50,007 nt of DNA, from assembly GCA_022616235.1 (NCBI GenBank), contig JAKEFC010000080.1, positions 1 through 50,007 of the forward strand. Direction: 5' to 3'. A program made the position numbers and the translations under genes. How positions within the stretch are numbered: position 1 is the first letter of the stretch; each line of letters starts with the position of its first letter. The notes under the pieces are model-generated. The model ran no database searches and was not told the DNA's origin. It saw only the letters and a program-made list of their open reading frames with translations. This DNA is from Planctomycetota bacterium (GTDB lineage: Bacteria; Planctomycetota; UBA8108; UBA1146; JAKEFC01). Positions 1 through 50,007 of this stretch are shown here, in pieces.

Positions 1-120
1 CTACGATAGGCTTCCTCATGTGCATGAGGCATTTCTCACATTGGCTTGCGCCCTTGTGTGTTTCAGGCAGCTCCACCCTTCATTTTGAAACGTGCTCTTA
101 GTTCTCCACCGCGCACGGCG

Positions 121-1803
121 TCACTTGAGTCCGACGACGATCGGGCCGAGGTACCAGCGGGCCTCGGCGCCCGCGGCGAGCACGGCGCGCAAGTCCTCCG
201 GGAAGCGCGGCGGATCCGCGATCTTGCCTTCCCAAAGCCGGTCCCACCAACTCGCCCCGCGCGGGAATACCTCGAAGCTCGCGCGCGCCGGATCCTCGAT
301 CTCGGCAAGCTCGCAGATCGCGCGCCACGCCTCGCTCCAGCCGCCGTCGCCATCGACGAGCCCGAGCGCGGCGGCCTCGCGGCCGACGTACAAGCGGCCG
401 TTCGCGGCTGCGAGGGCGGTCAGCCGGTCGAGGCGCCGCCCCACGCGCACGCGCTCGACGAAGGCATCGTATATCTCGCGCAACTCGTTCGACACGAGCG
501 CGCGCTGCTCCGCGCTGTAGACCTGCCAGCACGAGGGCGCGGAGTCCGCGCGCGCCGCGGCGAGGTGCGGCTGAACCCCGAGCTTCGATGCCGCGCCGGC
601 TAGGACCCAATGGCCGCCGATCACGCCGATCGCGCCGAGCACCGTCGCGGGCGAGCAATAGATCTCGCTGCACGCAGTCGCGACGTAATACCCGCCGGAG
701 GTCGCTTGCGTGCCGAGGAGCGCTACCACCGGCAGCTCGAGTCGATCGATCTCGCGCCAGACCGCCTCCGCGACTTGCACGTCGCCGCCGGGGCTCTCGA
801 TCCGCACGATCACGCCTTGCAGCGACGGTGTGCTGCCAATCTCCGCCACTGCTCGCCGCAATTCGTCGAAACCCTGCACGCGTCCGAGCAACGGAACGTC
901 GTACGATTCCCCCGCGAGGAGCGCGCCTTCGATCGACAGGATGGCGATCGCCGGCGCCCCGTCGAGCGCGCCGCGTTCGTCCGGCACTTCGCGATACACC
1001 GCCGGCGTCACGAAGGCGCGGTCTTCCGACGCGAGCAGCCTTTGCTCCAGCTCGCCGGAATCCTCGATCACATCGATCCAGCCGTCCGCGAGCGCCTGCG
1101 CCGCGCCCAGCGTCCCCGCGGCGGCGGCACGCTCCAGCGCCGCGGAGTTGCGATCGCGCGCCGGCGAGGCGGCACCGCGGATCTCCCCGGCGAGCCGGTC
1201 GCAGAGATTCTGCCATTGGTCGCGGAGTGCATCGCTCGGCTCGGCGCGTGTGAATTGCTCGAACAGCGCCTTGTCGTCGCCATGCCGCACGAAATCGGCG
1301 GCGACGCCGAGCTCGGCGAGGGCGCCCGCGAAGAACGGCAGCATGGCGCGGGGAGCGCGCAGGTCGACGACGCCGAGCGGCGCGAGCGAAATCGTTCGCG
1401 CATGGCTCGCGACTGCCCACGCCGCGAGATCGTAGCGGGGAGCGTGTACCGTCACCGCCTTGCCGGCGGCGGTCAATTCAATGATCAGATCGGATGCTTC
1501 GTAAACGCGCCCGGGAGAGACTCCCTGCGCCCCGAGGCGGATGAGAACTGCCGTAATCCGCGGGTCGCCTCGCGCCCGGCGCAAGAGACGCCGCGCGGAA
1601 AGCAGGGCCGGCGCCTCTTCGCCTCCCGGGATCAGGGCCGGAAGGGCGCGATCGGAAAAGTCGTACGGCAGCACGATCTCGAGGCAGGAATCGGCGGGGA
1701 CATGAGGCTCGCGCCAGAAGAAGTAGTATCCGATGGCCCATCCGGCGGCGGCGAGCGCGAGCGCCAAGAGCAGCCACCGGCGCCAACCGCGGGCGCGCTT
1801 CAT
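121..1803 (-). CDS. sppA: Signal peptide peptidase SppA, 67K-type (protease IV)
   Basis: Membrane-anchored serine protease that degrades leftover signal peptides at the cytoplasmic membrane. The 560-residue protein has a basic N-terminus, one membrane segment near residues 10-29 (WLLLALALAAAGWAIGYYFF) and the duplicated SppA fold of the long family. The catalytic Lys lies in the N-terminal half (GDDKALFEQFTR, about K178, aligned with the E. coli YKSAVEPF segment). The nucleophile is Ser in ATSGGYYVATA (about S369). I start at the ATG at 1803, preceded by a GGAGAGG stretch; an in-frame GTG at 1812 sits too close to that ribosome-binding site. It follows upp and hpt on the same strand, with 54 bp to hpt, so it may be the last gene of that operon. 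Confidence 0.9.
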   Translation of the reverse strand: MKRARGWRRWLLLALALAAAGWAIGYYFFWREPHVPADSCLEIVLPYDFSDRALPALIPGGEEAPALLSARRLLRRARGDPRITAVLIRLGAQGVSPGRVYEASDLIIELTAAGKAVTVHAPRYDLAAWAVASHARTISLAPLGVVDLRAPRAMLPFFAGALAELGVAADFVRHGDDKALFEQFTRAEPSDALRDQWQNLCDRLAGEIRGAASPARDRNSAALERAAAAGTLGAAQALADGWIDVIEDSGELEQRLLASEDRAFVTPAVYREVPDERGALDGAPAIAILSIEGALLAGESYDVPLLGRVQGFDELRRAVAEIGSTPSLQGVIVRIESPGGDVQVAEAVWREIDRLELPVVALLGTQATSGGYYVATACSEIYCSPATVLGAIGVIGGHWVLAGAASKLGVQPHLAAARADSAPSCWQVYSAEQRALVSNELREIYDAFVERVRVGRRLDRLTALAAANGRLYVGREAAALGLVDGDGGWSEAWRAICELAEIEDPARASFEVFPRGASWWDRLWEGKIADPPRFPEDLRAVLAAGAEARWYLGPIVVGLK

Positions 1804-1857
1804 CTTCGCCACCTCTCCATGCCCGCCGCTCGCGCGATGGGCGCCGTCGCCTGCCCG

Positions 1858-2439
1858 TCAGCTCTTCGCGACGATCTCCTCGAGCGTCGCGATATAGGGA
1901 AGATTGCGATAGTAGCCGTGGTAATCCAGGCCATAACCGACGACGAACTTGTTGTGGATCTCGAATCCGGCGTAGTCGATCGGCACGGCCTTGATCCTGT
2001 TTGCCGGCTTGTGGAGCAACGTGCAGACGCGGACTTGGCTCGGAGAGCGTGCGCGGAGATTCGCCTTCAGGTAGTCGACCGTCAGTCCGGTGTCTATGAC
2101 GTCCTCGAGCAGCAGAACCTGCCGATTCGCCACGGAATTCGCGAGGTCCAATTCCAGCTTCACTTCCCCCGAGGTTACGATCGCCTTGCCGTAGCTGGAG
2201 ACGCGCATGAATTCGATGGAGAGCGGAAAGTCGAGTTGGCGGATCAAGTCGCCGGCGAATACGAACGAACCCTTCAAGATGCAGACGATCACGGGATCGG
2301 AGCCGGCGTAGTCTTTCGTGAGTTGCTGCGCCAGCTCGCTCACACGCTTCTGGATCTCCGCTTCGGAGAGCAACTGCTGCAAGCGATGCGGCGGAGCGGA
2401 TGCCGCTGCCAGATGGGGTACGCTAGTGCCGGACTTCAC
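1858..2439 (-). CDS. hpt: Hypoxanthine phosphoribosyltransferase
   Basis: Purine salvage enzyme that joins hypoxanthine or guanine to PRPP in the cytoplasm. The PRPP-binding loop VLLLEDVIDTGLT is intact, as are the ILKGSFVFAGDL loop and the C-terminal Y-G-L-D-Y base-recognition region. At 193 residues it is near the usual 180, with a short extra N-terminal tail. The start is a GTG preceded by GAGG at a 6-base spacing. It lies 48 bp after upp in the same direction, pairing purine with pyrimidine salvage. Confidence 0.95.
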   Translation of the reverse strand: MKSGTSVPHLAAASAPPHRLQQLLSEAEIQKRVSELAQQLTKDYAGSDPVIVCILKGSFVFAGDLIRQLDFPLSIEFMRVSSYGKAIVTSGEVKLELDLANSVANRQVLLLEDVIDTGLTVDYLKANLRARSPSQVRVCTLLHKPANRIKAVPIDYAGFEIHNKFVVGYGLDYHGYYRNLPYIATLEEIVAKS

Positions 2440-2487
2440 GAGGTCCCTCGTGCGGCGCAGGCGCAGGCGCAGGCGGAACCGGACGGC

Positions 2488-3321
2488 TTACACGTAGGCA
2501 TTGTTCAGAATCTCCCCGAATCCACCTCCGCCTGGAACGATGTACTGGCGCTCGTCGAGCCCGAACTCCCTGTCCCAGTGCGTGCCCGGCACGGTGGCAA
2601 GTACGTCGGGATCGCTCAGGCCGCGGTCGAGCCGAACGGCGTAGATCGCCGCCGCGGGCCACTCGGCCTTCACGGCGCGAATGAATTCAGGCGTGGCGAT
2701 GAGATGGACAGTGACGATCTTCGCGGGTACCCCCGCCACCTCGCGGCGATAGTGCTCGAGCACGCGCAGGATCGAGGCGCCCGTCGCCGCCATGGGGTCA
2801 GGGAGGAAGAGTATTTTGCCCCCAACAGGCCCGCCGACCTTGCCTCCGTGCATCTGAGCGCCCGTGACGCGCCCGGCGGGATCCGTCACGCGATTCAGTA
2901 TCACGTGATCCTGGCGCACGTTCTCCGGCCGCAGAATCCGATTCAGCATGTCGTAGCAGATGTGCGAAGGAAAGGTGCCGGCGCGCGCGATGGCTACCGT
3001 GACCGCGCTCGCGCTTGGATCGATCACTTCGCCGCGAAAGCGGCCGCGCGGCGTGTATTCGATCATGCGCGTGTCCGCGCTCTGGCAAGCCCGCGGTAGC
3101 TCGTGGTTGAAGGAGTGGACGAGCAAGTGCCGGTAGCAGACCTCGATCAGCTCGTTGAATTCCGGCTGCACGGTTTCGGGAGCGCAGAGGCGCGCGAGGT
3201 GGGTGAGCAGAAACGGATCGGGCAGGATGTGGACGCTGGGGCCATAGCGATGCGGTAACTCGCACAGGCGATGCTCGAGCCGCTCGTAGGCCCGCTCCTC
3301 CGCGTGATCGTTGCGCGCCAA
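2488..3321 (-). CDS. upp: Uracil phosphoribosyltransferase, long form
   Basis: Converts uracil and PRPP to UMP. The PRPP loop reads FLPDPMAATGAS (canonical VDPMLATGGS) and the C-terminal uracil-binding stretch is IVPGGGGFGE. At 277 residues it is longer than the typical 208 because of an N-terminal extension of about 50 residues (GPSVHILPDPFLLTHLARLC). The start appears to be TTG: GGAG is 6 bases upstream and no in-frame ATG exists until well inside the domain. First gene of a upp-hpt-sppA group. About 200 bp upstream (3322-3526) carries no gene that I can support. Confidence 0.85.
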   Translation of the reverse strand: MARNDHAEERAYERLEHRLCELPHRYGPSVHILPDPFLLTHLARLCAPETVQPEFNELIEVCYRHLLVHSFNHELPRACQSADTRMIEYTPRGRFRGEVIDPSASAVTVAIARAGTFPSHICYDMLNRILRPENVRQDHVILNRVTDPAGRVTGAQMHGGKVGGPVGGKILFLPDPMAATGASILRVLEHYRREVAGVPAKIVTVHLIATPEFIRAVKAEWPAAAIYAVRLDRGLSDPDVLATVPGTHWDREFGLDERQYIVPGGGGFGEILNNAYV

Positions 3322-3526
3322 GCTCTTCTCCGCTCACGATTTCTCGCGCCGCCGGCGGCAGGCGCTCGCGTCGATGAGCATCACGGGAACGGATGCGAAT
3401 TGCAAGGGCGGGCGGTGGAAGGCGGAGCGATGTGAAGTTCAGCGGGCCCCCGTGCGCGCTGCTACCGAGGCCGAGGAACCGCCTAGTGCATGCGCGCCGC
3501 GCGGTACGAGACTCGCTGCGCTCCGC

Positions 3527-5752
3527 TCAGTTCTTACCGAGGGACAACGTTCCGATCGACTCGCACGCGGGGCGGCGGAGCCACAGCTCGACGTCCAAGT
3601 CGCGGCGCGTCGCCGCTGCCGGAGCGACTTCGCGGCCCTCTTCCCGCCGATCGATCTCTGCGAGAATCGCTTCGGATAGCGGGCTGTCGCCGCTTGCAAA
3701 TGCGAAGGCGACGGCCGCGGCCCCCGCGGCATCGAAGTCCTTGTCGGCGGAGAAAAGCTCGAGCATCGCTTGGACGGCGGCCGCGCCGGAGTCGTTCGGG
3801 TTCGCCGCGCCGTGAGCGGCGAGCGCCACGACGAGTGCGCGATGGCGCTCTTCGGAACCGAGGCTTTCCGACGCCGACCATTGGTACGTGATCAGCGCAG
3901 GATTCAGGCGATGGGCTTCTGCCGCTGCGGCTCCTGCAAGGTCGTAGTCGCCGGCCCCCGCGAGCGCGACCGCGAGATAGAGCTGCACGATGCCGCTCTC
4001 GGGAATCTCCACGCTCGCGTTGTAGAAAGCCTCCGCGGCGCGGTCGTACGCGCCGCTTCGGAGCAACGTCCACCCTTCGCAGAACGACAGCTCGCCGGGT
4101 CTGAGGTCTAGGACCTTCTCCTCCGCCTGCGCCGACTCCGTGTAGACCTGCTCTTGGATCGCGTAGCTCGAGTCGTACGGGTAGCAAAGCGAGCAATCGC
4201 GCAGGTGATAGTAGTGGTAGCCGTGCTGGTGGCAGTGATAGGAATGGTAATGTCCGTAGTGATGATGGCCGTAGTGATCGCAGAGCGAGTAGCGGCTCAA
4301 GCGGTAGTGCCCGAATCGAACGTAGAAGTTCGAATAGAAGTCGCAGCCGTAGCCGTAGAGGTACGGATACGGATAGAGCGAGTAGTAGCCGAAGTATGGA
4401 AATCCGATCGCGATCGATGAGTAGCCGCAATACCAGTCGAACGGGTAGTAGGAGTAATAGCCGTATCCGTAGTGGCGATAGCGGTAGCGGTGGTAGAGCG
4501 GCACGTAGATCGACACGCCTCCGAACACTCCCGAGGCGGATACCCCCACGGTCCCGAAGACGTCGAGACTCGACGAAGCAGGGATGCCTGCTCCCGGGGC
4601 CCGCACCGCGCCGGCGACCGGCGCGGTCGCGCCCGAAGTGAGCGCTCCCAATGCGCCGCGGTTCGGAAGCGCCGCGAGCCGCGTCGTGCGGTTGCCGGGG
4701 AGGGGGTCACCCGCGGTGACGCCGCCTGCCAGCCCGCCGCGCGCGCCGGCGCCAGGTTCCGCTCCGCGCCGGACGCCGCCGCGCAGCGCACGCTCGTTTC
4801 CCGCGACCCCCGGTCGCGCGATCGCCGCATCTCCGCGGTTTCGTTCGACTCGGCGCAAGCTCGGCAGGTCGGTCGTCGCGGCGTTGGGGCCGCGCGTGCT
4901 TCCTCGCGAGAGACCGAAGCGGCGCTCGAGGTTCCGCGTCATCTCTTCGTTCACCGCGAAGCGCTTCCGCGTCCCGGTCGATGGAGCAATGCCGGCGGAG
5001 TTGGGAGGCGGCGCGGAGGACTCGCCGGCGCGAGGCGCGACGATTTCGGGGGTTCGCCGCGCACGTTCGCGCCCAGCGTCGAGGCCGTAGCGCTCGCGGA
5101 GGCTCCCGCGACAATCTTGGCTCGCATCGGGGGCGCGGCGCGGGGCGCGCTCGCGTGACACCGCTTCGGGTACCGCGGCCTGGGAGCGCCGCACGGCGCG
5201 AGGAAGCTCCGGCGACATCGCGCCGCGCTCGGACTGCACTCGCTCGGCGCGAGGCGCGACCGGCGCCGGCCTGAGCGTGCCGCCGCTGGGACGGCGCGGA
5301 GCCGGGACCGCCGCTGGCGCCCGGACGGCGCCAGACGAGCCTTGCCGAGTCGGCGCGCGCGTGGCGCGACCGGATCTTGGGGACTGGGAAGAAGGCATTG
5401 GGCTCGAGACACGCGGCGCCGAAACCCGGGGCATGCTCGGCGCGCGCTGCGCGGGCGAGCTTACCCTGGGCGACGGCATGGAACGGGGAGATGACGAGTG
5501 GGAAGGTGCGGAGCGTACGGCGCCGCCGAACGAGCCTCCGCCCCGGCCGCCTACGGCGCCCCCGCCTCCGCCGCCACGTGAGGCGCCGCCGCCGCTCCGC
5601 GTCGCGCGCGATTGCGCGTCGGCGGGAATCGCCATTGCGACTACCGCGATCGCGACGATTGCCGCCGCGATCGCTCGGAGAAGGGATTTCGGTCGCGGCG
5701 CGCGAGAAGAGCGCGCGCGATGTGGGAGTAATCCGGTGAGTGCCTCCGACAT
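3527..5752 (-). CDS. Exported low-complexity protein with Tyr/His-rich segment and C-terminal TPR-like repeats
   Basis: No family recognised as a whole; 741 residues. An N-terminal signal or anchor (LLRAIAAAIVAIAVVAMAIP, about 22-43) is followed by PADAQ, a plausible cleavage site. Then come about 370 residues rich in Arg, Ser, Pro, Ala and Gly. Residues about 417-530 are extraordinarily Tyr/His-rich with scattered Cys (for example HYGYGYYSYYPFDWYCGY and YGHHHYGHYHSYHCHQHG). The last 200 residues form TPR-like helical pairs (GWTLLRSGAYDRAAEAFYNA; YLAVALAGAGDYDLAGAAAA). The start ATG at 5752 is chosen because AAGGAG lies 7 bases upstream; a TTG 6 bases earlier is less likely. The gene stands alone, with about 200 bp gaps on both sides. 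Role unknown; envelope location inferred. Confidence 0.75.
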   Translation of the reverse strand: MSEALTGLLPHRARSSRAPRPKSLLRAIAAAIVAIAVVAMAIPADAQSRATRSGGGASRGGGGGGAVGGRGGGSFGGAVRSAPSHSSSPRSMPSPRVSSPAQRAPSMPRVSAPRVSSPMPSSQSPRSGRATRAPTRQGSSGAVRAPAAVPAPRRPSGGTLRPAPVAPRAERVQSERGAMSPELPRAVRRSQAAVPEAVSRERAPRRAPDASQDCRGSLRERYGLDAGRERARRTPEIVAPRAGESSAPPPNSAGIAPSTGTRKRFAVNEEMTRNLERRFGLSRGSTRGPNAATTDLPSLRRVERNRGDAAIARPGVAGNERALRGGVRRGAEPGAGARGGLAGGVTAGDPLPGNRTTRLAALPNRGALGALTSGATAPVAGAVRAPGAGIPASSSLDVFGTVGVSASGVFGGVSIYVPLYHRYRYRHYGYGYYSYYPFDWYCGYSSIAIGFPYFGYYSLYPYPYLYGYGCDFYSNFYVRFGHYRLSRYSLCDHYGHHHYGHYHSYHCHQHGYHYYHLRDCSLCYPYDSSYAIQEQVYTESAQAEEKVLDLRPGELSFCEGWTLLRSGAYDRAAEAFYNASVEIPESGIVQLYLAVALAGAGDYDLAGAAAAEAHRLNPALITYQWSASESLGSEERHRALVVALAAHGAANPNDSGAAAVQAMLELFSADKDFDAAGAAAVAFAFASGDSPLSEAILAEIDRREEGREVAPAAATRRDLDVELWLRRPACESIGTLSLGKN

Positions 5753-5981
5753 CGGCAAACTCCTTCCCCTACACGAACTGGAACGCTCAAAACCCCTGTA
5801 ATCCTAGCACCGGAGCGCAGGCGGCGCTTTCGCTAATTCCCAATAACGAACGCGGGAGGCGATTATTCGGTTTCCCGCCGCGCGCCAAACAGGCCTTGCG
5901 AAAGGAAGTTACGGGCGCGGCAATTGCCGCAATTGAGGCGTCCGCCGGCAAGGATTGCTGGAATAACGAGTTACGGCGGCG

Positions 5982-7202
5982 CTAGGCATGGTTCCGAACG
6001 ACCTCCTGCTGCGTCGCGCGCGGCAGACAAGGCAGGCGTATCTCGACGCTCGTGCCTTTGCCGGAGCCCTCCGAGCGGAGGGCGAGTGCGCCGCCGTGGG
6101 CACGGAGGATCTCGCGTACGATGGCGAGCCCGAGCCCCTGCCCTTCGGAGTGGTGGTCGATGTCGCCCGCGATCTCGAGGGGACGCCCCAAGCGCGGGAG
6201 CTTCTCCGGAGCGATGCCGCACCCATGATCGCGCACGGTGACCGTCGCAAAGCCATCGCTCGTCTCCGCCGAGACGACGACGTCTCCGCCGCGCGCGGAG
6301 TATTTCACGGCGTTGTCGAGTACGCGCACTAAGGCGCTGTGGAGCAGCGTCGGATCGCCGCGGACTTGCCAATCGCCCTCGATCAAGTTGCGGAGACGCA
6401 CGCCCTTCGCCGCCGCTTTCCCGCCCACGGCATTCAGCGCGGTGTCGGCGAGCGCGGTCCCGCGTACTGCCAGCTCCTCCGCCAAGGTGCGCCCGCCGTA
6501 CCAGGCGAACAGCTCGAGCGCATCGTTCACGAAGCTCATCAACCGCTGCCCCGCCAGGTGAATGTGGGATTGCAGCTCCATCATCTCCGCTTGATCCTCG
6601 TACAGGCCTTGCTGGATCACTTCGCAGAACCCGATGATGGCGGTCAGCGGCGTCCGCATCTCGTGGCTGACGAGCTTCAGGAACTCGCTCTTCCGCGCAT
6701 CCAATGCCCGCAGCTCATCCAGGGCCGCGGCGAGCTGAATCGTACGGCGCGCCACGATCCGTTCGAGATTGTCGTTCTGCTCCTTGAGGCGGGCGAGTAG
6801 AGCGCGATTCTGCGCTTCGAGGTCGACCTGATAGCCGACTCGGTGCAGCGCGCCTTCGACGGTGGCGTGAAAGGTCTTGGCAGAACTCCTGACCAAGTAG
6901 CACGCCGCCCCGAGGTTAAGCGCTTCCGCGGCGGTGTTTTCCGTGCCGGCGTCGGTCATGAAGACCACGGGAGTGTTCAGCCCGGAGGCCGAGACGAGCG
7001 CGAGCAACTCGAGCCCGTTCAAGCCCGGAAGCTCGCTGTCGACGAGGAGTATCTCTGGAGGAACGGATTGCAGAGTCGCCCAGGCGACCGCCCCATCCGT
7101 CTCGAGCTGCACGTCGTGCCCGGCACCCGCCAGAAACTCCACGAGGGAGCGGCCGCGGGCCTCGTTCGCTTCGCAAACGAGAAGTCGGCGCTTCGATGCC
7201 AC
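5982..7202 (-). CDS. Receiver-histidine kinase hybrid (REC-HisKA-HATPase)
   Basis: Two-component signalling protein, soluble by sequence. An N-terminal receiver domain (1-120) has the phosphoacceptor Asp in LLVDSELPGLNG (D55). A coiled coil (127-165) links it to HisKA with the H-box FLKLVSHEMRTPL (H180) and a HATPase with N-box LDNAVKYS, G1 RDHGCGIAP and G2 GQGLGLAIV. The receiver's usual Lys is Arg (YLVRSS, R105), which may weaken phosphorylation-driven switching. I favour the GTG at 7202, because GGAG is 6 bases upstream. A TTG at 7322 that overlaps the VanZ stop codon would add 40 residues of low-complexity sequence. No transmembrane sensor is present, so input probably arrives through the receiver. 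The target is not in the window. Confidence 0.85.
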   Translation of the reverse strand: MASKRRLLVCEANEARGRSLVEFLAGAGHDVQLETDGAVAWATLQSVPPEILLVDSELPGLNGLELLALVSASGLNTPVVFMTDAGTENTAAEALNLGAACYLVRSSAKTFHATVEGALHRVGYQVDLEAQNRALLARLKEQNDNLERIVARRTIQLAAALDELRALDARKSEFLKLVSHEMRTPLTAIIGFCEVIQQGLYEDQAEMMELQSHIHLAGQRLMSFVNDALELFAWYGGRTLAEELAVRGTALADTALNAVGGKAAAKGVRLRNLIEGDWQVRGDPTLLHSALVRVLDNAVKYSARGGDVVVSAETSDGFATVTVRDHGCGIAPEKLPRLGRPLEIAGDIDHHSEGQGLGLAIVREILRAHGGALALRSEGSGKGTSVEIRLPCLPRATQQEVVRNHA

Positions 7203-7318
7203 GTTGCCCTCCAACGCGCCGCGTCCGATCGTGCGCTCGGCTGCGGCCCGTCGCCGGTTGCGATTCGCGCCGCCGGTGGCGGCGATCGCCGCTCCAACGT
7301 GCGCCCGTGAATCACCAC

Positions 7319-7699
7319 TCAACGAATAGGGCGATAGATCAAGATTCGCTCGATGGGCGTGCCCAACACGAGCGCCGCCGCGATGACGCCCCCTGCGTCC
7401 GCGGCGAAGTCCAATGGATCCGCAAACCGGCCGGCAACGAAGCTCTGATGCAGTTCATCGCAAATCCCGAATGCGAGGCTCGCGCCGATCGCAAAGGGAA
7501 GCCACTCGCTGCGCGCCCGATGGAGCCGCGACGCCGGCATGAACGAGAGGAGCAATAGCGCGTAGAAGCCCGCGTGGATCGTCTTGTCCGCGCCAGCGAA
7601 CGGCAGCTCGGGCCCGAGCGCTTCCGGCTCCAGGGAGGAAAGATAGGTAAGAACCGCCATCCAGGCAAGGGTAAGCGGCGGCAACCCGATGCGCGTCAA
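7319..7699 (-). CDS. VanZ-like family membrane protein
   Basis: Small integral membrane protein of about 126 residues with the VanZ family signature: SSLEP after the first helix, a K-x-x-H motif (DKTIHAGFYALLLL) and the acidic DELHQSF followed by DPLDFAADAGGV. Three or four hydrophobic helices are evident. Family members have diverse or unknown roles; the name comes from a teicoplanin-resistance gene, and no resistance role is implied. The most likely start is TTG at 7699, overlapping the preceding pyrC' stop (TTGA). An ATG at 7663 (MAVLTY) would cut into the first helix, and the longest frame would start inside pyrC'. Confidence 0.75.
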   Translation of the reverse strand: MTRIGLPPLTLAWMAVLTYLSSLEPEALGPELPFAGADKTIHAGFYALLLLSFMPASRLHRARSEWLPFAIGASLAFGICDELHQSFVAGRFADPLDFAADAGGVIAAALVLGTPIERILIYRPIR

Positions 7700-8988
7700 G
7701 GCGCGAGCTTGCCGTCCCGCAGGCGCGGCTCGCCGCCCACGAACACATGCTGAGCGCGGCCGCGAACTTGCCACCCCGCAAACGGCGTTACGCGCGACCG
7801 CGATGCGAAGTGCGCGGGATCGATCGAGTATTCCGTGCTCACGTCGAAGCAGGCGATGTCCGCCGGTTCGCCGGCGGCGAGGCGTCCCCCCGGCACGCGC
7901 AGGATGCGAGCGGGCGCCAAGCTCAAGGCGGCGAGCAGGCGCGCGAGCGGCAGTTCCTCCGTGAGGACGAGCCGCGAGTAGAGCACTCCAAAGACCGTCT
8001 CGAGCGCCCCGGTCCCCGGCGCCGCGTGAAAGAACTCAAGGTTCTTCTCCGCGTCGCCGCGGGGCGAGTGCGCGGAGGAGATCGCATCGACCGTACCGGA
8101 GCGCAGCCCTTCGATCAGCGCCTTGCGATCCAGCTCGGAGCGCAGGGGTGGGAAGTACTTATAGACCGGATCGAAGCTCTTCACCTTTTCTTCGTTGAAC
8201 GTGATGTGGTGCGGCGTCACGCTGCACGTTACCGCCACTCCGGCGGCTTTCGCCTGCGCCACCTCCCGCAGCGATTCCGCGGTCGAGATGTGCATCAAGT
8301 GCAGGTCGGTGCGGATCGAGTGCGCGAGGCGCACGTTGCGCTCGACCATGATCTCCTCGGTGCCGGCGCCGATGCTGGGGAGGCCGAGCAGGTCGGCGAT
8401 GAGCCCGGTCGACACCATGCCGCGGCCGCGGAGTCCCTTGTCTTCGCAGCGCGTGAGGATCGGCGCGTTCAGCATGCTCGCGTAACGCAGCGCTCGGAGG
8501 AGCACGTCGGCGCCATGCACTGCCTCGTCTTCATCCGTGAAGGCGATCGCCCCCGCGCGCCGCATGCCGCCCATTTCGCTCAGATGCTGGCCGGCGCGCC
8601 CGCGCGTGAGCGCGCCCGCCGGATAAACGCGGGCGCCGCGCGCCTCTTCCCCCTTCATGCGCACGTACGCGACGCTCGCCTCGTTGTCGATCGGGGGCAC
8701 CGTATCCGGCATGGCGGCGATCGCGGTGAAACCGCCGGCGAGGGCCGCTTGCGCGCCGCTCCGGATCGTCTCCGCCTCTTCGAACCCCGGCTCACGCAGG
8801 TGGACGCAGAGATCCACGAGCCCCGGAGCCACCAAGAGGCCGCGCGCGGCGATCGTTTCCTCGCCGCCGCGCGGGGCGAGGCGCCCGATCTCGGCGATCG
8901 CGCCGCCTTCGATGCGCAGGTCGCAGATTTCGTCGCGGCCGCTCGCCGGATCGACGACGCGGCCCCCTTGCAAGAGGTAGCGGCTCAC
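7696..8988 (-). CDS. pyrC': Dihydroorotase-like PyrC' with degenerate active site
   Basis: Amidohydrolase-fold protein of 430 residues, the length of class I dihydroorotase, encoded directly after pyrB. The GTG start overlaps the pyrB stop (GTGA). Alignment by motif shows losses at metal and catalytic sites: the usual D-x-H-x-H is DLCVH (first His is C61), the HCED motif is RCED (R179), and the catalytic Asp of TDHAP is Ala (SAHSP, A305). The substrate-loop NPPLR reads FPPLR. H63, D151, H232 and the LREPG loop remain. This matches the non-catalytic PyrC' known to scaffold PyrB in pseudomonads, so a separate active dihydroorotase is expected elsewhere. A structural role with PyrB is inferred. 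Confidence 0.88.
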   Translation of the reverse strand: MSRYLLQGGRVVDPASGRDEICDLRIEGGAIAEIGRLAPRGGEETIAARGLLVAPGLVDLCVHLREPGFEEAETIRSGAQAALAGGFTAIAAMPDTVPPIDNEASVAYVRMKGEEARGARVYPAGALTRGRAGQHLSEMGGMRRAGAIAFTDEDEAVHGADVLLRALRYASMLNAPILTRCEDKGLRGRGMVSTGLIADLLGLPSIGAGTEEIMVERNVRLAHSIRTDLHLMHISTAESLREVAQAKAAGVAVTCSVTPHHITFNEEKVKSFDPVYKYFPPLRSELDRKALIEGLRSGTVDAISSAHSPRGDAEKNLEFFHAAPGTGALETVFGVLYSRLVLTEELPLARLLAALSLAPARILRVPGGRLAAGEPADIACFDVSTEYSIDPAHFASRSRVTPFAGWQVRGRAQHVFVGGEPRLRDGKLAP

Positions 8989-10025
8989 GCGTCGCCCCCC
9001 GCCGTCAAGTAGAGCGCCGCCATGCGCACGGCGAGGCCGTTCGTCACCTGCTCCAGGATCGCGGAGCGCGGTCCATCCGCGACCTCCGGGGTGATCTCGA
9101 TGCCGCGGTTGATCGGCCCGGGGTGGAGGACGAGCACGTCGGGGCGCGCCCGGCGCATGCGCTCCGAGTTGAGCCCGAAGAGGCGGGAATACTCCTCGAG
9201 CGAGGGGAAGAGTCCTTGCTCCTGGCGCTCGCTCTGGATGCGAAGGAGGCAAAGGACATCCACTTCGGGCAGGACTTCATCCAGAGAATAGGACACGTCC
9301 ACCCCGATGTCGCGGAGCGAGCTGGGAACGAGGGTCGGCGGGCCAACGAGCACGACCTTGGCGCCGAAGCGCAGGAATGCCCACATGTCGGAGCGTGCAA
9401 CGCGGCTATGGCGGATGTCCCCCACGATCGCAATGCGCTTGTTCTCGACGCTCCCCAACTTGTCGATCACCGTGAACAAATCGAGGAGCCCTTGCGTCGG
9501 GTGCGCGTGGGCGCCATCGCCCGCGTTGATCACGCACGCCTGGACGCGTTCCGAGAGGAACTGCGGGGCGCCCGGCGCCGGATGACGGAGCACCACGGTA
9601 TCGACGCCCATCGCGATGATGTTGCGCGCCGTGTCGAGCAGGGTCTCTCCCTTCTTGACGCTCGAAGTCTCGCCGTTGAAGTCGACGACGTCCGCGGAGA
9701 GGCGCTGCGCCGCGAGCGTGAAGGAGATGCGAGTGCGCGTGCTCGGCTCGTAGAAGAGATTCACCACGACGCGCCCCCGCAAGGCGGGCACTTTCTTCAC
9801 GCTACGGGTGCTCACTTCGCGAAAGGAGCGCGCCGTCTCGAACAGGAATTCGATCTCTTCGCGGCTGAGGCTCGCGACGTCGAGCAGATGGCGGCGGCGC
9901 CAGGGACGGCGCTCGTCTCCCGGCGCGCCGGCCCCGGCGCTAGCGCCGGTAGCGGCACCTGCCACTACCTCGGGACGCGGGTTGGGACGCGAGTCGGGAT
10001 GCGGCTCGCGAGACGGCGGCGTCAT
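8985..10025 (-). CDS. pyrB: Aspartate carbamoyltransferase catalytic subunit
   Basis: Commits carbamoyl phosphate and aspartate to pyrimidine synthesis. The carbamoyl-phosphate loop FYEPSTRTRISF, the HPTQGLLDLF motif and the HPGPINRGIEI loop are intact. At 346 residues it has an extra N-terminal tail of about 45 residues rich in Pro, Gly and Ala before HLLDVASLSREE. Such N-terminal extensions occur on class A enzymes that assemble with PyrC-like subunits. The ATG overlaps the pyrR stop (ATGA), and the stop overlaps pyrC', so the three genes are translationally coupled. Confidence 0.95.
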   Translation of the reverse strand: MTPPSREPHPDSRPNPRPEVVAGAATGASAGAGAPGDERRPWRRRHLLDVASLSREEIEFLFETARSFREVSTRSVKKVPALRGRVVVNLFYEPSTRTRISFTLAAQRLSADVVDFNGETSSVKKGETLLDTARNIIAMGVDTVVLRHPAPGAPQFLSERVQACVINAGDGAHAHPTQGLLDLFTVIDKLGSVENKRIAIVGDIRHSRVARSDMWAFLRFGAKVVLVGPPTLVPSSLRDIGVDVSYSLDEVLPEVDVLCLLRIQSERQEQGLFPSLEEYSRLFGLNSERMRRARPDVLVLHPGPINRGIEITPEVADGPRSAILEQVTNGLAVRMAALYLTAGGDA

Positions 10026-10594
10026 CGCCCACCGTCTTCTCGGATCGCGACGACTTCGTCTCTCCCATCGAGTTCGGCGAGGCGAAGCTGAACGCGCTCG
10101 TTCCGCGGGCGCTCGACGACGACCCCGACGTGGTCGGGATGGATCGGCAATTCCCGCATCTTGCGATCGATGAAGACTCCGAGCACGACTCGGCGCGGGC
10201 GCCCGAAGTCGGCGAGCTGCGTGAGCGCGGCGCGGATCGTGCGCCCGGTGAAGAACACGTCGTCGACGAGCAGCACGTTCGCGCCGTCGATGTCGAATTC
10301 GATCTGACTAGGTCGTACCGTGGGCTGCGGGCGGGCGGGGGTGAAATCATCGCGATAAAGAGTGATGTCGAGCACGCCGCTCGGCAGCGCGGGCCCGCCC
10401 TCGTCGCGGATTCGGTGCTGCAAGCGCTCCGCCAAGAGGTCGCCACGACGGTGGATGCCGACGATCCCCCAAGGACCTTCGCCGCCGGCGTGGCGAGCCG
10501 CGTCGCCGCCGCGCACGCGCGCCGCCAATTCGTGAAAGAACTTGTCGAGCAAGCGCGACGTCTCCGCCGCATTGAAGATGATCGTGTCGCTCAT
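10022..10594 (-). CDS. pyrR: PyrR bifunctional pyrimidine regulator / uracil phosphoribosyltransferase
   Basis: RNA-binding attenuation protein with weak uracil phosphoribosyltransferase activity in studied bacteria. The 190-residue product begins MSDTIIF, and its PRPP loop VLLVDDVFFTGRTIRAA is nearly canonical. The I-H-R-R-G-D segment and the C-terminal ERVQLRLAELDG are also typical. The frame runs open far upstream, but the family-typical ATG is at 10594. It heads the pyrR-pyrB-pyrC' cluster; its last codons overlap pyrB. The 5' flank carries a remnant of a dispersed repeat ending 9 bp before the ATG, and no clear ribosome-binding site is visible. I could not identify a PyrR-type attenuator. 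Confidence 0.93.
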   Translation of the reverse strand: MSDTIIFNAAETSRLLDKFFHELAARVRGGDAARHAGGEGPWGIVGIHRRGDLLAERLQHRIRDEGGPALPSGVLDITLYRDDFTPARPQPTVRPSQIEFDIDGANVLLVDDVFFTGRTIRAALTQLADFGRPRRVVLGVFIDRKMRELPIHPDHVGVVVERPRNERVQLRLAELDGRDEVVAIREDGGR

Positions 10595-10602
10595 CCGTTG
10601 TG

Positions 10603-10640
10603 GCCTATCTCGAGACCTCGCATGGCTGCGGTCGGCTGCG
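10603..10640. repeat. Remnant of the 180 bp MITE-like repeat, just upstream of pyrR
   Basis: This stretch matches the left end of the element copies at 24335 and 26248. It keeps GCCTATC, then ACCTCGC, then CTGCGGTCGGCTG in the same order and orientation. The rest of the element is not recognisable. It ends 9 bp before the pyrR start codon, much as the full copy abuts the ptsI start. Confidence 0.6.
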
Positions 10641-10715
10641 CCGGGGAGCATATCCGAAAGCCGGGCGCGGCACCGGGCGTTTTGCGCCGAGAGCCGGCGA
10701 AAGGGACGCGGAACG

Positions 10716-11873
10716 TCAATCGGGCTCGGTGAGCGCGGCGAGCGCACGCGGCGGCGCGCCCGCTCCCATCTCGGCCTCCGCCGCCGCGAGGATCGCTTCG
10801 TGGCGTGGCAAGAAGGGAGCCGGCACGCCGCGCGGCGGATCTTCTGCGCCGAAGAGCGCGCGCAAGATCCCCGCTTCGAGGGCGTGGAGCCCCTTCCCCG
10901 CCAGTACGGAGACGGCAATTCCATCAGCGAGCGCAGGTGCAGCGCTGCCTGCCGCACCGCGGCGCTCGTCCGAACGCGAGTACACCTTGAGCATCGCGCA
11001 CCGGTCGCGAATGCGTCGTTCCTCCGCGCGCGACTCCGCGCTCGCATTCGGCGGCTCGAGGAAGACCACGAGGTCCGCGCGCGCGATCGCCTCCCGCATG
11101 CGCAGGACCCCCTCCCGCTCCAGCTCGTCGCCCGCTCCGCGGAGTCCGGCGCCGTCGCTGAGGAGTATCGGATAAGCCCCGATCACGGCGGGTTCCTCGA
11201 TGACGTCGCGCGTCGTGCCGGCCGCGGCATCGGTGACTACGCGCTCGCCACCGAGGAGGTAGTTGAAGAGCGTGCTCTTCCCCGCATTCGGCACGCCCGC
11301 GAGGACCACCCGCTTAGGCTCCAAGAGTCCGCGCGCGGCGGGGCCGCGGGCGCGAATCGCGCGCAATTCCGCCAAGGTCGGTGGGGGTGATCCTTGCACC
11401 GCCGCCTCCGCCCAACCGGCAAGGCCCGTCGCCTCTTCCGGCTGCCCCTGCTCGAGCAGAAGCTCCGCCGCCGCCAGAGTACGTACCCCCGGCAACAGAT
11501 CGAGCGCCTCGCGCCAGATGCGGGATGCTCCGGCGGCCGGAAATGCCCAGGCCGTCGGAAAGGTAATGGGCGGCGCTTCGGATGCGCCCGCGGCTGCCAG
11601 CGCCTCGCAAAGCTCGGCGACGAGCAGCGGATTGCCGTGCACGGTGAGGATGAATTCTGCCGATTCGTCGGGGCGCGGAATGACCATGCCGTCGTCGATC
11701 GTCGCCCCGCTCGCCGCGACGAAGCGCCCATAGCACGCGCGATCGCGAGGCACCCCGTGCTTTGACGTGAATACGCGCGCGAGCACCTCGCGGCTCCCCG
11801 GTCCGAGCAGCTCGAGGACGTGTAGCGCGCCGCGTCCGAACGGGGAAGCGCGCCGCACGTAGCAGGGCTTCAC
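10716..11873 (-). CDS. Divergent MnmE/TrmE-like GTPase lacking the C-terminal Cys motif
   Basis: Related to MnmE, which modifies wobble uridine in tRNA with MnmG. The 385 residues (family about 450) comprise a TrmE N-terminal-like domain (1-95), a helical part and an inserted GTPase domain. G1 is GVPNAGKSTLF (193-203), G2 AGTTRD and G3 SDGAGLR in place of DTAGLR. The G4 NKxD is absent (YSRSD in its place). The C-terminal CxGKFC that defines MnmE is missing, and the protein ends AALTEPD. The GTG start overlaps the coaX stop (GTGA), so the two are coupled. Whether it still modifies tRNA is uncertain; a repurposed GTPase is possible. mnmG is not nearby. Confidence 0.75.
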   Translation of the reverse strand: MKPCYVRRASPFGRGALHVLELLGPGSREVLARVFTSKHGVPRDRACYGRFVAASGATIDDGMVIPRPDESAEFILTVHGNPLLVAELCEALAAAGASEAPPITFPTAWAFPAAGASRIWREALDLLPGVRTLAAAELLLEQGQPEEATGLAGWAEAAVQGSPPPTLAELRAIRARGPAARGLLEPKRVVLAGVPNAGKSTLFNYLLGGERVVTDAAAGTTRDVIEEPAVIGAYPILLSDGAGLRGAGDELEREGVLRMREAIARADLVVFLEPPNASAESRAEERRIRDRCAMLKVYSRSDERRGAAGSAAPALADGIAVSVLAGKGLHALEAGILRALFGAEDPPRGVPAPFLPRHEAILAAAEAEMGAGAPPRALAALTEPD

Positions 11874-12607
11874 GCCCCTCCCGACTGCGCCGCGGCCACA
11901 CGCAGGCCATCGAGCGTGAGATGCGGGGCAACGATCTCGATCCCCTCGCACGATGAGGAATACGTCGCCGCCCCGCCGCCGGTTGCCACGACGGCCGTGT
12001 CGCGCGCGAGCCTCTGTTTCATCGCGTGGATATGGAAACCGATGCCGCCGGCGAGCATGCCGAACACGCCGCGGCGAATCGCGTCCTTCGTGTCGCGGCC
12101 GTAGAGGATCTCGGTCGGCTCGATGTCGACGTACGGAAGGAGCGAGGTCCCGGACGCGAGCGAGCGCGCGAGCAGTTCCGGGCCGGGCAGGATCACGCCG
12201 CCGCAGAAGTCTCCCTGCGGAGAGACGACGTCGATCGTGACCGCCGTTCCGAAATCTACGATCAGCGCCGGCCGATTGGAGCGCTCGCGCCACGCGATCG
12301 CATTGAGCAGCCGGTCGGCGCCGACCAGGCGCGGGTCGGGCCCCAAGCAGCGAATCGGCAGTGGGTTATCCGCTCCGAGCTGCTCGATCGGAATCCCGCC
12401 CAGCGCGCCCCAGGAGTCTAGCCAGCGCGCAGCGCCATCGCGGTTGACAGACGCGAACACCGCACGCGCCGCTCCGCGCCACGCGGGGAGCGGTAATTCC
12501 CAGGGTCCGGCCGCGGGAAGGCGCCCGGCATCCGAGAGCGTGCTGCCCTCGAACACCCCCCAATGGAGGTTCGTGTTGCCGAGGTTGAGTGCGAGTAGCC
12601 GGTCCAT
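11870..12607 (-). CDS. coaX: Type III pantothenate kinase
   Basis: First step of coenzyme A synthesis, phosphorylating pantothenate. Motifs in order: LNLGNTNLHWGVF, GADRLLNAIAW, VDFGTAVTIDVV, GGVILPGPELL and a glycine-rich ATGGGA, over 245 residues. The first motif is normally DxGNT; here the Asp is Asn (N8), which removes a residue that acts at the ATP/metal site in characterised enzymes. The start ATG at 12607 has GGAG 4 bases upstream; two in-frame ATGs further upstream lie between the proposed -10 and the ribosome-binding site. A consensus TATAAT lies about 33 bp before the start. Confidence 0.9.
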   Translation of the reverse strand: MDRLLALNLGNTNLHWGVFEGSTLSDAGRLPAAGPWELPLPAWRGAARAVFASVNRDGAARWLDSWGALGGIPIEQLGADNPLPIRCLGPDPRLVGADRLLNAIAWRERSNRPALIVDFGTAVTIDVVSPQGDFCGGVILPGPELLARSLASGTSLLPYVDIEPTEILYGRDTKDAIRRGVFGMLAGGIGFHIHAMKQRLARDTAVVATGGGAATYSSSCEGIEIVAPHLTLDGLRVAAAQSGGA

Positions 12608-12639
12608 GCCCCTCCATCGCGCCATGGGCAAAGTCCGCG

Positions 12640-12645
12640 ATTATA
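12640..12645 (-). promoter_or_regulatory. Candidate -10 box of the coaX promoter
   Basis: A perfect TATAAT on the minus strand stands out in very GC-rich sequence, about 33 bp before the coaX ATG. No convincing -35 lies 16-18 bp upstream. It gives a short leader and would drive coaX and the overlapping GTPase gene. Confidence 0.5.
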
Positions 12646-12775
12646 AGCAGGTGGAGGCGGAGCAGCGCGAGTCTCTTTGGCGGCGCGCGGCGGCGCGCGG
12701 CGGCGCGGAGCATGCCGGAGCGCCGCTCCCGTGTCTGCCCCAGCGGACGCTCCGCCGATCATATGGCCCTCGTGT

Positions 12776-12920
12776 CGAGGCTCTGACTCGACACGCGCGG
12801 GCCCGCGGCTCTGCTTCCGATGGCGTGACGATGCGGTACGTGCCGGCCCGTGGGACTGAGAAGCGGCAGAGCCGCAGGGGCTCGGTGTCGAGGCGGAGCC
12901 TCGACACCAGGGGCTAACTC
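12776..12920. repeat. REP-like palindromic element, copy 1 (3' of pilT)
   Basis: This region holds a perfect 11 bp inverted repeat, GGTGTCGAGGC / GCCTCGACACC with loop GGA at 12884-12908. It also has an 8 bp one, GTGTCGAG / CTCGACAC, at its left end. About 140 bp is clearly similar to the copy at 34222, including a shared GATGCGGT core and CGGCAGAGCCGC. It sits after pilT and before the coaX promoter. The rest of the 12608-12991 gap holds only the coaX promoter and GC-rich sequence without a gene. Confidence 0.75.
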
Positions 12921-12991
12921 GAGGACCGCGCCTATCGCGGAGCATGCCGGAGCGTCGACACTAGGCCGCGTCGATGGCGGGTAAGGCGGTC

Positions 12992-14089
12992 TTAGTACTC
13001 AAAGTGGAAGTCGTGGGCCATCGCGCCTTTGTAGATCCCCTTCAGCTCGAGCTTCAGCTCGTCGGGGTAGTCGGCGGCGGCCATGGCGTCCTCGAGGGCG
13101 ATCTCGTCGGACTGATAGAGCTTCTTCAAGCTCTGGTTGAAGGTCTGGCAACCGAAGTAGTCGCCTTCCTTGATGGCGGTGTACAGCTCGGGCGTGCGGC
13201 CCGCTTGCAGGAGGTCGCGGATCGTGGGGCTCGCGATCATCATTTCGAGGGCGGGCACGCGGCCACGGCCATGCTTGCGCGGGAGCAGTCGCTGGGACAC
13301 GACACCTTGCAGCACGAGGGAGAGCTGCAGGCGAATCAGCTCGTGCTGGTGGGGCGGGAAGTAGTTGATGATCCGCTCCACCGTCTGCGAGGCGTTGATG
13401 GAGTGCAGCGTCGAGAGCACGAGGTGGCCGGTCTCCGCGGCGTTGAGCGCCGCTTCCATCGTTTCGCGATCGCGCATTTCGCCGATCAGGATCACATCGG
13501 GGCTCTGGCGCAGCACGTGCTTCAGAGCATCGACGTAGTTGTGGGTGTCGATCCCGATCTCGCGCTGATCGATGATCGACTTCTTGTCTTTGAAAATGAA
13601 TTCGATCGGGTCTTCGATGGTAATGATGTGGCGGTTGAATTGCTCGTTCATGTGATTGAGCATCGCCGCCAACGTCGTGGATTTCCCCGAGCCGGTATTG
13701 CCGGTCACGAGAACCAGGCCGCGCGGCTGCGCGACCAGGCGACCGAGGACCTCGTCGGGAAGATTCAATTCGGCGAATGAGGGCACGGTGGCGATGATGT
13801 GGCGGAACACGAAACCGAGTTGACCGCGCTGGCGATAGATATTGACGCGAAAGCGGCCGATCCCGGGAAGCTCGTAGGCGGTGTCGATCTCGCAGTTGTT
13901 CGGGAGCGGATCGCGCCGCGAGTCCTCGATGATCTCCAACATCTCTTGCGTGTCCTGCGGAGCGATCTCTTCCGTGTCGAGGAAGTGCACGATGCCATCG
14001 ATCCGGAGCGTAGGAGGTCCGCCGACCTTGATGAAGAGGTCGGAGGCCTTCTCGATGACCATCTTGCGAAGCATTTCGTGGAATTCCAT
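12992..14089 (-). CDS. pilT: Type IV pilus retraction ATPase PilT/PilU
   Basis: Hexameric cytoplasmic ATPase that powers pilus retraction. The 365 residues show the PilT N-terminal domain (MLRKMVIEKASDLFIKVGGPP), Walker A GNTGSGKST, the Asp box IITIEDPIEF, Walker B ILIGEMRD and the His box GHLVLSTLHS. The PilT AIRNLIRE signature is altered to TIRDLLQAGRTPEL, so PilU is not excluded. The ATG has AGGAGG 5 bases upstream. It is separated from the pilMNO cluster by obg, rpmA, rplU and rng. Confidence 0.93.
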   Translation of the reverse strand: MEFHEMLRKMVIEKASDLFIKVGGPPTLRIDGIVHFLDTEEIAPQDTQEMLEIIEDSRRDPLPNNCEIDTAYELPGIGRFRVNIYRQRGQLGFVFRHIIATVPSFAELNLPDEVLGRLVAQPRGLVLVTGNTGSGKSTTLAAMLNHMNEQFNRHIITIEDPIEFIFKDKKSIIDQREIGIDTHNYVDALKHVLRQSPDVILIGEMRDRETMEAALNAAETGHLVLSTLHSINASQTVERIINYFPPHQHELIRLQLSLVLQGVVSQRLLPRKHGRGRVPALEMMIASPTIRDLLQAGRTPELYTAIKEGDYFGCQTFNQSLKKLYQSDEIALEDAMAAADYPDELKLELKGIYKGAMAHDFHFEY

Positions 14090-14188
14090 CGAACCTCCTG
14101 ATAGGCGGCCGCGATCCTCGAGCCATATCCTTGGTCGCGGCGCACGATCGCTCCGTGCAGTCGTGCAATTCCCTCGTAGCTACCTTTC

Positions 14189-14218
14189 AGTATATCCCGC
14201 TATTCGGAGGGCGGCGAA
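14189..14218 (-). promoter_or_regulatory. Possible promoter upstream of pilT
   Basis: On the minus strand TATACT (14189-14194) is preceded, 18 bp upstream, by TTCGCC (14213-14218). The -10 matches 5 of 6 but the -35 only 3 of 6. It overlaps the 3' end of obg and would leave a leader of about 95 bases before the pilT start. Confidence 0.35.
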
Positions 14219-15225
14219 TTGCAGGCGCGGACGGCGCTCCAAGCAGCTTCGAGGAGGTCGGATAGCCCAGCGCCAGTCACCGCGGAAAGCGCCAGAACCG
14301 GTGCGCCGATGGCGCGAGAAAGCGCCGCGACGAGCGCGCCGCGTCGCTCCTCGGCGATGAGATCGATCTTGCCGATCGCGGTGAGCACACGGCGCTCTAC
14401 CAAGCGTGCGGAGAAGAGCCGCAGCTCCTCGCGGATGATCCGGTAATCTCGCACGAGATCTTCGACCGTGCGTTCGAACGGATCCAAGAGATGGACGAGC
14501 ACGCGAGTTCGCTCGAGGTGACGAAGGAACTCGGTGCCGAGACCTAGGCCGGTGTGGGCACCCTCGATCAGGCCGGGGATATCCGCGAAGGTGAGACGCC
14601 GCTCTCCGTCCAGGACCGCGATGCCGAGCTGGGGGGCGAGGGTCGTGAATGGATAGTCCGCGATCCGCGGGTGCGCCGCGGAGACGCGCGAGAGGAGGGT
14701 GGACTTGCCCGCGTTGGGAAGCCCCACGAGTCCGACGTCCGCCATGAGCTTGAGCACGAGCGACAGCTCGCGCTCGACCCCATCCTCGCCCCGCTCGCAC
14801 TCCCGCGGGGTTTGATGGGTCGCCGTGGCGAATGCCTTGTTGCCGCGGCCGCCGGCGCCGCCGCGAGCGACAAGGATCGAAGAATCGACGCGGTCGAGAT
14901 CGGCGAGAAGATCACCGGTCCTGCGGTCGCTCACCTGCGTGCCGACCGGGAGTCCAATGAGCAGATCGGCGCCGTTTCGTCCGGAGCAATTCTTGGCGCC
15001 GCCTGGGCGGCCATTCTCCGCCGCATAGATGTGGCGGTGGCCGAGATCGAACAGGCTCGTAAGTTGGGGATTCGATTGCAAGACGACGTGGCCGCCGCGG
15101 CCGCCATCTCCCCCGTCGGGGCCTCCGCGCGGAACGAACTTCTCGCGGCGAAAGGACACGCACCCTGCGCCGCCCTTTCCGCTCCGCACGAGGATCACTG
15201 CCTCGTCGACGAAATGAACGCCCAC
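14200..15225 (-). CDS. obg: Obg/CgtA family GTPase
   Basis: Ribosome-associated GTPase acting in large-subunit maturation. The Obg glycine-rich domain (1-155) is clear: FVDEAVILVRSGKGGAG and FVPRGGPDGGDGG. It is followed by a G domain with G1 GLPNAGKSTLL, G2 DYPFTT and G3 DIPGLIEGAH. G4 reads GKID rather than NKxD, an unusual change at the guanine-recognition Asn. G5 is LSAVTGAG. The start is GTG; 341 residues, no C-terminal OCT domain. It follows rplU-rpmA in the common rplU-rpmA-obg order. Confidence 0.93.
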   Translation of the reverse strand: MGVHFVDEAVILVRSGKGGAGCVSFRREKFVPRGGPDGGDGGRGGHVVLQSNPQLTSLFDLGHRHIYAAENGRPGGAKNCSGRNGADLLIGLPVGTQVSDRRTGDLLADLDRVDSSILVARGGAGGRGNKAFATATHQTPRECERGEDGVERELSLVLKLMADVGLVGLPNAGKSTLLSRVSAAHPRIADYPFTTLAPQLGIAVLDGERRLTFADIPGLIEGAHTGLGLGTEFLRHLERTRVLVHLLDPFERTVEDLVRDYRIIREELRLFSARLVERRVLTAIGKIDLIAEERRGALVAALSRAIGAPVLALSAVTGAGLSDLLEAAWSAVRACNSPPSE

Positions 15226-15382
15226 AAAATCGCTCTCTAGGATTCAGATTGGAACGCAGAGCGCGTACAGCGCTGCCGGGCGCCGGCGCGGCTGCGCGCA
15301 GCCTCTTGGCGCGAGCCGGTACGCGCGGCACAGGGGTCCGGATCTGTTGAAGCGGAAGCGAATGGCGCGGGCGGCGGCTCGA

Positions 15383-15628
15383 TCAGGAGCTGGGATAGAC
15401 GCTGATTCGATTCCTGGTCTCGAACTTGACGCGGCCTTCGATCATTGCGAAGAGAGTGAAATCGCGGCCGAGACGTACGTTGTGCCCCGCGTTGAACTTC
15501 GTCCCGAGCTGGCGCACGAGGATCCCTCCGGCGCCCACCAGTTCGCCGTCGAACTTCTTGATCCCGCGGAATTGCGGCTGCGAATCGCGGCCGTTGCGGG
15601 AGGATCCCTGCCCCTTCTTGTGCGCCAT
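15383..15628 (-). CDS. rpmA: 50S ribosomal protein L27
   Basis: Large-subunit protein near the peptidyl transferase centre. The 81-residue product begins [16 protein letters not shown], the classic L27 N-terminus with no cleaved presequence, and continues [19 protein letters not shown]. The ATG has GAGGAG 7 bases upstream. It lies 22 bp after rplU. A 157 bp gap to obg follows, with no gene. Confidence 0.97.
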
Positions 15629-15650
15629 GTCGCTGCTCCTCGATCTCGAT

Positions 15651-15965
15651 CTACTTCGCTTGGATGCTCTCGATGCGGACCTGCGTGTACACCTGCCGAT
15701 GTCCAGCCCTCGTGTGAGAGCCTTCCCGCCGGCGGAAGTGATGGTAGCGGACTTTCGGTCCTTTCGCTTCCGCGAGCACTTCCGCGACGACGCGCGCCCC
15801 CGCGACAAGCGGCTTACCTACATGGATCCGCTCCCCCTCTTCGATGGAGAGGACTTCTGAGAATTCGATGCGGCTGCCCGGCGCGGCTTCGCGGCGCTCG
15901 ATCGCAACCGTATCCCCTTCACTCACGCGGTATTGTTTCCCGCCGTCTCGAATGATCGCGATCAT
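15651..15965 (-). CDS. rplU: 50S ribosomal protein L21
   Basis: 104 residues, typical for L21, starting [18 protein letters not shown]. The ends [21 protein letters not shown] and VRIESI are diagnostic. In-frame ATGs lie 15 and 7 codons upstream but would add unconserved residues. It is the first gene of rplU-rpmA-(obg). The 177 bp upstream region is GC-rich with some inverted repeats and no gene; no leader element could be assigned. Confidence 0.95.
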
Positions 15966-16142
15966 TGCTTCACTTTCGCCGTCCATTCCCGAAGCGGCCG
16001 CTACGCGCATCTCCGGGCGTGCCTGCTGGTTGCCGAAAAGGGGAGGATATTACCGGCAGTTACGCCTCGCGAAAAGCCCGTTTCGTTCGTGGGTCTGGCC
16101 TCGGGGCCGGCTCGGCTCCCGGCCTCCTCGCCGGGATGCGCG

Positions 16143-17639
16143 TCATTCGTAGCTCACTCGAAACTGGTCGGCCGCGAGGTCCGGCGACAAGCGGACGGCG
16201 ACGCGCTTACCGCTCTTTCGCTCCAGCTCCAGGATCTGCTCGCGCTTCTCGTTCGCGAGCCGCTCCATGAGGCCGGCGCCTACCTCCACGACTCCGCGCC
16301 GGTGCCGCCGTTCCCCGAGCCCGCGCTGGAGCTGGCGGAAGATGGCAGTCGCGACGTTGCGGGCGCTGCGGACGGTTCCGCGGCCCGCACAGGTCGGACA
16401 GGTCTCGCGGGCGACCCGATCCTTCGAAGGGCGAAGCCTCTGCCGCGTCATCTCGATGATCCCGAAGCGCGACATGCGGCAAAACCACGTCTTCGCCCGG
16501 TCGTGCCGGAGTTCTTGGCGGAGCGCCTGCTCGACGCGCCGGCGATGCTTCGCCTCGGTCATGTCGATGAAGTCGCAAACGACCACTCCGCCGAGATCGC
16601 GCAGCCTGAGCTGCCGGCCGATCTCCGCTACCGCCTCCAGGTTGATGGAGATCGCGGTCTTTTCGAGGTCCTCCTCCGCACGGTAGCGGCCGGAGTTCAC
16701 ATCGATCGCCACGAGCGCTTCCGTTTCGTCGATGACGAGCGACCCGCCGCTCGGCAGAGGGACCTTGCGGTCATAGATGCTCTCGATCTCCTTCTCGACG
16801 CCGAATCGATGGAAGATCGGCGTCGAACCACCGAAGTGCTTCACGCGGTCGGCGTAGCGCGGCATGACCCGCTCGAGGAACTGGCGCACCCGCGCGGTCA
16901 CCGCTTCGTCATCGATCACGATCTCTTCGATCTCCGGCTTGAAGAGGTCCCTCACGGTTCGGATCACGACGTCGCTCTCCGCATGCAGGAGCGCCGGCGC
17001 GCGCCCGTTTTCCAGCTTCTCTAGGATCCCCTGCCAGAGCTGTCGGAGGAACTTGAGGTCGCGGTCCAAGTCGCGCTTGGCTTGCTCGGCGCCCGCGGTG
17101 CGCACGATCAGTCCGACGTGCGGCGGCGGCTTCAAGTTCTCGGCGATCGCGCGCAGGTCGTCGCGGGCCTTTTGATCCTCGATCTTCTTCGAGACGCCGG
17201 CGCGGGTCATCCCCGCCATGAGCACGAGGTAACGCCCGGGAAGGCTCACGAAGGTCGTGACGCTAGGTCCCTTGTGGCCGATCGCCTCCTTGGAGACTTG
17301 CACGAGCACTTCCTGCCCCTTGGTGAGCAGGTTCTGGATCAGCGTCTTTTCCGCCTGCTCCGGCGGGCGCTCATCGAAGCGATTCACCGGGATTCTGCGC
17401 GCGCCGCCGTAGGCGTGGTGCACGTCGGAAACGTGCAGGAAGCCGCTCCGCTCCTCGCCGAGGTCGATGAAGGCGGCCTGAATGCCGGGCTCGATGTTCA
17501 CGACTCGTCCGAGATAGATGTTTCCGTGCTGCGTCTTCTCGGTCGTCTCTTCGATTTGGTACTCGAGCAAGCGATGATCGTCGGCGAGCGCGACGCGCAC
17601 CTCCCCGGGCTCCTCGACGTTTACGAGCAATCGCTTCAT
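16143..17639 (-). CDS. rng: Ribonuclease G/E family endoribonuclease
   Basis: Endoribonuclease of the RNase E/G family, cutting single-stranded RNA in rRNA maturation and mRNA decay. It has 498 residues, the RNase G size, with no long E-type scaffold tail. An S1 domain lies near the start (GNIYLGRVVNIEPGIQAAFIDLG). The magnesium-binding Asp residues are in ALVAIDVNSGR and VVCDFIDM. The zinc-link is CPTCAGRG. The frame is open upstream, but MKRLLVNVEEP at 17639 matches the family start. The gene follows the pil operon terminator. Confidence 0.95.
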   Translation of the reverse strand: MKRLLVNVEEPGEVRVALADDHRLLEYQIEETTEKTQHGNIYLGRVVNIEPGIQAAFIDLGEERSGFLHVSDVHHAYGGARRIPVNRFDERPPEQAEKTLIQNLLTKGQEVLVQVSKEAIGHKGPSVTTFVSLPGRYLVLMAGMTRAGVSKKIEDQKARDDLRAIAENLKPPPHVGLIVRTAGAEQAKRDLDRDLKFLRQLWQGILEKLENGRAPALLHAESDVVIRTVRDLFKPEIEEIVIDDEAVTARVRQFLERVMPRYADRVKHFGGSTPIFHRFGVEKEIESIYDRKVPLPSGGSLVIDETEALVAIDVNSGRYRAEEDLEKTAISINLEAVAEIGRQLRLRDLGGVVVCDFIDMTEAKHRRRVEQALRQELRHDRAKTWFCRMSRFGIIEMTRQRLRPSKDRVARETCPTCAGRGTVRSARNVATAIFRQLQRGLGERRHRRGVVEVGAGLMERLANEKREQILELERKSGKRVAVRLSPDLAADQFRVSYE

Positions 17640-17764
17640 CCTGCCGCCGCTCTCATGACTTCCAAGCCAAAGGAGGGAGTGTAGCGACGCGGGATTTTGA
17701 CAGGAACGTCTTTCCGGTCCGGCGCTCCCCATGGCCGCGCCGGGCGCAGCTCCCGGAAATGACA

Positions 17765-17796
17765 CAAGGCCGGGGGTCCAACGACCCTCGGCCTTG
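17765..17796 (-). terminator. Terminator hairpin after the secretin gene
   Basis: A 14 bp stem (CAAGGCCGGGGGTC pairing with GACCCTCGGCCTTG, one G-T wobble) has a 4-base loop and lies 48 bp past the secretin stop. On the minus strand it is followed by TGTCATTTCC, a weak U-rich run. It probably separates the pil operon from rng. Confidence 0.6.
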
Positions 17797-17844
17797 CGCG
17801 AAAACTGCCCGCAACGAGCCGCGTAGCTAGGAGGCTTCCAAGCG

Positions 17845-19755
17845 CTACTTCTGCTCGTCGCCGGGGGTTTCCTCCTCGCCTTCGGACGGCGCCGGCGACT
17901 TCTCTTCCGGCTTGCCGTACTTCTTCAGGAAGTAGTCGTACTTCTCCGCCTCCGCGATCGCCTCCTGATAGAGCGCGTCGGACATCTCCGTGTTCGCGAT
18001 CACCTTCGGCGTAATCAGAATCATGAGGTGCTGCACCGTGGAGGTCTTGCTCTTCCAGCGGAATAGATTCCCGAGGATCGGAATGCTCGAGATCACCGGC
18101 ACTTTCGTCTCGGCCTCGACCTTGGTCTCCGTGTGGAGCCCGCCGATGATCGCGGTGTGGCCGCTTTGCACGCGCAGGTACGTCACGACGGTCTGCGCGG
18201 ATTCCCTTGGCAGATCGATGAAGTTGACGTTCGTGCTGCCCGCCAGCGCGAACTGGAAGCGATCGAATCCGCCGACGGGAGAGGTGGTCCCGGTCAACGT
18301 GCTCACCTTCGGAATCACGTTGATGTGCACCGTATCCGTCCCCGGGATCACGTGCGGCGAAATGTAGAGGGTGAAGCCGACGTTGATCGGCGACCGGTCG
18401 TTCTCATCGATCTCCACCTGCACGTTGCCGTTCTGGTCGGTCTTGACGCGTTGTACGGCGAACGGCACGGAGTCGCCTACGAAGATCGTCGACGGGTGGT
18501 TGTCGAGCGTGGTCAAGCTCGGCTTCTGTATGACCTTCGAGTTCTCATCGTCCTTGACCATCTTGAGGAGGATTTGGGTCTGCGTGAAATCGAGCACGCC
18601 GAGCGCCGCGAAGCCGCTGCGTAGTGTCTCCCACCTGCCGAGGTCGAATGGATAGGTGCCGCCGCGCTCGAGCTTCGGGTTGAGGACTCCCGCGAAGGAC
18701 TCGCGCGCCCCTACCGTGGTGAGCGGCTCCGGCGCGGACATCACGATCTCGACCCCTTCGCGCGCCGGCGTCCCTGGCAGGTCGAACTTGAGTCCGGTCT
18801 CGAGGATGTCGTCGTTCGAAGTCGAGATGAACGTCACGTCGACTTGCACGAGCACCGGCTCCACGTCGAGCTCCGAAATGATGTGCTCGATCTCGGCGAG
18901 ACTTGGCGCCACATCCTTCACGATCAGCGTGTTCGTCTCGATGTCGAAGTCCATTTCGCCGCTGTCCGAGAGCGCCTTACGCAGCGCTTTGAGCAGGGTG
19001 AATTCGTCTTCCGGTTGCAGCTCCGTCTTGCCGTAGCGGTCGATGGACTGCTTCTCGATGTCCTTCATGACCGCGAGGTAGCGCTCCGGCGGCCGCACGT
19101 ACTTGAGGCGGAACACTCGCGTCTCGAGCTGCTCCTTGAGCGTCTCGGGGCGCACGACGCGAATGATGTCGGTCACGCCTTCGGTGTCCTGGACGGTCAC
19201 GTACCCTGCGGTCTTGACGATCGTGTCCAGCGCATCGCGCCACGGCACGTCGCGCAGGGACAGACTGATCTTCCCCTCGACATCCGAGGAAACGACGATG
19301 TTGGCTCCGCTTTGCTTCGCGAGCAGCTCCAGCACCGCGTTCAGGTCCGCGTCCTTGAATTCGATGCTGATCGGAGGCGGCTGAATGAAGCGAATGAACC
19401 GCGCGCTCTCGTAGATGATCTTGCAGTGCGTTTGGCGCGCGATCACTTCGAGCGCCTTACGCCACTCGATCGAGTCGAGGTTGACGGTCACCGTCTCGTC
19501 GATCTCGGGGTCCGCCACGATGTTCATGTCCACCTGGCGCCCGATCCCCTGCAGCACGTCGCGCAGCGGCTTCTCGCGCACGTCGATCGTGATGTAGTCC
19601 AACGTGTCTGTGCGGCGAGGCCGTCCCTGGAGCACGACGTCTCCGGCGTTCTCCTGGGCACCAACGGGATTCGGCGCCGCGCCAGGCGTGAAGAGGCACG
19701 TCAGTGCCGCAAGGCTTGCCAGGCACCGCACGGAAAAACGGAACTTCGAGAACAT
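17845..19755 (-). CDS. pilQ: Type IV pilus secretin, PilQ-like
   Basis: Outer-membrane channel for the pilus; 636 residues with a signal peptide (CLASLAALTCLFTPGAA). Two N0/STN-type domains lie near residues 50-115 and 125-200 (IDVREKPLRDVLQGIGRQVDMN; FKDADLNAVLELLAKQSG), then a secretin N-terminal module. The C-terminal beta domain carries the secretin signature VPVISSIPILGNLFR. It ends in an acidic tail (GEEETPGDEQK). No AMIN domain is evident. The ATG has GGAGG 6 bases upstream. It is the last pil gene, but a strong hairpin separates it from the upstream TPR-PilP gene, so it may be controlled partly on its own. Confidence 0.93.
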   Translation of the reverse strand: MFSKFRFSVRCLASLAALTCLFTPGAAPNPVGAQENAGDVVLQGRPRRTDTLDYITIDVREKPLRDVLQGIGRQVDMNIVADPEIDETVTVNLDSIEWRKALEVIARQTHCKIIYESARFIRFIQPPPISIEFKDADLNAVLELLAKQSGANIVVSSDVEGKISLSLRDVPWRDALDTIVKTAGYVTVQDTEGVTDIIRVVRPETLKEQLETRVFRLKYVRPPERYLAVMKDIEKQSIDRYGKTELQPEDEFTLLKALRKALSDSGEMDFDIETNTLIVKDVAPSLAEIEHIISELDVEPVLVQVDVTFISTSNDDILETGLKFDLPGTPAREGVEIVMSAPEPLTTVGARESFAGVLNPKLERGGTYPFDLGRWETLRSGFAALGVLDFTQTQILLKMVKDDENSKVIQKPSLTTLDNHPSTIFVGDSVPFAVQRVKTDQNGNVQVEIDENDRSPINVGFTLYISPHVIPGTDTVHINVIPKVSTLTGTTSPVGGFDRFQFALAGSTNVNFIDLPRESAQTVVTYLRVQSGHTAIIGGLHTETKVEAETKVPVISSIPILGNLFRWKSKTSTVQHLMILITPKVIANTEMSDALYQEAIAEAEKYDYFLKKYGKPEEKSPAPSEGEEETPGDEQK

Positions 19756-19856
19756 TCAAACCTCCCGACGGAAATGCGCTTCGTTCACGTTGGCCGCCCG
19801 TACCGTTTTGGCGGCAAGGCCAGAAAGTATTTGTCTATCGGGAGCTAGGGGGCCGG

Positions 19857-19870
19857 ACTTGAAATCAAGT
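19857..19870. other. Palindrome in the leader of pilQ
   Basis: ACTTGAAATCAAGT is a perfect 14 bp palindrome about 100 bp upstream of the pilQ ATG, in a 334 bp gap with no gene. It could be an operator site, but I recognise no regulator that binds it. No good promoter hexamer pair was found nearby. Confidence 0.3.
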
Positions 19871-20019
19871 TCCAGATTGGTGGAATCCACCCGCCTGGGA
19901 GCGAGCATCTCGGCGTGTTCTGCGGGCCGCGAGAGCGAGGAATCCGCGGCGAATGCGTGGGTGAAGAGGAGTGCGATGACCGCACGGACGGCGGCGTGCG
20001 GCGGCAAATCAACGAATCA

Positions 20020-20062
20020 GGGCCTGCGCGGCCGCGGCTCGTCTCCGCGGCGGCGCAGGCCC
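20020..20062 (-). terminator. Strong hairpin between the TPR-PilP gene and pilQ
   Basis: An 18 bp stem with a single mismatch (GGGCCTGCGC... pairing with ...GCGCAGGCCC) closes on the loop CTCGTCT, 28 bp past the TPR-PilP stop. On the minus strand it is followed by TGATTCGTTGATTTG. It looks like an intrinsic terminator or attenuator inside the pil gene order. Confidence 0.6.
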
Positions 20063-20089
20063 TTGGGAGCCCGCTTCGGCGATTTCCGA

Positions 20090-21601
20090 CTAGTAGTACC
20101 GGAAGAAGAGCGGGACGCACTCTCCCTTGAAGAGCATGAGCACCCGGTGGGGCTCGATCTTGACGACGCGCAGGTCTTCCAGGCTCTCTCCGACCTTGAG
20201 CAAGCGGTCGTTGATGATCACGAAGCTCGCCTTGTCGTCGGAAACGATGCCTTGGATTTCGAGCGGCTTCGCGTTGAATTCCGCGCGAATCTTCGCCTTG
20301 CGCAGCCACTCATCCGCGACTTCCATTACCTTCACGGAAACCTCGCGGAATTCCTCGTTGATGTCGTTCATCGCCGAGGCGATCTCGCGCACCTCCGCAT
20401 AAAGCGCTTCTACCTGCGCGAAGTCCTCGTTGCGAAACGCGCCGCGCATGTCGTCGATCTTGAGCTGCGCCTGTCCGTAGAAGTACTTGAGGCGAATCTC
20501 CTGGATGCGCGACTCGATCTCCTCCTTGCGGGCGATGATCTGCCGGAATTCGGCGCGGAAGATCGGCACGGACATGCGGTTCACGTGCGGGGTGATCTTG
20601 AGGAGATCCGTATACGCCTTCATGGCGCGATCCTCGTCGTCCTGCGCGAGGGCCCTCTCGATAGCCGCGAGCAGCCGCCGCGCTTCTTCGACGACCTGCT
20701 CCTGCTTCGCGGGGGTCCACCGCGTGGTCGCAGAGACTTCGACCTCTTCCTTGATCTCTTCCGCCCTTTGGAAGCGGCGCGTCATCGGGTCGACGATCGA
20801 GCTGAAGTCGATTTCGTACCGCTCGAGCTTGAGGGCGAGCTTGATGACCTCGGTGTCCTTCTGATACGGCTTCATGCTCTCGAAGTTTTCGATCGCGCGC
20901 ATCAAGTTGAGGCCGCTCTCCGCCGCTGCCCTCATGTGCGCGAGGACCTTCGTGCGGTCGCCACCGTTGGCGTTCGCCGCGGCATAGGACTCGGCAATCA
21001 GGAGATGTCCGATTGCGGTGTTGCCGGCCAGGTCGAGGTAATCCTGATACTTGCGGCGCGCTTCATCGTTGTTGCCGGCCTTGTGAAAGAGGAGTCCGAG
21101 CGCGAGTTGGAAGTCCGCTTCGAAGGGGCGCAGCACGACGAGCTGCTTCACGTCCTCGACGGCGAATTTCCAGCGCTTGAGGTCGATGTTGCGCTGGGCG
21201 CTGCGAACCAGCTCTTTGATCCGCCGGTCGTCCTCCAACGAGACCGCGCCGTCGGGATTCGTCTTCACGAGGTCTGAGCCGGCGGCAGTGTCCGTTTGTT
21301 CGGCGTCTGCCGCGTTCTCGTCGCTCGCGGTCGGATCGGCCGTTTCCACGCCCGGAGGCGTGACGCCGCCGGCCGGCGGCGCCGCGCCCGGCGCGCCCGC
21401 GTCGGGCGCTGCCGAAGTCGCCGGCTCGACCGGCGCCGGAGGCGCGGCCGGAGTTGCAGGCGCGGTCGGCGCTGGGGTCGGTTCGGCGGGCGTAGCTTGC
21501 GCCTCGGGTTCGACGGGAAGCTCGATCGGGGCATCCTGGGCAGACAGCGGCGCCGACAGCGCCAGGATCGCTACGAGGGTCAGTCTGCTCATGGCGCTCA
21601 C
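20090..21601 (-). CDS. Exported helical-repeat protein with PilP-like C-terminal domain
   Basis: 503 residues. A signal peptide (LTLVAILALSAPLSAQ) leads into a Pro/Ala/Thr-rich linker (25-100), then helical TPR-like sequence (110-430). The last 58 residues (IQGIVSDDKASFVIINDRLL and VGESLEDLRVVKI) look like the HR/PilP beta domain that couples PilNO to the secretin. It occupies the pilP position between pilO and pilQ. The GTG start lies 1 bp past the pilO stop, with GAGG upstream. PilP is normally a lipoprotein of about 175 residues; no lipobox is seen here. I infer a PilP equivalent fused to a repeat domain. Confidence 0.75.
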   Translation of the reverse strand: MSAMSRLTLVAILALSAPLSAQDAPIELPVEPEAQATPAEPTPAPTAPATPAAPPAPVEPATSAAPDAGAPGAAPPAGGVTPPGVETADPTASDENAADAEQTDTAAGSDLVKTNPDGAVSLEDDRRIKELVRSAQRNIDLKRWKFAVEDVKQLVVLRPFEADFQLALGLLFHKAGNNDEARRKYQDYLDLAGNTAIGHLLIAESYAAANANGGDRTKVLAHMRAAAESGLNLMRAIENFESMKPYQKDTEVIKLALKLERYEIDFSSIVDPMTRRFQRAEEIKEEVEVSATTRWTPAKQEQVVEEARRLLAAIERALAQDDEDRAMKAYTDLLKITPHVNRMSVPIFRAEFRQIIARKEEIESRIQEIRLKYFYGQAQLKIDDMRGAFRNEDFAQVEALYAEVREIASAMNDINEEFREVSVKVMEVADEWLRKAKIRAEFNAKPLEIQGIVSDDKASFVIINDRLLKVGESLEDLRVVKIEPHRVLMLFKGECVPLFFRYY

Positions 21602-21602
21602 G

Positions 21603-22247
21603 TTACTTCGCCTCCTCGGCGCTCGGGGGGGTCGGTGTTGGTTTGGAGTACGTATAGGTCGAAATGACCAAGCTGATCGACTTCACTTCGTTTTCGGCGA
21701 GCTGCGCGTCGTTCTGCTTGTCCTTGGAGCCGAGCGGCTTGACTTCGAAGGAATCGACGCGCAGGAATCGCACGTGGTTCTCCATCAGGTTGATGAACTT
21801 GAGGAGCCCGAGGAACGTGCCTTCCATCTCGAATCGATACTTGTGCCGTACGAAGTTGCTCTTCACCTTGACGGTCTTCTCGGACTTCTTGTTATCTTTT
21901 TTCTCGACGATGGCCTCCGGCGTGACACCGAGGACTTTCACGCCCGTTCCCCGCAGGAACTCGTAGATCTCCTCGAGAAACGCCTCGTCGCGCACTTCGC
22001 GGTCGCTCGGCAGGATCTGAGCGTATTCCTCGATGATCGCGGCCAGCTCCTGCGACTTCGACTTCAATTCCGGAATCTGCTTGATCTTCTTTTGCGCGTC
22101 CTGCTCCTCTTTGTCCAACTTGTCCAGCGTTACGATGCGTTCCCCGCGCTCCGCGTAGCAGAAGTAGCCGAACACGCCCTCGCCGATTATGCACAGGGCA
22201 AAGACGCCGATCAGAACGAGCATCTGTTGCTTTTCGTTGAGTCGCAC
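21603..22247 (-). CDS. pilO: Type IV pilus inner-membrane protein PilO
   Basis: 214 residues: a short cytoplasmic start, one membrane helix (MLVLIGVFALCIIGEGVFGY), a coiled coil (LDKLDKEEQDAQKKIKQIPE) and a ferredoxin-like periplasmic domain ending in VKSISLVISTYTY. This fits PilO, which dimerises with PilN. The start is GTG, one base after the pilN stop. Position between pilN and the PilP-like gene supports the call. Confidence 0.88.
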   Translation of the reverse strand: MRLNEKQQMLVLIGVFALCIIGEGVFGYFCYAERGERIVTLDKLDKEEQDAQKKIKQIPELKSKSQELAAIIEEYAQILPSDREVRDEAFLEEIYEFLRGTGVKVLGVTPEAIVEKKDNKKSEKTVKVKSNFVRHKYRFEMEGTFLGLLKFINLMENHVRFLRVDSFEVKPLGSKDKQNDAQLAENEVKSISLVISTYTYSKPTPTPPSAEEAK

Positions 22248-22248
22248 G

Positions 22249-22980
22249 TTACTTGCCCTTCTTCTTTGCCGGCCTCGCGGGCTTGGCCTTTGCATCCGCG
22301 ACGACCGGCTCCGCCGGCTTCTCGATCAGAGTGCGGATATCCATGTCGAGTTGGAATCGGTTCGCTTGCGGCTCGGCGTAACCCGGCAGCTCGACCAACT
22401 CCCACGACGGCGGCAGGAACCGGAGGAACTCGCCGAAGAAGTTGTCGGGCTGGGCGCGCAGCTCCACCATGTCCTTGTAGAACCGCTTCTCGCCCGAGAG
22501 CGCCTTACGAAAATTCATGATCGGCAGGGGATCCTTCCCCTGCGCGTAGCAGGTCAGGCTGAGCCTTCCGCCCGTCTGCTCCTTGTGCTTCTCCCACTTG
22601 TATTCCGTCACGTCCGGAGTGTTCATCGTAATGTCGGTGATCCAGACGTTCGACGGGGTCAGCTCCGCCAACTTCGCGAGCTTCGCCGACCACAAGATCC
22701 GGTGCGACTTGATCTGGATGATCGCCTTCTCGCGCTCCTTGTAAAAAGCGATGTCTTCGTTGATGCGATCGACCTCGTAGGCCTTCTCCTTGACGAGGTC
22801 CACTTCGATCTTGCGGCTCTCTACACGGTCGCGCAGCGAGAGCACGTTCCAGTACATGAAGATCATGACCACGCCGAGCACGAGGGTCGCAGCGACACCG
22901 CCGGCGAGACCGAAGAAGAGGCCCTTGGGCGTGCTGGCTGCCCGCTGTAGCTCCTCTGGAAGCAGGTTGATTCGGATCAC
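22249..22980 (-). CDS. pilN: Type IV pilus inner-membrane protein PilN
   Basis: 243 residues starting (GTG) with the PilM-binding motif MIRINLLPEE. One membrane helix (LAGGVAATLVLGVVMIFMYW) is followed by a coiled coil and a periplasmic domain. The C-terminus has a Lys-rich tail (AKPARPAKKKGK) and a longer insert than usual around KRFYKDMVELRAQ. Linked to pilM upstream by 33 bp. Confidence 0.9.
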   Translation of the reverse strand: MIRINLLPEELQRAASTPKGLFFGLAGGVAATLVLGVVMIFMYWNVLSLRDRVESRKIEVDLVKEKAYEVDRINEDIAFYKEREKAIIQIKSHRILWSAKLAKLAELTPSNVWITDITMNTPDVTEYKWEKHKEQTGGRLSLTCYAQGKDPLPIMNFRKALSGEKRFYKDMVELRAQPDNFFGEFLRFLPPSWELVELPGYAEPQANRFQLDMDIRTLIEKPAEPVVADAKAKPARPAKKKGK

Positions 22981-23013
22981 GCGTCGCGCAACCTTTCGTC
23001 GAGTTTGCTAACG

Positions 23014-24054
23014 TTATGCCGGATCCAACAAGCGGGCGCCGAGACCGATCGCCACCGGCAACTGGCTCGCGTGCGCTTTCAACTCCTCGGGGTCGATGCG
23101 ATCCCCGCGGAGCTCGAGATTCTCGGTCGGATCCCAGAATTGAATCTTGCGGTCGAAAACGCGCTCGAACACGGTCTGAAGTCCCGGTGTACGGACGCAC
23201 CCGCCGGAGACGAAGATCTCCCCCACTTCACGGTCGAATTGGTTCTCGAAGTAGTCGAAGGACAGGTGGATCTCGTTCGCCAAATCGTCGAGATTCGTCG
23301 TCAAGGCTTCTTCCAGTTCCGCCTCGCGCCCTTGCGGATTCCGCTTCAAGTCCTCGGCCTCCGTCGTCTCGATGGCAAGCCGGCGCGCCACCGCCTCGGT
23401 CAAGTCGTTTCCGCCGAGGTAGACTTCGCGCGAAAAATAGGTCGTGTTACCGAGGAGAATGCTGATGTTCGTCTTCGTGGCGCCGACATCCACGAGCGCC
23501 ACGACCTCCTGTCGCTCTTCGACGCGCGAGCTGTAGCGATTGCGAAGCTCGAAGGCGTTACCGAGCGCGAAGGTGTCGACGTCGACGACCACCGGAATCA
23601 ATCCGATGTCCTGGATCATGCGCACATGGTCGTGTACCAGCGATTTCTTCGCCGCGACCATCAGCACTTTCATCTCTTTGTCGCCCTCTTCCGCGCTCGA
23701 GGCGATCTCCTCGAGCTTGTGTCCATCGAGCGCGACTTCCTCGATGTCGAATGGAATATACTTGTCCGCTTCGAAGCGAAGTGCGCCTTTAATCTCCGAC
23801 TCCGTCATGAGCGGCAGATTGATGTATCGAGCGACGACCGAGCGACCGGACACCGCGGTCGCCACGCGGCGCGTCTTGATGCCGGCGTTGCGGAGCACTT
23901 CTATGATCGTTTCGCCGATTTGGTCCGGCGCCTGCACCCGCGCGGATCCGAATCCGGTGATCTTGAGATTGCCGCCGGAATTCGTCAGTTCTACGGCCTT
24001 GATCTCGCTCGTTCCGACGTCGAGGCCAACGATCGATTTCTTCCTCGCAAACAT
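23014..24054 (-). CDS. pilM: Type IV pilus assembly actin-like protein PilM
   Basis: Cytoplasmic ATP-binding protein that docks on the PilN N-terminus. 346 residues with the actin-fold phosphate-1 motif IVGLDVGTSEIKAVEL, the phosphate-2 motif ALVDVGATKTNISILL and the adenosine motif IFVSGGCVRTPGL. The ATG at 24054 gives the family-typical start (MFARKKSIVGLDVG); the frame is open for 46 codons upstream but those overlap the promoter. It heads pilM-pilN-pilO-TPR/PilP-(pilQ). Confidence 0.95.
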   Translation of the reverse strand: MFARKKSIVGLDVGTSEIKAVELTNSGGNLKITGFGSARVQAPDQIGETIIEVLRNAGIKTRRVATAVSGRSVVARYINLPLMTESEIKGALRFEADKYIPFDIEEVALDGHKLEEIASSAEEGDKEMKVLMVAAKKSLVHDHVRMIQDIGLIPVVVDVDTFALGNAFELRNRYSSRVEERQEVVALVDVGATKTNISILLGNTTYFSREVYLGGNDLTEAVARRLAIETTEAEDLKRNPQGREAELEEALTTNLDDLANEIHLSFDYFENQFDREVGEIFVSGGCVRTPGLQTVFERVFDRKIQFWDPTENLELRGDRIDPEELKAHASQLPVAIGLGARLLDPA

Positions 24055-24158
24055 ATCACCACGCCTTCGGAAGGGTGCGTATTGCCGCCGCCGGCCGCGT
24101 GGCCGGCGCCAAATGGAACGTAAACTATTCGTGGGACAGCGTAAGATGTCTCCCGTGA

Positions 24159-24188
24159 AGTATAGGACTACCCACCAAAAAACGTCAA
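24159..24188 (-). promoter_or_regulatory. Promoter of the pilM operon
   Basis: On the minus strand TTGACG (24183-24188), an 18 bp spacer and TATACT (24159-24164) match the vegetative sigma consensus at 5 of 6 in each box. The leader to pilM would be about 98 bases. The rest of the 24055-24334 gap shows no gene. Confidence 0.65.
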
Positions 24189-24334
24189 ACACGGTCGAAT
24201 GCCCGACACGATTCGGCGCGGAGCGAACTTGCGCACGTGGACATGCGCGCGCTTGCTGGGATGCGCGCGTCCGATAAATTCGCGTACGAGTGCGCAGGGC
24301 GGAATTGCAACGAACCGAAGAGGTGAAAGCGGCC

Positions 24335-24512
24335 TAGAGCCTATCCCAAAACCTCGCCTGGCTTCGGTCGGCTGTGAAGCGCGCGCGCGGCGTCGAGCCT
24401 CATCGCCGTATTTCTCCATCAATACGACTCTTCGGCTCTTCTTGCGCGCGTGCTTCTCGCTCGACCCCGAATGCTCCAGGTGATGGCCAACGGCGATGTT
24501 ATTGGGCTCTTA
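24335..24512. mobile_element. MITE-like element, copy A, at the 3' end of ptsI
   Basis: 178 bp element starting TAGAGCCTATCCCAAAACC and ending in TTGGGCTCTTA, whose ends are imperfect inverted repeats of each other. It is about 80% similar along its length, in the same orientation, to the copy at 26248. No transposase is encoded. On the minus strand it contains a reading frame with MEKYGDE and SQPTEARRGF that is shared by both copies. Its right end supplies the TAA stop codon of ptsI. Confidence 0.75.
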
Positions 24513-26246
24513 CCAGCCCGTGTCGGGCAAGTAGTCGCGTGCCCAGGATCGAAGGAGGGCCGCGATCTCCATGCCATCTGCGAGTCCGGAGCACTGCGCC
24601 GCGAGCCGCACGGCGTCATAGACTTGAATGGAGCGGACGATGCGCCGCACTTCCGGAATCATGGGCGGGCTCACGCTCAAGCGCCGATAGCCGAGTCCGA
24701 TAAGCAAGGGAATATAGAGTCGCTCGGACGCCATTTCCCCGCAAATGGAGACTTCGATCCCGGCGCGGTCCCCGGCGGCGAGGCTCGCCGCAAGCAGGCG
24801 CAGCACGGCCGGGTGGACCGGGTCGTACAGCGCCGCGACGTGCTCGTTGCCGCGGTCGACCGCGAGCGTGTATTGCACCAAGTCGTTAGTGCCGATGCTG
24901 AAGAATTGCACGTGCCGCGCAACTTGATCGGCGGTAATCGCGAGGGATGGGACTTCGACCATCACTCCCACGGGAATCTCGGTATCGAACTGCTCCCCGT
25001 TTTGCCGCAGCTCTTCCTTCACCTGCTCGAAGAAGCCGACCGCTCGTTCGACGTCTCCGACCGAGCCGACCATGGGGAACATGATCTTCACTCGCCCGAA
25101 CATGCTCGCGCGCAAGATGGCCCGCAACTGCTCGCGGAATAGCTCGGGATTGGCGAAGCAATAGCGAATCGATCGGCAACCCAAGAATGGGTTCTCCTCG
25201 CGCTGGTCCTCCGCGCGTTCGAGCCCCTTGTCGCCGCCGAGATCCAGGGTGCGGATCGTCACGGGGCGGTCCCCCACTTCCTTGAGAACCCTCTGATAGT
25301 GTTGTAGGTGCCAGGCTTCGCCCCCGCGCGGCTTCTGGAAGTGAATGAACTCGGTCCGCAAGAGCCCGATCCCCGCGGCGCCGAGCGCCATCGCCGCGTG
25401 AACTTCCTGCGGCAACTCGACGTTTGCTTGCAGCTCCACTCGATGTCCGTCGATCGTCTCGGAAGGGAGCGTCGTCTCCTTGCGCAATCGTCGCGCGACT
25501 TTGTGCACGTTCGCTTCGCGGGCGCGGTAGTCGCGCAGCGTGGCGTCATCCGGGTCGACGATCACGAGCCCGCGAAAGCCGTCGATGATCACGGTGTCTC
25601 CCGCGATCACGGCGGTCGAAATTTCCTCGAGCGCGACGACCGCCGGAATCCCGAGCGCGCGCGCCATGATGGCGGTGTGGGAGGTCTTGCCCCCCACATC
25701 CATCGCGAATCCGCGGACCCATTTCGAGTCGAGCTTGGCCGCCTGCGCGGGAGTCAGGTTGTGGGCGATCACCACGACCTCGCGGTCCAACTCCTGCATC
25801 GTGTCCAGGCGCGATCCGAGCAACGTGGAGAGCAGCAGCTTCTCGATGTCATAGAGGTCGTGGACGCGTTCCGCGATGATCGGCGAGTCCATCACTTCGA
25901 ATTTCTTGATGTAGCGGCTCATGGTGCGGGCAACGGCGTGCTCTGCCGTGTACTGCTTCTGGCGGATGAGCGACAGGATCTCGTTCTTGAGAACCGGGTC
26001 TCCGAGCAGGGTCTTGTGGATCTCGAGGATCTGCGCGTTAATGCCGCGATCCCCGCCCATGCGCTCGATCTCGCGCTGTAAGCTTTGCTCCGCCGCCCGC
26101 ACCCCCTCCTCGTAGCGAGCAGCCTCCGCCTCCACGCGCTCGCTCTCGATGAAACGCTGCGGGATGTGAATCTCTTCCGTGTCGAGGATCATGGCCTCGC
26201 GGATCGCAATGCCGGGAGAGACCGGGATGCCTTTGCGGGTTTCCAT
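24510..26246 (-). CDS. ptsI: Phosphoenolpyruvate-protein phosphotransferase (enzyme I)
   Basis: Transfers phosphate from PEP to HPr. 578 residues, full length. The phosphorylated His is in GGKTSHTAIMAR (H190), the PEP-binding Arg in GIGLLRTEF (R297), and the catalytic Cys in SICGEMAS (C502, the same number as in E. coli). It is cut off from ptsH by 252 bp that contain repeat copy B. That repeat begins 1 bp before the ATG, so the leader and any ribosome-binding site lie in the repeat (an AGGAGAGG lies about 20 bases upstream, too far to be ideal). The stop codon is the terminus of repeat copy A. Confidence 0.96.
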   Translation of the reverse strand: METRKGIPVSPGIAIREAMILDTEEIHIPQRFIESERVEAEAARYEEGVRAAEQSLQREIERMGGDRGINAQILEIHKTLLGDPVLKNEILSLIRQKQYTAEHAVARTMSRYIKKFEVMDSPIIAERVHDLYDIEKLLLSTLLGSRLDTMQELDREVVVIAHNLTPAQAAKLDSKWVRGFAMDVGGKTSHTAIMARALGIPAVVALEEISTAVIAGDTVIIDGFRGLVIVDPDDATLRDYRAREANVHKVARRLRKETTLPSETIDGHRVELQANVELPQEVHAAMALGAAGIGLLRTEFIHFQKPRGGEAWHLQHYQRVLKEVGDRPVTIRTLDLGGDKGLERAEDQREENPFLGCRSIRYCFANPELFREQLRAILRASMFGRVKIMFPMVGSVGDVERAVGFFEQVKEELRQNGEQFDTEIPVGVMVEVPSLAITADQVARHVQFFSIGTNDLVQYTLAVDRGNEHVAALYDPVHPAVLRLLAASLAAGDRAGIEVSICGEMASERLYIPLLIGLGYRRLSVSPPMIPEVRRIVRSIQVYDAVRLAAQCSGLADGMEIAALLRSWARDYLPDTGW

Positions 26247-26247
26247 C

Positions 26248-26433
26248 TAGAGCCTATCCAAAAAAAACCTCTCCTGGCTTCGGTCGGCTGCGAGGCGCGC
26301 CCACGGCGTCGAACCTCATCGCCGTATTTTTCCATTAGTACGACTCTTCGGCTCTCCTTGTGAGCGCACCTCTCGCTCGACCCCAATGGCTCAGGTCATA
26401 GGCCAACGGAGCGGTTATTTGGACAGGCTCTTA
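26248..26433. mobile_element. MITE-like element, copy B, between ptsH and ptsI
   Basis: 186 bp, direct-orientation partner of the copy at 24335. The left end TAGAGCCTATCCAAA and right end TTTGGACAGGCTCTTA form a good imperfect terminal inverted repeat. Internal matches include GGCTTCGGTCGGCTG, CATCGCCGTATTT and CGACTCTTCGGCTC. It forms the leader of ptsI. The 65 bp between it and the ptsH stop hold no feature. Confidence 0.78.
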
Positions 26434-26498
26434 TCTTGCGCTCTTGGGTGCAAGTCCCAACTTGGCGCCCGCTTTCGGTCGAGTTTCGCTTGCTGCCG

Positions 26499-26777
26499 CT
26501 AGACGCCGAAGAAATCGCGCTTGATGAGATCGCTCAGCACATCCATCGCTTGCTCGGCATCGTCGCCGATGATTCGAAGCGTCACCTGGTCGCCTTGCTG
26601 CACGCCGAGCGTGAGGAGCTGCAGCACGCTTTTCGCATCGACCTCCTCGCCGGCATCGCGCGACATGTAGACTTGAGAAGCGAAATCCTGAGCGCGCTGG
26701 ACGAACACAGTCGATGCGCGGGCGTGCAGCCCGTACTTGTGCGTAATCGGGATCGTGCGCGCAAGCTCCTTGCTCAT
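26499..26777 (-). CDS. ptsH: Phosphocarrier protein HPr
   Basis: 92-residue phosphocarrier accepting phosphate from enzyme I at His18 (YGLHARAS). The Ser46-equivalent regulatory site is S50 (AKSVLQLLTLGVQ), so control by an HPr kinase is possible; none is in the window. The ATG overlaps the yvcK stop (ATGA). No sugar-specific permease is nearby, which with the EIIA gene suggests a regulatory rather than sugar-uptake PTS. Confidence 0.96.
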   Translation of the reverse strand: MSKELARTIPITHKYGLHARASTVFVQRAQDFASQVYMSRDAGEEVDAKSVLQLLTLGVQQGDQVTLRIIGDDAEQAMDVLSDLIKRDFFGV

Positions 26778-27784
26778 GCAGCCGAACCGCCGTTCCCGTT
26801 CCGGCTCTCGAAGTGCTCCGCGATGATGCGCGCAAGCGCTTCCGGAGCGTGCCGGATCGATGCCGCCGCGCGGTCCAAGAGATCCGCAGAAACGATTTCG
26901 ATTCCCGCCGCTTCCGCCACGCGCTCGAATCCAGCGACGGGATACGCACCCTCCGCCGCGTATCGGCCGAGCAATTCCGGCGGAATCGCGCCGCGATGGA
27001 CAACGACTCCCGAAAGAAAACTCGCGCCGGCGTGGATCTCGAGCGCACGCAGGTGTCCCGCGAGATCGAGGTCGGTGGTCTCCCCCGGCTGGGTCATGAT
27101 GTTCGCGACGTAGACCTTGGCACACGGATTCGCGAGAATCTCGCGGCGAATCCCTTCCACGAGCAAATTCGGAATCACGCTGGTAAAGAGGCTGCCCGGC
27201 CCGAAGACCATCAACTCGGCAGCGCGGATCGCCGCGGCGACATCCGGCTCGATCGCATGAACGCGCGGGCGAATCTCCACTCTTTCGATCGGCTTTCTCG
27301 AGCGCGCGATCTGCACTTCGCCCGTCGACTTCGATCCGTCCGCGTGGTGCGCGATCAACGAGATCTTGTGCCCCGTCGCCGGCAGCACTTTCCCGCGGAC
27401 GTGCAGCATGCGGTTCAACTCGCGCACCGCCACGTCGAAGCTCCCCGTGACGCGCGTCAGCGCCGTGATGAATAGGTTGCCGAAGCTGTGTCCGGCCAGC
27501 TCCGATTCTTCGAAGCGGTATTCGAGCAAGCGGCTGAGGAGCGGCTCTCCTTCCGCCAGCGCGAGCAGACAGTTGCGAATGTCCCCCGGCGGCACCATGT
27601 CGAATTCTTTGCGCAGCCGTCCGGAGGAGCCGCCGTTGTCCGTCACGGTGACGATGGCGGTGATGTTCGGAGAGATCCGCTTCAGGCCGGACACGAGACA
27701 GGAGATCCCGGTGCCGCCGCCGAATGCGACGATGCGCGGCGCCGAGCGAGGCTCGCCCTCCTGCCGCCTATTGGGGGCTTTCAT
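26774..27784 (-). CDS. yvcK: YvcK/CofD-like family protein (gluconeogenesis factor)
   Basis: 336-residue CofD-fold protein that binds UDP-sugars and is needed for growth on gluconeogenic carbon in characterised bacteria. Signatures: VAFGGGTGISCLVSGLK, VTVTDNGGSSGRLR, PPGDIRNCLLAL, GHSFGNLFI and FGPGSLFTSVIPNL. It overlaps ptsN by 17 bp and ptsH by 4 bp. In proteobacteria this slot in the hpf-ptsN cluster is taken by rapZ, so yvcK here is a notable swap. Confidence 0.95.
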   Translation of the reverse strand: MKAPNRRQEGEPRSAPRIVAFGGGTGISCLVSGLKRISPNITAIVTVTDNGGSSGRLRKEFDMVPPGDIRNCLLALAEGEPLLSRLLEYRFEESELAGHSFGNLFITALTRVTGSFDVAVRELNRMLHVRGKVLPATGHKISLIAHHADGSKSTGEVQIARSRKPIERVEIRPRVHAIEPDVAAAIRAAELMVFGPGSLFTSVIPNLLVEGIRREILANPCAKVYVANIMTQPGETTDLDLAGHLRALEIHAGASFLSGVVVHRGAIPPELLGRYAAEGAYPVAGFERVAEAAGIEIVSADLLDRAAASIRHAPEALARIIAEHFESRNGNGGSAA

Positions 27785-28253
27785 CGACCTCTTCCAGGAT
27801 CGCTGCGAGATTATGGAGGTCTTCGCTGCGGATGAGGTACTTCATCGTCTTCCGGTCGCGGCAGATGCGGACGATCTTCTTCATCAATTGCACGTGGTCG
27901 GACTCGCCCCCCGGCGGCGTCAAGAGCAGGAAGAAGAGATGCACGAGTCCGCCATCGTTGGCGCGGAATTCGATTCCGGTCGCCGCACGCCCGAAGATCC
28001 CGCACGCCTGCGTGACGTAGGGGCACTGTTTCATGTGCGGGATCGCGATGCCGTTCCCGATCCCAGTGGTCGCCTCGCGTTCCCGCGCGAGGATCGACTC
28101 CTTGATGTGGCCTATGGCGTCGGCCGTGAATCCTTGAGCCTTGCCGAGATGCTGCAATAGCTCCGAGATGACTTCTTCCCCGCTGGTGCCGGTCAGATTG
28201 GGCACGGAATTGCGCGGGCCGATCAAGCGAGCCAGGGAAACTTCTTTGGCCAT
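27768..28253 (-). CDS. ptsN: PTS EIIA-type protein, PtsN family
   Basis: 161 residues of the EIIA fructose/nitrogen type. The phosphorylated His is in GNGIAIPHMK (H73); the TPPGGESDHVQLM segment is also typical. It probably takes phosphate from HPr and acts as a regulator. The ATG overlaps the hpf stop (TAATG), and its 3' end overlaps yvcK. Confidence 0.93.
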   Translation of the reverse strand: MAKEVSLARLIGPRNSVPNLTGTSGEEVISELLQHLGKAQGFTADAIGHIKESILAREREATTGIGNGIAIPHMKQCPYVTQACGIFGRAATGIEFRANDGGLVHLFFLLLTPPGGESDHVQLMKKIVRICRDRKTMKYLIRSEDLHNLAAILEEVDESPQ

Positions 28254-28636
28254 TATTCTTCGAAATCCGTCTTCTCGATGATGTCCTGGTAGGAGTCCAA
28301 GCCTTCCTCGGAGTCCGCCGCCGGAGCGGTGGGCGCCGCCGGCCCTCGATGACCGCGGAGCTTTTCCTTGTAGCGGACGACGTGACGCTTTACATGGTCG
28401 ATCGCCAAGTCGATGGCGGCGTGCATCTTCTCGTGGTCGACGTGATGCGCGAATGGCTCCGTACCCACGAGCGTGACCACGACCTCCGCGCGCTGTTTCA
28501 AGCCATTGGTCCCGAGGATCAACTCGACCCGCCGAATGCCGTTGAAGAACTTGTAGAGCTTCTCCGCCTTCTCTCGCGCGTAGTCCTTCATGTCGTCGCC
28601 GACCGCATCATCGCGCGCCGTGACCTGAATCGGCAT
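28253..28636 (-). CDS. hpf: Ribosome hibernation promoting factor, short form
   Basis: 127 residues that start MPIQVTARD and contain KDYAREKAEKLYKFF and the AAIDLAIDHVKRHVVRYKEKL helix. It stabilises inactive ribosomes in slow growth. It lacks the C-terminal dimerisation domain of the long form but has an acidic tail (SEEGLDSYQDIIEKTDFEE). The frame is open upstream, but the family start is at 28636. It is the first gene of hpf-ptsN-yvcK-ptsH-(ptsI). Confidence 0.92.
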   Translation of the reverse strand: MPIQVTARDDAVGDDMKDYAREKAEKLYKFFNGIRRVELILGTNGLKQRAEVVVTLVGTEPFAHHVDHEKMHAAIDLAIDHVKRHVVRYKEKLRGHRGPAAPTAPAADSEEGLDSYQDIIEKTDFEE

Positions 28637-28720
28637 TGTTGCCGCCGCCTTTCGTCTACGACTCGATCGCGTAGGTGCCTGCGCTCGCAGCCAAGTCGCT
28701 CGTTTGCGCCAAACCATCTA

Positions 28721-28729
28721 ATTATCACA
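28721..28729 (-). promoter_or_regulatory. Candidate extended -10 promoter of the hpf cluster
   Basis: TGTGATAAT on the minus strand fits an extended -10 (TGn then 5 of 6 of TATAAT), about 85 bp before the hpf ATG. The -35 region has no match. A short CCCG/CGGG inverted repeat lies in the spacer. Confidence 0.45.
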
Positions 28730-28751
28730 CCCGCTTGCGGGCTAAAAGGTA

Positions 28752-28783
28752 AAACGGCGGCGGCGGCGCACGGCGTGCGCCGC
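28752..28783 (-). terminator. Terminator after truA
   Basis: A perfect 9 bp stem (GCGGCGCAC / GTGCGCCGC, loop GGC, 28763-28783) begins directly after the truA stop. On the minus strand it continues into CGCCGCCG then TTTTACCTTTT (down to about 28744). It ends the thrS-asd-truA side and separates it from hpf. Confidence 0.6.
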
Positions 28784-28784
28784 T

Positions 28785-29576
28785 TCATCGAAACGGAATC
28801 TCCCAGGGCGCGGAATCCGGCTCGCAGGGAGCGGTGTCGGGGTAGGCGACGCGCACGAGAAAGAGCCCCTGCGGCGGAGCGCTGGGGCCCGCTTCGCGGC
28901 GATCGCGGGAGGCGAGGATCTCGGCGACGCGCGCCGGCGCCATGCGCCCGCGACCGACGTCTACCAGCGTCCCGGCGAAATTCCTAACCATGCGATAGAG
29001 GAATCCGTTTCCGATCACCTGGAACGAAGCGACCTCCCCGCGAACGCTCCAACCCGCCAGGCGCACGCGGCGCATGGTGTTCTCCGGCTCCCCCTCCGAG
29101 CGATTCCGAAATGCCGCGAAGTCGTGTTCCCCCACCAAGTGCGCCGCGCCTTTGTTCATCGCCTCCGCGTCGAGATCGCCGGGGAGGCGCCATTCGTAAC
29201 GCCCGCTGAATAGCGAGTCGCGCGCGGCGAGGCGCACGCGATAAAGATAGAGTTTCTCGATCGCCGAGCGGCGCGGGTGGAAGTCAGGCGCTGCGTCTCG
29301 GCATTCGATGATGCCCATGTCCGCCGGGGTCAAGGCGGCAAGGGCCCGCGCAAGCTCCGGCGCTTCGAGCCTAGTGTCGCATTCCGCGAGCGCACATTGC
29401 CCGCGGGCATGAACTCCAGTGTCAGTGCGCGACGCGCCGCATGTCTCTATGGTGCCTTTCGACACCGCACTCAGCGCTTCTCTGAGGCATCCCTCCACGG
29501 TGCGAACGCCTTCCTGCTCCTGCCAGCCATGGAAACCGCAGCCGTCGTACTCGAGGACGATGCGGAAGCGCCGCAT
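28785..29576 (-). CDS. truA: tRNA pseudouridine synthase A
   Basis: Makes pseudouridine at positions 38-40 of tRNA. 263 residues with the catalytic Asp in ASRTDTGVHARGQ (D52), plus YDGCGFHGWQ at the start and NGFLYRMVRNFAGTLVDVGRG. The ATG overlaps the asd stop (TGATG). Confidence 0.96.
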   Translation of the reverse strand: MRRFRIVLEYDGCGFHGWQEQEGVRTVEGCLREALSAVSKGTIETCGASRTDTGVHARGQCALAECDTRLEAPELARALAALTPADMGIIECRDAAPDFHPRRSAIEKLYLYRVRLAARDSLFSGRYEWRLPGDLDAEAMNKGAAHLVGEHDFAAFRNRSEGEPENTMRRVRLAGWSVRGEVASFQVIGNGFLYRMVRNFAGTLVDVGRGRMAPARVAEILASRDRREAGPSAPPQGLFLVRVAYPDTAPCEPDSAPWEIPFR

Positions 29577-30553
29577 CAGCGGCCGAGGATCGCGCGAGCG
29601 ATCTGCACAGCGTTCAGGGCCGCCCCCTTCAGGAGCTGGTCCCCGACCGCCCAGAGCTGCAAGACGTCAGGGCGCGGCGCGCGCAGCCTGCCGACCCACA
29701 CCGCGTGCTCGCCGGCGAGCGGACGCGGCGTCGGCGGCTGGCGCGGATCGGGCTCGAAACACACGCCAGCGGCCGAGCGAAGCGCGCGCTCGGCGGCCGC
29801 GGTCGCCACGGGGCGCTCGAAGAGGAGGGTGATCGCTTCCGAATGACACCGTTCGACCGGAATGCGAACGCAGGTCGCGAACACTTCGAGGTCCGGCATC
29901 CCGAGGATCTTCCGGGATTCGAGCGCCATCTTCGTCTCTTCGCCGGTTGCGCCGCTCGCGTCGTCGAGGTCGCCGATCAGCGGAAACACGTTGTGCGCGA
30001 TGGGAAAGGGAAACGGCTCGCCCCGCAGAAACGGCTCGCCGGCGAGTTCGCGGCGGAGAGCTTCCAGGCCGCGTTGCCCCGCTCCCGACACGGCTTGGTA
30101 GGTCGCCACGGAGATGCGGCAGCGACCCAGCGCAAGGAGCGGGTGCACCGCAAGGAGCATGATGATCGCCGAGCAGTTCGGATTCGCGATGATCCCGGGT
30201 CCGGTCCGAATGTCGCGCGCGTTGATCTCCGGGACGACGAGCGGCACGCCCGGGTCCATGCGGAAGGCGCTCGAATTGTCGATCACGATCGCGCCCCGCT
30301 CCGCGAATCGCGGCGCGTACTCGCGGGAGACCGCGCTCCCGGCGGAGAAGAGAGCGATGTCGCAGGGCTCGAGCGCGTCCTCGCCGAGGACGCGGACCGG
30401 CAGCTCTCGGTTGCCGCTACGCATTCGCGCCCCGCGCGAGCGCCCAGAGCCATAGAGCGCGATGGGGAACCCGGCGAAAGGTTCCTCCGCCAGGAGCGCG
30501 AGCATCGTGCGCCCGACGGCGCCCGTCGCTCCCACTACCGCGATCCGCTTCAT
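29576..30553 (-). CDS. asd: Aspartate-semialdehyde dehydrogenase
   Basis: Reduces aspartyl phosphate on the route to Lys, Met and Thr. 325 residues with the NADP loop VVGATGAVGRTML, the catalytic Cys in ANPNCSAI (C127) and the acid/base His in VERCHSEAI (H237). The ATG at 30553 overlaps the stop of a 38-codon membrane ORF (ATGA), which fixes the start. Confidence 0.96.
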   Translation of the reverse strand: MKRIAVVGATGAVGRTMLALLAEEPFAGFPIALYGSGRSRGARMRSGNRELPVRVLGEDALEPCDIALFSAGSAVSREYAPRFAERGAIVIDNSSAFRMDPGVPLVVPEINARDIRTGPGIIANPNCSAIIMLLAVHPLLALGRCRISVATYQAVSGAGQRGLEALRRELAGEPFLRGEPFPFPIAHNVFPLIGDLDDASGATGEETKMALESRKILGMPDLEVFATCVRIPVERCHSEAITLLFERPVATAAAERALRSAAGVCFEPDPRQPPTPRPLAGEHAVWVGRLRAPRPDVLQLWAVGDQLLKGAALNAVQIARAILGR

Positions 30554-30666
30554 TTGCGATTGCGCTCCTTCTTCGCCAGGATCCAGCACGCGATCGGCCA
30601 GCCGAACAGCACGCAAAACACTGCGACCACGATCGCGACTTCGTACTGGCCGAGTTGAAAGAACAT
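30550..30666 (-). CDS. Small single-pass membrane protein, 38 residues
   Basis: An ORF starting MFFQLGQYEVA runs into a hydrophobic helix (IVVAVFCVLFGWPIACWIL) and a basic end (AKKERNRK). It sits between thrS and asd, and its stop overlaps the asd start (ATGA). An AGG lies 5 bases before the ATG. The start is supported by a sensible membrane topology (N-out, positive-inside), but no family is recognised. Confidence 0.6.
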   Translation of the reverse strand: MFFQLGQYEVAIVVAVFCVLFGWPIACWILAKKERNRK

Positions 30667-30725
30667 GGCGCCTACTTCGCTCCGGTGCCTGGTGGGCAGG
30701 TACGTACTCGCGGTGCGCGCCGCGC

Positions 30726-32768
30726 TCAGCTTTGCGCGCGCCGCCGAATCTCCTCGAGCAGCGCGCCCTGGAATTCCGCGAGGGAGACCGCGCCTTGGTC
30801 GCCGCCATCTCGCTTCCTGACCGCAACGGTTCCCGCCTGCTCGTCGCGGGCGCCGACGACCAGCATATAGGGTATGCGCAGCTCCGTCGCGCTCAGGATT
30901 TTCGCGCCGATGCGCTCGTTGCCGGCGTCGATCCCCGCGCGCACGCCGGCCTCGCGCAGCGAAGCGAGCACGCGGTTGCCGTAGGCGGAGAACTTCTCGC
31001 TGATCGGCAAGACGCGTACCTGCTCGGGCGCGAGCCAAGTGGGGAAGGAGCCGGCGAAGTGCTCGATCAAAACGCCGATGAATCGCTCCAACGAGCCGAA
31101 TGGCGCGCGATGGATCATCACCGGCCGGTGCTGCTGGTTGTCCGCGCCTACGTAAGTGAGGTCGAAGCGCGCCGGAAGATTGTAGTCCACCTGCACGGTG
31201 CCGAGCTGCCACTCGCGGCCGAGCACATCCCGCACGATGAAGTCGATCTTCGGTCCGTAGAACGCGGCCTGGCCGGGCTCTTCGGTATACGGCACGCCGA
31301 GCGACGCCGCCGCCGAGCGACACGCCGCCTCCGCCCGATCCCAGACTGCCGCGGTGCCGACGTACTTGGCGTTGTCCGGGTCGCGCAGCCCCACACGCAC
31401 CCGAAAGTCGCGCATGCCGAGGGTGCGGAAGATCAGCTTCACGATGTCGAGACAGCCCTGGACTTCCGCTTGCACCTGATCCTCCGCGCAAAATAGATGG
31501 GCATCATCCTGCGTGAAGCCGCGCACGCGCGTCATGCCGTTCAATTCGCCGGACTGCTCCCAGCGATAGACCGTGCCGAATTCCGCGTAGCGAATCGGCA
31601 AGTCCCGGTAGCTGTGCGGCTCGGAGGCGTAGATCCGAATGTGATGCGGGCAATTCATCGGCTTCAGGAGGTAGCCGTCCAGGTCGCCGCTCGCCAAGCG
31701 ATTGGAGAGATCCGCGCAACTGCAGCCGTCGCTCGCCAGCGCCGCGAGCTGGGTCTCGAGGATGAGCGGCGGATATTGGCTGTCTCGGTAGTACGGAAAG
31801 TGCCCGCTCGTTCGGTAGAGGTCGAGCTTGCCTATGTGCGGCGTGTATACGGGGAGGTAGCCGTGGCGCATCAATTCCGCGCGGATGAACTCTTCCAGCT
31901 CGCGGCGTACGATGGCCCCGGCAGGCTTCCAGAGGACGAGCCCCTGTCCGACCTGCTCATCGATGTGAAAGAGGCCGAGGCGCTTGCCGATCGCGCGATG
32001 GTCGCGCTTCTTCGCCTCTTCGATCTGTTCGAGATGCCGCTCCAGCTCCGCCGCGCTGAAGAACGCCGTGCCATAGACGCGGGTCAAGCGGTCGGAGGCG
32101 GCGTCGCCATGCCAGTACGCGGCCGCGATGCTGAGGAGCTTGAACGCGCCGATCCGCGCCGTGCTCGGGGCGTGCGGCCCGCGGCAGAGGTCCTCCCAGT
32201 TCCTTCCCGGCTCGCCGGTCGTGTACCAGGAGAGGATCCGCGCGCCCTCCGCGATCGCGCGCTCCGCGTTGTCGAGCTTGTACTTGCTCCCTTCCGCGCG
32301 CAGCTTCCGCAGCCCTTCATCCGCGGGAAGCTCGTAGCGCCGGAGCGGGAGATCGGCGGCGATGATTGCCGCCATCTCGCGCTCGATCGCCGGAAAGTCC
32401 TCCATGGAGAGCGGCCGCTCCGGCGGAAAGGCAATGTCGTAGTAGAAGCCGTTGTCGACCGGCGGCCCGTAGACTGGCAGCGCGCCGGGCACGATGCGCT
32501 GAATCGCCTCCGCCATGACGTGGGCGCAGCTATGGCGAATGAGGAAGAGCGCATCGGGCTGCGGGGCTTGGTTGCTCTTCGGCGCGGTCACGATCGAGAG
32601 GCCGATGTCGCGCGCGATGGGTGCGGACAGATCGACGAGTTCGTCGCCGGCGCGGGCCCCGAGCGCCGCGCGCGCGAGCGCCGGCCCGATGTCCTTCGCG
32701 ACCTCCGCGGGCGTCACGGGGCCGGGATAGGAGCGGGTGCTGCCATCCGGGAGGGTGATGCGTGGCAT
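30726..32768 (-). CDS. thrS: Threonyl-tRNA synthetase
   Basis: Charges tRNA-Thr. 680 residues with TGS, editing (second additional), catalytic and anticodon domains. Zinc ligands are in LLKPMNCPHH, TQDDAHLF and MIHRAPFGSLERF. The segment before the zinc Cys is longer than in E. coli (YPPLILETQLAALASDG, CSCADLSNRLASGDLDG), giving two additional Cys. The ATG at 32768 has AAGGA 8 bases upstream; the frame stays open much further but the rest is unrelated and overlaps dinB. No T-box leader is visible. Confidence 0.96.
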   Translation of the reverse strand: MPRITLPDGSTRSYPGPVTPAEVAKDIGPALARAALGARAGDELVDLSAPIARDIGLSIVTAPKSNQAPQPDALFLIRHSCAHVMAEAIQRIVPGALPVYGPPVDNGFYYDIAFPPERPLSMEDFPAIEREMAAIIAADLPLRRYELPADEGLRKLRAEGSKYKLDNAERAIAEGARILSWYTTGEPGRNWEDLCRGPHAPSTARIGAFKLLSIAAAYWHGDAASDRLTRVYGTAFFSAAELERHLEQIEEAKKRDHRAIGKRLGLFHIDEQVGQGLVLWKPAGAIVRRELEEFIRAELMRHGYLPVYTPHIGKLDLYRTSGHFPYYRDSQYPPLILETQLAALASDGCSCADLSNRLASGDLDGYLLKPMNCPHHIRIYASEPHSYRDLPIRYAEFGTVYRWEQSGELNGMTRVRGFTQDDAHLFCAEDQVQAEVQGCLDIVKLIFRTLGMRDFRVRVGLRDPDNAKYVGTAAVWDRAEAACRSAAASLGVPYTEEPGQAAFYGPKIDFIVRDVLGREWQLGTVQVDYNLPARFDLTYVGADNQQHRPVMIHRAPFGSLERFIGVLIEHFAGSFPTWLAPEQVRVLPISEKFSAYGNRVLASLREAGVRAGIDAGNERIGAKILSATELRIPYMLVVGARDEQAGTVAVRKRDGGDQGAVSLAEFQGALLEEIRRRAQS

Positions 32769-32913
32769 CGTATCGGTCCTTGCCGCGTTGCTGCCGATTT
32801 CGCTTCCGCGCCTCCGACTTGGGCGCCGAGGGGGAATTTTTATAAGACAGCGGCCGGGCGGCCGCCACCGGAACGGGCTAACGGCTCGGCGCCGCGCGGC
32901 CGGCGGCGGCGGG

Positions 32914-32919
32914 TAGAAT
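32914..32919 (+). promoter_or_regulatory. Candidate -10 box of dinB
   Basis: TAGAAT (5 of 6) lies 40 bp before the dinB ATG in a GC-rich divergent region of 191 bp. No -35 was found. AT-rich GGAATTTTTATAAG at 32833-32846 may belong to the thrS promoter. No SOS box was recognised. Confidence 0.35.
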
Positions 32920-32959
32920 CCCGCGGGAACCCTTTCGAGAAAGGAGCGCGGCGCGCGCG

Positions 32960-34168
32960 ATGGCGGAGGAGCACGACCCGCGACTCGCGATTCTCCATGC
33001 CGACATGGATGCGTTCTACGCGGCCGTGGAGGTCTTGGACGATCCGTCGCTCGCGGGAAAACCGGTGATCGTCGGCCACCCGGGGCGCCGCGGCGTGGTG
33101 GCGACGGCCTCGTACGAAGCGCGCCGATTCGGCGTCCGCTCCGCGATGGCCTCCCTGGAAGCGATGCGGCGCTGCCCGGAGGGGGTGTGGCGCGCACCGC
33201 GCATGGAACGCTACGCGGAGCTGTCGAGCCAGATTCGGGAGATCATGCTCCGCTTCACGCCGCTCGTGGAGCCGCTCTCACTCGATGAAGCTTTTCTCGA
33301 CGTTCGAGAGTCGCTCCGTCTCTTCGGAGGGGCGGTCGCGATCGCGCGCGCATTGCGCGCCGCCGTGCGGGAAGAGACCAAGCTCACGGTGTCCGTCGGG
33401 GTCGCGGAGAATCTGTTCCTGGCGAAGATTGCGAGCGATGCGAACAAGCCCGACGGCCTCACGGTGATCGACGCGGGGCGCGGCGCGGAGTATCTATCGG
33501 CGCTCCCCGTCTCCCGGCTCTGGGGGGTCGGACCGCGTACCGCGGAGCGGCTCGAGGCGCTCGGGCTGCGCCGAATCGGCGACATCCCCATCTACGGCGA
33601 GGCGCGCCTCGTGCGGCTCCTCGGCGAGGCGCACGGCCGGCACCTCCACCGTCTCGCGTTGGGGCTCGATGACCGCCGCGTCACGCCGGAGCGCGCCGCG
33701 AAGTCGATCTCGACGGAGAGCACGTTCGCGGAGGATCTCCATTCGCGCGCCGACATGGAGCGTTTCCTCTTCCAAGCCGCGGAGACGGTCGCCGAAGCGC
33801 TCCGCCGCGACGGTCTGCGGGCGCGCACCGTGGAGCTGAAGGTGCGGACCGCGAGTTTCCGCACCCAGATCCGGTCCCGTACGCTGGATTCATCGACGGA
33901 TCTCGCCGAGCGCATCTACGCGGCGGCCGTCGAGTTGTTCGAAACGCGCATCGACCTCGGCGGCGAAGGCGTGCGCCTGCTCGGCGTCGGCGCGAGCCAG
34001 CTCCAAAATGCGGGCCGACCCGCGCAAGGGGAGCTGTTTCCGCACGCCGCGGAGGGTGCCGGCAGGCGCGTCGCCCTCCTCCTCGATCGAATTCGCGACA
34101 AGCTCGGCCCAGAGGCAGCTCGCCGCGCGCGCCTCGTGGCACCGCCGAAGCCAGACAAGACGGAGTGA
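32960..34168 (+). CDS. dinB: DNA polymerase IV (Y-family)
   Basis: Translesion polymerase; 402 residues. Metal-binding residues are in LHADMDAFYA (D15) and PLSLDEAFLDV (D109, E110). The palm motif reads GVAENLFLAKIASDANKPDG. A helix-hairpin-helix lies near LWGVGPRTAERLEALG. QGELF near the C-terminus fits a beta-clamp binding motif. AAAGGAG is 13 bases before the ATG, a longer spacing than ideal. Divergent from thrS. Confidence 0.95.
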   Translation: MAEEHDPRLAILHADMDAFYAAVEVLDDPSLAGKPVIVGHPGRRGVVATASYEARRFGVRSAMASLEAMRRCPEGVWRAPRMERYAELSSQIREIMLRFTPLVEPLSLDEAFLDVRESLRLFGGAVAIARALRAAVREETKLTVSVGVAENLFLAKIASDANKPDGLTVIDAGRGAEYLSALPVSRLWGVGPRTAERLEALGLRRIGDIPIYGEARLVRLLGEAHGRHLHRLALGLDDRRVTPERAAKSISTESTFAEDLHSRADMERFLFQAAETVAEALRRDGLRARTVELKVRTASFRTQIRSRTLDSSTDLAERIYAAAVELFETRIDLGGEGVRLLGVGASQLQNAGRPAQGELFPHAAEGAGRRVALLLDRIRDKLGPEAARRARLVAPPKPDKTE

Positions 34169-34221
34169 CGTCGCACGAGTCGCTAGTCTGTCTCCATCAG
34201 CGCTCTGCCTATCAGCGGTTC

Positions 34222-34390
34222 ATCGTGTCGAGGCGGGGCCTCGACTAGGGAGGACCCGAGGCTCTGTCTCCGATGGCGGGACGATGCGGTGCTTGCCGGC
34301 CGGTGTCATGGAGATGCGGCAGAGCCGCGGGGGCGCGGTGTCGAGGCGGAGCCTCGACACCAGGGGGGCTACGCAAGAGCCGCGGTTATG
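34222..34390. repeat. REP-like palindromic element, copy 2 (between convergent dinB and metE)
   Basis: Carries the same perfect 11 bp palindrome as the 12776 copy (34337-34361) plus a second, GTCGAGGC / GCCTCGAC with loop GGG at 34227-34245. Long shared blocks with copy 1 include CGATGGCG, GACGATGCGGT and CGGCAGAGCCGC. It fills most of the 276 bp gap and may act as a bidirectional terminator. Confidence 0.75.
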
Positions 34391-34444
34391 ACGGAGCGCG
34401 CCAGGCCTCGACGCCAGGAACGGCGGCGGAGAAGCTCGGCAGCA

Positions 34445-35587
34445 TCACGCGCGGAGGATACGCGCCGCGGCGGCGAGGGCCGCGAGCTTCGCCTCGGCGA
34501 CGCGCGCGCTGGCGACGGGGCGCTCCGCGAAGGTGCCGAATCCGCAATCGGGATTGAGAAAAATCCGCTCGGCCCCGAGCACGGCGGCCGCTTCGCGCGT
34601 GCGCGCCGCGATCCACGCGGGGGTTTCGATCTCTTCCGTGCGCGGATTGACGACGCCGAAGCCGAGCTGGGTGCGCTGCGGCAAGTCGCGAAGTGCGACG
34701 ACAGACCCCGCGCGCGGCGTCGCGTATTCGAGGACGAGCTGGCGCACCTTCATGCGCCGCAGGTACGGCACGAGCGGATCGTAAGGTCCCTCGAGCAGCA
34801 CATCTTCCCGCTGGCTCCAGTTGCCGCGGCAGATGTGGAGCGCGAGCAACGGACCCTCGATCCCGTCGACGACGCGGTTGATCAACTCCACCGCGAACTC
34901 CAGCTCGCGCTCCGGACTCGCGCTCGCCGCCAGCGCCGCGCACATGAACGTGCGCGTCGCGGACTTGCCGGCGAATACCAGCTCGGTGAGCACCGGCTCG
35001 TCGAACTGAATCAATTCCGCCCCTTCCCGCGCCAACTCTTTGACTTCATCGCGGAGGATGCGGACGAAGTCATCCGCGAGCGATTCTCGGGTCGGGTACG
35101 CGCCTTCGGAGAGGGACTTCACCCAAGTGGATCTGCTCAAGAGATAAGGGCCTGGAAGCGTCACTTTGACCGGCCGGCGCGTATGCGCCCGCAAGAAGCG
35201 ATAGTCGCCGAGCACGAGCGGCTCGCGCACCGACAGCCTGCCGACCACGGTAGGGTTCTTGATTGCGTAAGCCGGAACGTCGAGCGCGCCGAGCAGCGCC
35301 TCGAATCCCGCCTTGTCCTCCACGTAGTCGAGCAGCTCCGCCATCGTCATGAGACGGATCCCATCCAGGCGCTCGGTGATGAAGGAGTAGAAATTGTCGC
35401 GCCGCTGCTCGCCGTCGGAAACGATGTCTACGCCCGCGTCCTCTTGCCTCTTGATCGCGAGCAGCGTCGCGTCGTCTTGAAGCTCTCGCAGATTGGGAGC
35501 GCGCCGCTTCATCGCCTCGAGCAACCAAGAGGGGCGCGGCCAGCTTCCGACGACGGTCACTGGGTAGAGCGGCCAGCGCGGGGTCAT
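34445..35587 (-). CDS. Short (core) cobalamin-independent methionine synthase
   Basis: Methyl transfer to homocysteine, zinc-dependent. 380 residues match the MetE C-terminal catalytic barrel only; full MetE is about 750. The zinc ligands are visible: H251 and C253 in LHICRGNW, a Glu in VLEYATPR, and C348 in NPDCGFGTF. The start TVVGSWPRP and QFDEPVL are family-typical. Core MetE proteins in other prokaryotes use alternative methyl donors such as methylcobamides; the donor here is unknown. The ATG overlaps the stop of the TusA-OsmC gene (ATGA), so the two are coupled. Confidence 0.88.
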   Translation of the reverse strand: MTPRWPLYPVTVVGSWPRPSWLLEAMKRRAPNLRELQDDATLLAIKRQEDAGVDIVSDGEQRRDNFYSFITERLDGIRLMTMAELLDYVEDKAGFEALLGALDVPAYAIKNPTVVGRLSVREPLVLGDYRFLRAHTRRPVKVTLPGPYLLSRSTWVKSLSEGAYPTRESLADDFVRILRDEVKELAREGAELIQFDEPVLTELVFAGKSATRTFMCAALAASASPERELEFAVELINRVVDGIEGPLLALHICRGNWSQREDVLLEGPYDPLVPYLRRMKVRQLVLEYATPRAGSVVALRDLPQRTQLGFGVVNPRTEEIETPAWIAARTREAAAVLGAERIFLNPDCGFGTFAERPVASARVAEAKLAALAAAARILRA

Positions 35588-36324
35588 GTCCTCCTCAATT
35601 CGACGTGCAGGGGTATCTCGCGGAAGAGCGACTGTGCGACCGGCGAACGGGCGATGGTCTCCCGCCAGAGGCTCTCGATCTCTTCATCGCTGCCGTCCGC
35701 ATCGATGAAGAGCTTTCCTTCGACCGCCGCGAGCCCGGGATGGCCGCCCTCTTCGACGCCCAAGAAGTAGAGGATATTGTCGGCGCGCGCTTCGAGCGAG
35801 ACTTCCAGGTTGCGGACGGCGACGCTCCGCTGCGACATGCGCCAAGCGAGCCCCACCGCGAGACAACCCGCCAGCGCTCCGAGCAGGTACTCGATCGCGC
35901 TTGGCGCCGGATCCGCGGTGTCGAAGCTCGCCGGCTGCCCGATCGCGAAGGAGTGGCTGCGAGCGAAGGCCTTCGCGTGCAAGCCATCGCTCCAGCGCAC
36001 GCGCACCCGCCAGCGATAGTCGCGAGCCCGCTCCAGATCCGAGCCGAGGGAAGCGTCCTCGCCGCGCTTGCGGATGAAGTAGCGGGTGACGCGCGGTTCC
36101 ACGGCGGCGCTGCCGACGAGCGTGTGCCCCACCATGCGACACCATGCAGGCAAATCTTCCCGCACGCTGCTCTCGCGGCTCCGTACCTCGAGCACGCCGC
36201 CGGGAGGGAGCGGCTGCATGGCGTTTCGGATGATGAGCAGGAGGCCGCTCCCGCAGTCGAGATCGCCTCCATCGCACATCGCGTCCGCGCGCGGCAGGCC
36301 GTGGTCTTCGCCGGGAAGGCTCAT
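35584..36324 (-). CDS. TusA-like / OsmC-like fusion protein
   Basis: 246 residues in two parts. Residues 1-85 are TusA-like: DLDCGSGLLLIIRNAMQPLPPGG, with C24 in place of the CPxP cysteine, and DLPAWCRMVGHTL with C62. Residues 100-246 are OsmC-like: EYLLGALAGCLAVGL carries the first OsmC Cys (C154), while the second is replaced by Ser (RSPVAQSL, S227). OsmC peroxidases need both, so a sulfur- or thiol-handling role is more likely than peroxide reduction. The ATG has GAGGAA 7 bases upstream. It lies 10 bp after the dsrE gene. Confidence 0.85.
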   Translation of the reverse strand: MSLPGEDHGLPRADAMCDGGDLDCGSGLLLIIRNAMQPLPPGGVLEVRSRESSVREDLPAWCRMVGHTLVGSAAVEPRVTRYFIRKRGEDASLGSDLERARDYRWRVRVRWSDGLHAKAFARSHSFAIGQPASFDTADPAPSAIEYLLGALAGCLAVGLAWRMSQRSVAVRNLEVSLEARADNILYFLGVEEGGHPGLAAVEGKLFIDADGSDEEIESLWRETIARSPVAQSLFREIPLHVELRRT

Positions 36325-36334
36325 TGGAAATTCC

Positions 36335-36703
36335 TCAATAGGTGATCGCGGGGCTACCGTCGCCCAGGAACTCGACGAGCTTCGCGCCGCCGACGATCGT
36401 AGCGCCGGGGACGAGTTTACCCTCGTCGAGGTTGCGCTTTTTGAAGCAGGGGGAGCAGACCCAGATCTTTCCTCCAGCTTTCACGAAGTTCCCCATCAAT
36501 TCCGCGAGCGGAGCGAAGCCGCTCTCGTGGATCCTCTCTGCGCTTCCGCGCTGCGACAGGAGCACGCCTTCCGTGCTCAAGAAGACGAGAGTCTCCTTGT
36601 CGGACGCGGCGGCCGCGTTCGCGACGACGAACGCGACCGTCGCCTTGTCGGGATTGTCCAAGGAGCAAGTCAGACTCACGCAGAATTTCTTCGACACGGT
36701 CAT
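36335..36703 (-). CDS. DsrE family sulfur-relay protein
   Basis: 122 residues with the DsrE/TusD-like fold pattern: SLDNPDKATVAFVVANAAA, LVFLSTEGVLL and GKIWVCSPCFKKRNLDEG, the last with two Cys (C83, C86). It ends KLVEFLGDGSPAITY. Proteins of this family carry sulfur as persulfide between partners. The ATG overlaps the upstream TusA-like gene (ATGA). Confidence 0.88.
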   Translation of the reverse strand: MTVSKKFCVSLTCSLDNPDKATVAFVVANAAAASDKETLVFLSTEGVLLSQRGSAERIHESGFAPLAELMGNFVKAGGKIWVCSPCFKKRNLDEGKLVPGATIVGGAKLVEFLGDGSPAITY

Positions 36704-37329
36704 TCCGCCTTTCGTTCGATCCGGTAGTGCGGGTGGGCGGCCTCGAGCATCGTATGACCCGTGAGGCCGCACCAGGCCGGCAGGTCCGCCGGCGCGCCGG
36801 GGTCCCTGGCGGTCACCGCGAGGATGGCCCCCGGCGGCAACGCGCGCAGGCGTAGCCTCAACTCGAGGACCAGGTCCCCGCACGACATGTCTCCCGCGTC
36901 CCATGTCGCATCGGGTTCGCGGTCGAGCGCCGCTTTCGCTCCGCCTACTTTGCCGCGCGCCCCGCCGCCGCCGGCTCCCGCGCCGCTCGCGCGATACCAG
37001 TCGGCGAATGCGTCCTGCGGCAGGGCCGTAGCCGCGAGGCCGAGCGCGATATTTGCCCACTCCCACCCCGCGCGGAAGCAATCGATCCGTCTCGCGTAGT
37101 CGTGCACCTCCTCGAGCAGCTCGCGCCGATCGCGGCCGAGGAGCGCGGCGGCGCAGGGCAGGCAATACGGCGTGCTCTTGTAGCCGAGGAGCACGCTCGC
37201 CACGTAGTCATGGCCGCCGACGCGAGCGTGGCACCGCGCGCAAAGCACGCCGCCAAGGCGCGAAAGCTCCTCGAGCAGCGCCGCTTTGCGCGCGTTCTCT
37301 TCCCCAGGGGCAGGAGAGCCGCCGAACAT
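36700..37329 (-). CDS. Zinc-ribbon / TusA-like fusion protein
   Basis: 209 residues. An N-terminal C30-x2-C33 and C56-x2-C59 pair looks like a zinc ribbon. A Gly-rich linker (115-130) follows, then a TusA-like domain with WDAGDMSCGDLVLELRLR (C150) and DLPAWCGLTGHTM (C187). The TusA CPxP is CGD, as in the neighbouring TusA-OsmC protein, so both belong to the same variant group. First gene of the sulfur operon; its ATG has GAGAGG 6 bases upstream, 15 bp past the transglutaminase-like gene. Confidence 0.82.
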   Translation of the reverse strand: MFGGSPAPGEENARKAALLEELSRLGGVLCARCHARVGGHDYVASVLLGYKSTPYCLPCAAALLGRDRRELLEEVHDYARRIDCFRAGWEWANIALGLAATALPQDAFADWYRASGAGAGGGGARGKVGGAKAALDREPDATWDAGDMSCGDLVLELRLRLRALPPGAILAVTARDPGAPADLPAWCGLTGHTMLEAAHPHYRIERKAE

Positions 37330-37344
37330 CGCCGCCTCTCTTCT

Positions 37345-38430
37345 CTACTTCTTCTCCTTGAAGGTCAGCTTGCGTGTGTATTCGCTCGACTCCTTGCCGT
37401 CGATCTCGACGTATGCTTTCGCCATCGCGTTCACCGGACCTCCGGTCTGCTTCGGCTCGAGGGTGAGGTCGCGGCCTTGCGACCAGGTGATGCGACGCTC
37501 CTCGAGATTGCCGAAGTAATAGTTCACCTTCGCCAGGTCCGTGCCGGAATATCCATCCGCAGTCGTCAATCCCACCTTGCCTTTGTTGCCGTCGGTGAGC
37601 TTGAAATCGCCGACGAAGATGTCCGCCACCGCGACGTCGAGCGGCACCCAACCGATGCCGGGCGCGAAGAACTCGAGCCAACAATGATAGCTCTGATCCT
37701 TGTCATGCCCATCCAGCTCCTTCTTCAGGAACGAGCCGTAGATGATGCGAGTCGGGATTCCCGCGGCACGGGAGAGCGACATGTAGAGCGAATGGAAATC
37801 GGTGCAGTTGCCGGTCTTCGACGAGAGACAATATTCGGTATTACCCGTCGGCGAAGCCTTCTTGTGGTCGGGGTCCTTGACCCAATAATCGATGTTCGCG
37901 AGGACCCAATCGTAGATCTTGCGCGACGCGGCGATCGGGTTCTTCTCGTCGCCGACGATCGTGCGCGACAGCTCCTTGATCTTGTCATCGATGACGACGT
38001 TCGCGTGCGGGCCCAAGTACTTCTGCTTGTCCGCGAGGTCCTGCGCGGAATAGGCGCGGGTCATCGCCGGATCGACCGCGACGCTCACCTCGCTCCGGGC
38101 GACGGTGAACGCGGTCGTCACCTTGAATTCCCCGGCCGCGGGCGAGGCAAGCTCGAAGTACAAATACTCGTTCCCATCCTGGTCCTTCGTATCGCGCCCG
38201 GCGACCGGAGCGTCGACCTTCCAATTCGTGACCCTCTGCGCCGGATCCGCTTGGGGCCGCGTAAACCAGATGCGGACCTGTTTGGCGCCGGCGGGCACTT
38301 TTACCGCCAGCTCGTGCTGCACGTCGAAGACCGCCTGCTTCGCCGCCGCCGCCGCCGCCGCCGCGTCGCCTTGGGCGGTGCAAAGGATGCCGGCGAAGAG
38401 CGTGCCGAGGATCCAATTCTGCGATCTCAT
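37345..38430 (-). CDS. Exported transglutaminase-like protein
   Basis: 361 residues with a signal peptide (WILGTLFAGILCTAQGDA). The transglutaminase-like triad is present: C209 (KTGNCTDFHSL), H249 (SYHCWLEFF) and D265 (WVPLDVAVAD). Such domains act as peptidases or amide hydrolases in the periplasm. ATG at 38430 follows GAGGGA by 7 bases; the longer frame would run into the porin gene. It is 15 bp before the sulfur operon and could be co-transcribed. Confidence 0.85.
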   Translation of the reverse strand: MRSQNWILGTLFAGILCTAQGDAAAAAAAAKQAVFDVQHELAVKVPAGAKQVRIWFTRPQADPAQRVTNWKVDAPVAGRDTKDQDGNEYLYFELASPAAGEFKVTTAFTVARSEVSVAVDPAMTRAYSAQDLADKQKYLGPHANVVIDDKIKELSRTIVGDEKNPIAASRKIYDWVLANIDYWVKDPDHKKASPTGNTEYCLSSKTGNCTDFHSLYMSLSRAAGIPTRIIYGSFLKKELDGHDKDQSYHCWLEFFAPGIGWVPLDVAVADIFVGDFKLTDGNKGKVGLTTADGYSGTDLAKVNYYFGNLEERRITWSQGRDLTLEPKQTGGPVNAMAKAYVEIDGKESSEYTRKLTFKEKK

Positions 38431-38449
38431 TGTCGTCCCTCTTTCCAAA

Positions 38450-38480
38450 GTGCCGGCGTGCCGCCAGCACCGTCTTTTTT
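38450..38480. terminator. Bidirectional-type terminator between porin and transglutaminase genes
   Basis: A 9 bp stem (GTGCCGGCG / CGCCAGCAC, one mismatch, loop TGC) is followed on the plus strand by CGTCTTTTTTT. The T run faces the plus strand although both neighbours are on the minus strand; there the hairpin is followed only by TTTGG. Confidence 0.5.
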
Positions 38481-38498
38481 TCTCGGAGTACCCGTGGC

Positions 38499-39809
38499 TT
38501 AGAAGTGGTAGGCGATCCAGAGCCGGTAGCGGTTGTCCCGCCCTTCCGCGATGCCGCGGAAGTCCGTCTCCCAATGCATGTATTCGAATCCGACTTCCAC
38601 CGGCTTCCAGGAGATGATCTTGCCGCCTGCGTAGCCGATCTCGTTGCGCGTGCGGCCGGCCGCGGCGCCGCCGTTCGTGACGTCGGTGCGGTTCGGCTCA
38701 TCCGCCGAGTAGCCGACGAACAGCTCCAGCGCCTGCGACGGCCTGCCGCCGAATTCGATCCAGTATCCCTGCGAATGCACTTCCTCGCCGGCGACGACGC
38801 CCTGGCCAATGCCTCCGCGCAGGTCGTCGAGATTCGAGCCCTTCCAGATCTCGCCGCGGACGTAGGCCGTATCGCCGACGTACACGTTCGCGTCGAGTCC
38901 CCACAGGATCACGTTGAAGTCGTCATCGCCCGCGACTGGCACATCCGTTTCCTCCCACCCGCGCGCCCCCCAAATTCCGATCGACAAGGGGCCCTTGGCC
39001 TTGCCCTCCGGCGCCGTGGCGACTGGCGACGGCACCTCGAAGCCGAGGCGCGCCTGCAATTGCGGGAGACCGGCATCCTCGCCGTCGAGGATCGTGTCGC
39101 CGTTCGCGTCCGAGTTGTCGATCGCGCTCTGCAACGCGAGCGCGCCCTGCACGAGGAATTTCGCCTCGCCATGTTTGTGCTCGTACGTAAGACGCGCCTG
39201 CGGGCGGCGGTCGCCGGTATTGCCGGCGTTCCAATTCAACATGTCGGGATTGGCCGACGGCCAGAGCGGCGACACGAGGTCGATCGTCTGACCGCCGAGG
39301 AAGGTGACGTTTCCCTTCTTGAGCGTGAGATACGCGTGGCGCATGCGGAAGGAGTTCCGCGAATTCGAACCCGCGCCGTAGAAGTCCACTTCGATCTTGC
39401 CGTCTACGTCGAACGATTCGAGCGTGGGACCGTTGAAGTCGAAGCCGATGCGAGTGAGGCGCGTGTAGAGCGAGAAGTAGTCGTCGTTCTTGTGCGCGCC
39501 CGTATTGACGTCCTCGGACGCGATGAAGATCGGAATCTGGGATGTGTTCGGCTCCGAGTCGTCGTATACGGCGTCGATGCGTGCGAATCCGTAGAGCTTG
39601 AAATAGGACCCGAGCTTGGTGAGGAACTCGGAAGTCTTCTGCGCTCTCTCGAGCACTTCGACTCTTTTCGCGAGGTCGGTCGGATCGCCGGTCGCCGCCG
39701 GCTGCTGTTGCGCGAACGAATCCGCGCGCGCCTGCGCTGCGACGGCGAGAGGCAGGACGACCGCGGCGAACCAGAGCAGCGCGCGGACAGGAGACTGTGC
39801 GCAATTCAT
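38499..39809 (-). CDS. Outer-membrane porin, DcaP-like
   Basis: 436 residues: signal peptide (LLWFAAVVLPLAVAAQARA), a short coiled coil (KRVEVLERAQKTSEFL), then amphipathic beta strands starting KLYGFARIDAVYDD. It ends in NRYRLWIAYHF, the aromatic C-terminal Phe signal of outer-membrane barrels. Alternating short strands and Asp/Asn-rich loops (DNSDANGDTILDGEDAG) fit a trimeric DcaP-type porin. The substrate is unknown. A 283 bp divergent gap to rsmG has no clear promoter. Confidence 0.83.
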   Translation of the reverse strand: MNCAQSPVRALLWFAAVVLPLAVAAQARADSFAQQQPAATGDPTDLAKRVEVLERAQKTSEFLTKLGSYFKLYGFARIDAVYDDSEPNTSQIPIFIASEDVNTGAHKNDDYFSLYTRLTRIGFDFNGPTLESFDVDGKIEVDFYGAGSNSRNSFRMRHAYLTLKKGNVTFLGGQTIDLVSPLWPSANPDMLNWNAGNTGDRRPQARLTYEHKHGEAKFLVQGALALQSAIDNSDANGDTILDGEDAGLPQLQARLGFEVPSPVATAPEGKAKGPLSIGIWGARGWEETDVPVAGDDDFNVILWGLDANVYVGDTAYVRGEIWKGSNLDDLRGGIGQGVVAGEEVHSQGYWIEFGGRPSQALELFVGYSADEPNRTDVTNGGAAAGRTRNEIGYAGGKIISWKPVEVGFEYMHWETDFRGIAEGRDNRYRLWIAYHF

Positions 39810-40092
39810 TGGTTACCCCCTATGCCCTTCCTTCTGATTGCGATTCCGATGATGATTCCGGGAGCCGTGCGCGGAGTGACCCCATGCCACGCCGTGCAGG
39901 TGCATGGGAAGCGGAAGGACCGAGGGGAGCTGCCCGGTTAGGTCGCGGGCGATGCGGTGCGCGGAGGATTGCGAACGGGAGAGTGCGTGCCGCTAGGTCC
40001 CAATACCAGAAATGGTCCCGCCACTTCGCAGGACGGGGCGTCAGCCAAACGGCAACGAGATCAGACTAGAAACGGCGCGGCGTGAAGCGAAC

Positions 40093-41004
40093 ATGATCCC
40101 GGACGCTACTGGAAGAAAAGGGCGCGGTCAAGGCGAAGAAGAGATCTCTCGGCGCAGCAAGATCGCCTCGCGCGAGTTGGGTGCGGGCATCGAAAGAGAG
40201 AGTACCCTGCGCGAGGAAGGCGCTTCCCCGCTGTCCCCGCATGTAACTGCCTTGGAGGCACCGGCGCCCTTCTTGCGCGCCGTAGAGGAACTGGGGATCG
40301 AATTCGAAGGCGCGGAGCTTTCGCGGCTCGGCCTCTATCTCGCGCACCTTCTCGACACGACTAGGCGATTCAATCTGACGGCCATCCGCGACCCCGAACA
40401 GGCCTGGACCCGACACATCCTGGACAGCCTCTCTCTGTTCCCGCTGCTCGTCACGCAGAATGCGAAGCGCGTGGCCGACGTCGGCTCGGGAGGAGGCCTG
40501 CCGGGATTGCCGCTCGCCATTCTATTGCCGCGCACGCGCTTCTCGTTGATCGAGGCAACCGGCAAGAAGGCGCGCTTTCTCGCCGCCGTTGCCGAGCGTC
40601 TCGCGCTCGCGAACGTTGCCGTGTGCGAAGGGCGCGCGGAGATGCTCGCTCACGATCGCGCGGTCCATCGCGAGAGCTACGACGCCGTCCTCGCGCGCGC
40701 GGTCGGACCGCTTGCCACGCTCATCGAGTTGACTGCGCCATTCGCCAAGGTCGGCGGGCTCATCGTGGCGATCAAGGGTGAGCGCGCGGCTGCGGAAGTC
40801 GCCGCCGCCAAGCGCGCGCTCGAGGCGCTTCGACTCGCCGTCGAGAAGACGCGGCGCACGGCGACGGGGACACTGGTAATCCTGCGAAAGAATCAGTCGA
40901 CGCCGCGCGGCTTTCCGCGCCGCCCCGGCGAACCCGCCCACAATCCGCTCGGGGTATCGCGCGGGCCGCGCGTGCCCAAGCGGAAGGACCGGCGCGGCGT
41001 GTGA
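40093..41004 (+). CDS. rsmG: 16S rRNA (guanine-N7) methyltransferase RsmG
   Basis: Methylates G527 of 16S rRNA. The SAM motif VADVGSGGGLPGLPLAI and the HILDSLSLFPL and RAVGPLATLIELT segments are diagnostic, as is the C-terminal PRRPGEPAHNPLG. The core begins near FLRAVEELGIEF, so the 303-residue model has about 55 unconserved N-terminal residues. The true start may be later than 40093; no strong ribosome-binding site decides it. Confidence 0.92.
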   Translation: MIPDATGRKGRGQGEEEISRRSKIASRELGAGIERESTLREEGASPLSPHVTALEAPAPFLRAVEELGIEFEGAELSRLGLYLAHLLDTTRRFNLTAIRDPEQAWTRHILDSLSLFPLLVTQNAKRVADVGSGGGLPGLPLAILLPRTRFSLIEATGKKARFLAAVAERLALANVAVCEGRAEMLAHDRAVHRESYDAVLARAVGPLATLIELTAPFAKVGGLIVAIKGERAAAEVAAAKRALEALRLAVEKTRRTATGTLVILRKNQSTPRGFPRRPGEPAHNPLGVSRGPRVPKRKDRRGV

Positions 41005-41017
41005 TTCGAGCTGTTCC

Positions 41018-41314
41018 CTATTCTTTCTTCGCGCGCGCGACGGCTTCTTCCAACTCCGCCAACTGCTTGCGCAGATCGCGTATTCGCGCCAGTTGATCCG
41101 CGATCCCCCGCTCCGCGCGGTCGAGCGACGATTCGTCGCGGTCGACGAGACGCTCGGCGGCGGCGCGCCCGAGGTCTCGATACGCGCCATTCAGCGCGCT
41201 CTTCGTGTCCATGCGGTCGAGCTGCAAGCGCCCGACCCGCGACCAGCGCAGGATGAAGCGCTTGATCCGCTCCCAGATCCCGCGCGCTTGCTCGCCGACC
41301 TTCGCCACTTCCAT
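41018..41314 (-). CDS. Small coiled-coil protein, 98 residues
   Basis: No family recognised. A basic amphipathic start (IWERIKRFILRWSRVGRLQL) is followed by a long predicted coiled coil ending QLAELEEAVARAKKE. The ATG has AAGGGG 6 bases upstream and it is 13 bp after the phosphatase-family gene. Convergent with rsmG (13 bp apart). Confidence 0.7.
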   Translation of the reverse strand: MEVAKVGEQARGIWERIKRFILRWSRVGRLQLDRMDTKSALNGAYRDLGRAAAERLVDRDESSLDRAERGIADQLARIRDLRKQLAELEEAVARAKKE

Positions 41315-41327
41315 AGTCCCCCTTCAC

Positions 41328-42698
41328 TCAGGAGCGCGCCGCGAGCCGCGCGAGGATGAACTCGGCGATGGCTGTCGCGGGCATCGTTTTCCCGGGCGGC
41401 GCACCCCAGGACGCGAGCACGATGGGGCCGCGCTCGGGATCCTCGAAGAAGCGGCCGTGGCTTCCGCCGACCACGGACGGATCCGTGCCGATGACATCCA
41501 TCAGATAGCGGAATCCGAGCGCCTTCTTGAAGATGATCCAGGCGGCGCGCAGCTTCGGTAGGGACAACCGCGGATCGAAGAAAAGCTCGGCCGGGTCGTA
41601 TCCCGGCTTCCGGTGGATGTCCACGGTCGGCGCGAAATCGGGGCGCCGCGCTTCGTCCAGCCAATAGTGGTAGGCGAACCACGCGCCAGGTACGCTCTCG
41701 CAAACCAGCTCTCCCGAGCGCGCGTGATCGATTCCCCGCCGCGCCTGTGCCTCGCGGTCCAACACGCGCGCGACGCCGTCGGTCTTCGCCAGCAGCGCCT
41801 GGACGGCGCGCAAGTCCTCGCCGGCGCGAACGTAGACGTGCGCCGCCTGATGGTCGCAGACGGCAAAGGCGCGGCTCGCTCCCGCATCGAGGAGCTGGCC
41901 GTGGCTCGTCTCTTGGACGCGCAGGAATCCCTGCTCGTGAAGGACGCGGTTCAAGAACACCGGGCGCGGCGCGCGTTCGATGCCGTATTCGGAGAACACG
42001 AACACATCCGCGCCGCGCGCGCGCGCGGCATCGATCAACACACCCGCTTCCCGGTCGAGGTCGCGGACCGCGGCGCGCGACCGCGCGTGATCGGGGCCGA
42101 AGCGCTGGTGGTCGTAATCGAGGTGCGGGAGGTAGGCGAGCAACAGGTCGGGGTCATGCGCGGTCATGACATGCAGTGCCGCGTCGCGAATCCACTGCGT
42201 CGACCGCAAGTCGGCACTCGGACCCCAGAAGCGATAGAGCGGGAATTCCCCGAGACTGCGCTCGAGATCGATCGCGAGCGATGGCGGCTCCGAGTAGAGC
42301 CCGGGCTTCTTGAGTCCGTCGGCATGGTATTCCGGCCGCGGCGTCACGCTGTAGGCGACGGCGGCGTACATGTTGAACCACCAGAACAGCTTCGCGCAGC
42401 GAAACGCCGGATCGCGAGCCGCGGCGGTCTCGTAGAACTTGCTGCCTTCGATCAGGCGGTTGCTCTGGCGCCAGAAGAAGACCTGCGCGAGGTCGCGGAA
42501 GTACCAGCCGTTGGCGACGACCCCGTGCTCTCGCGGCAGGCGTCCCGTGAGCACGGTCGCCTGCACCGTGGATGTCACCGCGGGAAACACCGTCTCGAGC
42601 GGCACGGCGAAACCGCCGCGCGCGACACCGGCGATGCGCGGCGCCAACTCGAGGTCCCGCGGGCGCAGCCCGACCGCGTCGATGACCAAGAGCTTCAT
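41328..42698 (-). CDS. Alkaline phosphatase superfamily nucleotide pyrophosphatase/phosphodiesterase
   Basis: 456 residues. The family metal-site pattern is present: VIDAVGLRPRDL with the first Asp, PAVTSTVQATVLTG with the nucleophile Thr, LLAYLPHLDYDHQRFGPDH, VFVFSEYGIE, and GGSHGRFF near the end. Type I phosphodiesterases of this kind cleave diverse phosphodiesters; the substrate is unknown. No signal peptide, so probably cytoplasmic. The ATG at 42698 overlaps the dus stop (ATGA). Confidence 0.85.
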   Translation of the reverse strand: MKLLVIDAVGLRPRDLELAPRIAGVARGGFAVPLETVFPAVTSTVQATVLTGRLPREHGVVANGWYFRDLAQVFFWRQSNRLIEGSKFYETAAARDPAFRCAKLFWWFNMYAAVAYSVTPRPEYHADGLKKPGLYSEPPSLAIDLERSLGEFPLYRFWGPSADLRSTQWIRDAALHVMTAHDPDLLLAYLPHLDYDHQRFGPDHARSRAAVRDLDREAGVLIDAARARGADVFVFSEYGIERAPRPVFLNRVLHEQGFLRVQETSHGQLLDAGASRAFAVCDHQAAHVYVRAGEDLRAVQALLAKTDGVARVLDREAQARRGIDHARSGELVCESVPGAWFAYHYWLDEARRPDFAPTVDIHRKPGYDPAELFFDPRLSLPKLRAAWIIFKKALGFRYLMDVIGTDPSVVGGSHGRFFEDPERGPIVLASWGAPPGKTMPATAIAEFILARLAARS

Positions 42699-43810
42699 GA
42701 AGCCCGATCCGCAGCGCGCGCGCTCACCGCCGCGGGCGTTGCCGAGCACTCCTCATCGGCGAAGCCGCCGTCTCCGGCGACGCCGGCGGTTGCCGCACAA
42801 GCGTCCGCGGCGACGCCGGCAGCGAAGCCCTCGACGATCCTGCGGAAATCGTCCGCGTCCTTCGCGCGGGAGATGGCGCTTCGAAACTCCGCCGACCCCG
42901 GTACGCCGGTCATGTAGCGGCACGCGAATTTTCGCATCTGCACCGTGCCCCACGGATCGCCGTGGCGGTCGACGAGCGCTGCGTGGTGGCGGAGGAGCTG
43001 CGCGGTTTGCTCGCGCACGGTCGGAGGCGGCAGAGGCGCTTCGCCGCAGAGCGCCGCTGCGATCTCGCGGAAGATCCACGGCCGTACGAGCGCGGCGCGC
43101 GCGACCATGATCCCCGCGGCGCCCGTCGCGGCGAGAGTCCTCACCGCGGAACTTGCATCATCCACGTCGCCGTTCGCGATCACGGGAATCGACACCGCGG
43201 CCGCGACGCGCGCGATCATCGCGAGGTCGACGGGCTCGCCGTACGCCTGCTCCGCAGTGCGGCCGTGCACGGTGACGGCGGCGGCGCCGTTCGCCTCCGC
43301 GCTCCGCGCCACCTCGACCGCGGTCGTTTCTTCGAGAGATGGCCCGAGTCGGATCTTCGCGGTGACCGGGATCGGCCCCGCCCCCGCGACCGCCGCGCTC
43401 ACGATCCTGCCCACCGCCCAGGGATCGCGAAGGAGCGTCGCGCCGGCTCCCTGCTTCCCCATGATGCGGCGTTTGGGACAACCGAAATTCAGATCGATCA
43501 CGGAAATCTGGTAGTCGCGAAGTCGCGCCGCGGCCTCGCGAACGTAGTCGGGCTCGCGGTCCCAGAGCTGCACGCCGAGGGGGCGCGGCTCCTCCCGCAC
43601 TCCCGCGAGGCGATCCGGCGCGAACTTGCCGAGGATCCATCCGCCAGCGGACACCATCTCCGTGAAGATGAGCCCGCAGCCGCCGAATTCGCGGAGGATC
43701 CCGCGGTAGACGAGATCGGTGAATCCGGCGACCGGCGCCGAGAGCACGGGCGTCGCCAGCTCGAGAGTGCCCAGAACGAGCGGCGGCATCCTCTTCGCAC
43801 TCGCATTCAT
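42695..43810 (-). CDS. dus: tRNA-dihydrouridine synthase (DusB-like)
   Basis: Reduces uridines in tRNA D-loops using FMN. 371 residues with LSAPVAGFTDLVYR, the catalytic Cys in DLNFGCPKRRIMGKQGAG (C111), VTAKIRLG, VHGRTAEQAY and IPVIANGDV. The C-terminal 45 residues are Ala-rich and unconserved. An ATG 7 codons in is an alternative start. The 129 bp up to comM carries no gene. Confidence 0.94.
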   Translation of the reverse strand: MNASAKRMPPLVLGTLELATPVLSAPVAGFTDLVYRGILREFGGCGLIFTEMVSAGGWILGKFAPDRLAGVREEPRPLGVQLWDREPDYVREAAARLRDYQISVIDLNFGCPKRRIMGKQGAGATLLRDPWAVGRIVSAAVAGAGPIPVTAKIRLGPSLEETTAVEVARSAEANGAAAVTVHGRTAEQAYGEPVDLAMIARVAAAVSIPVIANGDVDDASSAVRTLAATGAAGIMVARAALVRPWIFREIAAALCGEAPLPPPTVREQTAQLLRHHAALVDRHGDPWGTVQMRKFACRYMTGVPGSAEFRSAISRAKDADDFRRIVEGFAAGVAADACAATAGVAGDGGFADEECSATPAAVSARAADRAS

Positions 43811-43939
43811 GCCGCCAAGATAACGAAGTAAGAACGCACCGGAAAGGCGCTCGCGCGCCGGCAGACGGCCACGCGCCGGCGTATTCCGGCGCCGACGGCG
43901 GCGCAGGCGTGCCGCGCGCTCCGCACCGAGGCCTCCCGA

Positions 43940-45535
43940 TCACAGCGAGCCGAGCAGCGCCAAGCTGCCCGCGCCGCCGCGCGGTGAGTGATACTCGATC
44001 GCCTCCAACAAATGCTCTTCCTCGATGATCGCTGCCTCCGCCGCGTCGGCGATGGTGCGTGCAAGGCGCAGGATGCGCGTCAGCGCGCGCGTAGAGATGT
44101 CGAATTCCTCCGTGCTCCGCAGGAACAACCGCCGCGCGCCGTCCGAGAGCGGCGCCCAGCGCTCCCGGTCCCTCCATCCCAACGTGCGGTTCGGCTCCGG
44201 CCGCCCCTCCGCTTCGCGGAAGCGCTGCGCGCGGAGCACAAGCTCCCGCAGCTCGCCGCTGGAACCGGAGCGCGGGCCGCGCGAGTCGAGGAGCAGCCGG
44301 CCCGGCTGCGACAAGATCTCGATCCGCATGTCGATGCGGTCGATGAGCGGGCCGGAGATCTTCTCGAGGTACTTGCGCACGCGCTCCGGCGGGCAGTGGC
44401 AAACCCTGCGCGGATGCCGGTAATTACCGCAGGGACAGGGATTCATCGCGGCGACGAGAAGGAATGCAGCGGGAAAGGTGAGCGTTGCGCGCGCGCGCGC
44501 GATCGTGATGCGTCCATCTTCGAGCGGCTCTCGCAACGCTTCGAGGGAGCGCCGGGGAAACTCCGGCAGCTCGTCGAGAAAGAGCACGCCGCGGTGCGCG
44601 AGAGTGATCTCGCCGGGACGCGGGATGGCGCCGCCTCCGACGAGCCCCGCCCAGGAGACGGTGTGATGGGGCGCGCGGAACGGGCGCTGGGAGATCAGCC
44701 CGTTCACATCGATCCCGGCCGCCGAATGGATGCTCGTGACTTCGAGGACTTCGTCGCGGGAGAGCGGCGGCAGGAGCCCCGGCATGCGCCGCGCGAGAAA
44801 ACTCTTGCCCGCGCCGGGCGCTCCGGCGAGGAGGACGTTGTGGCCGCCGGCGACCGCAATCGCGAGCGCGCGCTTCACCGGGCCATGGCCCACGACCTCG
44901 CCGAGATCCGGATGCGGCGCGGCCTTGCCCCGCGGTGGAGCGGCAACTTCGCTCGAGACGCCGGCGCCGGCGCGGGAAGAGTCGGCGAGCGCAGCCTCCG
45001 CCGGTAGCGAGACTCCAGGACTGTCGCCGCTGAGCACCGCTACCGCTTCCCGCAGATTGCGTGCGCCGATCGACTCGATCCCATCGACCGCGCTCCCCTC
45101 GACGAGGTTGTCGCATGGGATCACCGCGCTACGAATCCCGATGCCGCGGAGCGCCGCGAGCAACGCCAAGACCCCGGAGATCGGACGGATCGATCCGTTC
45201 AGGGAAAGCTCGCCGAGCACTCCCCAACCTCGGCGCGCCGCGCCCGGGACTTGGTCGCTGTCGATGAGAATGCCGAGCGCGATCGCGAGATCGAACGCGG
45301 AGCCATCCTTCTCCCAAGTCGCCGGAGCGAGGTTCACGACGACGCGCCGATCGAACGGATAATAGAAACCGCAGTTCACGATGGCGGAGCGCACGCGATC
45401 GCGGCTCTCGCGGATCCCTTTGCCCGCGTGACCGCTCACGACGAAGGCCGCCGCGCCGCTCAATAAGTCGACTTCGATCTGTACGACGCGCCCTTCGATG
45501 CCGAACACATCACAGGATGCGAGTTGAACGACCAA
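43940..45535 (-). CDS. comM: ComM/YifB family Mg-chelatase-like AAA+ ATPase
   Basis: Hexameric helicase-type AAA+ protein that promotes branch migration during natural transformation in studied species. 531 residues: an N-terminal Lon-like domain (GIEGRVVQIEVDLL), Walker A LLAGAPGAGKSFLAR, Walker B VLFLDELPEF, a Cys-rich CPCG...CHCPP segment and ISGPLIDRIDM. The start is TTG with GGGAGG 6 bases upstream. With the type IV pilus genes in this window it is consistent with competence, but not proof. Confidence 0.93.
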   Translation of the reverse strand: MVVQLASCDVFGIEGRVVQIEVDLLSGAAAFVVSGHAGKGIRESRDRVRSAIVNCGFYYPFDRRVVVNLAPATWEKDGSAFDLAIALGILIDSDQVPGAARRGWGVLGELSLNGSIRPISGVLALLAALRGIGIRSAVIPCDNLVEGSAVDGIESIGARNLREAVAVLSGDSPGVSLPAEAALADSSRAGAGVSSEVAAPPRGKAAPHPDLGEVVGHGPVKRALAIAVAGGHNVLLAGAPGAGKSFLARRMPGLLPPLSRDEVLEVTSIHSAAGIDVNGLISQRPFRAPHHTVSWAGLVGGGAIPRPGEITLAHRGVLFLDELPEFPRRSLEALREPLEDGRITIARARATLTFPAAFLLVAAMNPCPCGNYRHPRRVCHCPPERVRKYLEKISGPLIDRIDMRIEILSQPGRLLLDSRGPRSGSSGELRELVLRAQRFREAEGRPEPNRTLGWRDRERWAPLSDGARRLFLRSTEEFDISTRALTRILRLARTIADAAEAAIIEEEHLLEAIEYHSPRGGAGSLALLGSL

Positions 45536-45633
45536 GGGAGGCCTCCCGAAGGGGAGGGCTTCGCGGCAGGGACGCTGAGGATAGCAGCCGCGTGCCGCGG
45601 CCGCGAGTGGAGGCCGGAGCCGCGGCGCGCGCC

Positions 45634-45662
45634 TTGGAGGCGTCCGATGCGGGTGCTATTAT
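45634..45662 (+). promoter_or_regulatory. Candidate promoter of the S41 protease gene
   Basis: TTGGAG (45634-45639), a 17 bp spacer and TATTAT (45657-45662) lie about 135 bp before the ATG, in the region divergent from comM. The -10 fits 5 of 6 and the -35 3 of 6. Confidence 0.45.
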
Positions 45663-45796
45663 CGGCTCGTCGCGTGCGCGCTACCGCGCGCCGCGCCGGC
45701 ACGCGCCCGCCATGCCCGAGACCAGTCCGCCCGCGGACGTTTCGCGCTCGCTGCGCCGTACGCCCCCTGAGACCTGACTCGCTACGAAGGAAGAGC

Positions 45797-48178
45797 ATGG
45801 AATCGAATCGAGACCGAAGTCTGCCGCTGGCGCGGCGTAGTTGCCCCCTTTCGCGCGCGCTCGCGATCGCGCTTACTCTCCTCTGTTGCGCGCTCGCCGG
45901 TGCGCAGGAGGCGCCGGCCGCCGCCGATATCGCTAGCGACGTCGCGCAAGTCGTCGAGAGGTACGGAGCGGGCGATCTCGCGACCTGCTGGGCGGGAGCG
46001 CGCGCGCTCGAAACGCTCGGCGATGGCGCCGTCGCAGAGATCCAAAAGCTGCTCGATGCATCACCCGCGCGCACGCGCCTCATGGCGATCAAGGCCCTCG
46101 TTGCGCTCGGCGCAAACGAGGATGAGCCCGCCGGCGGCTCCGGCACGGGCGCTACTTCCGTGGAGTCAAGGCTGCGCGAGATCGCCGGCGACGCCAACGG
46201 CAAAGTGGAAGATCGCGGCGCCGCGCTCGGCCTCTTGGCCGGACTCCCCTCGGAAGAGATCGACGCGTTCCTCCGAAAGCTGCTCGAGGGGGATGCCTAT
46301 TACGTTCCGGAGCTTCGCATCGCGGCCGCCGCGGCGCTCTCCCGCAACTCCAGGACGGCCGCACGCGATGCGTTGACGCCGCTCTTGGCGACGGAAGATC
46401 CCGCGACCGCTGCCGCCGCCGCGCTTGCGCTCGCTGAGCTGGGCTCCTTCGAGCCGGAGGTTCGGCGCCTGTTGCAGCGCCTGAAGGACGAGCCCTCGGA
46501 GCAGGGACGCCGCGCGCGGCTCTTGCTCGAGAACGATCACCTCCTGCGCCAGATCGAGCAAGACATGGCGCGCGGAACAGCGTCGAGCGAACCCGAGATG
46601 CACAAGACCATCGAGGGTTTGCGCCGCGATCTCGAAAAAAGCTCTCGCGAGGTGGTCGAGCTGCGCAAACGGTTGCAAGACCCGACCGACCTGCCGCCGC
46701 TCCTCGAGTCGCTGCTCTCGCAGATCAAGTCGTACTACGTCGAACCCGAGAAGCTCGACGAGAAGGAGCTGCTCGTCGAGGCCGCCAAGGGCATGGTCGC
46801 GAGCCTCGATCCCTTCTCGATGTTCATGGATGTGGCGGACACGAAGCGTTTCGCGGAGGACATGTCGGGGGAATACGCCGGAATCGGCGCTCAAGTCGGC
46901 TTGGATGGCGATACCGGTTACTTGCTCATCGTCCGGCCCGTATACAAAGGTCCCGCCCACCGGGCGGGGCTCCGCTCCAACGACAAAGTGACGGAAGTGG
47001 AGGGAATCTCCACCAAGGGAAAACAGGTCGATGAGATCACGAAGATCCTGAAGGGCGCCGCCGGCAGCAAGATCCGCTTCAAAGTGCTACGCCGCGGATG
47101 GACCGAAGAGCGAGAATTCCTGATCGCGAGGGAGACGATCCATCTGCCGCCCGTGGAGTCCGATGTGCTGCCGGGGGGCATCGGTTACGCGAGAGTGCAT
47201 CGCTTCGGGGACGATACGATGGAGGATTTCTCCGACGCGCTGGACAAGTTCGATGAGCGGCAGATTCAAGGGTTGATCATCGATCTGCGCGACAACCCCG
47301 GGGGCTACTTGCGCGACGCGGTGAACATGGTCGACGAGTTCGTGGACGACGACCCGCGGCCGATCGTACGCCAAGCGGGAAACTCCGAGGCGGCGCCATC
47401 CGAGGAGCATCTGCCGAAGAAGGGGATGCGGCGCAACTATCCGATCGTCGTTCTCGTGAACAGAGGCAGCGCGAGCGCTTCCGAGATCGTGGCCGGCGCG
47501 CTGCAAGACTACGGCCGCGCCACCATCGTCGGCCAACGTACGTTCGGAAAGGGCAGCGTGCAGAGGCTCTACGACATGCCGAGGGAGATCGCCGATTTCC
47601 TTGGCGGCGAAACGAAACTGCGACTCACGGTGCAGTACTACTATCTGCCTTCCGGCCGATCGATCCACGCGAAGCGCGACCTGGACCGGTCGATCGTCGA
47701 GGAGAACGGCGTGAAGCAGGAAGGCGGCGTCATCCCCGACCTCGATGTCGAGCAAGACGACGTGCCTCCCCATCGCGTGAGCGCGTTGGAAGAGCTGCTC
47801 AGGGTGGATGCCTTCGGCAAATACCTGGACCTCTATTCCGAGAAGCACGCCGAAGATTTCAAGAAGATCGCTGCCGTCGGAGATGGCGGGAAGACGGAAG
47901 CGTATCCGGATTTCGATAAATTCTTCGGACCTCTGAATACCTCGCACGCCACCGCCGACGACATTCGCCGCCAGCTTCGAGGCGAGATACGGCTGCGGAT
48001 CGAGGATCAGCTCGGAGAGATGTATCCGTGCGACTACGGCGAGGATTTGCAGCTCCAGCACGCGATCGTCGCCCTGCTCGGGCGTATCGACCGCGCGCCC
48101 GCCGAGATCCCGGAGTACGCCGCTTTCGCGGAGAAGATCGGCGCCGCCCCCCCCGCCCGGGAGAAGAAGGGGCTGTAG
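45797..48178 (+). CDS. S41 family C-terminal processing protease with HEAT-repeat domain
   Basis: Periplasmic serine protease; 793 residues. Signal peptide (LAIALTLLCCALAGAQ), then HEAT-like helical repeats (about 40-240: RLMAIKALVALGANED, LRIAAAAALSRNSR, AAAALALAELGSF), a coiled coil, a PDZ domain (GIGAQVGLDGDTGYLLIVRP) and the S41 core. Catalytic Ser is S560 (NRGSASASEIVAG) and Lys K585 (RTFGKGSVQRLY), the usual 25-residue spacing. The ATG has AAGGA 6-7 bases upstream; the frame is open further but not coding-like. HEAT repeats on a CtpA-type protease are unusual and suggest a docking function. Confidence 0.9.
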   Translation: MESNRDRSLPLARRSCPLSRALAIALTLLCCALAGAQEAPAAADIASDVAQVVERYGAGDLATCWAGARALETLGDGAVAEIQKLLDASPARTRLMAIKALVALGANEDEPAGGSGTGATSVESRLREIAGDANGKVEDRGAALGLLAGLPSEEIDAFLRKLLEGDAYYVPELRIAAAAALSRNSRTAARDALTPLLATEDPATAAAAALALAELGSFEPEVRRLLQRLKDEPSEQGRRARLLLENDHLLRQIEQDMARGTASSEPEMHKTIEGLRRDLEKSSREVVELRKRLQDPTDLPPLLESLLSQIKSYYVEPEKLDEKELLVEAAKGMVASLDPFSMFMDVADTKRFAEDMSGEYAGIGAQVGLDGDTGYLLIVRPVYKGPAHRAGLRSNDKVTEVEGISTKGKQVDEITKILKGAAGSKIRFKVLRRGWTEEREFLIARETIHLPPVESDVLPGGIGYARVHRFGDDTMEDFSDALDKFDERQIQGLIIDLRDNPGGYLRDAVNMVDEFVDDDPRPIVRQAGNSEAAPSEEHLPKKGMRRNYPIVVLVNRGSASASEIVAGALQDYGRATIVGQRTFGKGSVQRLYDMPREIADFLGGETKLRLTVQYYYLPSGRSIHAKRDLDRSIVEENGVKQEGGVIPDLDVEQDDVPPHRVSALEELLRVDAFGKYLDLYSEKHAEDFKKIAAVGDGGKTEAYPDFDKFFGPLNTSHATADDIRRQLRGEIRLRIEDQLGEMYPCDYGEDLQLQHAIVALLGRIDRAPAEIPEYAAFAEKIGAAPPAREKKGL

Positions 48179-48227
48179 GCCGAGACTTGGATCTGGCCCC
48201 TGTGAGCGCTCGGAATCGCAACTAGTA

Positions 48228-48316
48228 CGCGAGACGAGGCTCCGCCTCGACACCAGGGGGTTCGCGCCAGAGCCGCGACGATCGCGGGGAACGCAAGGGC
48301 CTCGACACCAGGGGCA
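48228..48316. repeat. REP-like palindromic element, copy 3 (3' of the protease gene)
   Basis: A shorter, degraded relative of the 12776 and 34222 copies. CGAGGC / GCCTCG with loop TCC (48235-48249) is followed by CGACACCAGGGGG, CAGAGCCGC and a second CCTCGACACCAGGGG. Confidence 0.65.
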
Positions 48317-48326
48317 CAGATGAACC

Positions 48327-48367
48327 TAGGCCCAGACGAAGCGTTGCGCGCGCTTCGTCTGGGCCTA
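48327..48367. terminator. Bidirectional terminator hairpin between convergent genes
   Basis: Perfect 17 bp stem, TAGGCCCAGACGAAGCG pairing with CGCTTCGTCTGGGCCTA, loop TTGCGCG. It lies between the protease gene (plus) and the PepSY gene (minus), as expected of a shared terminator; the flanking U runs are poor. Confidence 0.7.
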
Positions 48368-48380
48368 AATCGCTGCGCTG

Positions 48381-48836
48381 TTACTTGCGAGCGCCGGCAG
48401 GCTTCCCTACGCCTTCGCCCTCATCGGTATCGTCGCCGTCGTCATCGGCGCCGTCATCATCGTCTTCATCGTCGTCCTCATCGTCCGCGTCTTCTACCTC
48501 GAGGACCTTGTTCGTCTTGCCGTCGATCTCCGCTTCGAGCAGCTTCGGCGCGTCGCCGTCCTTGAGGATCGTGACCTCGATCACCGCGCCGCCATTCTCG
48601 AACTCGACCATGCAGGCGATCGACTTGCCGCCGGTCGCCTTCTCGGCCTCCTTGATCGCGTCGCTCATCGAGTAGGTCGTTCCTCGCATCGCCTTCGAGA
48701 TCTCCGCGGCCTTTTGCGCCGCCTTCTTCACCGCCTTGGGCTCGGGCTGCCCGCCGCGCGCACTCGAGATCCCCCAAACGATCGTCCCCAACGCCGCCAC
48801 CAATGCCACCGCTACGGTCAAGCCAAGCTTCGTCAT
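48381..48836 (-). CDS. Exported PepSY-like protein with Asp/Glu-rich tail
   Basis: 151 residues. Signal or anchor (LTVAVALVAALGTIVWGISSA), then a PepSY-type beta/alpha domain (SMSDAIKEAEKATGGKSIAC, GGAVIEVTILKDGDAPKLLE, EIDGKTNKVLEVED). The last 35 residues are almost all Asp, Glu and Gly. AGGAG is 7 bases before the ATG. PepSY domains often inhibit proteases; its neighbour is an S41 protease on the other strand. A cation-binding role for the tail is possible. Confidence 0.75.
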   Translation of the reverse strand: MTKLGLTVAVALVAALGTIVWGISSARGGQPEPKAVKKAAQKAAEISKAMRGTTYSMSDAIKEAEKATGGKSIACMVEFENGGAVIEVTILKDGDAPKLLEAEIDGKTNKVLEVEDADDEDDDEDDDDGADDDGDDTDEGEGVGKPAGARK

Positions 48837-48958
48837 TCGATTGCTCCTTCCTTGGCTCCTGAGGTCAAGCAACGTACGCGCAACTCCCTCCTCCGTGAAG
48901 TGTCTTCCCAATGATCTCGCTCTAATCCTCGCCTAATCATGGCGCGGGCCGGTTGGCA

Positions 48959-50007
48959 CTACTTCGGCACTACCGGCTGCGCCTTACGGCGTTGGTCGCC
49001 TATGAGCTGGCGCACTTCGTCGACCGTGAGAGATTTTATGCGGAGGTCCGCGTGCAGGACGTTTACCCTGCCCGCTTGCGCAAGCTCGAACCTCTCGTGC
49101 AAGAGAATGACTGCTGGAGGTGCATTGGAGTCGAACCCGCCCGCGAGGTACACGTAGTCCGAGTTCTCATCGATCCATCTCGCCAGCTCCTTCGCGCTGG
49201 CATGCGCTTGCGCCGGCGGAGTTCGTGTTCCGCTTCCCGGAACGACGAACAGAAAGGGATCCAATCCTTGCTGGGTCTCGACGAGCTCGCCGAGGCTGCC
49301 GGGATAGCGCCCCGCCCGCTCGATGGCATGAGACGCCAACATCTGCCCGATCACGGCAAGATTATTGACAGTCGCCACACTCTCCGTACGTCGGTGCGCC
49401 CCGAAGAAAGCTGGCACCGCCAGCGCAGCCACGAACGAGGTCGCCACGATCGCCGTCATCACGTTGAAGTCGAGGAGAGTCGAACCAGGAAACGGACTCA
49501 CGCTGTGCGAGTAGGTGCCGGCGTCGTCGCTCCAAGACGCTTGACCCGCCGGCGCCAAGTGGGTCTTCAGCTCCGGAAGGATCGGCAACACGAGTGGAGG
49601 CGTCTTGCAGCCGAACATGTCCATTATCCCGAAGGCCAATTGCGAGACACAGAGCAGCATGCCGTAGGAGCCTGGCACGGTGCGCGGCAGGTCGTGAAAT
49701 ACGAAGCTCTCGAACTGCTTGCCGCCGAGGCGTTGGCGCAAGGCAAGGAAGTCCGGGTTCTCGAGTATCGATTTTCCCTTGCGCGCGGCCTGCTCCGCCG
49801 CGGCGACGACGATTTGCGGATAGAGACCGGCGTAGAGGCACCCGTCGCGAATACACCACGCCGGCGCAACGTAAGGCAGCGAAAAATAGTGCAGGTTGGT
49901 CTCGCCGACGCGGCTGATCTCGAAGGCGAATTGGACGCGCTCGCGGCGGAGCGATTTCGCAATCAGCGCATTCACGAACGTTTCGATCTGGCCGCCGATC
50001 TTCTCCA
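48959..50007 (-). CDS. Partial membrane protein with pseudopilin-like region (5' end outside the window)
   Basis: The frame is open to the right edge; a GTG at 49975 is available but the codons beyond it are also coding-like, so the gene is probably truncated by the window. At least 338 residues: an N-terminal folded region of unknown type, a hydrophobic helix (FNVMTAIVATSFVAALAVPAFF), then VATVNNLAVIGQMLASHAIE and RYPGSLGELVE, and a late segment RVNVLHADLRIKSLTVDEVR. The last parts resemble the pseudopilin-derived modules common in Planctomycetota. Not otherwise recognised. Confidence 0.6.
   Translation of the reverse strand, partial: EKIGGQIETFVNALIAKSLRRERVQFAFEISRVGETNLHYFSLPYVAPAWCIRDGCLYAGLYPQIVVAAAEQAARKGKSILENPDFLALRQRLGGKQFESFVFHDLPRTVPGSYGMLLCVSQLAFGIMDMFGCKTPPLVLPILPELKTHLAPAGQASWSDDAGTYSHSVSPFPGSTLLDFNVMTAIVATSFVAALAVPAFFGAHRRTESVATVNNLAVIGQMLASHAIERAGRYPGSLGELVETQQGLDPFLFVVPGSGTRTPPAQAHASAKELARWIDENSDYVYLAGGFDSNAPPAVILLHERFELAQAGRVNVLHADLRIKSLTVDEVRQLIGDQRRKAQPVVPK

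Follow-up and report, generated by a model that had tools for sequence, protein, structure and literature searches.

A conserved operon of TusA, DsrE, TusA-OsmC and MetE-like genes with a probable link to bacterial selenium use

A row of genes encoding a Zn-ribbon-TusA protein (ZnTusA), a DsrE family sulfur/selenium relay protein, a TusA-OsmC fusion and a core MetE-like Zn methyltransferase is an ancient operon that has been conserved over many bacterial phyla. Both its partners and its genome distribution point to selenium, and not to a route from sulfur to methionine, and the operon is very likely linked to selenium use. The function proposed here, to which somewhat less than even confidence is attached, is that of a selenium-linked methyltransferase system that would allow cobalamin-independent recovery of selenium from methylated compounds such as methylselenol. 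The window analysed is the whole stretch of 50,007 nucleotides of contig JAKEFC010000080.1 (assembly GCA_022616235.1), which belongs to a Planctomycetota MAG of 3.1 Mb that is 80% complete.

Within the window the genes lie on the minus strand in the order DcaP-like outer-membrane porin (38499..39809; PF19577, 36.1 bits, cut-off 27), exported transglutaminase-like protein (37345..38430; PF01841, 82.8 bits), ZnTusA (36700..37329; PF01206, 37.7 bits), DsrE (36335..36703; PF02635, 55.3 bits), TusA-OsmC (35584..36324; PF02566, 42.0 bits) and MetE-like methyltransferase (34445..35587; PF01717, 95.9 bits). The match of TusA-OsmC to PF01206 is marginal, at 28.9 bits against a cut-off of 28.6, and that of ZnTusA is clearer. 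ZnTusA and DsrE overlap by 4 bp, as do TusA-OsmC and the MetE-like gene, and 10 bp separate DsrE from TusA-OsmC. The preliminary description of this DNA, in which these four genes overlap or lie within 10 bp of each other, is therefore borne out, and the Pfam domains agree with it; the end that it assigned to the unit is not, as it overlooked the transglutaminase-like gene 15 bp upstream of ZnTusA and the porin gene another 68 bp upstream, which leads a probable six-gene unit. The transglutaminase-like protein has a signal-like N-terminus (MRSQNWILGTLFAGILC), and its homologues adjoin the operon in relatives from the Methylomirabilota, Acidobacteriota and Planctomycetota. A homologue of the porin is likewise found in related operon loci, mostly directly next to the transglutaminase gene. 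In a single relative (L051, 3-941) the transglutaminase-like homologue has GNYTDFH for GNCTDFH, such that the catalytic-type Cys is a Tyr, which reflects either a sequencing error or lost catalysis. A scan for promoters and terminators gave a near-chance result, and an Rfam search of the window returned zero matches. A 21 nt palindrome (GTGTCGAGGCGGGGCCTCGAC) is repeated in two near-identical copies, spaced 113 bp, at 34225-34385, where they separate the MetE-like gene from a Y-family polymerase-like gene.

The neighbourhood survey proposed with the preliminary description was run by scanning an alignment of the MetE-like protein against 84,980 species and tallying by hand the partner classes in the best 80 loci. 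The order TusA, DsrE, TusA-OsmC, MetE is kept in 55 of these 80, which argues that the arrangement did not arise by chance and rules out an operon confined to the source genome. At least eight phyla are involved, and carriers of the full order are found among the Methylomirabilota, Acidobacteriota, Planctomycetota, Poribacteria, Nitrospinota, Chloroflexota, Pseudomonadota and Bacillota. Among the other loci of the best 80, OsmC is the sole partner in 17, DsrE and TusA-OsmC are present in two where the first TusA was not found, TusA-OsmC is the only partner in one, and the available DNA holds no partner in five. The OsmC-only type additionally occurs in the Latescibacterota and in two archaeal groups, and is frequently accompanied by an acyl-CoA-dehydrogenase-like gene and a gene for an Rv1680-like binding protein. 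A further branch, at 45-50% identity, has the order TusA, DsrE, TusA, MetE, with the OsmC match absent. On the tree the operon types need 4 changes, compared with 22 in shuffles, and clades of operon carriers mix several phyla. The operon is present in the culturable species Neobacillus mesonae, N. vireti, N. bataviensis and Schinkia azotoformans, and likewise in Candidatus Brocadia. A literature search found no paper that combines TusA, OsmC and DsrE, or a core MetE and TusA. In Nitrospinota and Gallionella MAGs a four-gene block adjoins the operon (L078, 11214-15029; L096; L109), of which three genes are without a Pfam or NCBIfam name and the fourth is DsbC-like; its presence in all three loci could stem from gene transfer or from an artefact of binning.

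The MetE-like protein consists of 380 amino acids and is without the N-terminal folate half of MetE, and its earlier designation as a short core MetE is correct in that the homocysteine and zinc ligands are kept. With the ligand positions of MetE taken from PMC7857596, where the homocysteine equivalents are Ser433, Glu484 and Asp599, the Zn ligands H251, C253, E287 and C348 and the homocysteine ligands S15, E60 and D196 are invariant in all 86 sequences, across identities of about 45-78%. The protein nevertheless falls far below the NCBIfam cut-offs for methionine synthases, reaching 69.1 bits against the 930 set for TIGR01371 (MetE, a two-domain protein of about 750 amino acids) and, as the best score to any curated methionine synthase, 172 bits against the 406 needed. 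An AF2 model (pLDDT 89) has 3rpd as its best PDB match. An additional residue, Cys216, is located in a [TS]FMC motif (TFMC in the window, codon at 34940..34942, minus strand); it is a Cys in 83 of 85 sequences and a TGA codon in the other two, and is kept in the distant branch L163-L167. Residue 216 lies between the strand at 192-196 and the helix at 225-240, in a loop that was modelled with low confidence and is thus probably mobile. Judged by the topology of the model, this loop would be on the catalytic face of the TIM barrel, and residue 216 may be able to reach the Zn site.

The two TGA codons are in frame and occur in two different Planctomycetota families, in loci L054 (genome G073) and L068 (Planctomycetaceae MAG_30). 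Both genes belong to one clade (support 100/100), in which they share 265 of 360 residues and differ at 95. Downstream of the TGA there are 61 synonymous versus 38 non-synonymous codon differences between them, which indicates that the reading frame is under selection beyond the TGA, and the fourteen-codon windows around the TGA have the top DNA conservation of the gene (88-93%, versus 67% overall). A sequencing error is unlikely, as two genomes of different families share the TGA with the frame kept. SelA is encoded in both genomes (G073 and G087), and SelD was found in G073 only; the short folds that simple SECIS folding of the two sequences predicts after the TGA differ between the genes. 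The MetE-like gene of L054 and L068 therefore probably encodes a selenoprotein in which the TGA would be read as selenocysteine (Sec). This form is likely to be a new selenoprotein, as no description of it was found; a 2022 review of prokaryotic selenoproteins contains no MetE or methionine synthase. Three genes that diverge from this Sec-type operon (L054, 2248-6046) encode an Rv1680-like binding protein, an acyl-CoA-dehydrogenase-like protein and a protein of 433 aa whose N-terminus resembles TusA.

In known systems persulfide is carried by TusA and DsrE, and the earlier reading of the partner proteins as persulfide carriers is supported. ZnTusA joins a Zn-ribbon (CxxC..CxxC) to a TusA domain whose motif is MSCGD, and its C150 and C187 are present in 63 of 63 and 62 of 63 aligned relatives, respectively. 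The TusA part of TusA-OsmC has an LDCGS motif, with cysteines C24 (kept in 62 of 62) and C62. Both TusA domains and their aligned relatives thus have C-G where the CPxP motif is missing, and their assignment to a separate subgroup is upheld, this Cys being invariant in all relatives checked. DsrE has a CSPC motif in which C83 and C86 are both conserved in 61 of 61 relatives. The OsmC domain is without the Ohr cysteine pair; as had been noted, one of the two is left, C154 being its sole Cys, and this is replaced by Asp in 17 of 80 relatives. The AF2 model of TusA-OsmC (pLDDT 88) matched both the OsmC and the TusA fold. A second OsmC-like gene directly follows the MetE-like gene in L101, L134 and ten more loci, nearly all from the Bacillaceae.

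Carriers of the operon are nearly always selenium users, a link that the preliminary description had overlooked. SelD scores over its cut-off in 47 of 50 full-operon genomes and in 17 of 19 OsmC-only carriers, both exceptions being archaea, and SelA is present in 51 of 55 carriers; for comparison, Sec biosynthesis has a published base rate of 21.5% among bacteria (PMC10418091). Among the 78 nearest relatives no association with SelD is evident (6 of 7 carriers, 62 of 78 overall), and larger genome sets were for this reason taken. Here SelD was found in 8 of 8 carriers versus 168 of 300 genomes overall in the order of Neobacillus (p=0.009), and in 44 of 49 carriers versus 201 of 343 non-carriers in the Planctomycetota (p=6e-6), although these p values ignore shared ancestry, and the counts are inflated by it because selenium use is common in the carrier clades, as among the near relatives. 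Three full-operon genomes (G087, G096, G113) are without SelD over the cut-off and one carrier (G012) has neither SelD nor SelA; together with the two archaea, these suggest that selenium is optional in places or that assemblies are incomplete. Many of the genomes are MAGs, such that an absent SelD may reflect missing contigs.

Selenium genes are also encountered beside the operon. SelD adjoins it in two loci only: in L069 SelD and a putative selenate SBP are directly downstream of the operon, and in L104 (396-5834), a Chloroflexi contig, a tRNA-Sec, SelD, OsmC, an acyl-CoA dehydrogenase-like gene, an Rv1680-like binding protein gene and the MetE-like gene follow on one strand. A LysR gene occurs in twelve Bacillaceae loci, and the four that were tested score 291-297 against a cut-off of 250 for NF040786, a model named as selenium metabolism-associated, such NCBIfam names being themselves predictions. 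LysR_Se has been tied to Sec users (PMC5322559). The LysR of L107 was set aside as a further selenium-associated case, being distant at 176.7 of the 250 bits.

These features can be joined into a mechanism for the recovery of selenium from methylated compounds. Where present, the porin and the transglutaminase-like protein would aid the uptake or release of an organic compound. The Zn of the MetE-like enzyme, in its His-Cys-Glu-Cys site, would hold homocysteine as a thiolate, and a methyl-selenium compound would be bound on the active-site side to the mobile Cys/Sec216 as a mixed selenyl-sulfide (CH3-Se-S). Attack of homocysteine on the methyl group would then yield methionine and leave a perselenide on residue 216, from which selenium could pass to the C-G TusA, to DsrE with its CSPC motif, to TusA-OsmC and finally to SelD, a path that would avoid the release of free selenide. 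No corrinoid protein or UroD-type Mlp was found among the six operon genes of the window or the named partners in relatives, and this, together with the absent folate half, was counted in favour of a recovery that is free of B12. The broader version of this proposal, that of a widespread and so far unrecognised B12-free demethylation of methyl-selenium in which a Cys/Sec MetE-type enzyme passes the methyl group to homocysteine and protein-bound selenium moves through TusA and DsrE to SelD, with a new selenoprotein family in some Planctomycetota, is put forward as a conjecture that is less likely than not to hold.

Selenium carriers could also be at work with no methyl chemistry, whereby TusA, DsrE and OsmC would move selenium on behalf of SelD, and a seleno-compound such as selenohomocysteine would be the ligand of the MetE-like fold. 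The SelD and SelA counts would be the same under this arrangement, and YedF, which combines TusA and DsrE, is already tied to selenium (PMC5322559). It is an unlikely arrangement, if one to be taken seriously, in that every Zn and homocysteine ligand of a methyltransferase has been kept across the whole range of identity.

A sulfur version of the scheme would have methanethiol or another methyl-sulfur compound recovered or detoxified, with a persulfide relay through TusA and DsrE and an indirect link to selenium. The persulfide role of these proteins in known systems fits such a scheme, as do the carriers without SelD (G012 and the archaea) and a mercaptopyruvate-sulfurtransferase-like neighbour in L093, a homologue of which stands next to the archaeal operon in L135. 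It leaves unexplained, however, the LysR_Sec, SelD, tRNA-Sec and putative selenate-SBP neighbours as well as the genome association, and is considered improbable.

That sulfur is carried toward homocysteine or methionine, as was initially suggested, is unsupported. MetH, whose absence from carriers had been raised as a point to check, scores over its cut-off in 40 of 55 and is partial in several others, including the source genome; its presence in most carriers makes housekeeping methionine synthesis or a sulfhydrylation route unlikely. Scans of four Bacillota operon loci turned up no methionine riboswitch, of the SAM kind or any other, and on these two grounds the sulfhydrylation/methionine route was rejected. 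The same results weigh on a related idea, half suggested earlier, by which the MetE-like protein is a fifth core methionine synthase family that makes housekeeping methionine from an unspecified methyl donor. The Zn and homocysteine ligands and three carriers with no MetH match (G083, G085, G086) speak for it, but it also has to contend with scores far under the methionine synthase cut-offs and gives no reason for the selenium association and the Sec form, which makes it very doubtful. The reverse reaction, a detoxification in which the MetE-like enzyme methylates selenide for export, fits the selenium association and the carriers equally well, yet is highly improbable, as the operon has no SAM-dependent domain and methionine donates its methyl group poorly in a MetE-type site.

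The recovery of selenium from methylated compounds remains the proposed function, and the operon bears on how bacteria may achieve it and on how toxic selenide is transferred to SelD. It also places in a selenium context a MetE-like family that annotation would label methionine synthase. Since carriers include culturable species and Candidatus Brocadia, the proposal is directly testable.

Several known systems share parts of this arrangement. The closest solved structure to the MetE-like protein, by sequence and fold, is 3rpd, a B12-independent methionine synthase of Shewanella, although identity is 27% and the sequence alignment breaks at the stretch of residue 216. The core methionine synthases MesA-MesD (PMC7857596) are likewise built from one C-terminal MetE domain, whose Zn and homocysteine ligands are those found here; the operon described here differs in being without CoFeSP or MesX, in the additional Cys/Sec216, and in that MetH is usually present too. 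The OsmC fold of TusA-OsmC is common to the OsmC/Ohr peroxidases, whose two-Cys peroxidase centre it does not have. YedF (PMC5322559) resembles the operon in linking TusA and DsrE domains to selenium use, but it joins them in one polypeptide, with the motifs CPxP and CGxC, whereas the operon encodes separate proteins with C-G and CSPC and has its TusA domains fused to OsmC or a Zn ribbon in place of DsrE. The nearest precedent for the proposed mechanism is that of the corrinoid Mlp clusters, which have been proposed to recycle methyl-selenide into methionine (Kountz and Balskus, PMC10418091). Type I mlp clusters resemble the operon in that their Zn methyltransferases come from a related fold group and have methyl-selenium compounds as proposed substrates, and also in their sulfurtransferase neighbours and a strong link to Sec machinery, found in 87% of mlp carriers (PMC10418091). 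They rely on a UroD-type Mlp and a corrinoid protein and occur mostly in anoxic settings, whereas the operon described here pairs a MetE-type enzyme with TusA, DsrE and OsmC.
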